NCBI GenBank assembly: GCA_016868035.1
Contig: VGID01000004.1
Location: 1-64,000, forward strand
Origin: Betaproteobacteria bacterium
GTDB taxonomy: Bacteria; Pseudomonadota; Gammaproteobacteria; Burkholderiales; SG8-41
DNA length: 64,000 nt
Reading direction: 5' to 3'
Shown here: one piece after another, positions 1 to 64,000 of the stretch
Position numbering within the stretch: the stretch's first letter is position 1
Layout of the letters: every line of letters starts with the position of its first letter
The notes under the pieces: model-generated
Databases searched by the model: none
What the model was told of the DNA's origin: nothing
What the model saw: the letters and a program-made list of their open reading frames with translations, nothing else
Translations under genes and position numbers: made by a program

Positions 1-295
1 CCCAGCCGCAGATGGAGGGCTTCGCAGTCACGTGCCCGCTCGCCCCGGACGCACCACGCCTCATATCCGGTTTTTGTTCATCGCCCCGCAGCTTCGGGTT
101 CGGCTTCCTTCAGACCCCACCTCGCGGCGACGCCCTTGCCGTTTCCCTAGCCTTCGGCTCTGCGAAAACCTGGCTGTCGGACTCCCACCGACATAGTTAC
201 GTGCCATGCCCGGCACACACGTCCGCCGTGAACCGCGCGCCGCTTTGTGCGCGTCGGTTTTGACGGCACGGTTGGGTGGCAAGGGACGCGGCTGG

Positions 296-507
296 TCACA
301 GATCCTCGGGCGTCAGTCCCGTGCGCTTGGCAATGCGGGCGAGCATCTTGGGACCGATAGTCTCGCCGTCGTGGAACGCAAAGACAAAATCAGGCCAGCC
401 GGGACGCGAGAGGGTCTTGTGTGATCCAGACTGCGCTTGAGCGTCCAGCCAATCCGGAAGAGTGCGGCGAGAACACCACGGGCCTTCGTCGAAGGCCAAA
501 AGCTCAT
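296..507 (-). pseudogene. hicA: HicA-type toxin, single-base frameshift
   Basis: Minus strand from 507: MSFWPSTKARGVLAALFRIGWTLKR, then continues in another frame as QSGSHKTLSRPGWPDFVFAFHDGETIGPKMLARIAKRTGLTPEDL. One missing base near 433/434 restores a full HicA-like protein. ATGA overlap with the hicB stop. Confidence 0.85.
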
Positions 508-710
508 GCGGCCGGAACTGCGATCGAGATGGACTGAGGTCCGGCTTCGTTGTGTTCGAGGCGCTCGGCCAGCACGCGCAACGCCAGGACCTCGGCCTTC
601 GCCATCGCCTCCGCGGCGGTCGCGCCATAGGCGAGAACGCCCGGCAATTCAGGAACTTCCGCGAGCCAACGGCCGTCTTCTTCGAGTTCGTGCTCGATCG
701 TATAATTCAT
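504..710 (-). CDS. hicB: HicB family antitoxin
   Basis: MNYTIEHELEEDGRWLAEVPELPGVLAYGATAAEAMAKAEVLALRVLAERLEH is typical HicB; directly upstream of hicA. Confidence 0.88.
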   Translation of the reverse strand: MNYTIEHELEEDGRWLAEVPELPGVLAYGATAAEAMAKAEVLALRVLAERLEHNEAGPQSISIAVPAA

Positions 711-897
711 ACGTCACCTCGATTCGGCGAGGCAATTCTACTCGGTTCTGTTCTTGCCACCCAACGTATAGTGAACTTCCGAAAAGTCGGCTAATTAGAC
801 ACCCAGCACACTGGCATTGTCATCCTTCCCCGCAAATCAGGCGTTCATGATGCTGTGGTGACGTGAGCGGCCAGGATAGGCTGCGAGGAGGGAAGGT

Positions 898-1240
898 ATG
901 TCGGATCAATCAAGGAGTTCTGATCCCGCATCAGCGGGCGTTCCGCACCGCCCGCGTCTGCTCGAGCAGGTACATGAGGCGATCCGCCGGAAATATTTCA
1001 GCCGCCGGACCGAGGAAACTTATGTGCACTGGATCAAGCGCTTCATCTACTTCACCGGCAAGCGCCATCCCGCCACGCTGGGCGAGGCCGAGGTAACGGC
1101 GTTTCTGAACCATCTCGCCGCCGAGCGCCACGTCGCCGCCGCGACGCAGAATCAGGCGCTTTCCGCGCTGCTCTTCCTCTACGATGATCTACACCCACGT
1201 GCTGAACAAGGGCGGGCGCGGGGTGAAAAGCCCGCTCGAC
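898..1240 (+). pseudogene. Integron-integrase-like tyrosine recombinase remnant with internal deletion
   Basis: N-terminal SAM-like domain (LLEQVHEAIRRKYFSRRTEETYVHWIKRFIYFTGKRHPATLGEAEVTAFLNHLAAERHVAAATQNQALSALLFLY) is joined out of frame at ~1181 to the C-terminal signature TMIYTHVLNKGGRGVKSPLDR; catalytic middle absent. Confidence 0.85.
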
Positions 1241-1618
1241 CGGCCGGGCGAGAGTTCATCGGTTCCCGCACCTCCGGCGGCGCCCATCCACGGCGGGAGC
1301 GAGCCGTGATTCGTGATTCGGCGGCGACCACCCCGTCACCTTCGGTGACACCCCTCCTCGGCCAGGAGGGGAGTGCGTGCCGCCTTGCTTCCTGACTCCG
1401 GACTCTGGAAGGACTTGACTCGTATTTCCTTCGTGTCCTTCGTGTCGAAGCTTTTCAGGGTTTCCTCAGCGTCCTCCGCGTCCTCCGCGTCGAGAGCCGG
1501 TCTTGAATGCTTTTTGGCGTCTCGGCGGTTCACAGAGCAGTGACGCAGTGACGAAGTGACGGGTTCATCTTCTTGGCGGGCGGCGGCTCAACAGGATCGA
1601 GACGCCGAGCCCCCTCCT

Positions 1619-2335
1619 TCACCCGCGCCGCAGGCCCGCGATCCACCGCTCGTAAACCCTGTCCGCCACCCGGTGCAGCGCCTCCAGCCGCGCGTCCAGC
1701 TCCCGCGTGATCTCCTCCACCGGCTGCACGGCGGGGCTCTTCGGCAGGTTGCGCGCAATCTCGCGCGCGCCGCTCTTGCACCACGACTCGACGAGCTCGC
1801 GGGTCATCTCGACATGGCATTGCATGCCGAGGCTCTTCCCCAGCGCGAACGCCTGGTTCGCGCAGTGGGGCGTGGACGCGATACGGGCCGCCCCGGGCGG
1901 GATCGAGAAGGTCTCCCCGTGCCAGTGGAACGCGTTGAACGACTCGGTGCGCGCGCCGAACCACGCGGAAGCGGCCGGCGCCTCCGCGACATCCACGCGG
2001 CCCCAGCCGATCTCCTTCACCGCATTGCGCGTGACCTCTCCGCCCAGCGCCCTTGCCATCAGCTGCCCGCCGAGGCAGTGGCCGAGCACCGGCACGTCCG
2101 CCTCCACCGCCGCGCGGATGAGCCGCAGCACGGGTGCGATCCACGCGCGATCGTCGTTCACGCTCATCGGCCCGCCCATGAACGCGAGCCCGCTGAATTC
2201 GCGCGGGTTTTCCGGGACGGGTTCGCCCTCGTCCACCTTCACGAGCCGCCACGGGATCCGGTTGCGCTCGAGGTATGTGGCAAAATACCCTGGACCCTCG
2301 ATCGCCGCGTGGCGGAAGATGGCAACGGGCTTCAT
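1619..2335 (-). CDS. Type 1 glutamine amidotransferase
   Basis: GATase class I nucleophile motif GHCLGGQL; FMGGPMSVND. Confidence 0.8.
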   Translation of the reverse strand: MKPVAIFRHAAIEGPGYFATYLERNRIPWRLVKVDEGEPVPENPREFSGLAFMGGPMSVNDDRAWIAPVLRLIRAAVEADVPVLGHCLGGQLMARALGGEVTRNAVKEIGWGRVDVAEAPAASAWFGARTESFNAFHWHGETFSIPPGAARIASTPHCANQAFALGKSLGMQCHVEMTRELVESWCKSGAREIARNLPKSPAVQPVEEITRELDARLEALHRVADRVYERWIAGLRRG

Positions 2336-2351
2336 CGTCGTTTACGGGGGG

Positions 2352-3014
2352 ATGGGTTTGGACCTGGTGTTGCGCCATATTGTAGCCGCACTCCTGTTCT
2401 TCCTCGCGACCGCCGCGGCGCACGCGGCGGACATCAACGTCGTCGCGCTCACCGCCGGCAAGGCGGTCGTGGTGGTGAACGGTGGCAAGCCGCGGACGCT
2501 CACCGTGGGGCAGACGACGCCCGAGGGCGTGAAGCTCATCGCCGCCGACAGTGCGACGGCAACCTTCGAGGTCGGCGGAAAACGGCAGACGCTCGCGGCG
2601 GGGCAGGGCGCGGCGATCGCGGCGAGCCCGCCGCCGCGCGGGGGAGGAAGCGTGACGCTCACCGCGGACTCGCGCGGCCACTTCTTCACCATGGGCGCCG
2701 TGAACGGAGTCAGCATGCGCTTCATGGTGGACACGGGGGCGACCGCGGTTGCGCTCTCGAGCGCCGACGCGCGGCGCGCGGGCGTCAACTACCTCTCCGG
2801 CATCCGCGCCTTCACCCACACCGCCAACGGCGTCGTGCCGGTCTACCGGGTCAAGCTCGACTCGATCACGATCGGGGACATCACGCTCACCAGCGTGGAC
2901 GCCGTCGTCATCGAGGGCGAGCGGCTGCCCGTAGCTCTGCTCGGGATGTCGTTCCTCAACCGCATGGAGATGAAGCGCGACGGGCAGACGATGACGCTCA
3001 TCAAGCGCTTCTGA
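2352..3014 (+). CDS. Retropepsin-like aspartic protease family protein with signal peptide
   Basis: MGLDLVLRHIVAALLFFLATAAAHA signal; FMVDTGATAVALSSADARRAGV active-site motif; GMSFLNRME. Confidence 0.8.
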   Translation: MGLDLVLRHIVAALLFFLATAAAHAADINVVALTAGKAVVVVNGGKPRTLTVGQTTPEGVKLIAADSATATFEVGGKRQTLAAGQGAAIAASPPPRGGGSVTLTADSRGHFFTMGAVNGVSMRFMVDTGATAVALSSADARRAGVNYLSGIRAFTHTANGVVPVYRVKLDSITIGDITLTSVDAVVIEGERLPVALLGMSFLNRMEMKRDGQTMTLIKRF

Positions 3015-3243
3015 CGAAGCGTGGCTCGTTTCTCGTGGCTCGTGGCTCGTGACTTGCAAGCCGCACGCGCCAGGCGGTAAGGCACAGGCGGTGGTCAGGG
3101 CGTTTGGGGTGGAGACCCCGCCCGTTCGTTGCCGGCCGCTCAGGGCGCGCCGCACCGGATTCTCCGGCGCCCCGCGCCGGCTTGTGGAAAACCCCGCCGT
3201 CGAATAACGTAAAGGGGCCCGCCTGCGCAGGCGGGCTGCGGGA

Positions 3244-3918
3244 ATGCGATCGGGCATGGCGCAACGGCAGAAAACGGCTACGGCGGGGCACGACGAGCTG
3301 CGCGAGCGGATCGTGGATGCCGCGATCGCGCTCGCCGAGCGGGACTCGTGGGAAGCGGTGCGGCTGCACGACGTCGCCGACAGCCTGGGCGTCACCCTCG
3401 ACGAGGTGCGCCGCCAGTTCCGCGAGAAGGAGGACGTGGTGGACGCCTGGTTCGACCGGGCCGACGCCGCCATGCTGCGGGAGTCCGAGGCGCCGGGCTT
3501 CCGGGAGCTGACGCCGCGGGAACGCATCCACCGGCTCATCCTGACGTGGTTGCGCGCGCTCGCGCCGCACCGCAAGGTTACCCGGCAGATGATCTACGGC
3601 AAGCTCGAGCCGGGGCACGTCCACATCCTGTTCCCCGGACTGATGCGCGTGAGCCGCACCGTGCAGTGGGTGCGTGAAGCCGCCCACCGCGATGCCGCGT
3701 ACGTGCGCCGCGCGCTCGAGGAAACCGGGCTCACCACGATCTACCTGATGACCTTCTTCCACTGGATGACCGACGACACGGCGGGATCGGAAGCGACCGG
3801 CCGCTTCCTCGACGGCTGGCTCGGCCTGGCCGAGCGCCTCGACCGCGCGGTCTACGGCACGCCGCGCGGCGGCGCGGGCGAGGCGCCGCCGCCCCCGGCG
3901 GAGCGGTCCGCAGGCTAG
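3244..3918 (+). CDS. TetR/AcrR-like transcriptional regulator
   Basis: N-terminal HTH-like LRERIVDAAIALAERDSWEAVRLHDVADSLGVTLDEVRRQFREKEDVVDAWF. Confidence 0.7.
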   Translation: MRSGMAQRQKTATAGHDELRERIVDAAIALAERDSWEAVRLHDVADSLGVTLDEVRRQFREKEDVVDAWFDRADAAMLRESEAPGFRELTPRERIHRLILTWLRALAPHRKVTRQMIYGKLEPGHVHILFPGLMRVSRTVQWVREAAHRDAAYVRRALEETGLTTIYLMTFFHWMTDDTAGSEATGRFLDGWLGLAERLDRAVYGTPRGGAGEAPPPPAERSAG

Positions 3919-4010
3919 AACCGGTCTCAAGAACCGGCTGAAGCGCTGAAACCACGGGCCACGGAATCATTCGGGATCCGGGATTCGGAATGACTGCTCT
4001 TCCCCGGCGC

Positions 4011-4047
4011 TTCTCGGCGTCCTCGGCGTCCTCTGCGGTGAGAGGTT
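4011..4047 (+). repeat. Short-tandem-repeat arm, left of inverted pair
   Basis: ttctcggcgtcctcggcgtcctctgcggtgagaggtt; inverted relative to 5163-5201. Confidence 0.85.
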
Positions 4048-4092
4048 GAGGTTTATCTCCGTGAACTCCGTGTCCGCTGTGGCTGACCCGTC

Positions 4093-5142
4093 TTGGACAC
4101 GTTCACCCATGCGCTGAGCGGGGCGCTCCTCGCGCGGGCGGCCGCCCCGTCGCAGCCCGCGCCCGGCGCCCTGAGCCCGACAGCGCGCGTGGCCGCGGGA
4201 TTCGCGGCGGCCGCGTTTCCGGATGTGGACTTCTCCCTGCGGCTCTACGACACGCTTGCCTACCTCAACTGGCACCAGGGAGTGACGCACTCGATCATAC
4301 TGCTGCCGCTCTGGGCGTACGCGCTCGCGCACGCTTTCTCGTGGGCGACGCGCGGGCGCCGTTCGTGGCGGGAGTTCCTCGCGCCCGCCGCGCTCGGCAT
4401 CGCCGCCCACATCGCGGGCGACGTGCTGACCGCGTACGGAACCGCGCTCTTCGCTCCCCTCTCGGCGCAGCGCTACGCCCTGCCCCTCGCCTTCGTGATC
4501 GATCCGTATTTCACCGCGATCCTCGCAGCGGGGCTTGCCGCGGCGCTGCTGCGCCCGAAGAAGCGCACGCCCGCCGTCACCGCGCTCGCCGTGCTCGCCG
4601 CCTACGTGGGCCTGCAGGCGGGGCTGCACGCACGCGCGCTCGAAGCCGGGCGCGAATACGCGAGAGCGCAGCGCCTCGCGGGCGCGGAGGTCCACGCCCT
4701 GCCGCAGCCGTTGACGCCCTTCAACTGGAAAATCATCGTCGAACGCGGCGATGATTATCACGAGGCGTTCGTCAACCTGTGGCGCACGCAAGAGCCCCGG
4801 CCGCCGGCCGACGGCGACGCGCTGCTGCGCCGGATCGCCGCGGGCTACCGGCCGGTGGCAGCGGCCGGCTGGACGCGCCATTCACGGTACGGGGAAGGAC
4901 CGCAGGCCGCGCTTGCCCGCGAGGCGTGGAACCAGGAAGCGTTCGCGGATTTCCGGCGGTTTGCGCGGTTTCCCGCGCTCGACCGGATCGAGACCCATGG
5001 CGGGAGAGTGTGCGTGTGGTTTCTCGACCTGCGCTTCACGCTGCCGGCGCTCACACCCTCGTTCCGCTGGGGCGTGTGCCGGACCGCAGCCGCCGACAGC
5101 TGGCGCCTCGAGCGCATGCGCGGTGCGTTCTGGATCGACTGA
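4093..5142 (+). CDS. Membrane-bound metal-dependent hydrolase (YdjM/DUF457-like)
   Basis: DTFTHALSGALLARA..., HQGVTHSIILLPLWAY; TTG start. Confidence 0.75.
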   Translation: MDTFTHALSGALLARAAAPSQPAPGALSPTARVAAGFAAAAFPDVDFSLRLYDTLAYLNWHQGVTHSIILLPLWAYALAHAFSWATRGRRSWREFLAPAALGIAAHIAGDVLTAYGTALFAPLSAQRYALPLAFVIDPYFTAILAAGLAAALLRPKKRTPAVTALAVLAAYVGLQAGLHARALEAGREYARAQRLAGAEVHALPQPLTPFNWKIIVERGDDYHEAFVNLWRTQEPRPPADGDALLRRIAAGYRPVAAAGWTRHSRYGEGPQAALAREAWNQEAFADFRRFARFPALDRIETHGGRVCVWFLDLRFTLPALTPSFRWGVCRTAAADSWRLERMRGAFWID

Positions 5143-5162
5143 GCATTCATCTCAAGAGCCGA

Positions 5163-5201
5163 AACCTCTCACCGCAGAGGATGCAGAGGACGCAGAGGAA
5201 A
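5163..5201 (+). repeat. Short-tandem-repeat arm, right of inverted pair
   Basis: aacctctcaccgcagaggatgcagaggacgcagagga; reverse complement family of 4011-4047. Confidence 0.85.
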
Positions 5202-5271
5202 AGCAAGGAATGGAAGAATTCAGTTTTCGTTCTTATCGGCGCGCATCGGCGGCTTGATCCGTATTCGGCGC

Positions 5272-6141
5272 TCATCGCACGGGAATTGCGCCATTGGCAG
5301 TGATGACTTGGTCGCCCGCGGGGCTCAACACGAAGTCGATGAACTTCCTCACCTCGGGCGCGGGCGACTCCGGAACGACGAGGTAGAAGCCCCGGCTCAG
5401 GAAGTAGCGGCCGCTCTTCACGTTCTCCGGCGTCGGCGCGATGCCGTTGAAGCTGAGCGCCCTCACCTTTCCGGAACCCTGCTCGACGACCGTCATGCTC
5501 GTCATTCCGATCGCATGAGCGGTTTCGGCAAGGGCATGGGCCATGTCACCGCCGCGGGGCATGACCCTCACGGCTTCGGCCGCCTTCAGGTCCCTGAAGC
5601 ACGCCACTTTTTCCAGGATCACTTCGGGGTCGACCTCCGTGGGCGGACGGGTATGCACCGCGATGGGGCTGTCGGGACCGCCGAGCTGCCGCCAGGTGGT
5701 GATCCGCCCGCCATAGATGTCGCACATCTGCGTGTCGGTGAGATTGGAAAGAGGAACCGTCTGGTTTACGGCGAAGACGATCGCGCCCTTGGCGATCTCG
5801 ATGACCCGCAGCCTGTTCTTCCGCACCACCTCCGGGTCGATGCCGTGGCTCGCGAGCGCGATCTGGATCTTCGCCTCCGCAAGCGCACGCAGCCGCGCGC
5901 CGGTTCCGAGCCCCTTGCCGACCTGGATGGCAGGGCCTTCCGACTGCTTCTGGTAGGCGGCGACGAGTGCCCGCGCCAACGGAATCATGCCAGTGGAACC
6001 GTCGAGGACGATGGTCTCCTGCGCCTGCGCCGCCACGCCCGTCACGATCAGTGCGAGCGCGCGCGCGAGACGAGACGCGCCCGTAATCCCCACTCGGCTC
6101 CTCGACGCCATGGTTCCCTCTCCGATCGGAGCCCGCCCCAA
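5272..6141 (-). CDS. PstS-like substrate-binding protein
   Basis: IVLDGSTGMIPLARALVAAYQKQSEGPAIQVGKGLGTGARLRAL; periplasmic phosphate-binding-like fold motifs. Confidence 0.7.
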   Translation of the reverse strand: MGRAPIGEGTMASRSRVGITGASRLARALALIVTGVAAQAQETIVLDGSTGMIPLARALVAAYQKQSEGPAIQVGKGLGTGARLRALAEAKIQIALASHGIDPEVVRKNRLRVIEIAKGAIVFAVNQTVPLSNLTDTQMCDIYGGRITTWRQLGGPDSPIAVHTRPPTEVDPEVILEKVACFRDLKAAEAVRVMPRGGDMAHALAETAHAIGMTSMTVVEQGSGKVRALSFNGIAPTPENVKSGRYFLSRGFYLVVPESPAPEVRKFIDFVLSPAGDQVITANGAIPVR

Positions 6142-6472
6142 GCGCAGGCTCGCAGACCCTGTGCGGCGGAAATTCTGGCGCTGCCGGGGAAGTATGGCAA
6201 GTGCGCGCGCGGGAGCACGGCACCGCGGCTGCCCTGCTGCTCTTTGAACCGGGCCCCGAAAACCAGGGTCGGGCCGGATTCTCCGCGGCGCGCGCTAGCC
6301 TGGCCGGCGCTTGAAGAACTGGACGGCGCGCTCGTGGCGCAGGGCGCCCGCTCGCGTCCTGAACGTCCCGAGATTGCGACGCCTGCCGGTGCGGGGATTC
6401 TTGCTTCGTGAGTAAAGACGGTACCTGCCGGGGCCGAGCTTCCTGATCATGCCCGCCGCCCGTGGCACCGCT

Positions 6473-7753
<1,281 letters not shown>

Positions 7754-7764
7754 ACGCGGGTAAT

Positions 7765-7866
7765 CGGGAATGGGGAATGGGGAATCGGAAAGCCGAACGT
7801 CGCTGCGGCCGCCTCGGACATAAGGCACCTGTTTTCCATTTCCTATTCCCTATTTCCTATTCCCCA
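7765..7866. repeat. Inverted pair of heptamer-like arrays
   Basis: aatcgggaatggggaatggggaatcgg ... tttcctattccctatttcctattcccc. Confidence 0.8.
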
Positions 7867-7876
7867 ATCACCGGCA

Positions 7877-8518
7877 TCAGCCGACGGGATTCCCGCGGAT
7901 GATCAGGCGCATGAACTCGGCGCGTGTCTTGTCGATGTTGAACTCGCCGGTGAAGGCCGAGGTCGTGGCGATGGAGTGCTGCTTCTGGATGCCGCGCATC
8001 ACCATGCACAGGTGCTGCGCCTCGATCACGACCGCCACGCCCAGCGGCTTCAACGTCTCCTCGATGCAGTCCCGGATCTCGACCGTGAGCCGCTCCTGCA
8101 CCTGCAGGCGGCGCGCGTACGCGTCCACCACGCGCGGGATCTTCGAGAGCCCGACGATGTGCCCGTTGGGAATGTAGGCGACATGGCACTTGCCGAAGAA
8201 CGGCAGGAGATGGTGCTCGCACAGCGAGTAGAGCTCGATGTCCTTCACGATCACCATCTGCTGGTACCGGTCGCGGAACATCGCCGAGCGCAGGATCTCC
8301 GCGGGATCGAGGTCGTAGCCGTGGGTGAGGAATTGCAGTGCTTTCGCCACCCGCTCCGGGGTCTTCTTCAGGCCCTCGCGGTCGGCATCCTCGCCGAGAT
8401 CCTTCAGGATCGCACGGTAATGTTCCGAGATCCGCTTGAGCGCCGCCGGGTTGTACTCCTCGACGCGCGCGTAGCCGTTCATCTCGTTTTCTTCCAGCAT
8501 TTTCCGGTTGAGCGTCAT
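7877..8518 (-). CDS. folE: GTP cyclohydrolase I
   Basis: [46 protein letters not shown]. Confidence 0.93.
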
Positions 8519-8646
8519 CGCGGACCTGGTCCGGGTAAACGGTCAACGGTGAACCGTAAACGGCAAAAGCCGGGCGGCGACGTGCCGCCGGTCCCCGGGG
8601 GTTTTTCGCCTACCGCTCACTGTTCACTGTTCACCGGCATGTCATT

Positions 8647-10551
8647 CTACTCCGCAAGCCTCGCGCGCACGGACCTCACGATGCCTTCCCTGTTGAGGTC
8701 CGCAGACGCGAGCTGGATCGCCGGGTCGCCCTGGTCGATGAAGGAATCGGGCAACCCCAGCTGCAGAACGGGCACCGTCTTGCCGCACCGCTCCAGCGCC
8801 TCCAGCACGGCGCTGCCGGCGCCGCCCGCCACCACGTTCTCCTCCACCGTGACGAGCAGATCGTGCCCATCGGCAAGCTCCACGACCAGGCCGTCGTCGA
8901 GCGGCTTCACGAAACGCATGTTGGCGACCGTCGCGTCGAGCTCCTCGGCGGCCTGCATGGCCGGTGCCAGCATCGCGCCGAAGGCGAGCAGCGCGACCCT
9001 CGGCCCCGTGCCACCCGGCCCCTTGCGCCGGCGCCGGACCTCGCCCTTGCCGACCGGCAGCGCGCGCATTTCCTTCTCGACCGGAACCCCGGGCCCCGTG
9101 CCGCGCGGATAGCGCACCGCGGCGGGAGTATCCATCTGGAAGCCGGTGTAGAGCATCTGGCGGCACTCGTTCTCGTCGGCGGGCGTCATCACCGTCATGT
9201 TGGGTAGGCACCGCAGGTAGGTGAGGTCGAAGCTGCCGTTGTGGGTGGCGCCGTCGGCGCCCACCAGCCCGGCGCGGTCGATTGCGAACAGGACCGGCAG
9301 GTTCTGGATCTGCACGTCGTGGATCAACTGGTCGTAGGCGCGTTGCAGGAAGGTCGAATAGATCGCGACCACGGGCTTGCGACCCCCGCAGGCGAGGCCC
9401 GCGGCGAACGTGACGGCGTGCTGCTCGGCGATCCCGACGTCGAAATAGCGCTCGGGATGGAGCTCCGCGAAGCGCACCAGTCCCGAGCCCTCGCGCATCG
9501 CGGGCGTGATGCCCACCAGGCGCGGGTCGCGCTCCGCCATGTCGCACAGCCAGTCGCCGAACACCTGGGTGTAGCTGAGCTTGCCGCTCTTCCCACCCAC
9601 GATGCCGTTTGCCGCGTCGAATTTCGAGACGCCGTGGTAGAGGACCGGATCGGCCTCCGCGAGCTTGTAGCCGGCGCCCTTGCGGGTCACGACGTGCAGG
9701 AACTGCGGGCCCGTCAGCCCCTTCATGTTGCGCAGCGTCGGGATCAGCGCGTCGAGGTCGTGCCCGTCGATGGGCCCGATGTAGTTGAACCCCATCTCCT
9801 CGAACAGCGTGCCGGGGGTCACCATACCCTTCATGTGCTCTTCCGCGCGGCGGGCGAGCTCGCCGAGCACCCGCTCGCCGGCGCGCTTCGCGGCGGAATA
9901 GAAGCGACCCGACATGAGCTTCGCCAGGTACTTGTTCAGCGCGCCCACCGGCGGCGAGATGGACATCTCGTTGTCGTTCAGGATCACCAGGAGATCCGTG
10001 TCCATCGCGCCCGCGTTGTTGAGCGCCTCGAACGCCATGCCCGCCGTCATCGCACCGTCCCCGATGACCGCGACCACGTGGCGCTTCACGCCGGCGAGCC
10101 TCGAGGCGACCGCCATGCCGAGGGCCGCGCTGATCGAGGTGCTCGAATGCGCGGTGCCGAACGTGTCGTACTCGCTCTCTTCGCGCCGCGGGAAACCGGA
10201 GAGCCCGCCCCACATGCGCATGCGCTTCATCCCTTCGCGCCGGCCGGTGAGCACCTTGTGGCCGTAGGTCTGGTGGCCGACGTCCCACACGATGCGGTCA
10301 TGCGGCGTGTCGAATACGTAGTGAAGCGCGATCGTGAGCTCCACCGTTCCCAGGTTCGAGGAAAGATGCCCGCCGGTCTGGCTCACGGACTCGAGCAGAA
10401 AAGTGCGCAGCTCGTCGGCAAGCTGCCGGAGCTGCTTCACGTCCAGCTGGCGCAGCTCGCGCGGATAGTTCACGCTGTTGAGCAGCTCGTACTTCGACGT
10501 GCCTGCCGCCTGCTCGCCTCCCAAGCCCGAATTGATCACGTTCTCCGTCAT
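8647..10551 (-). CDS. dxs: 1-deoxy-D-xylulose-5-phosphate synthase
   Basis: Full-length [51 protein letters not shown]. Confidence 0.95.
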
Positions 10552-10680
10552 CTATATACCCGTTGCCCCTGCTCGAGCCGATTGCCGATTTCCCATTATC
10601 CGCGCGATGAACGGCGGGCGCTTCCGTCCGTTCGATCGCGCGGACTTGAGCCGGCGCGAAGCGTCCGGTCTTAAGTAGAG

Positions 10681-11589
10681 TTAGAACTTTCTCAGCACGA
10701 TAAAATCCGCGATCTGGCGCAGCCGCAGCGCGCGCTCTCCAAAATCCTCGATGGCGGCGAGGGCATTGTTCCTCAGCTCCCGCGACAGCTCCCGCGCCTG
10801 GGCGGCCCCCATCGCGCTGACGTAGGTCGGCTTGCTGTTCTTGGCGTCCTTGCCCGCGGTCTTGCCGAGGGTAGCGGTCGAGGACTCCGCGTCGAGCACG
10901 TCGTCCACGACCTGAAATGCAAGCCCGACGTACTTGGCGAACTGGTCGACGCGCGCGAATTCCTTCTCGTCGAGGCCGTTTCCGCAGTGCGCGCCCATGA
11001 GCGCCGCCGCCCGGATCAGCGCGCCGGTCTTGTGGATGTGCATGAATTCGAGCTCGGGCACCGTGAGGCTCTTGCCCACCGAATCGAGATCGATCGCCTG
11101 TCCGCCCGCCATCCCCCGCGATCCGCTGGCCGCCGCGAGCAGCTTCACCATCTCGAGCTGGGTCTGCATGTCCTCGGCGAGCCGGTATTCGCCGAGCAGC
11201 TGGAACGCGAGGCTCTGCAGCGCGTCGCCCACCAGCAGCGCCGTCGCCTCGTCGTACTCGACGTGGCACGTGGGCCTGCCCCGCCGCAGCACGTCATCAT
11301 CCATGCACGGCAGATCGTCGTGGACGAGCGAATACGCGTGGATCAGCTCCACCGCGGCGGCGGCGATCGCCACGCGCTCGGACTCGGCCTGCGCGAGCTC
11401 GCCGGCGGCGAACGCGAGCAGCGGCCGCACGCGCTTGCCTCCGCCGAGCACCGCGTAGCGCATGGCCTGGTGCAGGCGCTGCGGGGCGATCTCCGGCCCC
11501 GGCAGAACGCGTTGCAGTACCGACTCGATGCGCTGCAGGTTCGCGTGCGTCCAGGCCTGGAAGGAACCTATCTCAGCCACGATTCGCAT
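10681..11589 (-). CDS. ispA: Polyprenyl synthetase (farnesyl diphosphate synthase)
   Basis: GGKRVRPLLAFAAGEL, HAYSLVHDDLPCMDDDVLRRGRPTCH; dxs-ispA-xseB operon order. The N-terminal MRIVAEIGS is read from the MITE terminus. Confidence 0.92.
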   Translation of the reverse strand: MRIVAEIGSFQAWTHANLQRIESVLQRVLPGPEIAPQRLHQAMRYAVLGGGKRVRPLLAFAAGELAQAESERVAIAAAAVELIHAYSLVHDDLPCMDDDVLRRGRPTCHVEYDEATALLVGDALQSLAFQLLGEYRLAEDMQTQLEMVKLLAAASGSRGMAGGQAIDLDSVGKSLTVPELEFMHIHKTGALIRAAALMGAHCGNGLDEKEFARVDQFAKYVGLAFQVVDDVLDAESSTATLGKTAGKDAKNSKPTYVSAMGAAQARELSRELRNNALAAIEDFGERALRLRQIADFIVLRKF

Positions 11590-11832
11590 GTGCGACGGTG
11601 GCGAGTCGGGATGCAGTTCTAGGAGGACCGCGACGACGCATAGACTCTATGTTAGGAGCGGCCGGCAACGAAATGCGCACAAATCGCCCCGTCCCTACGG
11701 GTTGTGGCCAAAACGCGCGCCTGCGTTGTCGCGAGCCTTGCCAATATCGACATATTGGCGGCGCCTCGCTCCTCGCATTCATCGCGTTTTGGCCACAACG
11801 CATCATGTGAATCATGACTGAGATAGGTTCTA
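11564..11832. mobile_element. MITE-like palindromic element, copy 1
   Basis: Terminal inverted repeats gaacctatctcagccacgattcgcatg / catgtgaatcatgactgagataggttc; internal perfect arms gtggccaaaacgcg / cgcgttttggccac; central hairpin gccaatat-cgac-atattggc; homologous to 44108..44378. Confidence 0.75.
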
Positions 11833-12084
11833 GTCGTTGTCGTTGTCGTTGTCGTGGTCACGCTCGAAGTCCCGCAGGATGCCCTCCTCCAGTACCTTGA
11901 CCTGCTGCTGTGCATCCTGCAGAGCCGACTGGCACAGCTTGAGCAACTCCGCGCCGCGCTTGTACGCGGCGAGCGACTGCTCGAGCGGCATCTGCCCCGC
12001 CTCCATGCTGGAGACGATTTTTTCCAGTTCCGCCAGGGCCGCTTCGAAACTTCGGGGATCGTGGGTTTTCGAAGTCTTGGACAC
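11830..12084 (-). CDS. xseB: Exodeoxyribonuclease VII small subunit
   Basis: FEAALAELEKIVSSMEAGQMPLEQSLAAYKRGAELLKLCQSALQDAQQQVKVLE. Confidence 0.92.
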   Translation of the reverse strand: MSKTSKTHDPRSFEAALAELEKIVSSMEAGQMPLEQSLAAYKRGAELLKLCQSALQDAQQQVKVLEEGILRDFERDHDNDNDND

Positions 12085-12325
12085 AGGAGTGCTGCAACGC
12101 TGGTGGAAACAGTAAATCTAGCCCAATCAGAGGGTTGCGGTCAACGCGTTCTGTAAGCGCCAGCGATCTCGCGCGACCAAGGAATAAAGGAACCGGAAAC
12201 AGCGTAACGTAAAGAACAAGCGCCGGGACCGCTTCGGCTGCTCTCGCATCCGGGCCCGGTGCGAGAGAGCGGCCCGGCTTTCCGGTTATCATCCGCCAAT
12301 ACCCGAAAACAGAAGGAGACATTTC

Positions 12326-13288
12326 GTGCACGCCACATTGCCGCGATTGGAGACGACCGATTTTCCGGCGATCCGGCGCAAGCGGCTCGACACGCTGCAG
12401 GTCAATCTCGGATACAAGTGCAACCAGACCTGCGTGCACTGCCACGTCAACGCCGGCCCGACGCGCACCGAGATGATGGACCGCGAGACCGTCTCGGAAG
12501 TGATCTCGTTTCTCAAGGCCTCGGGCGTCGAAACGCTGGACATCACCGGCGGGGCGCCCGAGCTCAACCCGCATTTCCGCACGCTCGTGCTCGCCGCGCG
12601 CAACCTCGGCGTGCACGTGATGGACCGCTGCAATCTCACCGTGCTGCTCGAACCCGGGCACGAGGGGCTCGCCGAATTCCTGCCGGCGAACGGGGTCGAG
12701 GTCGTGGCATCGCTGCCCTGCTACCTGGAGGAGAACGTGGACCGCCAGCGCGGCAAGGGCGTGTTCGACGCGAGCATCGAGGCCCTGCGCCGGCTCAACG
12801 CGCTCGGCTACGGGCGCACGGGCTCCGGGCTCGTGCTCAACCTCGTCTACAACCCGCAGGGCCCGAGCCTGCCGCCGGCGCAGGACGCGCTCGAGGACGA
12901 CTACCACCGCCACCTCGCCGAGCGCCTCGGGGTCGTCTTCAACCGGCTCTACGTGCTCACCAACATGCCCATCCAGCGCTTCGGCAGCATGCTCATCTCG
13001 AAGGGCCAGTTCGAGAGCTACATGGAGCTGCTCAAGAGCGCGTACCAGCCCGAGAACCTGGAATCGGTGATGTGCCGCAACCTCGTCAGCGTGGACTGGC
13101 GCGGCTACGTCTACGACTGCGACTTCAACCAGATGCTCGGCCTGCCCCTTGCCTGGCGCGGCCGCCCGCGCGTGCACCTGCGCGAGCTGGTCGGAGCCGA
13201 CCTCACCGGCAATCCCATCACGGTGAAAGACCACTGCTACGGCTGCACCGCCGGCCAGGGCTCGAGCTGCGGCGGCGCGCTTTCTTGA
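12326..13288 (+). CDS. arsS: Arsenosugar biosynthesis radical SAM protein ArsS
   Basis: CNQTCVHCHVNAGPTRTEMM radical SAM motif; C-terminal DHCYGCTAGQGSSCGGALS. Confidence 0.88.
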   Translation: MHATLPRLETTDFPAIRRKRLDTLQVNLGYKCNQTCVHCHVNAGPTRTEMMDRETVSEVISFLKASGVETLDITGGAPELNPHFRTLVLAARNLGVHVMDRCNLTVLLEPGHEGLAEFLPANGVEVVASLPCYLEENVDRQRGKGVFDASIEALRRLNALGYGRTGSGLVLNLVYNPQGPSLPPAQDALEDDYHRHLAERLGVVFNRLYVLTNMPIQRFGSMLISKGQFESYMELLKSAYQPENLESVMCRNLVSVDWRGYVYDCDFNQMLGLPLAWRGRPRVHLRELVGADLTGNPITVKDHCYGCTAGQGSSCGGALS

Positions 13289-13335
13289 CCAGACCAGTCA
13301 CGAGTCACCCGTCACGTTTTTGATCGGACAGAACC

Positions 13336-14310
13336 ATGGACACCTCCTACCTCTCCACCACTCGCGATATCTACCGGGATGCGGCGCTCAACCCGCAGCA
13401 GGGCCTTTGCTGCACCACGACCCCGGTGTGGCAGCTGCCGGACCTGGCCGTCCCCAAGAACATGCTCGCCATGAATTACGGCTGCGGCAGCACCGTCCAC
13501 CCGCGGGACCTCACCAACAGTCCGACCGTGCTCTACGTCGGAGTCGGCGGCGGCATGGAACTGCTGCAGTTCGCGTACTTCACCCGGCGCCCGGGCGCCG
13601 TGATCGGGCTCGACGTGGTGGACGAGATGCTCGCCGCGTGCCGCACGAACTTGCACGAGGCCGAGCTGCAGAATCCCTGGTTCCGCTCCTCGTTCGTGGA
13701 CCTGCGCAAGGGCGACGCGCTCGCGCTGCCCGTCGCGGACGAGAGCGTGGACGTCGCCGCGCAGAACTGCCTGTTCAACATTTTTCATGACCGCGACCTC
13801 AAACGCGCCCTGTCGGAGATGTACCGGGTGTTGAAGCCGCACGGAAGGCTGATTCTCTCGGACCCGGTGTGCGCCTCGCCGATGCCGGAGCATCTCCGGA
13901 ACGACGAGCGGCTGCGCGCGCTCTGCCTCACCGGAGCGATCCCGCTCGACGATTACGTGAAGCGCATGACCGATATCGGGTTCGGAACGGTAGAAGTCCG
14001 CGCGAAGAGGCCCTACCGGGTGCTTGCGCCGCATCGCTACCCGACGCAGCGGACGATTGTCGTCGAAAGCGTGGAGATCTGCGCGATCAAGGACCCCGTG
14101 CCCGCCGACGGCCCCTGCGTCTTCACCGGCAGGACCGCGATCTACCACGGCCCGGACGACTACTTCGACGACCGGAAAGGCCATTTCCTGACCCAGAACC
14201 AGCCGCTCGCCGTGTGCGACAAGACCGCCCGCGCGCTCGCCTCGCTCGGGCGCGACGACATCTACATCACTGGACCCACGTATTTCTACGACGGCGGGGG
14301 GTGCTGCTGA
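13336..14310 (+). CDS. arsM: Arsenosugar-type arsenite S-adenosylmethyltransferase
   Basis: SAM-binding VLYVGVGGGMELLQFAYFTRRPGAVIGLDVVDEML; LCCTTTPVWQLPDL; C-terminal YFYDGGGCC; adjacent to arsS. Confidence 0.82.
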   Translation: MDTSYLSTTRDIYRDAALNPQQGLCCTTTPVWQLPDLAVPKNMLAMNYGCGSTVHPRDLTNSPTVLYVGVGGGMELLQFAYFTRRPGAVIGLDVVDEMLAACRTNLHEAELQNPWFRSSFVDLRKGDALALPVADESVDVAAQNCLFNIFHDRDLKRALSEMYRVLKPHGRLILSDPVCASPMPEHLRNDERLRALCLTGAIPLDDYVKRMTDIGFGTVEVRAKRPYRVLAPHRYPTQRTIVVESVEICAIKDPVPADGPCVFTGRTAIYHGPDDYFDDRKGHFLTQNQPLAVCDKTARALASLGRDDIYITGPTYFYDGGGCC

Positions 14311-14382
14311 TTCCCCGCGCCCGCCGGTCACGGCCCGCCGCTCACCGGTCATCGGCCACGGGTCACCGGCCTCACGATTGAC

Positions 14383-16530
14383 ATGAAAAAGAACAGGCTC
14401 GTACTGCTTGCCGTGATCGTGGCGCTGGTCGCCGCCTTCTTCACGCTCGACCTCGGCCGCTACCTCACCCTCGAATTCTTCAAGTCGCAGCAGGCGGTCG
14501 TCGCCGGCTACCTCGAGGCTTACCCGTTCCGGACGGCAGCGGTCTTCTTCGTGATCTACGTCGCCGTGACCGGGCTATCGCTGCCCGGCGCGGCGCTGAT
14601 GACGCTCGTCGCGGGAGCGATCTTCGGGCTGCTCTGGGGCGCGGTCATCGTGTCCTTCGCCTCCAGCATCGGGGCGACGCTCGCGTTTCTCGCGTCGCGG
14701 TTTCTCTTTCGCGACGCAATCCAGGGCCGCTTCGGGGCGAACCTGAAGGCGGTCAACTCCGGCATCGAGCGCGACGGCGCTTTCTATCTCTTCGCGCTGC
14801 GGCTGGTGCCCGCCTTCCCGTTCTTCGTCATCAACCTGGTGATGGGGCTCACGCCGATCCGGACCTGGACCTTCTACTGGGTGAGCCAGGTGGGCATGTT
14901 TGCGGGGACCATCGTCTTCGTCAACGCCGGGGCGAGGATCGCGGAGCTCGAATCCCTTTCCGGCATCCTGTCGCCCGCGCTCCTCATCTCGTTTGCACTG
15001 CTCGGCATCTTCCCGTTGATCGCGAAGTGGGTGCTCAACGCGATCAAGGCGCGCAAGGTCTACGCGAAGTGGCCGCGCCCGAAGCGCTTCGACCGCAACC
15101 TGGTCGTGATCGGAGCCGGGGCCGCGGGGCTCGTTTCCGCCTACATCGCGGCCGCGGTCAAGGCCAGGGTGACGCTGATCGAGAAGCACCGGATGGGCGG
15201 GGATTGCCTCAACACCGGGTGCGTGCCGTCCAAGGCGCTCATCAAATCCGCGCGGCTCATCTCGCAGATCGGGCGCGCGCGCGAGTACGGCATCCGGTCG
15301 GCCACGGCCGAGTTCGATTTCGCCGACGTGATGGAGCGGGTGCAGCGCGTGATCAGGACCGTGGAACCCCACGACTCGATGGAGCGCTACACGGAGCTCG
15401 GGGTCGAATGCATCCAGGGCGAGGCGAAGATCACCTCGCCGTGGAGCGTGGAGGTAAAGACGCGCGACGGCACGCGCACGCTCACCACCCGCGCCATCGT
15501 GATCGCCGCCGGAGCAAGCCCGCTCGTTCCTCCGATCCCGGGCATCGCCGAAGTGGGCTACGTCACCTCCGACACCATGTGGGAAATGCGCGAGCTGCCG
15601 AGGCGGCTGGTGGTGCTCGGCGGAGGGCCGATCGGATCCGAGCTCACCCAGTGCTTCGCGCGCTTCGGCTCGCAGGTGACCCAGGTCGAGATGCTCCCTC
15701 GCATCCTCGCCCGGGAGGATCCGGAGGTGTCGGAAATGGTGGCGGAACGCTTCCGCAGGGAGGGTATCCGCGTGCTCACGAGCCACCGCGCGAGGGAATT
15801 CCGGGTGGAGAACGGCGAGAAAATCCTGATCTCGGAGCACGACGGGCGCGAGGTGCGCGTCGCGTTCGACCAGCTGCTGTGCGCGGCAGGGCGGGTTGCA
15901 GGCGTCCGGGGCTACGGCCTGGAGGAGCTCGGCATCCCCGTCACCCCCGCGCGCACCGTGGAAACGAACGACTACCTGCAGACGATCTACCCCAACATCT
16001 ACGCGTGTGGCGACGTCGCGGGCCCGTACCAGTTCACGCACACCGCCTCGCACCAGGCCTGGTACGCGGCGGTGAATGCCCTCTTCGGGCGATTCCGGAA
16101 GTTCAAGGCCGACTACTCGGTGATCCCGTGGGCGACGTTCACGGACCCCGAGGTCGCGCGCGTGGGCCTGAACGAGACCGAGGCGAAGGAGCGGGGCGTT
16201 CCGTACGAGGTCACCACTTACGGCATCGACGACCTCGACCGGGCGATCGCCGACGGGGAAGCGCACGGGATGGTCAAGGTGCTCACCGCGCCCGGCACGG
16301 ACAAGGTTCTCGGCGCAACCATCGTGGGCGAACACGCGGGGGATCTGATCATCGAGTACATCGGGGCCATGCGCCACGGCATCGGGCTCAACAAGATCCT
16401 GCGCACCATACACATCTACCCCACGCTCGTGGAGGCAAACAAGTACGCGGCCGGAGAATGGAAGCGCGCCCACGCGCCGAAGAAGCTGCTCGAATGGGTC
16501 GAGCGCTACCACGCGTGGATGCGCGGCTGA
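14383..16530 (+). CDS. Fusion of TVP38/TMEM64 (VTT) membrane domain and mercuric reductase/dihydrolipoamide dehydrogenase-like FAD oxidoreductase
   Basis: N-terminal VTT-domain (LSLPGAALMTLVAGAIFGLLWGAVIVSFASSIGATLAFLASRFL) followed by VVIGAGAAGLVSAYIAAAVKARVTLIEKHRMGGDCLNTGCVPSKALIKSA. Confidence 0.88.
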   Translation: MKKNRLVLLAVIVALVAAFFTLDLGRYLTLEFFKSQQAVVAGYLEAYPFRTAAVFFVIYVAVTGLSLPGAALMTLVAGAIFGLLWGAVIVSFASSIGATLAFLASRFLFRDAIQGRFGANLKAVNSGIERDGAFYLFALRLVPAFPFFVINLVMGLTPIRTWTFYWVSQVGMFAGTIVFVNAGARIAELESLSGILSPALLISFALLGIFPLIAKWVLNAIKARKVYAKWPRPKRFDRNLVVIGAGAAGLVSAYIAAAVKARVTLIEKHRMGGDCLNTGCVPSKALIKSARLISQIGRAREYGIRSATAEFDFADVMERVQRVIRTVEPHDSMERYTELGVECIQGEAKITSPWSVEVKTRDGTRTLTTRAIVIAAGASPLVPPIPGIAEVGYVTSDTMWEMRELPRRLVVLGGGPIGSELTQCFARFGSQVTQVEMLPRILAREDPEVSEMVAERFRREGIRVLTSHRAREFRVENGEKILISEHDGREVRVAFDQLLCAAGRVAGVRGYGLEELGIPVTPARTVETNDYLQTIYPNIYACGDVAGPYQFTHTASHQAWYAAVNALFGRFRKFKADYSVIPWATFTDPEVARVGLNETEAKERGVPYEVTTYGIDDLDRAIADGEAHGMVKVLTAPGTDKVLGATIVGEHAGDLIIEYIGAMRHGIGLNKILRTIHIYPTLVEANKYAAGEWKRAHAPKKLLEWVERYHAWMRG

Positions 16531-16555
16531 TGTGGAGGCAAGTGACGGGTGACGA

Positions 16556-17446
16556 GTGATAAGTGACGGGATTCGAAAAAGCGCGAGGCCAATATTAGAG
16601 GCGCTCGTCAGCCGTCTGTCGTCAGTCGTCACCGCCTTGTTGCTGCTGCTGGCGGCGAGCGCCGTGGCGGCGCAGGGCTTCGACCACGAGCACAAGGCGT
16701 GGACCGCGCTGCTGCATAAGCACGTCGTTTTGGTGGACGGCGGCCGTGCCTCGCAGGTGCGCTATGCCGCGTTCGCGAAGGACCGCCCCGCGCTCAAGGC
16801 CTACCTGGAGACCCTCTCGAAGGTCGCGCAGACGGAATTCGACCGCTGGAGCAAGGCGCAGCAGATGGCCTTCCTCATCAACGCCTACAACGCGTTCACC
16901 GTCGAGAAGATCCTCACGCGCCACCCCGACATCAAGTCCATCTGGGACTTCGGCCGGGTCTTCGGCAATCCGTTCCGCGACCGGTTCTTCACCCTGCTCG
17001 GGCGCGCTTCCTACCTCGATCAGGTCGAGCACGAGATCCTGCGCAAGCCGGGGTCTTACGACGAGCCGCGCGTGCACTACGCCGTGAACTGCGCCGCGAT
17101 CGGCTGCCCGATGCTGCGCGAAGAGGCGTTCGTGGCAGAACGCCTCGACCAGCAGCTCGAAGAGCAGGCGAGGCGCTTTCTCTCCGACCGGTCGCGCAAC
17201 CGCTACAATCCGCAGACGGGCCGGCTCGAGGTCTCGAAAATCTTCGACTGGTTCAAGGAGGACTGGTTGAGCGGGTACCGGGGCTTCAAGGGCACGGCGG
17301 CGCCGGTGCGGTCGCACCGCCAGTACTTCTCCACGTACGCGAGCCTGCTTGCCGACCACCCCGACCATCAGCGCGCCATCCGCGAGGAGAAAGTCGAGAT
17401 CGACTTCATCGCCTACGATTGGGGGCTGAACGACGCCAAGAAGTAA
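16556..17446 (+). CDS. DUF547 domain-containing protein
   Basis: FLINAYNAFTVEKIL, HYAVNCAAIGCPMLREEAF; start may be internal. Confidence 0.8.
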   Translation: MISDGIRKSARPILEALVSRLSSVVTALLLLLAASAVAAQGFDHEHKAWTALLHKHVVLVDGGRASQVRYAAFAKDRPALKAYLETLSKVAQTEFDRWSKAQQMAFLINAYNAFTVEKILTRHPDIKSIWDFGRVFGNPFRDRFFTLLGRASYLDQVEHEILRKPGSYDEPRVHYAVNCAAIGCPMLREEAFVAERLDQQLEEQARRFLSDRSRNRYNPQTGRLEVSKIFDWFKEDWLSGYRGFKGTAAPVRSHRQYFSTYASLLADHPDHQRAIREEKVEIDFIAYDWGLNDAKK

Positions 17447-17593
17447 CCGCCGATTAACGCCGATACACGCCGATCAGGAAATGATGAACCACGAGAGAAA
17501 GCGGTGAAATCGCATTCCCCGACGGAATATGCTCTTTACCGCATACCGTTTTTTCTGCTTCTTATCTGTGTTCATCGGCGTTCATCGGCGGTT
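17446..17593. repeat. Inverted pair of ~10-bp tandem arrays
   Basis: accgccgattaacgccgatacacgccgat ... tctgtgttcatcggcgttcatcggcggt. Confidence 0.85.
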
Positions 17594-17650
17594 GCAAGTA
17601 ATCTTCACGAATTCCTGGGCGTAGCCTGAGCGCCGATCGGCCCGCCGCGG

Positions 17651-18331
17651 ATGCTATCGATCATCATCCCCTGCCTGAACGAGGCCCCCGGCATCACCGA
17701 GGCGCTACGGGCGCTCGGGCCCCTGCGCGCGCGGGGCGCCGAGGTGATCGTGGTGGACGGCGGCAGCGAGGACGGCACCGTCGCGCGCGCGGCGCCGCTC
17801 GCGGACCGCATGGTCACCGCGCCGCGCGGGCGCGCCTCGCAGATGAACGCAGGCGCCGCCGAGGCGCGGGGAGACATCCTGCTCTTTCTACACGCGGACA
17901 GCGCGCTGCCCGCGGACGCCGACCGGCTGATCGCAGAGGGGCTCCGGCGCACGGGCCGGCGCTGGGGCCGCTTCGACGTCACCATTTCCGGACGGCATCC
18001 GCTGTTCCGGGTGATCGAGACGATGATGAACCTGCGCTCCCGCTTGACGGGCATCGCAACCGGCGACCAGGGCATGTTCGTGACGAGGCCGCTCTTCGCA
18101 GAAGCGCGGGGCTTTCCCGATATCGCGCTCATGGAGGACATCGCGCTCTCGAGTCGGCTCAAGCGCTCCGGCCCGCCGCTGTGCCTGCGCCAGCGAATCA
18201 CCACTTCCGCCCGGCGCTGGGAAAAACGCGGGATCTTCCGCACGATCCTGCTGATGTGGCGGCTGCGGCTCGCCTACTGGCTCGGGGCCGATCCCGCCAA
18301 GCTCGCGCTCCGCTACGACGGAAATCGCTAG
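17651..18331 (+). CDS. TIGR04283-type arsenosugar biosynthesis glycosyltransferase
   Basis: MLSIIIPCLNEAPGITEALRALGPLRARGAEVIVVDGGSEDGTVARA; GT2 fold, cluster context. Confidence 0.82.
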   Translation: MLSIIIPCLNEAPGITEALRALGPLRARGAEVIVVDGGSEDGTVARAAPLADRMVTAPRGRASQMNAGAAEARGDILLFLHADSALPADADRLIAEGLRRTGRRWGRFDVTISGRHPLFRVIETMMNLRSRLTGIATGDQGMFVTRPLFAEARGFPDIALMEDIALSSRLKRSGPPLCLRQRITTSARRWEKRGIFRTILLMWRLRLAYWLGADPAKLALRYDGNR

Positions 18332-18353
18332 AAGCTGCCGCAGAAAAGGCAAA

Positions 18354-18427
18354 TGGACAGGATTTACAGGATTAACAAGATCAAACTCGAAAAAGAATCA
18401 TGCAAATCCTGTTAATCCTGTCTATTC
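18354..18427. repeat. Inverted pair of ~10-bp tandem arrays
   Basis: gacaggatttacaggattaacaagatc ... aaatcctgttaatcctgtctatt. Confidence 0.85.
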
Positions 18428-18440
18428 GGGTTTTTACTCG

Positions 18441-19106
18441 ATGAGTTCGACGGTCGTAATGGTTTTCGCTAAGGCGCCGCGTCCCGGCGAGGTGAAGACG
18501 CGCCTCATCCCGCTGCTCGGCGCGGACGGCGCCGCGGCGTTGCACGCGCGGCTCGTCGCGCACGCGCTGGCGACCGCCCGCGCGGCGGCTTTGGGACGTC
18601 TCGAGCTCCATTGCGCGCCCGACGCTACCGACCCGTTCTTCGGCTTCTGCCGGCGCCATTACGGCGCCGTCCTCGCGCCACAGGCGGAGGGCGGTCTCGG
18701 CGCGCGCATGGCCGCCGCGTTCGCCGCCGCGCTCGCGGTTTATCCGCGCGCATTGCTGATCGGGACCGACTGCCCCGCGCTCGGGGCGCGCCACCTGCGC
18801 GAGGCCGAGGATGCGCTGCTCGGCGGCTGCGATGCGGTTCTCGGGCCGGCGGAGGACGGTGGCTACGTGCTGATCGGCCTCACGCGCACGGACGCGCGTC
18901 TCTACGACGGCATCGCGTGGGGTGGCGACGGCGTCCTTGCAGAGACGCGCACAAGGCTCCGCGCGCTCGGCTGGCGCTGGCATGAGCTCGAAACACTGTG
19001 GGACGTGGACCGCCCGGACGATTACGAACGCCTGCTCAAGTCCGGCATCCTGGACGCGAAACTCGCGGCAGGAACGCAGTTTGAGCGCGAGAAAGAATCG
19101 CAGTAG
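18441..19106 (+). CDS. TIGR04282-type arsenosugar biosynthesis glycosyltransferase
   Basis: VMVFAKAPRPGEVKTRLIPLLGADGAAALH; IGTDCPALGARHLREA; GPAEDGGYVLIGL. Confidence 0.85.
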   Translation: MSSTVVMVFAKAPRPGEVKTRLIPLLGADGAAALHARLVAHALATARAAALGRLELHCAPDATDPFFGFCRRHYGAVLAPQAEGGLGARMAAAFAAALAVYPRALLIGTDCPALGARHLREAEDALLGGCDAVLGPAEDGGYVLIGLTRTDARLYDGIAWGGDGVLAETRTRLRALGWRWHELETLWDVDRPDDYERLLKSGILDAKLAAGTQFEREKESQ

Positions 19107-19149
19107 CCTTACTCAATCCTCAATCCTCAGTCCCCAATCCTCGGTCCCG

Positions 19150-19998
19150 ATGTTCACGACGCTCGTCTCCACAGCGACCCTCGCCCAGCACCTGGATCAC
19201 CCGAACTGGGTGATCTGCGACTGCCGCCACGATCTCACCCAGCCGGAAGCCGGGCGCCGTGCCTATCGCGAGGCGCACATCCCCGGAGCGCGCTTGGTGC
19301 ACCTCGACGAGGATCTTTCCGGCCCCAGGACCGGCACGAACGGGCGCCACCCTCTTCCCGACCCGCAAGCGCTCGCGGCGCGGCTGGGCGCGCTGGGAAT
19401 CGGGGCGGACACCCAAGTGGTCGCGTACGACGCGAGCGGCGGGACCTACGCGGCGCGGCTGTGGTGGCTCCTGCGCTGGATCGGTGACGAAGCGTGCGCC
19501 GTGCTCGACGGCGGCTGGGACGCGTGGCGCGTCGCGGGGCTTCCAATTTCCACCGAGGCGCCGACGCCCCGCCCTGCGCGCCATCCTGTCCAACTCAAGC
19601 CGGCGCTCGGCGTGGACGTCGCCCGCGTAAAAGAAAATCTCTCGCAGCGCGCGTTCGTTCTGCTCGATGCGCGCAGCGCGGACCGGTTCCGCGGCGAGAA
19701 CGAGACGCTCGACCCGGTCGCCGGGCACATCCCCGGGGCGCTCAACCGCTTCTTCCGGATGAACCTCGGGCCCGACGGGACGTTCAAGGGCGCGGCCGCG
19801 CTGAAGGAGGAATTCTCCGATCTGCTGGGGGACACGCGAGCATCCGAAGTGGTGCACTACTGCGGCTCGGGAGTGAGCGCGTGCCACAACCTGCTGGCGA
19901 TGGAAATCGCGCGCCTGTCAGGATCGAGGCTCTACCCGGGCTCGTGGAGCGAGTGGTGCAGCGATCCATCGCGGCCCGTCGCCAAGGGCGGTGTTTGA
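19150..19998 (+). CDS. Sulfurtransferase (two rhodanese domains)
   Basis: WVICDCRHDLTQPEAGRRAYREAHIPGARLVHLDEDLSG; VVHYCGSGVSACHNLLAME. Confidence 0.87.
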   Translation: MFTTLVSTATLAQHLDHPNWVICDCRHDLTQPEAGRRAYREAHIPGARLVHLDEDLSGPRTGTNGRHPLPDPQALAARLGALGIGADTQVVAYDASGGTYAARLWWLLRWIGDEACAVLDGGWDAWRVAGLPISTEAPTPRPARHPVQLKPALGVDVARVKENLSQRAFVLLDARSADRFRGENETLDPVAGHIPGALNRFFRMNLGPDGTFKGAAALKEEFSDLLGDTRASEVVHYCGSGVSACHNLLAMEIARLSGSRLYPGSWSEWCSDPSRPVAKGGV

Positions 19999-20031
19999 CG
20001 TTCAAGGTTGGAGCGCTACGTGGTTCCGCGG

Positions 20032-20064
20032 TTCTCACTTTGAACTTTGAACTTTGAACTTTGA
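20032..20064 (+). repeat. tgaactt tandem array
   Basis: tttgaactttgaactttgaactttgaac. Confidence 0.9.
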
Positions 20065-20078
20065 ACCCGGAGCGCGAT

Positions 20079-20465
20079 ATGGCCGCTTATTTCGCTGATG
20101 TCATCCTCGTCATCCACTTCCTGTTCGTGCTGTTCGTCGTCGGCGGGCTCGGGCTCGTCTGGATCGGCGCGGGGCTCGGCTGGGGCTGGGTGCGCAACCT
20201 GTGGTTCCGCATCGCGCACCTCGCCGCGATCGTCTTCGTCGCCGGCGAGGCAATCGTCGGCGTCATGTGCCCGCTCACGATCTGGGAAGATGCGCTGCGC
20301 GGCGCGCGCGAGGAGAAAAGCTTCATCGCGCGCTGGGTGCACCGCGTGCTCTTCTACGACTTTCCGGAGTGGGTGTTTACGACGGCGTACGTGCTCTTCG
20401 CGCTGCTCGTCGCCGCAACCTTCTGGTGGGTGCCCGCAAAGCGGTGGCGAAAAAAAACGGGCTAG
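20079..20465 (+). CDS. DUF2784 family membrane protein
   Basis: VILVIHFLFVLFVVGGLGLVWIG... CPLTIWEDALRG. Confidence 0.75.
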   Translation: MAAYFADVILVIHFLFVLFVVGGLGLVWIGAGLGWGWVRNLWFRIAHLAAIVFVAGEAIVGVMCPLTIWEDALRGAREEKSFIARWVHRVLFYDFPEWVFTTAYVLFALLVAATFWWVPAKRWRKKTG

Positions 20466-20474
20466 CCGCCCGTT

Positions 20475-20597
20475 TAGTGCTTGGTGTTCGGTGTTCGGTG
20501 TCCGGCGTTCAGGGCTGGGTGCCGAGTGTCCGGCCCGACACCCGTCACCCCGAACGTTGAACTTTGAACCCTGAACTCTGAACCCTGAACCCCGAAG
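20475..20597 (+). repeat. Degenerate tandem arrays
   Basis: gtgcttggtgttcggtgttcggtgtccggcg ... ttgaactttgaaccctgaactctgaaccctgaacccc. Confidence 0.85.
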
Positions 20598-20605
20598 GCT
20601 CTTTT

Positions 20606-21880
20606 CTAGCTGAGCGCGTCCGCCCAGATGTTCCTCGCCCAGCCCCAGGCGAAGATGCCCTCGAGCTCGGTCGCCTCCTTGTCGGACACGCCGCCCGCCC
20701 CTTTCACGGGCATCATGGTCTTCTTGGCGGGGTCGTACTTGTGGATCGAGGTGACGTGGATCGACTTCTGCCCGTCCACCATGCTGTAGCACGCGTTCAT
20801 GATCACGGGATTGGGGTCCACGGGCTGGCCCTTCAGCAGCGAGATCACCGCGTTCGCCGCGATCTTGCCGTGCTGGTTCGCCATGCTCCCCGATTTGGGC
20901 ATCGCCGGCGCTACCTGCGTCGAGTCCCCCAGCACGTGCACGCCCTTCACCACCGTTGACTCGGTGGTGAGCCAGTCCACGGTGCACCAGCGGTTGTCGA
21001 CGTTGGCGACCCCCGCCTGCCGGGCGATCGTTCCCGCGCCGTGCGGCGGCACCACGTTGATGACGTCGCCCCGCACCTTGTCGAAGACGAGCCGTACGGT
21101 CATGCCCTTCACGTCCACGTCCTCGAGCCCGCTGTTCGGGCGGTAGTCGATCATCCCCTTGTAGGGCCCGTCCCAGGACTGCAGAAAAAGTCCCTTCTTG
21201 GACTGGATGTCCTGGTTGGCGTCGAGCACGATGATCTTCGACTTCGGCTTCGCGCGCTTGAAGTAATCCGCCACCTGGCACACGCGCTCGTACGGCCCCG
21301 GCGGGCAGCGATACGGCGCCACCGGGATATGCAGAATGTACACCCCGCCGTCGCGCATCGCCTCGAGCTGCTTGCGCAGCGCGAGCGTCTGCGCACCGGC
21401 CTTCCAGGCATGCGGGATCCGCGCCTGCCCCTCCGCGCTCTTCAGGCCCGGAAGCTTGCCGTAGTCGAAGTCGATGCCCGGCGAGACGATCAGCCGGTCG
21501 TAGCCGAGGGTATCGCCCCCCGCCAGGCGCACCTGCCGCTTGTCGGGGTCCACCGCCACGGCCGTGTCGCGCACCAGGCGCACGCCGCGCTTGCGCAGGC
21601 CGTCATAGGACGTGGTGAGGTCCGCGATGTTGGCGTTGCCGCCCAGCACGAGGTTGCTCATCGGGCAGGAGATGAATTCCGTGTTGGGCTCGACCAGGGT
21701 GACGTGGATCTCGGGCGCCCACAGCCGGAGGTACCTCGCGGCGGTCGCGCCGCCGAAGCCGCCGCCGATCACCACCACGCGCCCCGCGGCCCCGGTCTCG
21801 GGCGCCGCGCAGCCTCCCAGCGCGGCGACTCCCGCGGAGGCCGCCGTCCACTTGATGAATTCGCGTCTGTTGAGTGTCAT
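20606..21880 (-). CDS. Flavocytochrome c sulfide dehydrogenase-like flavoprotein (FccB family)
   Basis: Tat-like NRREFIKWTAASAGVAALGGC; VVVIGGGFGGATAARYLRLWAPEIHVTLVEPN; adjacent cytochrome c. Confidence 0.83.
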   Translation of the reverse strand: MTLNRREFIKWTAASAGVAALGGCAAPETGAAGRVVVIGGGFGGATAARYLRLWAPEIHVTLVEPNTEFISCPMSNLVLGGNANIADLTTSYDGLRKRGVRLVRDTAVAVDPDKRQVRLAGGDTLGYDRLIVSPGIDFDYGKLPGLKSAEGQARIPHAWKAGAQTLALRKQLEAMRDGGVYILHIPVAPYRCPPGPYERVCQVADYFKRAKPKSKIIVLDANQDIQSKKGLFLQSWDGPYKGMIDYRPNSGLEDVDVKGMTVRLVFDKVRGDVINVVPPHGAGTIARQAGVANVDNRWCTVDWLTTESTVVKGVHVLGDSTQVAPAMPKSGSMANQHGKIAANAVISLLKGQPVDPNPVIMNACYSMVDGQKSIHVTSIHKYDPAKKTMMPVKGAGGVSDKEATELEGIFAWGWARNIWADALS

Positions 21881-21890
21881 GGCCGCCTCC

Positions 21891-22259
21891 TTAGTAACTC
21901 GCCCCGGCGGGGATCGCGCTGCCGGTCTTCGCCGCGGGACGCGGCTTCACGTTCGCGAAATACGCGGCGATCGCTTCGAGCTCGCGGTCGGTGTAGCCCT
22001 TCGCCTGCTGGTGCATGATCGTCGCCGGGCGCTTCCCGTCCCTGAATTCCTTCATCGCCTGGAGCAGGTCGTCCCTGCTCTGTCCCGCCAGGCTCGCCGG
22101 GATGCCGCCTACACTGTGTCCGTCGGTTCCGTGGCACGTGAAACACGCGGCCACGAGCCCGCGCGCCTGAGCCGCCTCCTGCGCCAGCGCCGGCGTGGCT
22201 GCGGCCGCGACAAGCGCCCCGGCCGCGCAACATCCAACAATAAGGGATCTTCTTGTCAT
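21891..22259 (-). CDS. c-type cytochrome (FccA-like)
   Basis: CFTCHGTDGHSVGGIPASLAG haem motif CxxCH. Confidence 0.83.
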   Translation of the reverse strand: MTRRSLIVGCCAAGALVAAAATPALAQEAAQARGLVAACFTCHGTDGHSVGGIPASLAGQSRDDLLQAMKEFRDGKRPATIMHQQAKGYTDRELEAIAAYFANVKPRPAAKTGSAIPAGASY

Positions 22260-22437
22260 GTCACCCTCCTTCGCGAAACGCTCGGTTGAAAAACGCTCCA
22301 GGGACCCGCCGCCGGGAATCCAGCGGACGGGCTTGCGCGGATAGTTTCAGGCCCGCCTCGGCGGGCGTCAAGCTGGCGGCAAAAGGCCCCGGTCCCTCAG
22401 GGAGCCGGGGCCCGCATCGGATCGCTCGGGCGGCGCC

Positions 22438-24693
22438 TCAGGCGACGCTCGCCGCTTCCTCCGTGAAGACGAGGCGCACCTTCTCGGCCTCGTCGAGGTC
22501 CACCGTGACCTTGCCGCCGTGGGCAAGGCGCCCGAACAAGAGCTCGTCGGCCAGAACGCTGCGAATGGTGTCCTGGATAAGCCGCGCCATCGGGCGCGCG
22601 CCCATCTGGGGATCGAAGCCCTTCTTCGCGAGGTACTCGCGCAGGGCCGTGGTGAAGACCGCCTCAACCTTCTTCTCGTGCAGCTGCTCCTCGAGCTGCA
22701 TCAGGAACTTGTCCACCACGCGCAGGATGATGTCGCGGTCGAGTGCGTTGAACGAGATGATGGCGTCAAGCCGGTTGCGGAATTCCGGGGTGAACAGCCG
22801 CTTGATCTCGGCCATCTCGTCGCCTGCCTGCCGGCTCGGGGTGAAGCCCATCGAGGCCTTGGAGAGCTCGGCGGCCCCCGCGTTGGTGGTCATGACGATG
22901 ACGACGTTGCGGAAGTCGGCCTTGCGCCCGTTGTTATCGGTGAGCGTGCCGTGATCCATCACCTGCAGCATGATGTTGAAGATGTCGGGGTGCGCTTTCT
23001 CGATCTCGTCGAGCAGCAGCACCGAATACGGGTGCTTGGTGATGGCCTCGGTGAGGAGCCCTCCCTGGTCGAAGCCGATGTAGCCCGGCGGCGCGCCGAT
23101 CAACCTGGAGACCGCGTGGCGCTCCATGTACTCCGACATGTCGAAACGCGTCAGTTCCACGCCCATCGTGTACGCAAGCTGCCGCGCGACTTCCGTCTTG
23201 CCTACCCCGGTCGGCCCCGAGAAGAGAAAGCAGCCGATCGGTTTCTGCGGATTGCCAAGCCCGCTGCGGGCCATCTTGATCGCGGCCGACAGCGCGTCGA
23301 TCGCCTTGTCCTGGCCGAACACCACGGCCTTCAGGTCGCGATCGAGGTTCCTCAGCGCATCCCGGACGTCGACCGAGACCGCCTGCACGGGCACCCGGGT
23401 GATCTTGGCGATGATCTCCTCGATCTCGTGCTTGCCGATGACCCGTTTCTGGCGCGTCTTGGGCAGTATCTTCTGTGCCGCCCCGGCCTCGTCGATCACA
23501 TCGATCGCCTTGTCGGGCAGGTGCCGGTCGTTGATGAAGCGCGCGGAGAGCTCGGCGGCCGCGGTGAGCGCCGAGACCATGTAGCGCACGCCGTGGTGCG
23601 CTTCAAAGCGCGACTTCAGGCCCTTCAGGATCGCGATGGTCTCCGGCACCGAGGGCTCGACGACGTCGATCTTCTGGAAACGGCGCGAGAGCGCGTGGTC
23701 CTTCTCGAACACCCCGCGGAACTCGTTGTAGGTGGTCGCGCCGATGCACTTCAACTGGCCGGCTTGCAGCGCGGGCTTGAGGAGATTCGAGGCATCGAGC
23801 GTGCCGCCGGAGGCCGCCCCGGCCCCGATCAGCGTATGGATCTCGTCAATGAACAGGATCGCGTTCGGATTGTCCACCAGCTGCTTCAGCACGGCTTTCA
23901 GCCTCTGCTCGAAGTCGCCGCGGTACTTGGTGCCGGCGAGCAGCGCGCCCATGTCGAGCGCGTAGACCTGGCAGCGCTTGAGCACCTCGGGCACGTCGGC
24001 TTCGACGATGCGCCGCGCGAGCCCCTCGGCGATCGCCGTCTTGCCCACGCCCGCCTCGCCCACCAGCAGGGGGTTGTTCTTGCGACGCCGGCACAGCGTC
24101 TGGATCACGCGCTCGAGTTCGCGCTCGCGCCCGATCAGCGGGTCGATCTTTCCCGCGAGCGCCAGCGAATTGAGGTTGAGCGTGTAATTCTCGAGCGCGC
24201 CGCCCGGCGAGCCTTCCTGTTCCGTTTCGGCTTCGTGGTCGCCCTTCGACGGCGCCGCCTGGGGCACCTTGGTGATCCCGTGCGAGATGAAATTCACCAC
24301 GTCAAGGCGCGTCACGCCCTTCTGATGCAGGAAATAGACCGCGTGGGAGTCCTTCTCCCCGAACATCGCGACGAGCACGTTGGCGCCGGTCACCTCCTTC
24401 TTGCCGGAGGACTGCACGTGCAGGATGGCGCGCTGGATCACCCGCTGGAAGCCGAGCGTGGGCTGGGTGTCCGCCTCCTCGCCCGACAGGGTGGGCGTGT
24501 GCTGGCCGACGAAATCGCCCAGAAGCTTGCGCAGATCCTCGATGTCCGTCGCGCAGGCGCGCAGCACCTCGGATGCCGAGGGGTTGTCGAGCAGCGCGAG
24601 CAGCAGGTGCTCCACGGTGATGAATTCGTGGCGCTTCTGCCGGGCCTCCATGAAGGCCATGTGAAGGCTTACTTCGAGTTCCTGCGCGATCAT
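22438..24693 (-). CDS. clpA: ATP-dependent Clp protease ATP-binding subunit ClpA
   Basis: [35 protein letters not shown]; adjacent clpS. Confidence 0.95.
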
Positions 24694-24694
24694 G

Positions 24695-25021
24695 TCACAT
24701 CTCTTCCATTACACACTGTAACGGATGTTGGTGCTGTTTGGCATACGACTTCACCTGCTGGACCTTGGTCGCGGCGACGTCTTTGGGGTAAATACCACAC
24801 ACCCCGATGCCTTCGCGGTGCACTTTCAGCATGATCTGCGTAGCCTTCTCCCGGCTCAGCGCAAAAAACCTCTGCAACACGACGATCACGAAATCCATCG
24901 GCGTGTAGTCGTCGTTCAACAGCAACACCTTGAACATCGGAGGCGGCTTGACCTTGCTCCTTTTAGCCTCAAGAACCGCCTCTTCCCGCTGTCTTGTTGC
25001 CATCCCCGAAACCGCATTCAA
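24695..25021 (-). CDS. clpS: Clp protease adaptor ClpS
   Basis: [28 protein letters not shown]. Confidence 0.94.
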
Positions 25022-25253
25022 TTCCGCGCTTCAATTGATATTTTCACCATAATGCGGAATTTATCAAGTGGCCCCTGTCACACTCCCTTTTCGCCGTGCC
25101 CGGGCTATACTTGACTTCCCCCTGCAAATGCCCTAGAAAGCGGGTGGGTGTTTGGCTTCAAGCTTTCCTGGCGTACCGGTTTGGCCCGTGCGCGATCTTG
25201 AAACTCAAACAGCGTGCGGGCGCCCCACCCGCGTATTTCCATCAGAGGTAGGT

Positions 25254-25457
25254 ATGGCAACAGGGACGGTGAAGTGGTTCAATGACGCCAAGGGTTACGG
25301 GTTCATCACGCCGGACGATGGCAGCGAGGATCTTTTCGCGCATTTCTCGGCCATCCAGATGAGCGGTTTCAAGACGCTCAAGGAAGGCCAGAAGGTGTCG
25401 TTCGAAGTGACACAGGGCCCCAAAGGCAAGCAAGCTTCCAACATACAGGCCGCCTGA
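25254..25457 (+). CDS. Cold-shock protein
   Basis: [34 protein letters not shown]. Confidence 0.95.
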
Positions 25458-25498
25458 TGGTTCGCCGGCGCTAGCCGGCGGAAAACCAGTTTCAACAA

Positions 25499-25532
25499 AA
25501 AGCCCACGCGTCGAAAGCCGCGTGGGCTTTGT
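25499..25532 (+). terminator. Intrinsic terminator downstream of csp
   Basis: aaagcccacgcg-tcgaaagc-cgcgtgggcttt, then gt. Confidence 0.8.
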
Positions 25533-25667
25533 CTATGGGACAAAGCTCCCTTCGGAGCTGCCCCGAAGCCCGGAATTCCGCCGCCACCGGTTGCTTAATG
25601 CGGCGCTTTCGCTCCGCATCGATCCCATCCATGAGCTCGCCGCCCGTCAGAAACGGGGGATGCGCGC

Positions 25668-27041
25668 CTACTTGCCCCAGGGTTTGATCGCTTCCTTCAG
25701 CTTGTTGTAGCCCTCGATGTAGCGGGGCCGTTTGCTGCCGTAGATCTTGTCGAAGGTATCGAGCTGGGTGTCCAGCCAGCGGGCGAGTTCCGTGTTGCCC
25801 GGATTGGCCGCCTTGTACGCCTCGTTGATCAGGACGAAATGGATCCTCGGATCGTAGGGCTGCTTCTCGCCGCCGACCGTCTCGTCCCCGGCCAGCAGGC
25901 GCAGCAGCATCGCGTCGGCGGAACCCAGCGTCTGCTCATAGATCGGCTCGCCTTCCATGCGGTACATGACGCTCGTCATGTCCTTGCCGTTGGTCATCGT
26001 GAAGCCCATGTCGGCCCAGACTTTCTTCATGCTGGCGCCCGACTTGACGTGGTCCAACACGAGCTGGCCCCAGTCGCGCAGCACATCGGGGGCATCGGCC
26101 ATCAGATCGGTCAGCCGGTCGCCGTCGAGGTCGGTCGCGTAGACGACGGCCTTGCGCTGGCGAAACATGTCATGCAGCAGCAGGCCGAAGTTGGTGTCGG
26201 AGATGTGCTCGTAGATCTCGCCGCCCCATTTCTCCATGCCCGCCTTGAAGTCCCCGGGCAGCAGCGCAACGATGGCGTCGACGTTGTCCTTGTGCTCCTC
26301 GTAGGCATCGACGGCATACTTGCGCTTGAGCTGGAATTTCGTGCCCTGCATCAGCCAGCGCATGATCCCCGCGTTGACCGCGTCTTCCTGAGCCTGGGTC
26401 GGCTTGGTGGCGACGCGCCCGATCTGCCCGGTTTCGTGCACCATCTTCAGGAACAGGCGCGCAGCGTACGCCATCCTGACCCCGGGCGTATTCATCTCGG
26501 AGTGAATGTTGCCGCTGCTGCGGTCCACGCTGAATTTCTTCTTGTCTTGCGAGTAGGGCAAGCCGGGCATGAAGCGCACGCTGGTGATCGTGCCGTAGGG
26601 CCGGACGTTGCAGTAGACTCCGGCCGCGGTGCGCAGCGGCGCATTGGCGGATTTGCCCAGGACCACCACCTTCCTGCCGTTCTCGTTGACCATGAAGTCG
26701 CCGGCGGTGGACCACTTCAGGCAGGTGTAGTCCATCTTGCCGAACCATTCGAGCGACTTCAACTTGGTGTCGTGGCGGAACTGCGCCATCATCGGCACGC
26801 CGAGGAACGGCAGGCCCAGCACGTCGAGCGCCATCAGCGTGCCGTTCAGCGCGAACATATCCGTCAACGCGTGAGCGACCGGCTTCACGTTGCCGTACGG
26901 GTTGCCGCCTTCCCAGATGACGGCATCGGAGATGCCGCGCGGCTGGACCTTGGACCGCTTGTAGATGCTGTCCAGCAGCTTGAAGAGATCTCCCTTCTGT
27001 TCTTCCTGGGCGATCTGGAGCAGGTCGAGTCGTTCAGCCAT
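25668..27041 (-). CDS. Uncharacterised ~457-aa protein
   Basis: Long ORF MAERLDLLQIAQEEQKGDLFKLLDSIYKRSKVQPRG...; family not recognised. Confidence 0.65.
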   Translation of the reverse strand: MAERLDLLQIAQEEQKGDLFKLLDSIYKRSKVQPRGISDAVIWEGGNPYGNVKPVAHALTDMFALNGTLMALDVLGLPFLGVPMMAQFRHDTKLKSLEWFGKMDYTCLKWSTAGDFMVNENGRKVVVLGKSANAPLRTAAGVYCNVRPYGTITSVRFMPGLPYSQDKKKFSVDRSSGNIHSEMNTPGVRMAYAARLFLKMVHETGQIGRVATKPTQAQEDAVNAGIMRWLMQGTKFQLKRKYAVDAYEEHKDNVDAIVALLPGDFKAGMEKWGGEIYEHISDTNFGLLLHDMFRQRKAVVYATDLDGDRLTDLMADAPDVLRDWGQLVLDHVKSGASMKKVWADMGFTMTNGKDMTSVMYRMEGEPIYEQTLGSADAMLLRLLAGDETVGGEKQPYDPRIHFVLINEAYKAANPGNTELARWLDTQLDTFDKIYGSKRPRYIEGYNKLKEAIKPWGK

Positions 27042-27539
27042 GGTACTTTCCTTCTCCGTTCGAATCGGATCGGTCAAGTAATCGGGGTGCTTCGGCGATC
27101 TGTCGGGGCGTCCTGGCGGGATGCGTGGGCAGGATCGTTCTTGCCACTACAGTTTGTTGCAGGTCCGGAATGATCGCGGACACCGGCTGCGGCGGAAAGC
27201 CCGCGGGGATTCCGAAAAAACGGAAATTATAGCAGCCCGGCGCCGCTCCTTCCCCCCAACGGCACTCGCATGAATCGTCTGTTGGCACGTACCTCACCTG
27301 GAGCGCCTGCGGCGCTCGCAATCCCCGCGACTCCGCGCAGTCGCGCTGGTCGCACTGCGGCCAAACGCTGCAGGCGCACCAAGCGTTTTCGGGCGAAGCG
27401 AAAAGCCGGATTGCGGGGATTTCCGTCACGGCCCGGCCCGCCGGTACCGGATGAGTGGGCGCACACCTACGGTCCCGACCCCATCCCTGCCTCGCCATCC
27501 CCCATAAAGGTTTTATGAAACGTTATAAAATTCATTAAC

Positions 27540-27568
27540 TTGCCATCTTCTGGTTCGTACGTTATAAT
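27540..27568 (+). promoter_or_regulatory. Sigma-70-like promoter upstream of aceB
   Basis: TTGCCA - 17 nt - TATAAT. Confidence 0.65.
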
Positions 27569-27648
27569 GCACCGCAACATAAGCCGTGAGATTTACTTTC
27601 ATAATACGAAATAATCCAGATAACGGCTTTAACCTGCGGAGTTACACC

Positions 27649-29286
27649 ATGCCCGCCACCCGTCACACCGGCCTGCCCGACGGCGTCACGATCCTCGGCA
27701 AGGTCACTCCGCAGTTCGCCGAGATCCTCACCCCGCAGGCGCTGACGTTCGTCGCGAAGCTTGCCCGCAAGTTCGAAGGCCGGCGACACGAATTGATGCA
27801 GCTGCGTGACAAGCGCCAGGCGGAGCTCGACGCCGGCAAGCTGCCCGATTTCCTGCCGCAGACGACACACATTCGCGAGAGCGAGTGGACCGTCGCGCCC
27901 GTGCCGCGCGACCTGCAGGACCGGCGCGTCGAGATCACCGGCCCGACCGACCGCAAGATGGTGATCAACGCCCTCAACAGCGGCGCCAACGTGTTCATGG
28001 CCGACTTCGAGGATTCCAATACCCCGACGTGGGAAAACTTGATCGAGGGCCAGATCAACCTGCGCGACGCCATCGCCCGCACGATCACCTACTCCAGCCG
28101 CGAGGGCCGGCGCTACGAGCTGAACGACCGGCCCGCGACCCTCATGGTGCGCCCGCGCGGCTGGCACCTGATGGAGCATCACGTGCGGGTCGACGGCACG
28201 CCGGTGGCGGGCGCGATCTTCGACTTCGCGCTCTACTTTTTTCACAATGCCAAGGCGCTGCTCGCCCGGCATTCCGGGCCCTACTTCTACCTGCCCAAGC
28301 TGGAAAGCCATCTCGAAGCGCGGCTGTGGAACGACATCTTCAACACGGCGCAGCGCGAGCTGGGCGTGCCGGTCGGCACCATCAAGGCGACCGTGCTGGT
28401 CGAAACCGTGCTTGCCGCGTTCGAAATGGACGAGATCCTCTACGAGCTGCGCGATCATTCGGCCGGGCTCAACATCGGGCGGTGGGATTACATCTTCAGC
28501 TGCATCAAGAAATTCCGGGCGAACCCGGATTTTTGCCTCGCCAACCGCGCCGACGTGACCATGACGGCGCCGTTCATGCGCGCCTACGCCCTGCTGCTCG
28601 TGAAAACCTGCCACCGCCGCAACACCTTTGCCATGGGCGGCATGGCGGCCCAGATCCCGATCAAGGACGATGCGGCCGCGAACAAAGCCGCGCTCGAGAA
28701 AGTGCGGGAGGACAAGGTCCGCGAGGCGACGGACGGCTGCGACGGCACCTGGGTCGCGCACCCCGGCCTGGTGGAACTCGCGAAGGCGGTGTTCGACCAG
28801 CACATGCCCACACCGAACCAGATCCGCCGCAAGCGCGATGACGTGAAGGTCTCCGCAAAGGATCTGCTCGACTTCCGCCCCGACAAACCGATCACCGAGG
28901 CAGGGCTGCGCAACAATATCAGCGTCGGCATCCAGTACATCGGCTCCTGGCTCGCGGGCAACGGCTGCGTGCCCGTGTACAACCTGATGGAGGATGCAGC
29001 TACCGCCGAGATCTCACGCTCGCAGATCTGGCAGTGGATCCGCAGCCCCAAGGGCGTGCTGGAAGACGGCCGCAGAGTGACAAGAGAGCTCTTCCGCAAG
29101 CTCCTGCCCGAGGAGCTGGCCAAGGTGAGAACGCTGCTCGGCGAGGAGGGCTGGCGCTCCGGGGAATACGAAGAAGCGGCGAAGCTGTTCGAGCAGATCA
29201 TTGCGAGCGACGATTACGTCGAGTTCCTCACGCTGCCCGCGTACGAGTGGCTCACGCGCGGGCTGCGCGTGCCCGTCGCGGCCTGA
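27649..29286 (+). CDS. aceB: Malate synthase A
   Basis: [60 protein letters not shown]. Confidence 0.93.
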
Positions 29287-29546
29287 CCGCCCTGCCGGTT
29301 GCTACGCGACCGGCAGCTATAGTGCCGCCATTGCGGGTGGCGGAGTATCCGCAGCGCGTCTGCCCTTAATAGCCCGTATCCTGTTGTTTCCAATATAAGT
29401 TTTTACCTTCCGGTCGGACCACATGAGTGTGCCGTCCCCGGATCGGCTGTCAACCGCCGTCTACCCCGGCGCGTTATGTGCGCTGACCGGAATCCGGTCG
29501 TAATGCAGGTAAAGGAATCTTTCCAACTTCACGAAGAGGAAACGAC

Positions 29547-29774
29547 ATGAAGCAGCTGCTTGCCGCAATTTTTGCTGGATTATTCGCGCTCTCCATGACC
29601 GCTCCGGTCGTCGCCCAAGAGAAAAAAGACGCACCCAAGGCGGAAGCGAAGAAGGACGAAAAAGCCAAGGCCGAAGCCAAGAAGAAGGCCGAACCGAAGG
29701 GCGAAGCCAAGAAGGCCGAGCCGAAGGGCGAAGCCAAGAAGGACGAGAAGAAGGGCGAAGGCGCCAAGAAGTAA
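29547..29774 (+). CDS. Secreted Lys/Glu/Ala-rich low-complexity protein, copy A
   Basis: MKQLLAAIFAGLFALSMTAPVVAQEKKDAPKAEAKKDEKAKAEAKKKAEPKGEAKK...; signal peptide and downstream terminator. Confidence 0.65.
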   Translation: MKQLLAAIFAGLFALSMTAPVVAQEKKDAPKAEAKKDEKAKAEAKKKAEPKGEAKKAEPKGEAKKDEKKGEGAKK

Positions 29775-29791
29775 CACCGCTTCGTTGCGGG

Positions 29792-29820
29792 AAAAAGGCA
29801 GGGTCCGCCCTGCCTTTTTT
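29792..29820 (+). terminator. Intrinsic terminator
   Basis: aaaaaggcaggg-tccg-ccctgccttttttt hairpin with U tract. Confidence 0.85.
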
Positions 29821-29946
29821 GTTGCCCGGCCTGCGCCATGACGTTGCCATAGGGGGGGTTTTCGGCTAGGCTAGCCGTGCTCGCCTGAGCTACCGGCGGC
29901 GCCAGCCGCCGGAAAGGATAACTAGGTTCACTAGGGAGGGTCTGAC

Positions 29947-30165
29947 ATGAAAAAGCTGCTTGCTGCGATTTTCTTGGGCATGTTCGCGCTCACCATGACC
30001 GTCACCCCGGTCGCGATGGCCGCCAAGCACGAGATGAAGAAGGAAGAAATGAAGGCCGAGAAAAAGGCCGAGAAAAAGGCCGAGAAGAAGGCCGAAAAGA
30101 AGGCCGAAAAGAAGGGCGAACCCAAGAAGGAAGAGAAGAAGGGCGAAGGCAAGAAGGACAAGTAA
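29947..30165 (+). CDS. Secreted Lys/Glu/Ala-rich low-complexity protein, copy B
   Basis: MKKLLAAIFLGMFALTMTVTPVAMAAKHEMKKEEMKAEKKAEKKAEKKAEKKAEKKGEPKKEEKKGEGKKDK; paralogous to copy A. Confidence 0.65.
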   Translation: MKKLLAAIFLGMFALTMTVTPVAMAAKHEMKKEEMKAEKKAEKKAEKKAEKKAEKKGEPKKEEKKGEGKKDK

Positions 30166-30197
30166 GCGCCGGACCGGCTTTTTTTCCGGTTCGATTG

Positions 30198-30226
30198 GAG
30201 GGCAGGGTCAACACCCTGCCCTTTTC
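30198..30226 (+). terminator. Intrinsic terminator
   Basis: gggcagggt-caac-accctgccc-tttt. Confidence 0.85.
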
Positions 30227-30300
30227 GTTTTGCAACCGGCGGCTGCGCAGGAAGCGCGTGATTGCTCCAGCCACTGGCGATACAATGCGGCCTCCACCAC

Positions 30301-30441
30301 ATGATCTGGAAGCCGCACGTTACCGTCGCCGCGGTGATCGAGCGTAGCGGCCGTTTCCTGCTCGTCGAGGAGCAGACCGGGCACGGGGGCCTCTACAGCC
30401 GGCCGGCCACCTCGACCCGGGGGAGTCCTTGATCCGCGCCG
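30301..30441 (+). pseudogene. 5' remnant of NUDIX hydrolase (nudJ-like) upstream of mnmA
   Basis: MIWKPHVTVAAVIERSGRFLLVEEQTGHGGLY, then one frame shifted QPAGHLDPGESLIRAV, then homology stops. Confidence 0.8.
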
Positions 30442-30524
30442 TTGCTTCAGTGCCCAATAACAAACTTCCGTGTGCCTCCGTGTGTTTCCGTGCCTTTGAA
30501 CATTTTTGAGGTAGCCTCGATTTC

Positions 30525-31673
30525 ATGGCGGGCAAGCGCGTGATCGTCGGCATGTCGGGCGGCGTGGATTCCTCCGTCGCCGCACTCCTGCTCAAGCAGC
30601 AGGGGTACGACGTATCCGGCCTGTTCATGAAGAACTGGGAAGACGACGACACCGACGAATATTGCAGCGCGCGCGAGGACCTGGTGGATGCGGTGGCGGT
30701 TGCCGACCGGATCGGCATAGAAATTGACGTCGTCAATTTCTCAAGTCAATACAGGGAACGGGTATTCAATGATTTCCTGCGGGAATACCAGGCCGGGCGT
30801 ACTCCCAATCCCGACGTCCTGTGCAACGCGGAGATCAAGTTCAAGTCCTTCCTCGACCACGCGCTCTCACTGGGGGCGGACTACATCGCGACCGGCCATT
30901 ACGCGCAGATCCGCCGCGCGAGCGGCGCCCACCAGTTACTCAAGGCCGAGGACGGCACCAAAGACCAGAGCTATTTTCTCTACCGCCTGACCCAGGATCA
31001 GCTCGCGCGAACCCTGTTCCCGCTGGGACGGCTCTACAAGCGCGACGTGCGCGAGATCGCGCGGCGCGAGGGGTTGCCGACGCACGACAAGAAGGATTCC
31101 ACCGGCATCTGCTTCATCGGCGAGCGGCCGTTCCGCGAGTTCCTCAGCCGCTATCTTCCCGACAACCCGGGAGAGATGTGCGAAGCGGAGGGACGCGTGC
31201 TCGGCCGTCATCAGGGGCTCATGTTCTATACGATCGGCCAGCGGCAGGGTCTGGGGATCGGCGGCCGGCGCGAGGGCGACGGCGAGCCGTGGTACGTCGC
31301 AGCGAAGGATCTGCAGCGCAATCGTCTCGTCGTGGTGCAGGGCCACGACCATCCAGCGCTCTTCTCCGGCCGCCTGGTCGCTTCGGAGCTGAACTGGATC
31401 AGCGGGAGCGCTCCGCATTGCCACTGGGTCTACGGCGCCAAAATACGCTACCGGCAGAAGGACGCGCCCTGCACCATCGCCGAGGTCAGCGCGGAACGCT
31501 GCACGATCGAGTTCGCCGAACCGCAATGGTCGGTCACCCCGGGCCAGTCGGTGGTGCTCTACGAAAGCCAGGTGTGCCTGGGCGGGGGCATCATCGAATA
31601 CGGCGAGCCGGCCGAGGACGCGGGTCGCAGAGATGCTTCCTGCCCGCCCGGCACTGAGCCCCCTGAAAGATAA
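30525..31673 (+). CDS. mnmA: tRNA 2-thiouridine(34) synthase MnmA
   Basis: [47 protein letters not shown]. Confidence 0.95.
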
Positions 31674-31674
31674 A

Positions 31675-31753
31675 GGCAGAAGGATGAAGGCGGAAGGCTG
31701 AAGGAAAAGATCGTTGGGTAGTCGGCATTTCTGCCTTCTGCCTTCTGCCTTAC
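31675..31753. repeat. Inverted pair of tandem arrays
   Basis: aggcagaaggatgaaggcggaaggctgaagg ... tctgccttctgccttctgccttac. Confidence 0.85.
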
Positions 31754-32364
31754 GAAGTCGGCGGGGTGGTATCCTTGAACGAGGGACGCTTCGCGAGCCT
31801 TTCGGCGAGCTTGCCGAGGTTCGGATAGGTCTTGCGCCAGGCGAGGTCGGGCAGCCGCAGGTCGAGAAAGCCGAGGCAGCAGCCGACGGCGATGTCAGCC
31901 AGGTTGTACTGCTCGCCGCCGCACCAGTTGCGCGTGCCCAGTTCCTCCGCCATCACTTCCAGGCTGCGGTCGATCTTGCCCTGCTGGCGTGCGATCCAGC
32001 CCGGGGACTGCGCCGTGGCCGAGCGCTGTTTTTCGACCCTTACCGCCACCGCGGCGTCCGTGCATCCGTCCGCCAGCGCTTCCCAGCGCCGCACCTGTAT
32101 GCGTTGGCGGGTATCCTCGGGGATGAGTTTCGCCACCGGGCTCGCGTTGTCGAGATATTCGACGATGACCCGGGAATCGAAGAGGTTGGTGCCATCCTCG
32201 GTAACCAGCACCGGCACCTTGCCGAGCGGATTGTAGGTCGGGACCTTGCTCGTCGCCTCGCCCGGCGGATCCACGACGAACTCGTACTCGATGCGCTTCT
32301 CCGCGAGCACGACCCGCACTTTGCGCGTGTACGGACTGGTCGGAGTTCCGATCAGCTTCATCAT
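31750..32364 (-). CDS. Glutathione S-transferase family protein
   Basis: MMKLIGTPTSPYTRKVRVVLAEKRIEYEFVVDPPGEATSKVPTYNPLGKVPVL. Confidence 0.88.
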   Translation of the reverse strand: MMKLIGTPTSPYTRKVRVVLAEKRIEYEFVVDPPGEATSKVPTYNPLGKVPVLVTEDGTNLFDSRVIVEYLDNASPVAKLIPEDTRQRIQVRRWEALADGCTDAAVAVRVEKQRSATAQSPGWIARQQGKIDRSLEVMAEELGTRNWCGGEQYNLADIAVGCCLGFLDLRLPDLAWRKTYPNLGKLAERLAKRPSFKDTTPPTS

Positions 32365-32555
32365 CGCGCTCTCGCTTCCGCCTCTCCAAAAAAGGGGGGG
32401 ATTATAGCATCGCGCCGCACGCCCAGCCCCCCGCCGGAAGGCTCAGCGCGAACCGCGAAAAAGAATATTCAAGCATTTTTCCCATTGCCTTTTCGCGTGT
32501 TGACTCCCGCGGAACAATGGTAGTACGCTGCGACCGGACTGCTCCTGGTTTACCG

Positions 32556-33329
32556 ATGGACACGATAAGCGAAAAATTCGTCCTCTACACACAGCCCGGG
32601 TGAAGCAGCTGCCTCCGAGCGAAAGAGTTTCTTTCGAAAAAAGGCATCGACTTCGTCGCGGTGGACGTGCTGAACGAGCCGCAGGGGCGAGAGCGGTTGC
32701 TCAAGCTCGGCGTGCGCAACGTGCCGGTCGTGGCGAAGGGCGGGCAGTACGTGTTCGGGCAGAATCTGGAGGACGTGGCCGAATTCGTCGGGCTGCACGG
32801 GACCGGACACACGCCGCTGCCTCCCGAAAAACTGATCGAAAAATGGATACTGGTCCTGCGCGCGGCGCAACGCTACGTGCGGCAGCTGCCGGACCGGAGC
32901 CTGAACGAGCGCGTCATCGAGAACCGCGACCGTTCGATCCGGCTCCTCGCCCACCATCTCTTCCGCATCGGGGAGGCGTTCCTGGAGACGGCCATCGACG
33001 GGGTCGAATACGCCGTGCAGCACGCCAACGTGCCGCCGAAGGACGGCACGTTCCTCACCGGCGACGAAATCGCGCGCTACGGCGAGACGGTGATCGCGCG
33101 CCTGCGCAAGTGGTGGGATGGCCTCGTCGACAAGTCGCTCTCGCGCAAGGTGAAGACCTTCTACGGGATGCAGCCGATGCATGTGGTGTTCGAGCGCTCG
33201 ACGTGGCACTCGGCGCAGCACGCGCGCCAGCTCATCCACATCCTCGAGCGCTACGGCATCGAACCCGAGCGGCGGCTCACCCCGGACGATCTCGCAGGAC
33301 TGCCGCTCCCGGAGCGGTTGTTTGAGTAG
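32556..33329 (+). CDS. Selenocysteine-containing glutaredoxin-like protein with C-terminal helical domain
   Basis: ATG at 32556; in-frame TGA at 32601-32603: MDTISEKFVLYTQPG(U)SSCLRAKEFLSKKGIDFVAVDVLNEPQGRERLLKLGVRNVPVVAKGGQYVFGQNL... Thioredoxin-fold homology continues in the same frame on both sides of the TGA. Confidence 0.88.
32601..32646 (+). promoter_or_regulatory. Putative bacterial SECIS element
   Basis: TGA followed by lower stem TGCC/GGCA, internal loop, upper stem CGAAAG/CTTTCG with apical loop AGTTT starting 22 nt after the TGA. Confidence 0.7.
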
Positions 33330-33714
33330 ACCGCCTCTCACCGCGGAGAACGCGGAGGACGCGGAGGAACAACAAGAAACAAGAAATAACCGCCAAGGCG
33401 CCAAGAAGAAACGAAATTGAAGCGCCAAAGCCGCGAAGAAGCTCGAAAATCAAATCGGTTGCAAGCCAGGAAAAAGAACAACCCGGCTTATTCGAGTTTT
33501 TCCGTTCCCAGCTCCCTGCGCTCCTCCGCGCCCCCCGCGTCCTCTGCGTTGAGAGGTTCGTCTTTTGCTTGGTGCCTTCGCGGCTGATGCCCGGCGAGAA
33601 TAGCGCAACGCGCGGAGTTGAATTAAACTACAGCTTCCTCGACGCTTAACTCGCACGCCCGCGCAGCATGACCGCAGTGATCACCCGTCGCCTGCCGCTC
33701 GGCTGCTGTCCGCC

Positions 33715-35139
33715 ATGCTGAATACGGCACCTGCCGCGCGTCGCGCGATCCCCTCACTCGACAAGCTGCTCAGGCTCGAGGGTATCCAGTCGCTGATCGC
33801 GCGCCACGGGCGCGCGCTCGTGACCGCCGCCGCCCGCGGCGAGCTTGCGGCGCTGCGCGCCACGCTGTCACACGGCTCCGCCGTGCAGGGCGCGTTCGAC
33901 GAGGCCGCCTTCGTCGCGCGCTGCGCGGAGCGCGTCGAGCGCGAGATCGCGCCTTCGTTGAGGCCGGTCTTCAATCTCACCGGCACCGTATTGCACACCA
34001 ATCTCGGCCGGGCGCCGATGCCCGAGTACGCCGCCCGGGCGGTGGCGCGCGCGATGACACGGCCCGTGAACCTCGAGTTCGACCTGGGGGGCGGGGAGCG
34101 CGGCGAGCGCGATCGCCACGTCGAGCGCTGGCTCACACGGCTCTCCGGTGCGGAAGCGGCGCTGATCGTGAACAACAACGCGGCGGCAGTCTACCTCGCT
34201 CTGAACACACTCGCGCTCAAGAAGGAAGTTCCGGTCTCGCGCGGCGAGCTGATCGAGATCGGAGGCGCCTTCCGCATGCCGGACATCATGGCGCGCTCCG
34301 GGGTCAAGCTGGTGGAAGTGGGCACCACCAACCGCACGCATCTCAAGGACTACGCGGCGGCAATCGGCCCGCGCACGGCGGCCCTGATGAAGGTCCATAC
34401 CAGCAATTACGCCATCGAGGGTTTCACTGCCTCGGTTGCGGAGCGCGATCTCGCCGCGCTCGCCCGCAAGCATCGCATTCCGTTTATCGTGGATCTCGGC
34501 AGCGGCATACTGGTCGATCTCGAGGAGTACGGGCTACCGCACGAGCCGACGCCGCGCGAGGCCCTCGCGAGCGGCGCCGACCTCGTGACCTTCAGCGGGG
34601 ACAAGCTGCTGGGCGGCCCCCAGGCCGGCCTCGTCGTGGGACGCGCCGATCTCGTGGAACGCCTGCGCCGAAATCCGATGAAGCGCGCGCTGCGCGTGGA
34701 CAAGATGACGCTTGCGGCGCTGGAGGCGGTGCTCACCGCCTACGCCGACCCGGGGCGCCTGCGTGCCGCCCTTCCCGCGCTCGCTGCGCTCACCCGGCCG
34801 GCGGACGAGATCCGCGAGCAGGCCGGGCGCCTGTTGCCAGCGGTGACCGCCGCGCTGCGGGGCAAAGCCGAAGCCGAGATCCTCGCGTGCCGCAGCCAGA
34901 TCGGCAGCGGCTCGCTGCCGACGGATCTCATTCCGAGCGCGGCGATTGCGGTCAGCGTTTCCGGCAAGCGCCGCGGCGCGCTCGCCGCCACGATCGCCTC
35001 CGCATTCCGGGCGCTACCGGTTCCGGTGATCGGGCGCGTGAAGGACGGCGCGTTCGTCATGGATCTCCGCTGCCTCGATCACGAACAGGAGTTCGTCGAG
35101 CAACTGAAGCATCTGGATCTGAAGGGCATAGAAGAGTGA
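33715..35139 (+). CDS. selA: L-seryl-tRNA(Sec) selenium transferase
   Basis: [63 protein letters not shown]. Confidence 0.95.
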
Positions 35140-35205
35140 CTCGTTACTCGTTTCTCGTTCTTCGGAGGTGAAAGACGAGTAACGAGCAACGAGAAACGAG
35201 CGACG
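35138..35205. repeat. Inverted pair of tandem arrays between selA and selB
   Basis: gactcgttactcgtttctcgtt-cttcggaggtgaaag-acgagtaacgagcaacgagaaacgagc. Confidence 0.9.
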
Positions 35206-35206
35206 A

Positions 35207-37222
35207 ATGATAGTAGCCACCGCAGGACACATCGACCACGGCAAGACGCTGCTCGTGAAGGCGCTGACGGGCGTGGACACCGACCGCCTTCCCGAGGAAA
35301 AGGCGCGCGGGATTTCGATCGACCTCGGCTTTGCCTATCTGCCGCTAGACGGGGGCGGGCTGATCGGATTCGTGGACGTGCCGGGTCACGAGCGCTTCAT
35401 ACGGAACATGCTGGCCGGCGTGTGCGGCATCGATTTCGCGCTGCTGGTGGTCGCCGCCGACGACGGCGTCATGCCGCAGACCGTGGAGCATCTTCACATC
35501 CTCGATCTCCTCGATATCCGGCACGGGCTCGCGGTGATCACCAAGACCGACCGCGCCGCGCAGGAGCGCGTGCGGCAGGTCGAAGGCGAGATTGCCGCGC
35601 TGCTCGCCGGCACGCGCCTAAATAAGGTCCCCGTGCTGGCGGTCTCCGCCGTGACCGGCACGGGTATCGAGGACCTGCGCGCGCGGCTCACCGCCGCCGC
35701 ACGGGCACAAGCCGCGCGCCGGACGGAGGGGCAGCATTTCAGGCTGGCGATAGACCGCGCATTCACGGTCGCAGGGAGCGGAACCGTGGTGACGGGAACG
35801 GTCTTCAACGGATCGGTCGCTGTGGGCGACAAACTGGTCGTTTCTCCCGCGGGCACGCCGGTGCGCGTGCGCGGGATCCAGATCCGCGGGCGTGGCGCCG
35901 AGCACGCGGCCGCGGGGGAGCGCTGCGCGCTCAATCTCGCGGGCAGTGATCTGGATACGGTCGCGCGCGGCGATTGGGTGTTGGGTGCGGCAATCCACGC
36001 CCCGACGCAGCGTCTGGCTGCGCGCGTGTCGGTGCTTGCGGCCGAGCCGCAAGCGCTCAAGCACTGGACCCCGCTGCATCTGCATCTCGCCACGGCCGAC
36101 GTGACCGCGCGCATCGCGCTGCGTGGAGGCCAGTCCGTCGCGCCGGGAGCCGCGGCAACCGCGCAGCTCGTGCTCGACCAGCCGATCGGCGCGCTCCACG
36201 GCGACCGTTTCATCCTGCGCGACCAGTCGGCGCGCCGCACGCTCGGCGGGGGCATCGTGCTCGATCCTTTCGTTCCGGCGGCGCGGCGCGCTGCGTCCGA
36301 GCGCGCCGTGGAGATGGCAGCGCTGGAGGAAGAAACCCCCGAAGCTGCGTTCTCCTCGCTGCTCAAGCACCCGGACCGCGGCGTGGACATCGCGCGTTTC
36401 GAGAAAACCTTCAACCTGACCACGGAGCGTACGGCGAAGATCTGCGCGCAAGCCGAAGTCGCGGTGCTGGGAAAAGAGCACCGTGTCGCGATCCCGCGCG
36501 TGCACCGCGAGAAGCTGCGCGAGGCGATCCTTGCGGCGCTCCGCGAATTCCACCGTGCGCAGCCCCAGGCGCTGGGCAAGGAGATGGAAGCGCTGCGTGC
36601 CGCGGCTGCGCCGCACCTGCCTCCCGAGGCCTTCCAGTTCCTGCTGCGCGAGCTCGCCGACGAGCGCAAGCTCGAGGTCGCGGGCTCGGCTGCGCGCCTG
36701 CCGGGCCATGACGCAACCTCCAATCCCGCGGACGAGAAGATGTGGCGGAGCCTGCTGCCCCTGCTCACGGCCGGAGCCTTCGCGCCGCCCGCCGTCGCCG
36801 AGCTCGCCGCGAAGCTCGCGACGAAGGACACGGTGCTCCGGGACTTCCTGCACCGCAAGAGCCGCAGCGGCGAAGTGCTGAGGGTGACGAAGGACCGGTA
36901 CTATCCGCGCGCGACCCTCGCGACATTGGCGGCCACGGCCAAGGCGCTGGCGGACGCGGGAGGCATGTTCACGGCCGCGCAGTTCCGCGACGCCACGGGG
37001 ATCGGCCGCACGCTGGCGATCGAAATCCTCGAATTCCTCGACGGGCTCGGCGTCACGCAGCGGGTGGGCGACGCTCGCAAGATGCGCAAGGACTTCGTGC
37101 CCATCCTCGGCCCGGCATCTCCCGCCGCGCGCCCTGCCCCGGGGGCGGCGGCGGGGGCCAAGGCAGGATCTAAGCCCGTCGCGCACGGGGGGCGGCGCCC
37201 CTTCCCGCAGGGCAAGCGCTGA
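35207..37222 (+). CDS. selB: Selenocysteine-specific elongation factor SelB
   Basis: [48 protein letters not shown]-terminal winged-helix region. Confidence 0.95.
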
Positions 37223-37233
37223 GGACGGGTTTC

Positions 37234-38151
37234 GTGGCACAGCAGCCCTTTGACGCGATCGTGATCGGGGAAGGAATCTGTGGGCTCACCGCGGCGAATG
37301 CGCTTGCCCGGGCCGGCTGCAGGACGGCGACGCTGGAGGCCCAGCTCTTCGGGGGCCTGGTTCTCAACGTCAACGAGCTCGATCCCGCCCCGGACGAGCG
37401 CGCGGTATCCGGGGCGGAATTCGCAACGGAGTTGATGCAGGCGAACGCGGAGCTCGGCGTGGCGAGCATACAGGAGGCGGCGAGCGCAGTGCACGACCGG
37501 GAGGGGCTGCGGGTAGTCGCGACCGCGAGTGGCCGCTACCCCGCGCGCCACGTCGTGGTGGCATCCGGCGCACGGTTGAGGAAGCTCAACGTTCCGGGGG
37601 AAAACGAGTTCGAGGGCCGCGGGGTGTCGAGCTGCGCCGACTGCGACGGGCCGCTCTACCAGGACGAGGAAGTGGCCGTGGTGGGCGGGGGCGACTCCGC
37701 ACTGCAGGAAGCACTGGTGTTGGCGAAGTACTGCCGCAAGATCCATCTGATTCACCGCGGCGAGCGATTCCGCGCACAGGAGCAGTTCGTCGAACGAGTG
37801 AGCGCCCATCCCAGAATTTCCGTCGCGTGGAACACCACGGTCGAGGCGATCGGGGGGAACAAGACCGTCGAACGCGTGCGCATCCGGCGCGCGAGCGCCG
37901 GAGCGGAGGAACTTGCCTGTGCCGGAGTATTCGCCTACGTCGGGCTCGCGCCGAACTCCGAGTTTCTCCCGCCGGCCATAACCCGTGACGCCGGCGGATT
38001 CGTGATCACCCAGGACACGCTCGAGACCGCGGTGCCCGGCATCTGGGCCGTGGGCGCCGTGCGCAGCGGCTATTCCGGGCTGCTCACCGACGCGATGGAC
38101 GAGGCGCGGCGCGCTGCCCGGGTTATCGCCATGCAGCTCGGCAGAGCCTGA
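37234..38151 (+). CDS. Thioredoxin reductase-like FAD/NAD(P)-dependent oxidoreductase
   Basis: FDAIVIGEGICGLTAANALARAG; GVSSCADCDGPLYQDEEVAVVGGGDSALQEAL; GTG start. Confidence 0.87.
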   Translation: MAQQPFDAIVIGEGICGLTAANALARAGCRTATLEAQLFGGLVLNVNELDPAPDERAVSGAEFATELMQANAELGVASIQEAASAVHDREGLRVVATASGRYPARHVVVASGARLRKLNVPGENEFEGRGVSSCADCDGPLYQDEEVAVVGGGDSALQEALVLAKYCRKIHLIHRGERFRAQEQFVERVSAHPRISVAWNTTVEAIGGNKTVERVRIRRASAGAEELACAGVFAYVGLAPNSEFLPPAITRDAGGFVITQDTLETAVPGIWAVGAVRSGYSGLLTDAMDEARRAARVIAMQLGRA

Positions 38152-38412
38152 GCAGCGGGCGCGGCGCGCCACGTAGCAGCGGATCGAGTTTCAGCCGCTG
38201 ATGAACGCCGATAGACGCCGATAAGAACCAAGGATTGAACCGCCGAGGCGCCGAGAGAATCCAATCAAACCGCAGATGAACGCGGATAAACGCGGATATT
38301 TAGACAATAAAAGTTCCTGACACCTTTTTCTGATGCACCTTTTTCTGATGACACCTTTTTCTGACACTTTTTCTGGCTTTCAAGCCGACTTCGGGCAAGC
38401 TACTTGGCCGTG

Positions 38413-38418
38413 TAGAAT
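38413..38418 (+). promoter_or_regulatory. Extended -10-like TGTAGAAT upstream of selC
   Basis: ccgTGTAGAATgg ~105 nt upstream of selC. Confidence 0.35.
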
Positions 38419-38480
38419 GGCGCCCTGCGCCGCGCGCGTTACAAACGCGCGGTGGAACGCCTGAAAGGATGGTCAGGTTA

Positions 38481-38516
38481 AGGAACCTTTGCGCCGCTTG
38501 CGGCGCAAAGGTTCCT
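38481..38516. repeat. Near-perfect palindrome immediately upstream of selC
   Basis: AGGAACCTTTGCGCCGC-TT-GCGGCGCAAAGGTTCCT: perfect 17-bp arms, 4 nt before the tRNA. Confidence 0.9.
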
Positions 38517-38520
38517 AAGC

Positions 38521-38615
38521 GGAAGGGAATCGCCCCCGGTGGGGCGGCCGGACTTCAAACCCGGTTGGGGCCGCTGGCGGTCCTGTGTGGGTTCGACTCC
38601 CACTCTCTTCCGCCA
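38521..38615 (+). tRNA. selC: tRNA-Sec (anticodon TCA), CCA encoded
   Basis: GGAAGGGAATCGCCCCCGGTGGGGCGGCCGGACTTCAAACCCGGTTGGGGCCGCTGGCGGTCCTGTGTGGGTTCGACTCCCACTCTCTTCCGCCA; 8-bp acceptor stem, TCA anticodon, long variable arm. Confidence 0.95.
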
Positions 38616-38661
38616 TCTGTTCCGCGTCGATGCGCTGGCACGGCCTCGATTCCGCGGCTGG

Positions 38662-39804
38662 CTAGCCACCCAATACTCGCTGCACCGTCCAGAACAGGCC
38701 CACCGCCGCGACGGCCATCGAGGCCGGGGTGACGACGCGCCGGCGGTACCAGGTCTTGTTGCGTCCCCAGATGCCGACCGCCAGATAGGCGAGCGCAATC
38801 ACCGCAAGCTGGCCGAGCTCGACGCCGATGTTGAAAGTCACCAGAGCGGGCACGAACTGCGCGCGCGGCAGTCCCACCTCGTGCAGCACGCCGGCGAATC
38901 CGAGCCCGTGCAACAGGCCGAATCCGAACACCACGAGCGCGCGCCACGGCTTGAGCTGCGGGGTCAGGATGTTCTCGACCGCGACGTACACGATGGACGC
39001 GGCGATGAGGGGCTCGACGATCGAGGATGGCAGCGACACGACACCGTAAACCGAAAGGGCGAGCGTGACCGAATGCGCGACGGTGAAGGCCGTGACCTGG
39101 ATCAGGAGCGGCGCCATGCGGGTGCTCAGCAAGAACAGCCCGAGGACGAACAGGATGTGGTCGAGCCCCTTGGGCAGGATGTGCGTGAACCCGAGCACCG
39201 TGTAGTCCAGCAGGACATCGGCCATCGTGCGCTTGTCAAATCCCTTGCCGAGAACGTAGGCCGGGCTGCTCTCGCCGTTCTTGAGCCATACCGCGTCGAG
39301 GCGCTCGCCCTCGCGCACGCGAAGCACGCACGACCCGAAACGCGCGGCGTAGCGGAACGCGAGTTCCCTGGTTGACGCAGGAGCCGTGCCGGAGAAGCGC
39401 ATCGTGGTCTGTCGCGAAAGCGCGACATCACCCACCGGCGGAACCACGATCGTGGTCAGTGCAGGACGGGCGCGCGCGCCGTCGAAATCGACCACGATTC
39501 CGTCGAGATAGCGCCCGGCGTGCGCGCTGATCACCGTGCCCAAGTCCTCGGGCGGGAGCGCGCGCAAGCGGTTGTAGTAAAGAGCGTTGGGCGATTCGTC
39601 GGTATCACGATGCACGGGGCTGACTTCCGCGATGACGGCCTCCATGTTGACGACGATCTCGAGCTCGTATCGCCCGTCCGGCGAGAGCGTGAGCGTAGCG
39701 ACCGCCGGGCGGATTTCATGGGCGAGCGAAGATGCCGCCTGACCGAAAATCAGCCATGGCAGGCAGACCATAAACAGGGCGAATTTCCAGACCCGCGCCG
39801 GCAT
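38662..39804 (-). CDS. HupE/UreJ family membrane protein
   Basis: GFTHILPKGLDHILFVLGLFLLST; FGFGLLHGLGFAGVL. Confidence 0.82.
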   Translation of the reverse strand: MPARVWKFALFMVCLPWLIFGQAASSLAHEIRPAVATLTLSPDGRYELEIVVNMEAVIAEVSPVHRDTDESPNALYYNRLRALPPEDLGTVISAHAGRYLDGIVVDFDGARARPALTTIVVPPVGDVALSRQTTMRFSGTAPASTRELAFRYAARFGSCVLRVREGERLDAVWLKNGESSPAYVLGKGFDKRTMADVLLDYTVLGFTHILPKGLDHILFVLGLFLLSTRMAPLLIQVTAFTVAHSVTLALSVYGVVSLPSSIVEPLIAASIVYVAVENILTPQLKPWRALVVFGFGLLHGLGFAGVLHEVGLPRAQFVPALVTFNIGVELGQLAVIALAYLAVGIWGRNKTWYRRRVVTPASMAVAAVGLFWTVQRVLGG

Positions 39805-39851
39805 CTACGCTAACTCGGTACGCAAAGATCCTATGTTAAGCTGGTTAGCGC

Positions 39852-40697
39852 ATGCGAAAAAGCTGTCTTGTCGCCAGCCGTTCGCGCCGAAAATGTGTGC
39901 AACGCATCGTACTGTTGCTCGCGGTGCTCTGCTCGCTGGCTGCGCGGCCGACGACCGGTCACGAATTCTGGATCGAGCCCAAGCAATTCCGCCCGGCGCC
40001 CGGGGCGAAAGTTCCGATCACGCTCTACGTCGGGCAGTACTTCATGGGCAATTCGTATCCCTTCTTGAGCGACTCATTCGAGCGCTTTTACTACGTCGAT
40101 GCGCGCGGCACCGAGAACATCCGCGGCGTGCTGGGCGACGACCCTGCCGCGACGCTCACCATCCGCGCGCCGGGCCGTATCTGGATCGTGCTGCGCAGCG
40201 CGTACTTCGATCTTTCCTATGACAAGCCCGGCGAGTTCGATGCGTTCCTTGCCAGGGAGGGAATCGACCACTTGGTCCCGCGCGAGCGGCGGGGCCCGCT
40301 CCCGGTCAAGGAGACCTACTCGCGTTCCGCCAAGTCGCTGCTGGTTGCGGGTGATCCGCCATCCGGTTCAGCGCCCGATCGAGCGTTCGGCCTGCCGCTG
40401 GAGCTCGTGGCCGAGTCCGACCCCTATGCCGGCAGACCGGCCGAATTCAGGGTGAGACTGCTCTTCCGCGGTTCCGCGTTGCCAGGCGCGCTGGTCACCG
40501 CCTTCCACAAGGCGGTCCCGGACCGGAGGCTGGAAGCTCGTACCGATGCGTCCGGCCGCGCGCGGCTGGCGCTCGACCGGGACGGGCTCTGGCTGCTGAA
40601 CGCCGTGCATCTGCTTCCGGCGCAGAAGAAGGGCGGAGCGCTGTGGGAAACCCTGTGGGCGTCTCTGACCTTCGAGCTGCCAAGGCGCAAAGAGTAG
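39852..40697 (+). CDS. DUF4198 domain-containing protein
   Basis: GHEFWIEPKQFRPAPGAKVPITLYVGQYFMG. Confidence 0.75.
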   Translation: MRKSCLVASRSRRKCVQRIVLLLAVLCSLAARPTTGHEFWIEPKQFRPAPGAKVPITLYVGQYFMGNSYPFLSDSFERFYYVDARGTENIRGVLGDDPAATLTIRAPGRIWIVLRSAYFDLSYDKPGEFDAFLAREGIDHLVPRERRGPLPVKETYSRSAKSLLVAGDPPSGSAPDRAFGLPLELVAESDPYAGRPAEFRVRLLFRGSALPGALVTAFHKAVPDRRLEARTDASGRARLALDRDGLWLLNAVHLLPAQKKGGALWETLWASLTFELPRRKE

Positions 40698-40806
40698 AAT
40701 TCGGGGAAAACGCCGAAACACAAGAGCGAATCGCCATGTCGGGACGGTGGCCGGTGGCGAGTAAACCATGACGGGCGTAACGCGCAGCGCGGTAAAGGGA
40801 GGAACG

Positions 40807-42213
40807 ATGAGTTTCGCACTCGAACTGGCGAAACGAATCAATGCCATCACTTTCAATGAACTGCCGCCCGAGGCAGTCCACTGTGCCAAGGTCGGCATCC
40901 TCGACACGGTGGGCGTCACGCTCGCCGGCGCGCGCGACGATGCGACGCGCATCGTCGCGAAGGTCTCGCTCGCCGAAGCCTCCGCCGGGCCGAGCCTCGT
41001 CTTTGGTGCCGGGCGCAGGGTCCACCCGCTCGAGGCGGCGTTGGTGAACGGCACCGCCTCGCACGCTCTCGATTTCGACGACTGCAACAACACCCTCGGC
41101 GGGCATCCTTCGGTGCCGATCCTGCCGGGACTCATTGCGCTCGCGGAGGACATCGGCGCGAGCGGCCGCAACTTCATCGCCGCCTACGTCGCCGGTTTCG
41201 AGACCGAGTGCAAGCTCTCGCTGGGCGTCAACTTCCACCAGTACACGCGGGGCTGGCATCCGACCACGACGATCGGAGTCTTCGGCGGCGCCGCGGCGTG
41301 CGCGAAGCTCATGGGGCTTCCCGATGACAGGATCGCGGTTGCGCTCGCCATCGCGGCATCGCTCGCCGCCGGGATCAAGTCCAACTTCGGCACCATGGTA
41401 AAACCGCCGCACGTCGGCCATTGCGCGCGGAGCGGGCTGTTCGCGGCATTGCTCGCGCGCGAGGGGTTCACCGCGAATGACCGCGCCTTCGAGCACAAGC
41501 AGGGCTACTTCAACGTGTTCAACGGACCGGGCAACTACGACGCCGCGAAAATCCTGCCCGCGTGGGCGGATCCCCTCGACATCGTGTCTACCGGCATCGC
41601 GATCAAGCAATATCCGTGCTGCGGCAGCACGCATCCCGCACTGGACGCAACGTTGACGCTCGCCCGCGAGCACAAGATCGAGCCCGAGGCGATCGAGCGC
41701 GCGGAGGTCTGGATACACGCCCGTCGGCTCGAACACACCAACCGCCCCGACCCGCGCACCGCGCTCGACGCGAAATTCAGCTTGCAGTACTGCGTGGCGC
41801 GGGCGATCGCCGACCGGCGCATCGGGATCGAGCATTTCGAGGGCAACGCTTTCGATGAGCCCGCCGTCCGGCATCTCACTGCGCGCGTGCGCGCGGCTCC
41901 GTACACGACCGGGCAGTTCCCGGACGAGAACCATTTCGGCGCCGAGGTGCGGCTTACGCTGCGCGGCGGCCGGACGCTTTGCGCCAGGGTGGACGAGCCG
42001 CTCGGGCGCACCGCCGCGAATCCGCTGCCGCCGGAGCGGTTGATCGAGAAGTTCGAGAACTGTGCGGCACGCGTGCTCGCGCCCGGCGCAGTCTCGCGCC
42101 TCCAGGAAACCATCCAGCGGCTGGACGCTGTGGGCGATATCCGCGATCTCACCGCACTCATCGCCCTTCCCGGCGACCCGCGGCCCGTCACGCGGCGCGC
42201 AGCGCGCGCCTAG
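40807..42213 (+). CDS. MmgE/PrpD family protein
   Basis: ALVNGTASHALDFDDCNNTLGGHPSVPILPGLIALAE. Confidence 0.87.
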   Translation: MSFALELAKRINAITFNELPPEAVHCAKVGILDTVGVTLAGARDDATRIVAKVSLAEASAGPSLVFGAGRRVHPLEAALVNGTASHALDFDDCNNTLGGHPSVPILPGLIALAEDIGASGRNFIAAYVAGFETECKLSLGVNFHQYTRGWHPTTTIGVFGGAAACAKLMGLPDDRIAVALAIAASLAAGIKSNFGTMVKPPHVGHCARSGLFAALLAREGFTANDRAFEHKQGYFNVFNGPGNYDAAKILPAWADPLDIVSTGIAIKQYPCCGSTHPALDATLTLAREHKIEPEAIERAEVWIHARRLEHTNRPDPRTALDAKFSLQYCVARAIADRRIGIEHFEGNAFDEPAVRHLTARVRAAPYTTGQFPDENHFGAEVRLTLRGGRTLCARVDEPLGRTAANPLPPERLIEKFENCAARVLAPGAVSRLQETIQRLDAVGDIRDLTALIALPGDPRPVTRRAARA

Positions 42214-42278
42214 CCGCGCAGCGGCCGCAGCGATTTTCGATACACGATCCACGCATTCACGGTTTTCAGGTCACGGAC

Positions 42279-42345
42279 ATGCAGCGCTACGACATCATCG
42301 TGGTTGGCAAGGGCAGCGCACTGCGACTCGGTGCCGCAGGGCGGC
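42279..42345 (+). pseudogene. N-terminal fragment of a TcuA-like flavoprotein gene
   Basis: ATG at 42279 reads MQRYDIIVVGKGSAL, paralogous to YDVIVIGKGNAAL at the start of the intact gene ~160 bp downstream. Confidence 0.65.
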
Positions 42346-42436
42346 CGAGTGCGGGAGCGGGGCGGAGTTGCCCGTCGTGAACAGCAGTCACAATGCCGGA
42401 GTGTTCGCATACGGCAAAAAAGAAAGACGACCGTAA

Positions 42437-43921
42437 GTGAGTGCCGAGTACGATGTAATAGTGATTGGCAAGGGCAACGCAGCGTTGTGTGCGGCGCTCG
42501 CCGCGCACGAGCAGGGCGCGCGGGTGGCGATGCTCGAGGCCGCGCCCGAGGAGGAATCGGGCGGCAACAGCCGCTTCGCGGGCGGGGTCATGCGCTTCGT
42601 CTATAACTCTGTCGAGGACCTGAGGCGGCTCACGGACCTCACGGATGAAGAGGCAAGGAACGCGGACTGGGGCAGCAATACCGCGCAGGAATTCTTCGAC
42701 GATCTCTTCCGCCTGACGAGCTACCGCACGGACCCCAACCTCTCGGAAGCACTGGTGACCCGCAGCTTCGAGACCATGGTGTGGCTGCGGTCCAAGGGCG
42801 CGCGCTTCGTGCCGAACTACGGCCGGCAGTCGGGTATCGTCGGTGGCAGGCGCAAGTTCTTCGGGCGCATGCCGATCGAGGTGTCAGGCGGGGGCCCTGG
42901 GCTGGTGCAGTACCTCACGCAGAACGCAGCGAGAAGCAACATCGACATCCACTACGAGACACGCGCGGTCTCCCTGCTCTACGACGGAGAGCGCGTCCGC
43001 GGCGTGCGGGCGAAGCAGCGCGGCAAACCCGTGGAATTCCACGGAAGATCGGTCGTGCTCGCGTGCGGGGGCTTCGAGGCCAATCCCGAATGGCGCACGC
43101 GCTATCTCGGCCCGGGCTGGGAACTCGCGAAGGTGCGCGGCACCCGCTTCAACATGGGCGACGGCTTGCGCATGGCGCTCGAGATCGGCGCATGCCCCCA
43201 CGGCAACTGGTCTGGCTGCCACGCCGTAGGCTGGGACCGCAACGCGCCCGAATTCGGGGATCTCTCCGTCGGAGACCAGTTCGAGAAGCACAGCTACATC
43301 TTCGGCATCCTGGTGAACGCTGCGGGCAGGCGTTTCGTGGACGAAGGGCTGGATTTCCACTCCTTCACCTACGCGAAGTACGGCGGCGAGGTGCTGAAGC
43401 AGGCCGGGCAGTTCGCGTGGCAGGTATTCGACGCTAAGGTGAAGGACATCCTGCGCCCGGAATACCGCATCAAGCTCGTCACCAAGGCGACCGCCAATTC
43501 ACTGGAAGAGCTCGCCGGGAAGCTTGAAGGCGTGGATCCGCAGGGCTTCCTCGAGACCGTGCGCGAATTCAACACCGCGGTCCGCACCGATGTCCCGTTC
43601 AACCACACCGTAAAGGACGGCCGGTGCACCGTGGGAATCGAGCCGCCGAAATCGAACTGGGCGCAAGCGCTCGACACGCCGCCGTTCGACGCCTACGCGA
43701 CCACCTGCGGCATCACCTTCACCTTCGGGGGGCTGCGCATCGACCACGAGAGCGGAGAGGTGCTCGATCTCAATTTCGACCCGATACCCGGGCTCTATTG
43801 CGCGGGGGAAATGGTGGGCGGGCTCTTCTACTTCAATTACCCGAGCGGCACCGGGCTCGTCTCGGGCGCGGTGTTCGGCCGAATCGCCGGCACCGCCGCC
43901 GGCAAAGCCGCCAAAAGCTGA
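42437..43921 (+). CDS. FAD-dependent tricarballylate dehydrogenase-like (TcuA/fumarate reductase flavoprotein family)
   Basis: YDVIVIGKGNAALCAALAAHEQGARVAMLEAAPEEESGGNSRFAGGVMRF. Confidence 0.83.
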   Translation: MSAEYDVIVIGKGNAALCAALAAHEQGARVAMLEAAPEEESGGNSRFAGGVMRFVYNSVEDLRRLTDLTDEEARNADWGSNTAQEFFDDLFRLTSYRTDPNLSEALVTRSFETMVWLRSKGARFVPNYGRQSGIVGGRRKFFGRMPIEVSGGGPGLVQYLTQNAARSNIDIHYETRAVSLLYDGERVRGVRAKQRGKPVEFHGRSVVLACGGFEANPEWRTRYLGPGWELAKVRGTRFNMGDGLRMALEIGACPHGNWSGCHAVGWDRNAPEFGDLSVGDQFEKHSYIFGILVNAAGRRFVDEGLDFHSFTYAKYGGEVLKQAGQFAWQVFDAKVKDILRPEYRIKLVTKATANSLEELAGKLEGVDPQGFLETVREFNTAVRTDVPFNHTVKDGRCTVGIEPPKSNWAQALDTPPFDAYATTCGITFTFGGLRIDHESGEVLDLNFDPIPGLYCAGEMVGGLFYFNYPSGTGLVSGAVFGRIAGTAAGKAAKS

Positions 43922-44048
43922 AAATTCTCGAAACACGAAGGATGCAAAGGATACAAACAAATCATTTGTTAATCGTCATCCAGTTGAAACCTTCGTGTCC
44001 CTAGTTTCTTTTTTTCTGGATAAATGGGTCCGGATTCGCTTTATTGCC

Positions 44049-44110
44049 ATATGAAACGTGAACCCGGCCCCATTTACTAATATGAAACGTGAACCCGGCC
44101 CCATTTACTA
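44049..44110 (+). repeat. Two exact tandem copies of a 31-bp unit
   Basis: atatgaaacgtgaacccggccccatttacta x2; preceded by degenerate inverted copy taaatgggtccggattcgcttt. Confidence 0.9.
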
Positions 44111-44378
44111 GAACCTATTTCATATATAGGCACGTGTGCGACGGAGGCGATGTGGGCGCAGTTCGAGGAGGAGGGCCCGAAGGAATATGTCGATATTTCG
44201 AGGGTCCCCGACGAAGAAATGCGCCCAGATCGCCCCGTCCCTGCGGGTTGCGGCCAGGACGGCCGGCTGCGTCGTTGCCCTCCTGGACCATATCGACATA
44301 TGGCCTTCGTCGGGCGCCTTGCATCCGGTCCGTCCTGGCCGCAACGCATCACGCGCCTATATATGAAATAGGTTCTAG
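44108..44378. mobile_element. MITE-like palindromic element, copy 2
   Basis: CTAG-AACCTATTTCATATATAGG...CCTATATATGAAATAGGTT-CTAG; internal perfect arms gcggccaggacgg/ccgtcctggccgc; hairpins ccatat-cgac-atatgg and aatat-gtcg-atatt. Confidence 0.8.
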
Positions 44379-45727
44379 CGAAACTCGAGCAGCGAGAGCA
44401 GCTCGCCGACGTCGGAGAGCTCGTCGAGCACCCACGCTTTTGCCAGTATCGCATCAATTTGCGCCGCCGCCAGCGCCCCGCTCCCCAATTTCCGGAACTT
44501 CTGCTCGAGCTCCTGATCGGTGAGCGGGCGCCTCGCGTGACCCTTGAAGTAGCGCGCTTCAGCCGTCCTCTTGCCTCCCCCGCGCAGCGCAAGCTCGATG
44601 CGGCACGGCCACTCGTGTGGATGCGCGTGCGTGAACTGCGGATCCTCCCGGATCGTCGTGCCCCCGACCAGTGCGCGGATGCGCGGATCCCGGATGCGCT
44701 CATCGGAGAAGCTCGCCGCCGTGACGCGGCCGTCCAGCAACGCCGCGGCCACGCAATAAGGAATGCTGTGATCGGCGGTTTCACGCGTCGCGGGCTGCCA
44801 CAGCGCATTGTTCCGGTCTGCGTAGCGTTCCGAGACCCAGTAGGTGTCGATCGCGATCGCCTCGATCGCTCCAGGGGCAGCCTGACCGTGCAGCTCGAGC
44901 GCGACCGTGATCGGAGTCTGCGCGTGAATCACCGCCGGAAAGCACTTGATGTGCGCCTCGTTGATCCGATACGGCCCGCCGCGGCCGCCATACGGTTGCC
45001 ACTGGAATTTCCCGAGCGCGCGCCACAGGCCCCACTTGCCCTCGATCGCCTGCCCGGGGCCGGTGAGCCCTGCCCTCGCGAGCAACGCGGCGAAGACGCC
45101 GTTGCGCGAGGCATTCGCCGCTGCACAGCCCTTCCACATCGAGAGCTCCCCGGTGCGCGTCTGCTCGAGGGTCATGTTCGGGACTACCGCGAGTGCGATC
45201 GCATTTCGCATTTCCTCGCGCGAGAACCCGAGCAGCTTTCCCGCACCGACCGCGCCGGCGATCGCTCCGTAGGTCGAGTGGTCCCAGCCCTGGTCGCGCG
45301 GCACCGCATCCAGGAAGTTGCAGAATACCTCGTAGGCGAGCACCGCCGCCGTCGCCACCGAGCGGCCGTCGGCTCGCACCGTCTCGCCCGCCGCGAGCAC
45401 CGCCGCGAAAATATCGCTCGGATGCCCTGGCGACTTCACCATGTAGGTATCGTTGTAATCGAGGTAACGAATCGCGACGCCGTTGGCGAACGCGGCGAGT
45501 TCCGGAGACGACAACTCGAGTGTCCCGAGAATGCGCGCCGGCGGATCGCCGACGACGCGCCGGGCGATTGCACGCGCGATGGCTGCCGGCTCGGAGTTGA
45601 AGCCACCGGCCGCGCAGCCGAGCGTGTCCACGAGCTTGCGCTTGCACTCGTGCACCGTGTCTGCCGGCAACTCCTCGTAGCGCAGGCTCACTGCATAGTC
45701 CGCCAGCCGCTCGATCATCGAGTCCAT
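44375..45727 (-). CDS. MmgE/PrpD family protein
   Basis: AAGGFNSEPAAIARAIARRVVGDPPARILGT; NGVAIRYLDYNDTYMVKSPGHPSDIFAAVLA. TAG stop formed at the MITE boundary. Confidence 0.87.
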   Translation of the reverse strand: MDSMIERLADYAVSLRYEELPADTVHECKRKLVDTLGCAAGGFNSEPAAIARAIARRVVGDPPARILGTLELSSPELAAFANGVAIRYLDYNDTYMVKSPGHPSDIFAAVLAAGETVRADGRSVATAAVLAYEVFCNFLDAVPRDQGWDHSTYGAIAGAVGAGKLLGFSREEMRNAIALAVVPNMTLEQTRTGELSMWKGCAAANASRNGVFAALLARAGLTGPGQAIEGKWGLWRALGKFQWQPYGGRGGPYRINEAHIKCFPAVIHAQTPITVALELHGQAAPGAIEAIAIDTYWVSERYADRNNALWQPATRETADHSIPYCVAAALLDGRVTAASFSDERIRDPRIRALVGGTTIREDPQFTHAHPHEWPCRIELALRGGGKRTAEARYFKGHARRPLTDQELEQKFRKLGSGALAAAQIDAILAKAWVLDELSDVGELLSLLEFR

Positions 45728-45862
45728 GGAATTTCCTTTTCTAGCAGCCTGTCGGATTGGGTCCCATGAACGATCGGTGTGAACGCATGGGTAGTCGCTC
45801 CGGGTTAGCGCCGAGCCGACAGGCCGAATGACGGCAACTCCTCGCAATCCGTCGTTCAATTT

Positions 45863-45897
45863 AGCAGCTTGTCGGGATGAAAGCCCGACAAGCTGCC
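45863..45897. repeat. REP-like hairpin
   Basis: gcagcttgtcggg-atgaaag-cccgacaagctgc; related half-sites tagcagcctgtcgg / ccgacaggc at ~45750-45825. Confidence 0.75.
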
Positions 45898-46034
45898 AGC
45901 ACGGAGTAGAATACGACCGTCAGCGCGGCATGCGCGTGGCTTCCTCGTCGCACGACGGCTGATGCGGGGAGTGCCTGATGCAGTCACCCGCGTACCGTGC
46001 AAGAACCAGTCACGCAGCAAACAGGGAGGACATC

Positions 46035-46997
46035 ATGAGAGCCTCGCATGCGGCAGTCTTGCTGGCGCTTGCCGGTTACAGCGGGCTTGCTGTTGCGCAA
46101 GCGTACCCCCTCAAGCCGATCCGCGTGGTGGTACCGTTCCCGCCCGCCGGCGCGGCCGATATCCTCGCGCGCACCATCGGGCAAAAGCTCACCGAGGCGT
46201 GGGGCCAGCAGGTTGTGGTGGACAATCGCCCGGGCGCCGGCGGCAACATCGGTGCGGACATCGTCGCCAAGGCAACCCCGGACGGCTACACGCTGCTGAT
46301 GGCGGCCGCCACCACGCATGCAGTGAGCGTGACGCTTTATTCCAAGCTCCCCTACCATTTCCAGAACGACCTCGCGCCGGTCAGCTTGACCGCGAACATC
46401 TCGCACATTCTCCTCACGCATCCCTCGCTGCCGGTAAAGTCGGTCAGGGACCTGGTCGGGCTCGCGAAGTCGCGCCCGAACCAGCTCAACTGGGGCCTTC
46501 AGGGTAACGGCACCCTGTCGCACCTCGAGACCGAGCTCTTCAGGGAGCTCTCGAAGATCCAGATCCAGATGGTTCCTTACAAGGGCAGCGCGCCCGGGCT
46601 GACCGACCTCATCGCGGGCAACATACAGGTCTTCTTCGACAGCATTCCCCCGGCGCTCCCGCACGTGCAGTCCGGCCGGCTGCGCGGCATCGCGGTAGCC
46701 GGCTCCAAGCGCTCGCCTGCGGTGCCGGAGCTGCCGACCATCGGCGAAACCCTGAAGGGATTCGTGGCCGACAACTGGTTCGGCGTGATGGCCCCCGCCG
46801 GAACGCCGAAGGACGTCGTCGGCAAACTGAATGGCGAGATCGTGAGAATCCTCTCGGATCGCGAAATCCAGAAGCTCATGCTCGCGCGCGGCGCGGCGTT
46901 GCAGGCAAGCACCCCGGAGCAGTTCTCCGCGGTGATCAAATCCGACATCGAGAAATGGGGGCGCGTCGTGAAGAGCTCCGGCGCGCGCGTGGAATGA
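46035..46997 (+). CDS. Tripartite tricarboxylate transporter substrate-binding protein (Bug/TctC family)
   Basis: YPLKPIRVVVPFPPAGAADILARTIGQKLTEAWGQQVVVDNRPGAGGNIGADIVAKATPDGYTLL. Confidence 0.93.
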   Translation: MRASHAAVLLALAGYSGLAVAQAYPLKPIRVVVPFPPAGAADILARTIGQKLTEAWGQQVVVDNRPGAGGNIGADIVAKATPDGYTLLMAAATTHAVSVTLYSKLPYHFQNDLAPVSLTANISHILLTHPSLPVKSVRDLVGLAKSRPNQLNWGLQGNGTLSHLETELFRELSKIQIQMVPYKGSAPGLTDLIAGNIQVFFDSIPPALPHVQSGRLRGIAVAGSKRSPAVPELPTIGETLKGFVADNWFGVMAPAGTPKDVVGKLNGEIVRILSDREIQKLMLARGAALQASTPEQFSAVIKSDIEKWGRVVKSSGARVE

Positions 46998-47044
46998 CGG
47001 AGCCCCCGCGGGCAGGATGCGGACCGCGGCGGCGCGGTTGAGCC

Positions 47045-48298
47045 ATGCGAGAGGACGCGCAGCACGCGCTCGCGCAGGTTGACGAGGCCCGCCTGTGGCG
47101 CCGGCACGTGGAAATGGCGCGTATCGGCGCCATTCCGAACAACGGCGTGAACCGCGCCGCGCTCTCGGACGAGGACATCGCGGCGAGAACGCTGCTCATC
47201 TCGTGGGCGCGCGCACGCAACTTCGGCGTGAGCGTGGACGGCATCGGCAACCTGTTCCTGCGGCGCGAGGGACGCGACGCCGTCGCCGCGCCGGTCATGA
47301 CCGGCAGCCACATGGACAGCCAGCCGCGCGGCGGGCGTTTCGACGGCATCTACGGCGTGCTTGCGGGCCTCGAAGCGCTGGAGGCGATCGATGCGGCGGG
47401 CCTGGAAACACAGCGGCCCATCGAGGTGGTCGCGTGGACCAACGAGGAGGGCGGGCGCTTCCCCCCGTGCACGATGGGATCGGCGGTCCACACCGGAGCG
47501 CGCGCGCTCGAGGACTTCCTGGAGGTGAAGGACAACGACGGGATCGTCCTGAAGGACGCGCTCGCGCGCACGCTCGCGGCAACGCCGGATGCGGGCGCTC
47601 GCGCGTTCGGCTCCCCCGCCGCTGCCTACATCGAAGCACACATCGAGCAGGGCCCCCGACTCGAACTTGAAGGAAAGACCATCGGAGTCGTCACCGGCAT
47701 CCAGGGTCTGCGCTGGTTCAACATCGAAGTTTCCGGAAAAACCGATCATGCCGGCACCACGCCGCTGAAGCTGCGCAAGGACGCGCTGCGCGACGCCATT
47801 GCCATCATCAACGCGCTGCACGAACTCACGCGCGACGACTCCGATACCCTGCGCTTCACTGTGGGACGCATGCTGGTCACTCCCAACTCCCCGAATTCCG
47901 TTGCCAGCCACGTGCTTTTCTCCGTGGACCTGCGCCATCCCGACCGGGCGACCATAGACCGGCTCGGCCAGGCGGTCGAGCCCGCCGCGCGCGCGGCAGC
48001 CCGGCAGTGCAGCGTGAAAGTGACACCGACGTTGCATGACGATCCCCGCGTGTTCGACCCCGGCGTGGTGGACATCGTCGAGGCATGCGCGCGGGAGTTG
48101 GCCCTTCCCTGCATGCGGCTCGCCTCGGGAGCCAGCCACGACGCGATGTACATGGCACGGGTATGTCCGACTGGCATGATCTTCGTGCCGTGCGAGAACG
48201 GCGTGAGCCACAACGAGGCCGAAAACGCCAAGCCGGGGGACCTCGCCGCAGGCGCGCGCGTGCTCACGGCCGTCCTGCTCGAGCTCGCCGGCCGCTAG
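47045..48298 (+). CDS. Zn-dependent amidohydrolase (N-carbamoyl amino acid/allantoate amidohydrolase family)
   Basis: VMTGSHMDSQPRGGRFDGIYGVLAGLEALEAI; EVVAWTNEEGGRFPPCTMGS. Confidence 0.9.
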   Translation: MREDAQHALAQVDEARLWRRHVEMARIGAIPNNGVNRAALSDEDIAARTLLISWARARNFGVSVDGIGNLFLRREGRDAVAAPVMTGSHMDSQPRGGRFDGIYGVLAGLEALEAIDAAGLETQRPIEVVAWTNEEGGRFPPCTMGSAVHTGARALEDFLEVKDNDGIVLKDALARTLAATPDAGARAFGSPAAAYIEAHIEQGPRLELEGKTIGVVTGIQGLRWFNIEVSGKTDHAGTTPLKLRKDALRDAIAIINALHELTRDDSDTLRFTVGRMLVTPNSPNSVASHVLFSVDLRHPDRATIDRLGQAVEPAARAAARQCSVKVTPTLHDDPRVFDPGVVDIVEACARELALPCMRLASGASHDAMYMARVCPTGMIFVPCENGVSHNEAENAKPGDLAAGARVLTAVLLELAGR

Positions 48299-48334
48299 AC
48301 GCGCCGGCATGCAAGCTGGCAACCGGTAATCCCT

Positions 48335-48934
48335 GTGATGCCGAAATCGCGCCTGCTGATCGCACTCATCGCGCTGGCGTGCCTCGCCGCCGGCCTTGTA
48401 GCCATGCTCGCCGCGCTCGATGTCATTCCGAGCCCGGGTTTCGACTTCCGAGTTTCGCGCTGGGTGGTGTTCGTGGCCGGAAGCCTGTTCGTCGTGATCG
48501 GGATGTGGCTGCTCATACACGCGATCGCCCACGATGTGGCGGCGTACGAGCTGGGATCCGCGGTGGGCCTGTCGGTCATGCTCGTGCTCGCGGCAATTGC
48601 GAACTGGGTGGCGTTCGGACCCGGGGTGCGCCAGGGCTGCACAGGGGATCTCTGGAGCCTCGGTTTCGCCTCGACGCGCGCCGTCGCGGATCTCGAGTGC
48701 CGCATCGTCTTCGGCTACGGAGCCGCATTCATCGACCTGTTCCTGTTGCGCGCCTTCGCGGGATGGCTGGGCCACCACGAGTTCCGCGACAGCAGCAGCG
48801 TTCGCGCGCTCGAGAAAGTCTCCGAGTGGGGCATCAGCCTGCTGCTGCTGCCGCTCGTCGCAATCGCCTTTCTTCTGCACGTCATCCACGAAGCCGGGGC
48901 GACGGCGTGGAACAGGCTGCGGGGAAAAAAGTGA
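48335..48934 (+). CDS. Membrane protein of unknown function
   Basis: Multiple hydrophobic segments; no family recognised. Confidence 0.55.
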   Translation: MMPKSRLLIALIALACLAAGLVAMLAALDVIPSPGFDFRVSRWVVFVAGSLFVVIGMWLLIHAIAHDVAAYELGSAVGLSVMLVLAAIANWVAFGPGVRQGCTGDLWSLGFASTRAVADLECRIVFGYGAAFIDLFLLRAFAGWLGHHEFRDSSSVRALEKVSEWGISLLLLPLVAIAFLLHVIHEAGATAWNRLRGKK

Positions 48935-48982
48935 GGAAGTGACGAAGCGGCGGGGTGACGGAGTGACCAACGCGGACGGGCA

Positions 48983-49852
48983 CTACTGGAAGCGCACGGA
49001 TACGGAGGGATTGCCCGCCAGCCCTTCGTAGCGCACCGTCACCACGAGCCCCGCTTTCGGCGGCATCGGCGGCGTGAAAGTGCCCAGACTCAGCACGTCG
49101 CCAGATTTCAGCCGAACGCCCGACTTGGCAAGATCCTCCACCAGCCACAACACCGCGTTGAGCGGATGCTCGAGGATCGCCGCGCCCTTCCCGCTCGCGA
49201 GCTCCTTGCCCGACTGGTCGGTCACCACCACGCGCATCGAGGCGAGCGCCGCTGCAAACCGGTCGGTTGCCTCGACCGGAACGCCCTTGCCCACCACCCC
49301 GCGCCGTGCCCCGACATTGATGAGCACGGCGAGCGATGCGGTCATCTTTTCGCCTTCCGCGAGCATGAGATCGGGCAGTTCGATGAACGGGATCACGCGA
49401 GCGAGCGATCTCAGCGCGTCGAGATGGGTCTTTGCCTTGTTGATCGCGGCATCCTTCACCTCGACCAGGAGATCGGCCTCGTATACCGGGCGCGCGCCGA
49501 AGCTCGCCGGCACCTCCGCACCGTCGGCGAGCAGCATTTTCTCCATCAGCACGCCCCGGACCGGGCTCGAAATCCCGAGCTTCTCCTGGATCGCCTTGTT
49601 GGTGAGCCCCGCCTTGTACCCGACGATCCGGCCCTGGGTGAGCTGCAGCGCCTCGACGAGGCGCTTGCGCCCGCATTCTGCGTCGCGCATGGACAGCCCG
49701 GGGGACAGCCCCCGCAGCGATTCCCGCTCGTCCCATGCGCGGGCGATGGCGGCAATTCGCTCGTGGCTCGGGCACGCGGCGGCGGCCAAGCCGGGCCATG
49801 CCAGCCCGGCTGTCAACGCAAGTATGCGCAGGATCGTTATGGACGCGGTCAT
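48983..49852 (-). CDS. Exported fumarylacetoacetate hydrolase/hydratase-fold protein
   Basis: MTASITILRILALTAGLAWPGLAAAACPS signal peptide; GRIVGYKAGLTNKAIQEKLGISSPVRGVLMEKML. Confidence 0.72.
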   Translation of the reverse strand: MTASITILRILALTAGLAWPGLAAAACPSHERIAAIARAWDERESLRGLSPGLSMRDAECGRKRLVEALQLTQGRIVGYKAGLTNKAIQEKLGISSPVRGVLMEKMLLADGAEVPASFGARPVYEADLLVEVKDAAINKAKTHLDALRSLARVIPFIELPDLMLAEGEKMTASLAVLINVGARRGVVGKGVPVEATDRFAAALASMRVVVTDQSGKELASGKGAAILEHPLNAVLWLVEDLAKSGVRLKSGDVLSLGTFTPPMPPKAGLVVTVRYEGLAGNPSVSVRFQ

Positions 49853-49954
49853 TTGCGGGCGGCGCGGAGCCGCGCTGCCGGTATAATACGCGCCCTTGCG
49901 TGCCTCGTGCACTCGACGCACCAAGCATGGCGTAGGCGAAACTCGGCGCACGAT

Positions 49955-50006
49955 CTACGGTTCACGACACTCGGATCACGGTTCACGACTCACGACTCAC
50001 GGTTTC
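49955..50006 (+). repeat. Short-tandem-repeat arm, left of inverted pair
   Basis: acggttcacgacactcggatcacggttcacgactcacgactcacggtttc. Confidence 0.85.
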
Positions 50007-50010
50007 TTAG

Positions 50011-52032
50011 ATGCTCCTCTACGCACTCACTATCTTCACGAGCGCGTTTCTCCTGTTCCTGGTCCAGCCGATCATGGCAAAGCAGATCCTGCCGTGGTTC
50101 GGCGGGTCCGCGGCAGTGTGGACGACTTGCCTCGTCTTCTTTCAGTTCCTGCTGCTCGCGGGCTACGCCTACTCCGACTGGACCACGCGCCGCCTCGCGG
50201 CGCGGATGCAGGTCGGGCTGCACGTGGCGCTGCTCGCGCTGAGCCTCGTTTTGCTTCCCATCATCGCCGATGCGGCCTGGAAGCCGGACGGTGACGACGA
50301 CCCCACGTGGCGCATCCTCGCGCTGCTCACGCTGACGATCGGGCTTCCGTACTTTCTGCTCTCCACGACCGGGCCGCTGGTGCAGGCCTGGTTCGCGCGC
50401 ACTTTCCCCGCAGGAACGGTCTACCGCCTCTTCGCGCTCTCCAATTTCGGCTCGTTGCTGGCGCTCGTCTCCTATCCATTCGTCGTCGAGCCCTGGATCA
50501 CCACGCTGCAGCAGTCCTGGATATGGAGCGGCGCTTATGCCACGTTCGTCGTGCTTTGCATCGGCTCGGCGCTCTACAGCGTATGCGCGTTGCCGCGCAC
50601 GGTGCCGACGGTCGATGCGGTCGCCGCGGCGAACGGGAGCCCCGCGCCGCGGCCCGGCGACTACGCGATGTGGCTGCTGCTCTCCGCGATGGGCTCGTTC
50701 ATGCTGCTCGCGGTGACGAATCACATCACCCACGACGTGGCCTCGGTGCCGTTCCTCTGGATCCTGCCGCTCACGCTCTATCTCCTCACCTTCATCCTGT
50801 GCTTCGAGGGCCGCGGCTGGTATCAGCGCCACATTTTCCTCGGGCCGCTGCTCGTCATCGTCGGCGCCATGGCGTGGGGCCTGCACGCCGAGCGCGGCGT
50901 CATGGACATCAAGGAGGCGATTCCGCTCTACTCGATCGGGCTGTTCGTGATGTGCATGTTCTTCCACGGCGAGCTCTCGGCGATCAAGCCCGCGCCGCGC
51001 TACCTCACCGGCTTCTACCTGATGGTTTCGCTCGGGGGCGCATTGGGTGGCGTGTCGGTCGGCCTGGTCGCCTCGCGGGTCTTCAACACCTACTACGAGT
51101 TCGGCATCGGGCTCGTGGTCACGCTGCTGCTCGCGGCCTATGCCACGCGCGCCATGCGCCCCGTCGTGCCAATGCTCGCGATCGCGGCAGTCGGATTTGC
51201 GGGCTACAACGTCTATCACTATATCGAGATGCTTTCGAAGGACGCGCGCGTGATGACGCGCAACTTCTACGGCACGCTGCGGGTGAAGGACGTCGGAGCC
51301 GAGACCGAGCGCGACGCGGTGCGCCGGCTCATGCACGGCGTGATCATGCACGGGGAGCAGTTTCTCGCACCGGAACGGCGCAGCCAGCCGACCACCTACT
51401 ACGGCGAGAGCTCCGGAATCGGCCGGGCCATCAAGCTCGTCAACACCCCCTCCGTCCGCGTCGGCGTCGTGGGTCTCGGCACCGGAACGCTCGCCACCTA
51501 CGGCCGCCCGGGTGATGTCTACCGTTTCTACGAGATCAACAGCGAAGTGGTCGACATCGCGCGTCGCGAGTTCACGTTCCTGAGCGACACCCGCGCGACG
51601 ATCGAGACCGTGCTCGGCGACGCCCGGCTCGTGATGGAGCGCGAGCCTCCGCAGAATTACGATCTGTTGGTGATCGACGCCTTCTCGAGCGACTCGATCC
51701 CTGTCCACCTGCTCACGCGCGAGGCGATGGCGGTATATCTCAAGCACATCAAGCCTCAAGGCGTGATCGCGCTCCACGTCACGAACCGCTTCCTTATGTT
51801 GGCACCGGTGGTCAAGCGCATCGCCGACGAATACGGGCTGCACGCCGCGCTCATCACCGACGAAGCGGAGGACAACAGCGACCTCTCCCGGACCGACTGG
51901 GTGCTGGTTTCCCGCGACAAGGCCTTGCTCTCCCGCCCCGAGATCGCGAAATACGCAAGCGAGATCGAGAACATTCCCCGGCTGCGCGTGTGGACGGACG
52001 ATTACAATAATCTGTTCAAGATATTAAAATGA
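50011..52032 (+). CDS. Fused MFS/spermidine synthase-like membrane protein
   Basis: Multispanning N-half; C-half VGVVGLGTGTLATYGRPGDVYRFYEINSEVVDIARREFTFLSD and YDLLVIDAFSSDSIPVHLLTREAMAVYLKHIKPQGVIALHVTNRF. Confidence 0.87.
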   Translation: MLLYALTIFTSAFLLFLVQPIMAKQILPWFGGSAAVWTTCLVFFQFLLLAGYAYSDWTTRRLAARMQVGLHVALLALSLVLLPIIADAAWKPDGDDDPTWRILALLTLTIGLPYFLLSTTGPLVQAWFARTFPAGTVYRLFALSNFGSLLALVSYPFVVEPWITTLQQSWIWSGAYATFVVLCIGSALYSVCALPRTVPTVDAVAAANGSPAPRPGDYAMWLLLSAMGSFMLLAVTNHITHDVASVPFLWILPLTLYLLTFILCFEGRGWYQRHIFLGPLLVIVGAMAWGLHAERGVMDIKEAIPLYSIGLFVMCMFFHGELSAIKPAPRYLTGFYLMVSLGGALGGVSVGLVASRVFNTYYEFGIGLVVTLLLAAYATRAMRPVVPMLAIAAVGFAGYNVYHYIEMLSKDARVMTRNFYGTLRVKDVGAETERDAVRRLMHGVIMHGEQFLAPERRSQPTTYYGESSGIGRAIKLVNTPSVRVGVVGLGTGTLATYGRPGDVYRFYEINSEVVDIARREFTFLSDTRATIETVLGDARLVMEREPPQNYDLLVIDAFSSDSIPVHLLTREAMAVYLKHIKPQGVIALHVTNRFLMLAPVVKRIADEYGLHAALITDEAEDNSDLSRTDWVLVSRDKALLSRPEIAKYASEIENIPRLRVWTDDYNNLFKILK

Positions 52033-52065
52033 GCCGTGAACCGCGTTTCGTGAGTGGTGATTCGA
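52032..52065 (+). repeat. Short-tandem-repeat arm, right of inverted pair
   Basis: agccgtgaaccgcgtttcgtgagtggtgattcg; reverse complement family of 49955-50006. Confidence 0.75.
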
Positions 52066-52070
52066 CACAC

Positions 52071-53426
52071 ATGGTTCGCTACGCCTTGACCGCGCTGTTG
52101 CTTTCGGTGTTCGCTGCCGCGGCCCTCGCGGCACAGCCGCAGGCGGACGCGCGCGGCCTGCCCACGCTCGCTCCCCTGGTAAACGAGGTCACGCCGGGCG
52201 TGGTGAACGTCTCGGTCATCACCCGCTCTCCGCTCGAGGACAATCCCCTGTTCCGCGACCCGTTCTTCCGGCGCTTCTTCAATCTGCCGGACCGGCCCCA
52301 GCGCCGCGAGCAGTCGGTGGGCTCGGGCGTGATCGTGGACGCCCAGCGCGGGTATGTGCTCACGAATCACCACGTCATCAAGGATGCCGAGCAGATCGTC
52401 GTCACGCTCCGGGACCGGCGCCAGTTCTCCGCCAAGCTGGTCGGAACCGACCCGGGCACCGATATTGCGGTCCTGCAGATCGAAGCGCAGAACCTCTCCG
52501 CGTTGCGTTTCGGGGACTCGGATGCGCTCAACGTCGGCGACTACGTGATCGCGATCGGGAACCCTTTCGGCATCGGCCAGACCGTCACTTCGGGAATCGT
52601 GAGCGCACTGGGCCGGTCCGGCCTCACGCCGGAAGGCTACGAGGACTTCATCCAGACCGACGCGTCGATCAATCCCGGAAACTCCGGCGGAGCCCTGGTA
52701 AACCTGCGCGGCGAGCTCATCGGCATCAACACCGCGATCATCGGCCCCGCCGGCGGCAACGTAGGCATCGGTTTCGCGGTGCCGTCGAACATGGCGCGCG
52801 CGGTGCTTTCGCAGATCGTGCGCTTCGGCGAGGTGCGGCGCGGGCGCCTTGGGGTGGAAATCGTGGACCTTACCCCCGACCTTGCAAAGAAACTCGGCGT
52901 TGCCGCACAGGAAGGCGCGGTCGTGGCGGGCGTGCAGGCCGGCTCGCCCGCGGAGAAAGCGGGATTGCGCGAGCGCGACGTGATCGTCGCAACGAACGGG
53001 CGCTCGATCCGCTCGTCCTCGGAGCTCCGGGCACGCCTCGGGCTCACACCGGTCGGCGAGGAAGTCGAGCTGCGCGTTCTGCGCGGTGGAGAGACACGCA
53101 CCGTTCGGGCCCGCGTTAGCGCGCCGCAGGAAATCTCGGCGACGGAAGGACAGGCGGTCGCCCTGCTGCCGGGTCTGAAGGTCTTCGAGATCGAGCGCGG
53201 GAGCCCGCTCTACCAGCGCACGCAGGGCGGGCTCATCGTCACGGCGGTGGAGCGGAACAGTGCAGCGTGGCACGCCGGCATCCGTCCCGCAGACATCATC
53301 TACGCGGTGAACCGCAGGCGCGTGCGCACGCTCGCCGAATTCCAAGGCGCCCTGCGGGGAGCCGAGCGCGGTTATTCCGTATCGCTGCTACGCGGCGACT
53401 TCAATATCACGATCATGGTGCGCTAG
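52071..53426 (+). CDS. Do-family periplasmic serine endopeptidase (DegQ-like)
   Basis: LTNHHVIKDAEQIVV; QTDASINPGNSGGALVNLRGELIGINTAI; two PDZ domains. Confidence 0.93.
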   Translation: MVRYALTALLLSVFAAAALAAQPQADARGLPTLAPLVNEVTPGVVNVSVITRSPLEDNPLFRDPFFRRFFNLPDRPQRREQSVGSGVIVDAQRGYVLTNHHVIKDAEQIVVTLRDRRQFSAKLVGTDPGTDIAVLQIEAQNLSALRFGDSDALNVGDYVIAIGNPFGIGQTVTSGIVSALGRSGLTPEGYEDFIQTDASINPGNSGGALVNLRGELIGINTAIIGPAGGNVGIGFAVPSNMARAVLSQIVRFGEVRRGRLGVEIVDLTPDLAKKLGVAAQEGAVVAGVQAGSPAEKAGLRERDVIVATNGRSIRSSSELRARLGLTPVGEEVELRVLRGGETRTVRARVSAPQEISATEGQAVALLPGLKVFEIERGSPLYQRTQGGLIVTAVERNSAAWHAGIRPADIIYAVNRRRVRTLAEFQGALRGAERGYSVSLLRGDFNITIMVR

Positions 53427-53567
53427 GCGGCGCACCGAGCCGTGTGGGCGCGCCACATACACTGGGGCGGCCTGTGGTAACGACAGCTCAGGCTACGGCG
53501 AGCTGCGCCACGCCCCGGTAGTAACACGCGATCGTTCCAGGCAGCGCGCGGCTCGTCGCCGCGCTTC

Positions 53568-53852
53568 CTATGCGGCCGGCTTCACTCCGTAGGCACGCTC
53601 GATGTACCGCTTCAACTCATCGAGAGTGATGACGCCGTCCCGGTTGGTATCGATGTCGTCGAAGCGGGGAACGAAGCGCAGGTCCGCTTTCGCCTCTTCG
53701 CGCGTGAGCTTGCCGTCGCGGTTCAGATCGAGCGCCTTGAACGCCCCCATGTCGGCAGCGGCCGCGCGCCGGTTATACGCCTCGCGGTCGTCGCCCATGG
53801 CGGTAAGTGTCGCAAAGCTCAACATCAAGATCAGCAGGATTTTGGTTTTCAT
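53568..53852 (-). CDS. Secreted EF-hand protein
   Basis: MKTKILLILMLSFATLTAMG signal; EF loops DLNRDGKLTREE and DTNRDGVITLDE. Confidence 0.82.
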   Translation of the reverse strand: MKTKILLILMLSFATLTAMGDDREAYNRRAAAADMGAFKALDLNRDGKLTREEAKADLRFVPRFDDIDTNRDGVITLDELKRYIERAYGVKPAA

Positions 53853-54023
53853 GGACGCCTCCTTGTCGTGCACGGCACCTCGGTGCCGCTCGCAACCACT
53901 AGAACCTTGGTCCGCCGATGGGCCCGCAAAGTTTCGCGGTCCGGCGCCCGCGCGTGCTCCGGGATGCGTTGTAGCGAGCGCGGCGCGCCGTTTATACTGG
54001 CGCCGCGCAACCAGGGAGGCACC

Positions 54024-54821
54024 ATGAAAATCAAGGCGAACGGCATCGAGATCAACTACCTCGTCGAAGGCGAGGGTCCGTGGGTGACGATGAGCCACTC
54101 GCTCGCCTGCGAACTGCACATGTGGGATCCGCAGATGCCGGTTTTGACCAGTAAATACAAGGTGCTGCGCTACGATACGCGCGGCCACGGCCGAAGCGGC
54201 GCGCCCGCCGGCGAATACACGCTCGATCAACTCGCCGACGACGCAAAAGCGCTGCTCGATGCGCTCGGCATCCAGCGCACGCACTGGGTCGGCCTTTCCA
54301 TGGGCGGCATGATCGGCCAGACCTTCGCGCTCAAGTACCCTGGCGTGTTCCGCAGCATGGTGCTCGCCGATACCACCAGCCGCCGCGCACCCGACGCGGC
54401 GAAACTGTGGGGCGAGCGCATCCGGATCGCGCAGGAAAAGGGCATGGACGCGCTCGTGGAGGGCACGCTCGCGCGCTGGTTGACGGAACCCTACCGCTAC
54501 ACGCGCAAGGACGTGGTCGCGCGCATCGCGGATGGCATCCGCAATACCCCTGCCGCGGGCTACATCGGCTGCTCCCAGGCGATCTCCAAGATCGACCTCA
54601 CCGCCCGGCTCAAGGAGATCCGCTGCCCGGCTCTCGTCATCGTCGGCGAGCAGGACACGGGCACCCCGCCCGCGATGGCGCGCGAGATCCACGAGAACCT
54701 GCCGGGCTCGGAGCTCAAGGTCATCGCGTCGGCCGCGCACCTGTCCAACATCGAGCAGGCGCAGACATTCAACGAGGCGATGACGGATTTCCTCGCGCGC
54801 GCTGATCAGGGCGCGCGCTGA
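54024..54821 (+). CDS. Alpha/beta hydrolase (3-oxoadipate enol-lactonase-like)
   Basis: YLVEGEGPWVTMSHSLACELHMWDPQMPVL; GLSMGGMIGQTFALKYP. Confidence 0.85.
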   Translation: MKIKANGIEINYLVEGEGPWVTMSHSLACELHMWDPQMPVLTSKYKVLRYDTRGHGRSGAPAGEYTLDQLADDAKALLDALGIQRTHWVGLSMGGMIGQTFALKYPGVFRSMVLADTTSRRAPDAAKLWGERIRIAQEKGMDALVEGTLARWLTEPYRYTRKDVVARIADGIRNTPAAGYIGCSQAISKIDLTARLKEIRCPALVIVGEQDTGTPPAMAREIHENLPGSELKVIASAAHLSNIEQAQTFNEAMTDFLARADQGAR

Positions 54822-55966
54822 AAAGCTGCGCGCTCGTTGCGATAGCCGTAGTAGCTGCCCGCCAGCAGGAGGCTCGCCCCGAACATGAACACCGGGGCGA
54901 AGCCGAGCACGGTACCGATGCCGCCGAACGTCAGCGGCACGACCATGTGGGTGAAGTTGTTGAAGGTCACGCGCATCCCGGCGGACTCGGACGCGCGGCC
55001 GCGCGGCGCGAGGCTGTAGATCAGCGACATGGACAGCGGCTGGCCACAGCCCAGCCCGAGCCCGAGCAGGAACGACACGCAGGCGAGCAGATAGGGATTC
55101 TCGAACCACGGGAACAGCAGGAACGCGACGCCGGCGACCGCGATGGCGTAGACGAGGATCGCGTATTCTCCCCATCTGCGGGTGATGCCCGGCAACGCGA
55201 CGCGGATGACGAACACGGCTATCGCGTACACCGCGCTGATCATTCCGATCACTGACGCGGAGAGCCCGATTGCATTGCCGTAGATCGGGAAATAGAACAG
55301 ATAGAGGTCCCACGCGGTGGAGATCAGGCCGCTCGCGATGAACGTGTTGCGCAGTTTGGCGTTGTGCAGCAGGTCAAACGCGCTTTTTCTTGGTTCCACG
55401 CCCGCCACTCCCGCCGCGGCTTTCGGCAGCACCTCCGGTTTCATCCACAAAAGGACGATCGGGATCACGGTAGTCGCGGCGAGGACGAGGTATGCCGGCA
55501 GATAACCGAGATAATCGATCGAGAATCCCGCTATGAGCGGACCGAGGAACGCAGCGAGGGAGAAGCCGATCGCGATGATCGAGTAATTTCGGGCGCGGTC
55601 CTCGGGGCCGCCCAGCGCGCCCGTGGTGCCCTGCACCGCGACGAAGAAAAACTGAAAGGACGTCCCCAGTATCACGACTGACACATAGAGCACGCTCAGG
55701 CCGGGGAAAAAATACGGCAGCGCCAGCGCGAACCCCGAACCCACGCTGCCCCAGAGCATCGGCAGCCGCGGGCCGACGCGGTCCACGAGCTTGCCGGCGT
55801 AGAGAGCCAGCAGCGTCGGGCAGAGCGCCTTCAACGCCATGATGGTGCCGATCGTGAACTGGTCGGCTCCCAGGTTGAGCGCGTAGAGCGCCAACACCAC
55901 GCGGCTGCCCCCGTAGCCGGCGTGGAGCAGCGCACACATCAACGCAATCAGGTAAATCGCCATCAT
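54806..55966 (-). CDS. MFS transporter
   Basis: Twelve-TM-like hydrophobic pattern; ALYAGKLVDRVGPRLPMLWGS. Confidence 0.85.
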   Translation of the reverse strand: MMAIYLIALMCALLHAGYGGSRVVLALYALNLGADQFTIGTIMALKALCPTLLALYAGKLVDRVGPRLPMLWGSVGSGFALALPYFFPGLSVLYVSVVILGTSFQFFFVAVQGTTGALGGPEDRARNYSIIAIGFSLAAFLGPLIAGFSIDYLGYLPAYLVLAATTVIPIVLLWMKPEVLPKAAAGVAGVEPRKSAFDLLHNAKLRNTFIASGLISTAWDLYLFYFPIYGNAIGLSASVIGMISAVYAIAVFVIRVALPGITRRWGEYAILVYAIAVAGVAFLLFPWFENPYLLACVSFLLGLGLGCGQPLSMSLIYSLAPRGRASESAGMRVTFNNFTHMVVPLTFGGIGTVLGFAPVFMFGASLLLAGSYYGYRNERAAFQRAP

Positions 55967-56324
55967 GTGGAATTCCGGACCAAGCGGCTTCCGTGCGGAA
56001 ATAAGCGCCTATTTTAGACGGCCGCGGGACTCGCACCGTTGTTTAGTCCACGATATGGGCCTCGCTTTTCCGGTCATTGCCGGCGCCGGCCCTCACCGGT
56101 CCCGGTGCTGACCCGGGCGGTGGTTTGACACGCGGCGCACCGGCAGTCTCCCGGACCGCGTGCGCAGCCTGTCTTTCTGCACGGCAGACAAATCGTGGCG
56201 TCGCTTGCCGCGTGAAGTGCAAAAAATTGACTGACAGCCGGCCCTAGCAGGCCAGTAGTCAGGCACGGGCCCCGCGGCGTTTCCGCCGCGGGGCCCGCTC
56301 TTCGTTTTACCGATCCGGCTGTGC

Positions 56325-57419
56325 TCAGTTCGACACGGTCATATAGTGCACCGAGAACAGCAGGTCCGGATCGGTCCAGCACTCGAGCGGCACGAAGCCA
56401 GCGCTGCGCCCGACCTCCTGGAACTCGGCGACCGTGTACTTGTAGGAATTCTCGGTGTGCACGGTATCGCCGGCGCGAAAGTCGAACCTGTTTCCGGCGA
56501 TGTCGACACGCTGTCCGCGCACGCACGAGAGATGCATCTCGATGCGGCCAAGCTCGGCATTGTAGAACGCCTGGTGCCGGAACGCCGAAAGGTCGAAGTT
56601 GGCGCCCAGCTCGCGGTTGATGCGCGTAAGCAGGTTGAGATTGAACTCTGCCGTAACGCCCTGCGCGTCGTTGTAGGCGGCATGCAGCCGCGACGGATCC
56701 TTCTTGAGGTCCACCCCGATCAGAAGCCCGCCGCCTTCGCCGGTCAGTGCGCGGGCGTTGCCGAGGAAGCGTACCGCCTCGCCCGGCGTGAAGTTGCCGA
56801 TGGTCGAGCCCGGAAAATACACGACGCGGCGCCGTGCCGCGATGCCTTCGAGACCGGGGAGCGCGAGCGGGCGCGAGTAATCCGCGCAGACCGCGATCAC
56901 GGCCAGATCCGGAAATTCCCGCGCCACGCGCCCGGCCGAGTCCCGTAGCTGCGTGCATGCGATGTCGACCGGGACGTATGCGATGGGGCGCAGTTTCTCG
57001 AGCAGCAGGCGCGTCTTGCGCCCGCTGCCGCTTCCATACTCGATCAGGACGCACCCGGGCCCGAGGTGGCGCGCCATCTCGGCCGCCCGCGCCTGCATCA
57101 TTCCGATTTCGGTACGGGTCGGATAGTATTCCGGAAGCTCGCAGATCGCATCGAACAGGGCACACCCGCGCTCGTCGTAAAAATACTTGGGAGGCAGCTC
57201 CTTCCGCCCGCGGGCGAGCCCGCGGATCACGTCCTCGAGAAAGCTGCCGGAGTCCGGGCCAAGGTCGTGAAAGGAAAAACGCGGGGCGGGTTGCGTCTTC
57301 AGAAACGAGGTTGTCACTGCCTTTTTCTTCCGTTTTCGGTCCGGCGGGTATGCGTCAGGAATCGGCACGGCGTCCATGCAACGAAAACCCGTCAGGCGCC
57401 CGCGTTCCGCTCGCGTCAA
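56325..57419 (-). CDS. egtD: L-histidine N(alpha)-methyltransferase (EgtD-like)
   Basis: LPPKYFYDERGCALFDAICELPEYYPTRTE; LIEYGSGSGRKTRLLLEKL; VYFPGSTIGNFTPGEAVRFL. Start may be GTG at ~57317. Confidence 0.9.
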   Translation of the reverse strand: MTRAERGRLTGFRCMDAVPIPDAYPPDRKRKKKAVTTSFLKTQPAPRFSFHDLGPDSGSFLEDVIRGLARGRKELPPKYFYDERGCALFDAICELPEYYPTRTEIGMMQARAAEMARHLGPGCVLIEYGSGSGRKTRLLLEKLRPIAYVPVDIACTQLRDSAGRVAREFPDLAVIAVCADYSRPLALPGLEGIAARRRVVYFPGSTIGNFTPGEAVRFLGNARALTGEGGGLLIGVDLKKDPSRLHAAYNDAQGVTAEFNLNLLTRINRELGANFDLSAFRHQAFYNAELGRIEMHLSCVRGQRVDIAGNRFDFRAGDTVHTENSYKYTVAEFQEVGRSAGFVPLECWTDPDLLFSVHYMTVSN

Positions 57420-57473
57420 CCGCTACGCCGTGGCGGTCGCCGGTTCCGCCGCTCGCATCTACCGCGCGGGCTC

Positions 57474-58382
57474 CTAGCGCAGGAAATTGCTCTCCATCCA
57501 CTTCTTGATGCGGTTGGCGTCGCCGATGCGCGTGTTCTTGCCCCAGGAATCGAGCAGCACGATGATCACCGGCTTTGCCGCGATGTGTGCCTGAAGGACC
57601 AGGCAGCGCCCCGCTTCGCTGATGTAACCGGTCTTCGACAGACCGATCTGCCATCCCTGATTCTTCACCAGGCCGTTGGAGTTTCCGAAGCGGATCGTCT
57701 TTCCGTTTCGCAGCTCCACGGTGTGCTCGGCGCCCGTAGTGAAGTCGCGGATCAGCGGGTGGGCATGCGCGGCATCGACCAGCCGCGCGAGGTCAGGGGC
57801 GGTGGAAACGTTCTCGCTGGAGAGTCCCGTGCCGTCCACGAAGCGCGTGCGCGACATTCCGAGCCTTGCCGCCTTCTGGTTCATCTCCGCAATGAAGCGG
57901 CGCGTGCCGCCGGGATAAGCGCGCGTCAGCGCCGCCGCGGCGCGGTTCTCGGAGGCCATCAGCGCGAGCTTGAGCAGGTCGCGGCGCGTGAGTTCGGTGC
58001 CTACCCTCAACCGTGAACGCGTGCGCTTGACCTCGTCCACGTCTTCCTGAGTGATGGCGACGGTCTCCGCGAGCGGCAACTCCGCTTCTACCACGACCAG
58101 TGCCGTCATCAGCTTGGTGATGGAAGCGATCGGGGCGACCGCGTCCGCGTTCTTCGCGTAGATCACCCGCCGGGTGCTCTGATCGAGCACCAGGGCCATG
58201 GCCGACTTGAGCCCGGGCGCACCCGCTTGAGCCTCCGGGCCCGGAGCCGGATCGGGTAGTTGCGCGCTGGCAGCGGCCGATACGCCATCTTCCGCATGCG
58301 CGCCTGACAGGAGCGCCAGCGTGAGCGTGATTCCCCAGACCAGGTGCTTCAGGCTGTCCTCCCCCGGGCTATGGCGCCGCAT
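57474..58382 (-). CDS. pbpG: D-alanyl-D-alanine endopeptidase (PBP7-like)
   Basis: PIASITKLMTALVVVEA (SxxK), ALMASENRAAAAL (SxN), KTGYISEAGRC (KTG). Confidence 0.9.
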   Translation of the reverse strand: MRRHSPGEDSLKHLVWGITLTLALLSGAHAEDGVSAAASAQLPDPAPGPEAQAGAPGLKSAMALVLDQSTRRVIYAKNADAVAPIASITKLMTALVVVEAELPLAETVAITQEDVDEVKRTRSRLRVGTELTRRDLLKLALMASENRAAAALTRAYPGGTRRFIAEMNQKAARLGMSRTRFVDGTGLSSENVSTAPDLARLVDAAHAHPLIRDFTTGAEHTVELRNGKTIRFGNSNGLVKNQGWQIGLSKTGYISEAGRCLVLQAHIAAKPVIIVLLDSWGKNTRIGDANRIKKWMESNFLR

Positions 58383-58499
58383 CTGGGCGCGCCAAGTTCC
58401 TGAATTAGGAACCTAAAATACCGGTTTGGCCGGGAATTATCAACCCGCCGCGCGATTGCGCGATCGTGCCCGAGCCGGCGTGCTCGTGGGCGGTGGGCC

Positions 58500-58542
58500 A
58501 AAAAAAACTCCGCTCGGGACTGTGTGGGTTGTCCCGGCGGAG
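58500..58542 (-). terminator. Orphan intrinsic terminator on minus strand
   Basis: Minus strand ctccgccgggac-aacccacaca-gtcccgagcggag-TTTTTTT; no annotated minus-strand gene upstream. Confidence 0.75.
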
Positions 58543-58684
58543 CTAAAGAGGCCATGCAATTACCCGCTCAGCACGGGCAACTGCGACTGCCAGGCCTCCG
58601 AGGAGGAAAGTCTCGGCTACCTGCGATACCTGCGCGGGGATTGCCGCCGAGCCCCCGCGTCACGAGAGTAGGATAGTGCGCATG

Positions 58685-58701
58685 CCTTACATAAACCTTA
58701 C
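58685..58701 (+). promoter_or_regulatory. Candidate response-regulator binding direct repeat
   Basis: CCTTAC-ATAAA-CCTTAC, 11-bp period, ~225 bp upstream of the response regulator gene. Confidence 0.45.
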
Positions 58702-58925
58702 GCGCACGCGAAGTTTGATTCAGGGTGCTGTGAAATTTTTCATGCTCTCGCCTCGCGTCAGAGCGCGGCCGTCCGGAATCCGGACCGGTTGGGAATGGGG
58801 TGTGCGCCGCAGCGGCACCGCGGCTGCCGTCGCCCGACTCGCTGCCGAAGCGCCGTCGTTCGTCCGGACCGCGCTCGCGGTGGGCTACACTATTCGCTGC
58901 CGCGCGACCGGACCGTTTTGAGCCC

Positions 58926-59594
58926 ATGCGCATCCTGATAGCCGAAGACGATCCCATGCTCGCCGACGGGCTCGTGAGATCGTTGAAAGAATCCGACTAC
59001 GCGGTCGACTGCGTGAGCGAGGGAGGAGCGGCGGACCACGTGCTCGCGGGCCAGAACTATGATCTCGTGATCCTCGATCTCGGGCTGCCCCGGCTCGACG
59101 GGTTCGAGGTGCTGCGTCGGCTGCGGCATCGCGGCTCGCGGGTGCCGGTTCTGGTGCTCACCGCCCGCGACGCCCTCGATGACCGCGTGAAGGGACTCGA
59201 TCTCGGCGCGGACGACTACCTCACCAAGCCCTTCGACCTGCCGGAACTCGAGGCGCGCGTGCGCGCCCTGATCCGGCGCGGCCAGTCGGGGGGGACCTCC
59301 GTACTGTCGCACGGGGCGCTCACGCTCGACACCGCGGGCCGCTGCGCGACCCTTGACGGCGAGCTCCTCGATCTCTCCGCGAGGGAGCTGGGAGTGCTCG
59401 AGGTGCTGATGCTGAGGAGCGGACGGGTAGTGAACAAGGACCGGCTCGCCGAGCAGCTCTACGGATGGGACGAGGAGGTCGGTGCCAACGCGATCGAGGT
59501 TTACGTGCACCGGCTGCGCCGCAAGCTCGAGCCCGGCGGTGTCACCATCCGTACCATACGCGGCCTGGGATACCTTCTCGAAAAAAGCCCGTGA
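58926..59594 (+). CDS. OmpR-family response regulator (QseB/TctD-like)
   Basis: MRILIAEDDPMLADGLVRSLKES; VLVLTARDALDDRVKGLDLGADDYLTKPFDLPELEARVRALIRRG. Confidence 0.92.
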   Translation: MRILIAEDDPMLADGLVRSLKESDYAVDCVSEGGAADHVLAGQNYDLVILDLGLPRLDGFEVLRRLRHRGSRVPVLVLTARDALDDRVKGLDLGADDYLTKPFDLPELEARVRALIRRGQSGGTSVLSHGALTLDTAGRCATLDGELLDLSARELGVLEVLMLRSGRVVNKDRLAEQLYGWDEEVGANAIEVYVHRLRRKLEPGGVTIRTIRGLGYLLEKSP

Positions 59595-60976
59595 CCCGCC
59601 GCCCCCGCACGCTGCGCCGCCAGCTGCTTACCTGGCTCGTCGCGCCGCTGATCGTCCTGTGGACGCTCAGCACCTGGATCGATTTCGAGATCGCCAACCG
59701 CTTCGTCAGGTTCGCGTACGACCGGGCGCTGCTCGAATCGGCGCTCGACATCAGCCGGCAGGTGAAGGTCGTCGACGGGCGCGTCCACGCGGATCTGCCG
59801 GAAGTGGTGGTGCAGATGTTGCGCACGCGCCAGTCGGGAGCCGCGTACTACCTCGTGACCGGTCCGGATAACGAGTACATCACGGGGGATCCGGACTTGC
59901 CTTCGCCGCCTGATCCTCGTTCCGATGCCGTCTATTTCTACGACGGGCAGCACCGGGGCAAGCCGGTAAGCGCGGTGGCAATGCCGCTGCCGATCGATTC
60001 CGGCGGGGTTGCGGGCAACGTCCTCGTGCGGGTCGCCGAGGACTACGGCACGCGCACCGAGGTGGCGCGCCAGATCATGATCGGAATGATGATTCCGCAG
60101 GGCGTGTTGATCGTGCTCGCCGCGCTCGCCGTCTGGTACGCGATCGGGCGCGGCCTCGCTCCCTTGAACTCTCTGCAGCGGGAGATCTCGGCGCGTTCCC
60201 ACCGCGATCTCTCGGCGCTGTCGGCAGAGCAGGCGCCGCGGGAAGTCCGCCCGCTCATACAGGCCATGAACGACCTCCTCGGCCGGCTCTCCAAGGCGCT
60301 TGCAAGCCAGCAGCGGCTCATCGGAAATGCCGCGCACCAGTTGCGCACTCCGATAGCCGGAATCAAGACCCAGACGGAACTGGCTCTGCGCCAGGCGCGC
60401 GTGAGCGAAACGCGGGAGACGCTGCAGCGGCTGCAGGCGGCTACGGAGCAGGCCACCCGCATGATCAATCAGTTGCTCGCCCTGGCGCGCGCGGAGCCGG
60501 GCGGCGAGGGGGCACACACCCGGGAGCGCCTGGACCTGGCCGTCCTCGCGCGAGATACCACGAGCGAATGGGTGCCCCGGGCGATCGCCCGTGACATCGA
60601 TCTGGGCCTCGACTCGACCGATGCCGCCGCACCGGTGGAAGGCGACCCCTTTCTGCTCAGGGAGATGCTCAACAACCTTCTCGACAATGCCCTCAGCTAT
60701 ACACAGCGCGGAGGGCGCGTGACGGTACGGGTGACGCCCGATGCGAACCGGATCGTCCTCAGCGTCGAGGATAACGGCCCGGGCGTCCCGGAAGCCGAAC
60801 GCGACCGGGTCTTCGAGCGTTTCTACCGTGTCCTCGGTACCGGAGTGGAAGGTTGCGGCCTCGGACTTGCGATCGTGCAGGAGATCGCGCAGCGCCATGG
60901 CGCGGATGCCGTCCTCACGCACGGTGCCGATGGCACGGGCACCCTGGTGCGCGTCGGCTTCCCGCGCGCGGCCTGA
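59591..60976 (+). CDS. Sensor histidine kinase (TctE/QseC-like)
   Basis: GTG start overlapping the response regulator stop; IGNAAHQLRTPIAGIKTQTELALRQA H-box; VEDNGPGVPEAERDRVFERFYR. Confidence 0.92.
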   Translation: MTRRPRTLRRQLLTWLVAPLIVLWTLSTWIDFEIANRFVRFAYDRALLESALDISRQVKVVDGRVHADLPEVVVQMLRTRQSGAAYYLVTGPDNEYITGDPDLPSPPDPRSDAVYFYDGQHRGKPVSAVAMPLPIDSGGVAGNVLVRVAEDYGTRTEVARQIMIGMMIPQGVLIVLAALAVWYAIGRGLAPLNSLQREISARSHRDLSALSAEQAPREVRPLIQAMNDLLGRLSKALASQQRLIGNAAHQLRTPIAGIKTQTELALRQARVSETRETLQRLQAATEQATRMINQLLALARAEPGGEGAHTRERLDLAVLARDTTSEWVPRAIARDIDLGLDSTDAAAPVEGDPFLLREMLNNLLDNALSYTQRGGRVTVRVTPDANRIVLSVEDNGPGVPEAERDRVFERFYRVLGTGVEGCGLGLAIVQEIAQRHGADAVLTHGADGTGTLVRVGFPRAA

Positions 60977-61000
60977 CGGCATGGCTTGTCGCCGGACGAT

Positions 61001-62845
61001 CTAGCCCGCAACGGGCTGCGCCCCGGTTTTCTTTGCCCGCTCCGCCTCTTCCTGCTGCTGCAGCGCCCACATCTGTGCATAGGCGCCGCCCCGCTCGAGA
61101 AGCTCCCGCTGAGTGCCGCGCTCGACGATGCGGCCGTGGTCCATCACCAAAATCTGGTCCGCGTCCATCACGGTCGATAGCCGGTGGGCGATTACCAGCG
61201 TGGTGCGCCCGCGCGCGACGCGATTGAGCTCCGCCTGGATCGCCTTTTCGGACTTCGAGTCGAGGGCCGAAGTCGCCTCGTCGAAAATCATGATGCGCGG
61301 GTTCTTGAGCAGCGCGCGCGCGATCGCCACTCGCTGCTTCTCTCCGCCGGAGAGCTTCAGGCCCCTCTCGCCCACCGTCGCCTCGTACTTTTCCGGAAGG
61401 CTCTCGATGAAGTCGTGAATGTGCGCGGCCTGGGCCGCGGCGATCACCTCTTCCCGCGAGGCATCCGGCCGGCCGTACGCGATATTGTAGTAAATCGTGT
61501 CGTTGAACAGCACCGTGTCCTGCGGCACGATGCCGATGGCCGCGCGCAGGCTCGCCTGTTGGAGGTTACGGACGTCCATGCCGGTCACGAGGACCGCCCC
61601 GCCCCTCACGTCGTAGAAGCGGTAGAGCAGCCGTGCCAGCGTGGATTTCCCCGACCCGCTCGGACCCACCACCGCCACCTTCGTGCCCGGCGGAACATCG
61701 AACGAGACGTCGAACAGGATCTGGCGCTTGCCGTCATAGCTGAAGCTGACGCGCTCGAAGCGGATCATTGCCGCCCCCCCCGGCGGCAGGGGCAGCGCGT
61801 CGGGCCGGTCCTCGATCTCGCGGTTCTCCTCCAGGAGCCGGAACATCCGGTCCATGTCGATGAGCGACTGCTTCACCTGACGATAGACCGTGCCCAGGAA
61901 ATTGAGCGGGATATAGAGCTGGATCAGCAGCGCGTTCACCAGGACCAGATCGCCCAGCGTGAGGTTGTTGGCCGCGACACCCTCCGCGGCGAGGACCATG
62001 AGCAGCGTTACCGCCCCCGCGATGATGAGGCTCTGGCCGATGTTGAGCAGCCCGAGCGAGGCTTCGCTCTTCACGGCGGCGGCTTCAAAGCTCTTCAGGT
62101 TCTCGTCGTAGCGCCGGGCCTCGTAATCCTCGTTGTTGAAGTACTTGACCGTCTCGTAGTTGAGCAGGCTGTCGATCGCCCGCGTGTTGGCCCTGGAATC
62201 GAGCTCGTTGGCGCGGCGGCGGATGGCGATGCGCCACTCGGTGATGAAGAAGGTGAAGACGATGTAGAGCGCAACCGCGATGAACGTGACCGCCACGAAC
62301 CGCCAGTCGAACTTGGCATACAGCACGGCGGCCACCAGCGCGAACTCGAGCATCACCGGCAGGATGGAAAAGAGAAGATAGGAGAGCAGCGTCGAGATGC
62401 CGCTCGTTCCGCGCTCGATGTCGCGCGAGACCCCGCCGGTATGGCGCTCGAGGTGGAAGCGCAGCGACAGGCTGTGCAAGTGCCGGAATACCGTGAGCGC
62501 GACACGACGCATCGCGCGTTGCGCAACGCGCACGAACACCACGTCGCGCAACTCCGCGAAGAGCGTGGCGGAAAAGCGCAGCGCCCCGTAGGCGACCAGC
62601 AGCGCAAGCGGCACCGCCAGCACGGCGGTAGCCGTGTCGAGGCTGTCCACGACCTCCTTGAGCAGCAGCGGCACGCCCACGTTGGCGAGCTTGGCAGTGA
62701 CGAGAAAGGCGAGTGCGGCGAGCACGCGCGACCTGAACTCCCACAGGTACGGCAGCAGCATCGGGACCGCGCGCCACTCCCGGCGGCGGACCGGTTCGCC
62801 GCGGACGGGCATCGCGGCTGGCACCGCCTCGTGCTGGGCGCTCAT
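61001..62845 (-). CDS. ABC transporter ATP-binding/permease (ABCB7/Atm1-HMT1-like half transporter)
   Basis: VAVVGPSGSGKSTLARLLYRFYD; LSGGEKQRVAIARALLKNPRIMIFDEATSALDSKSE. Confidence 0.92.
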   Translation of the reverse strand: MSAQHEAVPAAMPVRGEPVRRREWRAVPMLLPYLWEFRSRVLAALAFLVTAKLANVGVPLLLKEVVDSLDTATAVLAVPLALLVAYGALRFSATLFAELRDVVFVRVAQRAMRRVALTVFRHLHSLSLRFHLERHTGGVSRDIERGTSGISTLLSYLLFSILPVMLEFALVAAVLYAKFDWRFVAVTFIAVALYIVFTFFITEWRIAIRRRANELDSRANTRAIDSLLNYETVKYFNNEDYEARRYDENLKSFEAAAVKSEASLGLLNIGQSLIIAGAVTLLMVLAAEGVAANNLTLGDLVLVNALLIQLYIPLNFLGTVYRQVKQSLIDMDRMFRLLEENREIEDRPDALPLPPGGAAMIRFERVSFSYDGKRQILFDVSFDVPPGTKVAVVGPSGSGKSTLARLLYRFYDVRGGAVLVTGMDVRNLQQASLRAAIGIVPQDTVLFNDTIYYNIAYGRPDASREEVIAAAQAAHIHDFIESLPEKYEATVGERGLKLSGGEKQRVAIARALLKNPRIMIFDEATSALDSKSEKAIQAELNRVARGRTTLVIAHRLSTVMDADQILVMDHGRIVERGTQRELLERGGAYAQMWALQQQEEAERAKKTGAQPVAG

Positions 62846-63324
62846 AGAACCGCCGTGGCGGCGCGACGGCGGCCCCGCACGGAAAATCCGTTTTGCATCG
62901 GAGTCCCTCGGGACAGCACGCGGGCGCGGGACGGAAACAGCATGGAATTCGCAGAATTGCGTGAGAGAGGGAATCGTAACATGGGGTGTCGACGCGGCTT
63001 TTTCCAGGGCACCGTAAGGAAAATCACGGGCGCGTCGGGCCCTCACCGATCCCGAATCCCGCGCACGCGCAGGCTTGGGGCCATGAACTTGCTTTAAAAC
63101 TCAAATGCTTAGCTTCGCCACCGGAGCGCGCGTGGCCGCGGATCTTCGGTTCCGCACGCGCTGCGCGTTGCCGACCGGCGCACCGGCCTTCGCATGGTGA
63201 TCGTGGAAGATGTAACGTTATGTAACGCGCGCAACGTTTTCGCCCATTTTGCGCTCTAATAACTATGCGACCGAATCGACGCGCCTGTGCGGCGCACCGG
63301 TCAACAAAACGCAATGAGGACACC

Positions 63325-64000
63325 ATGATGAAAAACGCGATTTCAGTTGCTGTGCTGCTGACACTGGCGGGTGCGGGGGTGGCGGCGCCCGACTTCACCG
63401 ATACGGCACAGGTCATCTCTTCCACTCCGATCATCGAGCGCATCACCGAGCAGCGGCAGGATTGCGCGCCCGATCCTTCGGGCGCTCCGGCGCCGGCGCC
63501 GGAGCGCAGCATGGCCGGCCCGATCGTTGGCGGCGTAGCCGGCGCGATTCTTGGCCATCAAGTGGGACGGGGGAGCGGCAGGACCGCAGCCACCGCTGCG
63601 GGCGCGGCGGTGGGGACCATCGTCGGGGACCGGGTCGCGAATCCCGACAGCAATCGTCCGGTGACCGGCGCGGTCGTGGGTGGCGCCACGGGCGGGCTGA
63701 TCGGAGCGCAGGTCGGGCGCGGCAGCGGCAGGGACGCCGCAGCGGCCGCGGGGGCAATTGGAGGGGCCGTGGTCGGCGATCGCGTACAGAATCCGCAGAC
63801 CACCGCCTCAGCGCAGCCCGCGCAGCGCTGCCGCACCGTGGAAACTACGCGTGATGTCGTCAAGGGCTACACGGTGGTTTACCGTTACAACGGCCGCGAT
63901 ATCGCGACCACGCTGCCCCACGACCCGGGCCGTACGGTGCGCGTCGGGGTGAGCGTGCTCGATGCCGGACCGCCGGCGAGCGCCCCTACCGCGGGCATGA
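63325..64000 (+). CDS. Glycine-zipper 2TM surface protein, truncated by window end
   Basis: MMKNAISVAVLLTLAGAGVAAPDF signal; two repeats GPIVGGVAGAILGHQVGRGSGRTAATAAGAAVGTIVGDRVANP / GAVVGGATGGLIGAQVGRGSGRDAAAAAGAIGGAVVGDRVQNP; open to window end, so missing from the ORF track. Confidence 0.8.
   Translation, partial: MMKNAISVAVLLTLAGAGVAAPDFTDTAQVISSTPIIERITEQRQDCAPDPSGAPAPAPERSMAGPIVGGVAGAILGHQVGRGSGRTAATAAGAAVGTIVGDRVANPDSNRPVTGAVVGGATGGLIGAQVGRGSGRDAAAAAGAIGGAVVGDRVQNPQTTASAQPAQRCRTVETTRDVVKGYTVVYRYNGRDIATTLPHDPGRTVRVGVSVLDAGPPASAPTAGM

Follow-up and report, generated by a model that had tools for sequence, protein, structure and literature searches.

Glutaredoxins that carry selenocysteine (Sec) are an established protein family (PMC13188914; PMC1088965). 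One described Sec-containing glutaredoxin (PF00462, UxxC; WP_010943784.1) shares both the glutaredoxin family and the UxxC position of Sec with the protein described here, but it is listed simply as a glutaredoxin, with no mention of a DinB half (PMC13188914). The UXX-star families (NF041114, NF041211, NF047338, and NF041212) similarly resemble glutaredoxins in fold, and their first redox position is also occupied by Sec. Their models, however, describe single domains of ~70 aa, whereas our protein has two domains, and we rejected membership in these families after scores below the curated cut-offs (45.3 against 66, 34.4 against 97, 33 against 100, and 25.6 against 72). The DinB/YfiT S-transferase-like superfamily, which includes BstA-H, mycothiol transferase, and mycothiol-dependent maleylpyruvate isomerase (2nsf), shares the four-helix bundle and three-His metal site, but its solved members matched by our protein have neither a glutaredoxin domain nor Sec. 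Finally, full-length glutaredoxin–DinB (Grx–DinB) proteins occur on plasmids of Variovorax, Caballeronia, Burkholderia, Roseomonas, and Rhizobium, where they carry the annotation “glutaredoxin domain-containing” or “DinB family.” These are 34-44% identical to our protein but have Cys instead of Sec at the same column (C-S-S-C), and the plasmid stretches examined contained no sel genes. Sec-glutaredoxins have thus been described before, and Cys versions of the fusion have been annotated, but its Sec version was absent from the selenoprotein lists and family models searched. It scores below the cut-off of every NCBIfam model, the term “DinB” is absent from both a 2026 review of prokaryotic selenoproteomes (PMC13188914) and the deep-Sep paper, and targeted searches of the accessible literature found no report of it.

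We analyzed a window of 64,000 nt, meaning the whole stretch of DNA, with positions counted from its first letter; all window features given below lie on the forward strand. The gene at 32556-33329 almost certainly encodes a genuine selenoprotein in which a Sec-glutaredoxin (U16-S-S-C19) is joined to a DinB/S-transferase-like domain with a three-histidine site. This confidence applies to its identity as a selenoprotein of such architecture and not to its mechanism, and it derives from sequence comparisons of five kinds: Sec/Cys exchange, the SECIS element, the Sec machinery, domain content, and synteny. The reading frame extends from an ATG at 32556 to a TAG at 33327-33329 and is interrupted by a single TGA, which forms codon 16 (32601-32603). 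With TGA translated as Sec (U), it yields 257 aa, and this translation bears out the original prediction of a single frame continuing through TGA into S-S-C. The TGA encodes the opening residue of the U-S-S-C redox motif, and the resolving Cys19 is encoded at 32610-32612. Counting against this reading, we found no clear Shine-Dalgarno sequence upstream of the ATG. Purifying selection acts on the frame 5′ of the TGA (pN 0.23, pS 0.66). As had also been anticipated, an ORF listing under translation table 11 returned just a 222-aa frame starting at a GTG (32661-33329). The gene adds a selenoprotein architecture in which a Sec-glutaredoxin is joined to a putative metal-site DinB domain, and its active site is lost when gene callers shorten the frame.

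Homologues were gathered from relatives of the source genome and from species-level genomes, giving 76 distinct full-length proteins; many of the source records are metagenome-assembled, and some record titles are unreliable. At the active-site codon, 66 genes have TGA, 10 have the Cys codon TGC, and none has anything else, while Cys19 is invariant (76/76). The original prediction had placed the TGA at the first redox Cys and proposed an alignment of homologues at this codon, which thus revealed a clean exchange between Sec and Cys and excludes a sequencing error. On a tree, the Sec/Cys label requires ~3 changes (bootstrap 2-3), and the well-supported branches alone are compatible with one origin. 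Sec and Cys versions both exist in nature, so the question “why selenium?” lends itself to direct testing.

Were the TGA a true stop, in a pseudogene or through a sequencing error, the real gene would be a DinB-only protein beginning at GTG 32661, exactly what a standard ORF caller returns. However, this is very hard to reconcile with a TGA common to 66 distinct homologues, with selection on the frame upstream of it, and with a SECIS element downstream of it, and we rejected both error and pseudogenization on the strength of the homologues that keep the codon. Reading through an in-frame TGA would equally be expected if UGA had been reassigned to another residue throughout the genome. Yet TGA is the ordinary stop of 7 of the 14 genes checked in the window (those for ClpA, ClpS, MalS, SelA, SelB, the thioredoxin reductase [TrxR]-like protein, and TcuA). 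This indicates that the code is standard, and reassignment, which we consider to have virtually no chance of being correct, was ruled out.

The candidate SECIS element is a 17-nt hairpin, CGAAAGAGTTTCTTTCG (32620-32636), which starts 16 nt past the TGA and consists of the stem arms CGAAAG and CUUUCG around the loop AGUUU, with the loop G at 32627. It is present with at most one mismatch in all 66 TGA genes (L084 and L085 differ by one base, having CGAAAGAGTATCTTTCG) and is kept even by TGA paralogues that are merely 26-30% identical. By contrast, the 10 Cys genes lack the hairpin while encoding the same KEFL-type peptide, mostly through AAG GAG TTC CTG codons. Codons 23-27 (AAA GAG TTT CTT TCG) are invariant across the TGA forms wherever the residue is retained, whereas outside them the share of the top codon has a maximum of 0.88 and a mean of 0.64. 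Their pS is 0.000 in TGA forms, compared to 0.60-0.66 elsewhere in the same genes and 0.54 for the same codons in Cys forms. Given the window's own codon usage, the joint chance of these five codons is 1.2e-4 per gene. The protein would fix the KEFLS peptide, and base pairing together with the loop G would then fix every third position. Few examples show so plainly how a SECIS element and the encoded protein can both constrain one set of codons.

The bSECIS model specifies a stem of 4-16 bp, a loop of 3-9 nt with a G within its first two positions, a distance of 16-37 nt from the UGA, and a minimum free energy at or below −7.5 (PMC13188914). Our hairpin fits this model with a stem of 6-7 bp and a loop of AGUUU (or GUU) 22-23 nt from the UGA. 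The energy limit is reached by the 47 nt following the UGA (−14.0 kcal/mol) but missed by the 24-nt core alone (−6.5). Because 4.3% of random synonymous recodings were as stable as the hairpin, a test by energy only is weak, and the case for a SECIS element rests on conservation. No Rfam SECIS match was found at window positions 30000-40000, and a search of the window with the hairpin sequence gave no further match apart from the hairpin's own reverse complement, at 3 mismatches. The frozen hairpin offers a ready probe for more members of the family; when used to search its own genome for further selenoproteins, it found only the Grx–DinB gene. A distant Sec form in complete genome G193 (L118) lacks the frozen hairpin and has another stem-loop after its TGA, possibly an alternative SECIS element.

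The neighboring genes named in the original prediction are all present: selA, for L-seryl-tRNA(Sec) selenium transferase (33715-35139; TIGR00474, 577 bits against a cut-off of 268), selB, for the Sec-specific elongation factor with its winged-helix domains (35207-37222; TIGR00475, 458 bits against 242; PF09106/PF09107), and a tRNA-Sec with anticodon TCA (38521-38615; ARAGORN; RF01852, 77.8 bits against 47). A gene for a TrxR-like flavoprotein with a CxxC motif (SCADC) lies at 37234-38151 and scores 241 bits with TIGR01292, below the cut-off of 343. The selD gene is found on another contig of the same genome and has its own TGA in HGGG-U-GCKLPP, so that the genome contains selA, selB, tRNA-Sec, and selD. 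The order Grx–DinB, selA, selB, TrxR-like gene, tRNA-Sec is repeated in ~20 loci, where selA is preceded by an insert of variable genes 0 to ~7 kb long, and in most relatives the TrxR-like gene follows selB. Its product is a possible dedicated selenoprotein reductant or selenite reductase. SelB scored above its cut-off in nearly all relatives with the TGA form, whereas no such match was found in Cys-form genome G051; likewise, SelA is present in the complete Sec-form genome G193 and absent from the complete Cys-form genome G426.

Synteny thus upholds the proposal that this is the cognate selenoprotein of the locus, although the genome encodes other candidates too, namely the TGA-containing selD and several UGSC-family genes with an in-frame TGA. 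A Sec formate dehydrogenase was rejected as the main user of the sel genes, as the matches resembling its alpha subunit have no internal stop. Beside selD is a rhodanese-type gene (L097, ~2540-3618) that appears SelU/YbbB-like by eye, and the organism may therefore also make selenouridine.

The glutaredoxin domain (PF00462; residues 9-66, 32580-32753) scored 52.8 bits against a cut-off of 22.9, confirming that glutaredoxin-like sequence flanks the TGA on both sides, and was matched in 44 of 44 members. At the expected cis-Pro site, Pro57 is invariant in 76/76 homologues, as are U/C16 and C19. The glutathione (GSH) site of classical glutaredoxins consists of TVP plus GG-x-D-D; in our protein VP is present and an FGQNLED-like sequence takes the place of GGxDD. 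The C-terminal half, previously described as helical, His-containing, and unlike a plain glutaredoxin, proved to be a DinB_2/STL-like four-helix domain (residues 102-226, 32859-33233) with putative metal-site histidines. The window protein narrowly misses the PF12867 gathering cut-off (24.0 bits against 24.8), and 36 of 44 diverse members match this model at E ≤ 0.001. An AlphaFold2 model built with 44 homologues was confident throughout (mean pLDDT 94.9, pTM 0.91). In Foldseek searches, its N-terminal half matched the glutaredoxins 3zit and 7c10 (0.87-0.92), and its C-terminal half matched the DinB/YfiT proteins 6iz2 (TM-score normalized to target 0.85), 1rxq, and 2nsf.

The model, these structural matches, and three conserved histidines agree with the four-helix bundle and three His ligands that define the DinB/STL superfamily. 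The putative metal ligands are His134 (32955-32957), conserved in 76/76 homologues, and His218 and His222 of an H-x3-H motif (33207-33221), conserved in 72/76 and 73/76. Three histidines have been proposed as metal ligands in BstA (PMC5815605), and H134, H218, and H222 are likely their counterparts. Divergent paralogues (L083-L086, 26-30% identity) keep the TGA, UxxC, and hairpin and have lost part of the His triad, and genome G009 holds several Grx–DinB copies.

In the mechanism we propose, SelB and tRNA-Sec of the same locus would decode UGA codon 16, aided by the hairpin at 32620-32636. U16 would then attack a disulfide or another oxidized or electrophilic substrate, and C19 would resolve the product at U16, either a selenenyl-sulfide or a mixed (seleno)disulfide. 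The neighboring TrxR-like flavoprotein or glutathione may recycle the protein; the former is at least as likely as the latter, given that GG-x-D-D is not evident and that NrdH-like models score well, though the flavoprotein might instead serve in selenite reduction. The DinB half would bind a divalent metal, along with the substrate or else a low-molecular-weight thiol. BstA-H, which belong to the DinB superfamily, are metal-dependent thiol transferases (PMC5815605), and the function we envisage is selenol/thiol-disulfide exchange or metal-assisted thiol transfer. We tentatively prefer, at just short of an even chance, a redox or thiol-transfer enzyme whose two domains act on one substrate.

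The main rival reading, a serious but lesser prospect, is a stand-alone NrdH/Grx-like thiol-disulfide reductase with the DinB half as a structural, dimerizing, or thiol-binding appendage. NrdH-type and YruB-type models score near UXX-star, a TrxR-like gene adjoins selB, and the divergent paralogues retain UxxC yet lose some His ligands, all of which would suit such a reductase. However, His134, His218, and His222 are kept by 95-100% of members, and neither domain is found without the other in the Grx–DinB family; this retention and co-occurrence suggest that the metal site is used.

A rather unlikely further reading is a Sec-dependent member of the DinB/S-transferase-like superfamily in which the glutaredoxin half presents a selenol or selenenyl-sulfide directly to a metal-activated substrate on the DinB half. 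This would be a two-domain seleno-thiol transferase or isomerase of catabolic pathways, with a functional link to UGSC selenoproteins. Cys forms and paralogues often adjoin TctC/Bug binding proteins and catabolic genes, a weak hint of a catabolic or detoxification substrate, weak because these bacteria have many genes of this kind. The same surroundings, with no obvious metal-resistance genes, argue against the handling of a metal, metalloid, or organometal electrophile with Sec and Cys as ligands, as suggested for UXX-star. We consider this role improbable; the best match to a seleno-model is Uxx_star (45 bits), and UXX-star and related families have been tied to metal and metalloid processes (PMC13188914), but the protein scores below every cut-off for those families.

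Across the phylum, the Sec-Grx–DinB architecture is rare: of 398 genomes sampled, 3 gave a match at E ≤ 1e-20. In the window's own bacterial family it is common, with matches in most sampled members, and it is often present in multiple copies. Dozens of environmental beta-proteobacterial genomes have it alongside sel genes, some with several copies, and annotation of this group therefore probably underestimates its use of selenium. Close homologues (L063 and L064, 67-68%) were also seen on contigs labeled Deltaproteobacteria and Candidatus Binatia, reflecting either lateral transfer or mis-binning.

Outside the window, the source genome contains six UGSC-family matches with an in-frame TGA (G000: C2, C8, C12, and C45), indicating further candidate selenoproteins beyond SelD and Grx–DinB. 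In 12 of 67 loci, a UGSC-type selenoprotein gene or its partner domain is located close to Grx–DinB, and several arrangements occur. Such neighbors occur at L036:10029-11573 and L046:10140-11690, in L034, L037, L048, L067, and L078, and near paralogues in L086 and L091. The two may be linked in function, or both may just tend to cluster around sel genes. The UGSC genes of these lineages have their own repeated hairpin after the TGA, CCCGCCGTGTTGCGGG or a close variant, found in L007, L033, L034, L037, L046, L067, and L078, with a stem unlike that of Grx–DinB.
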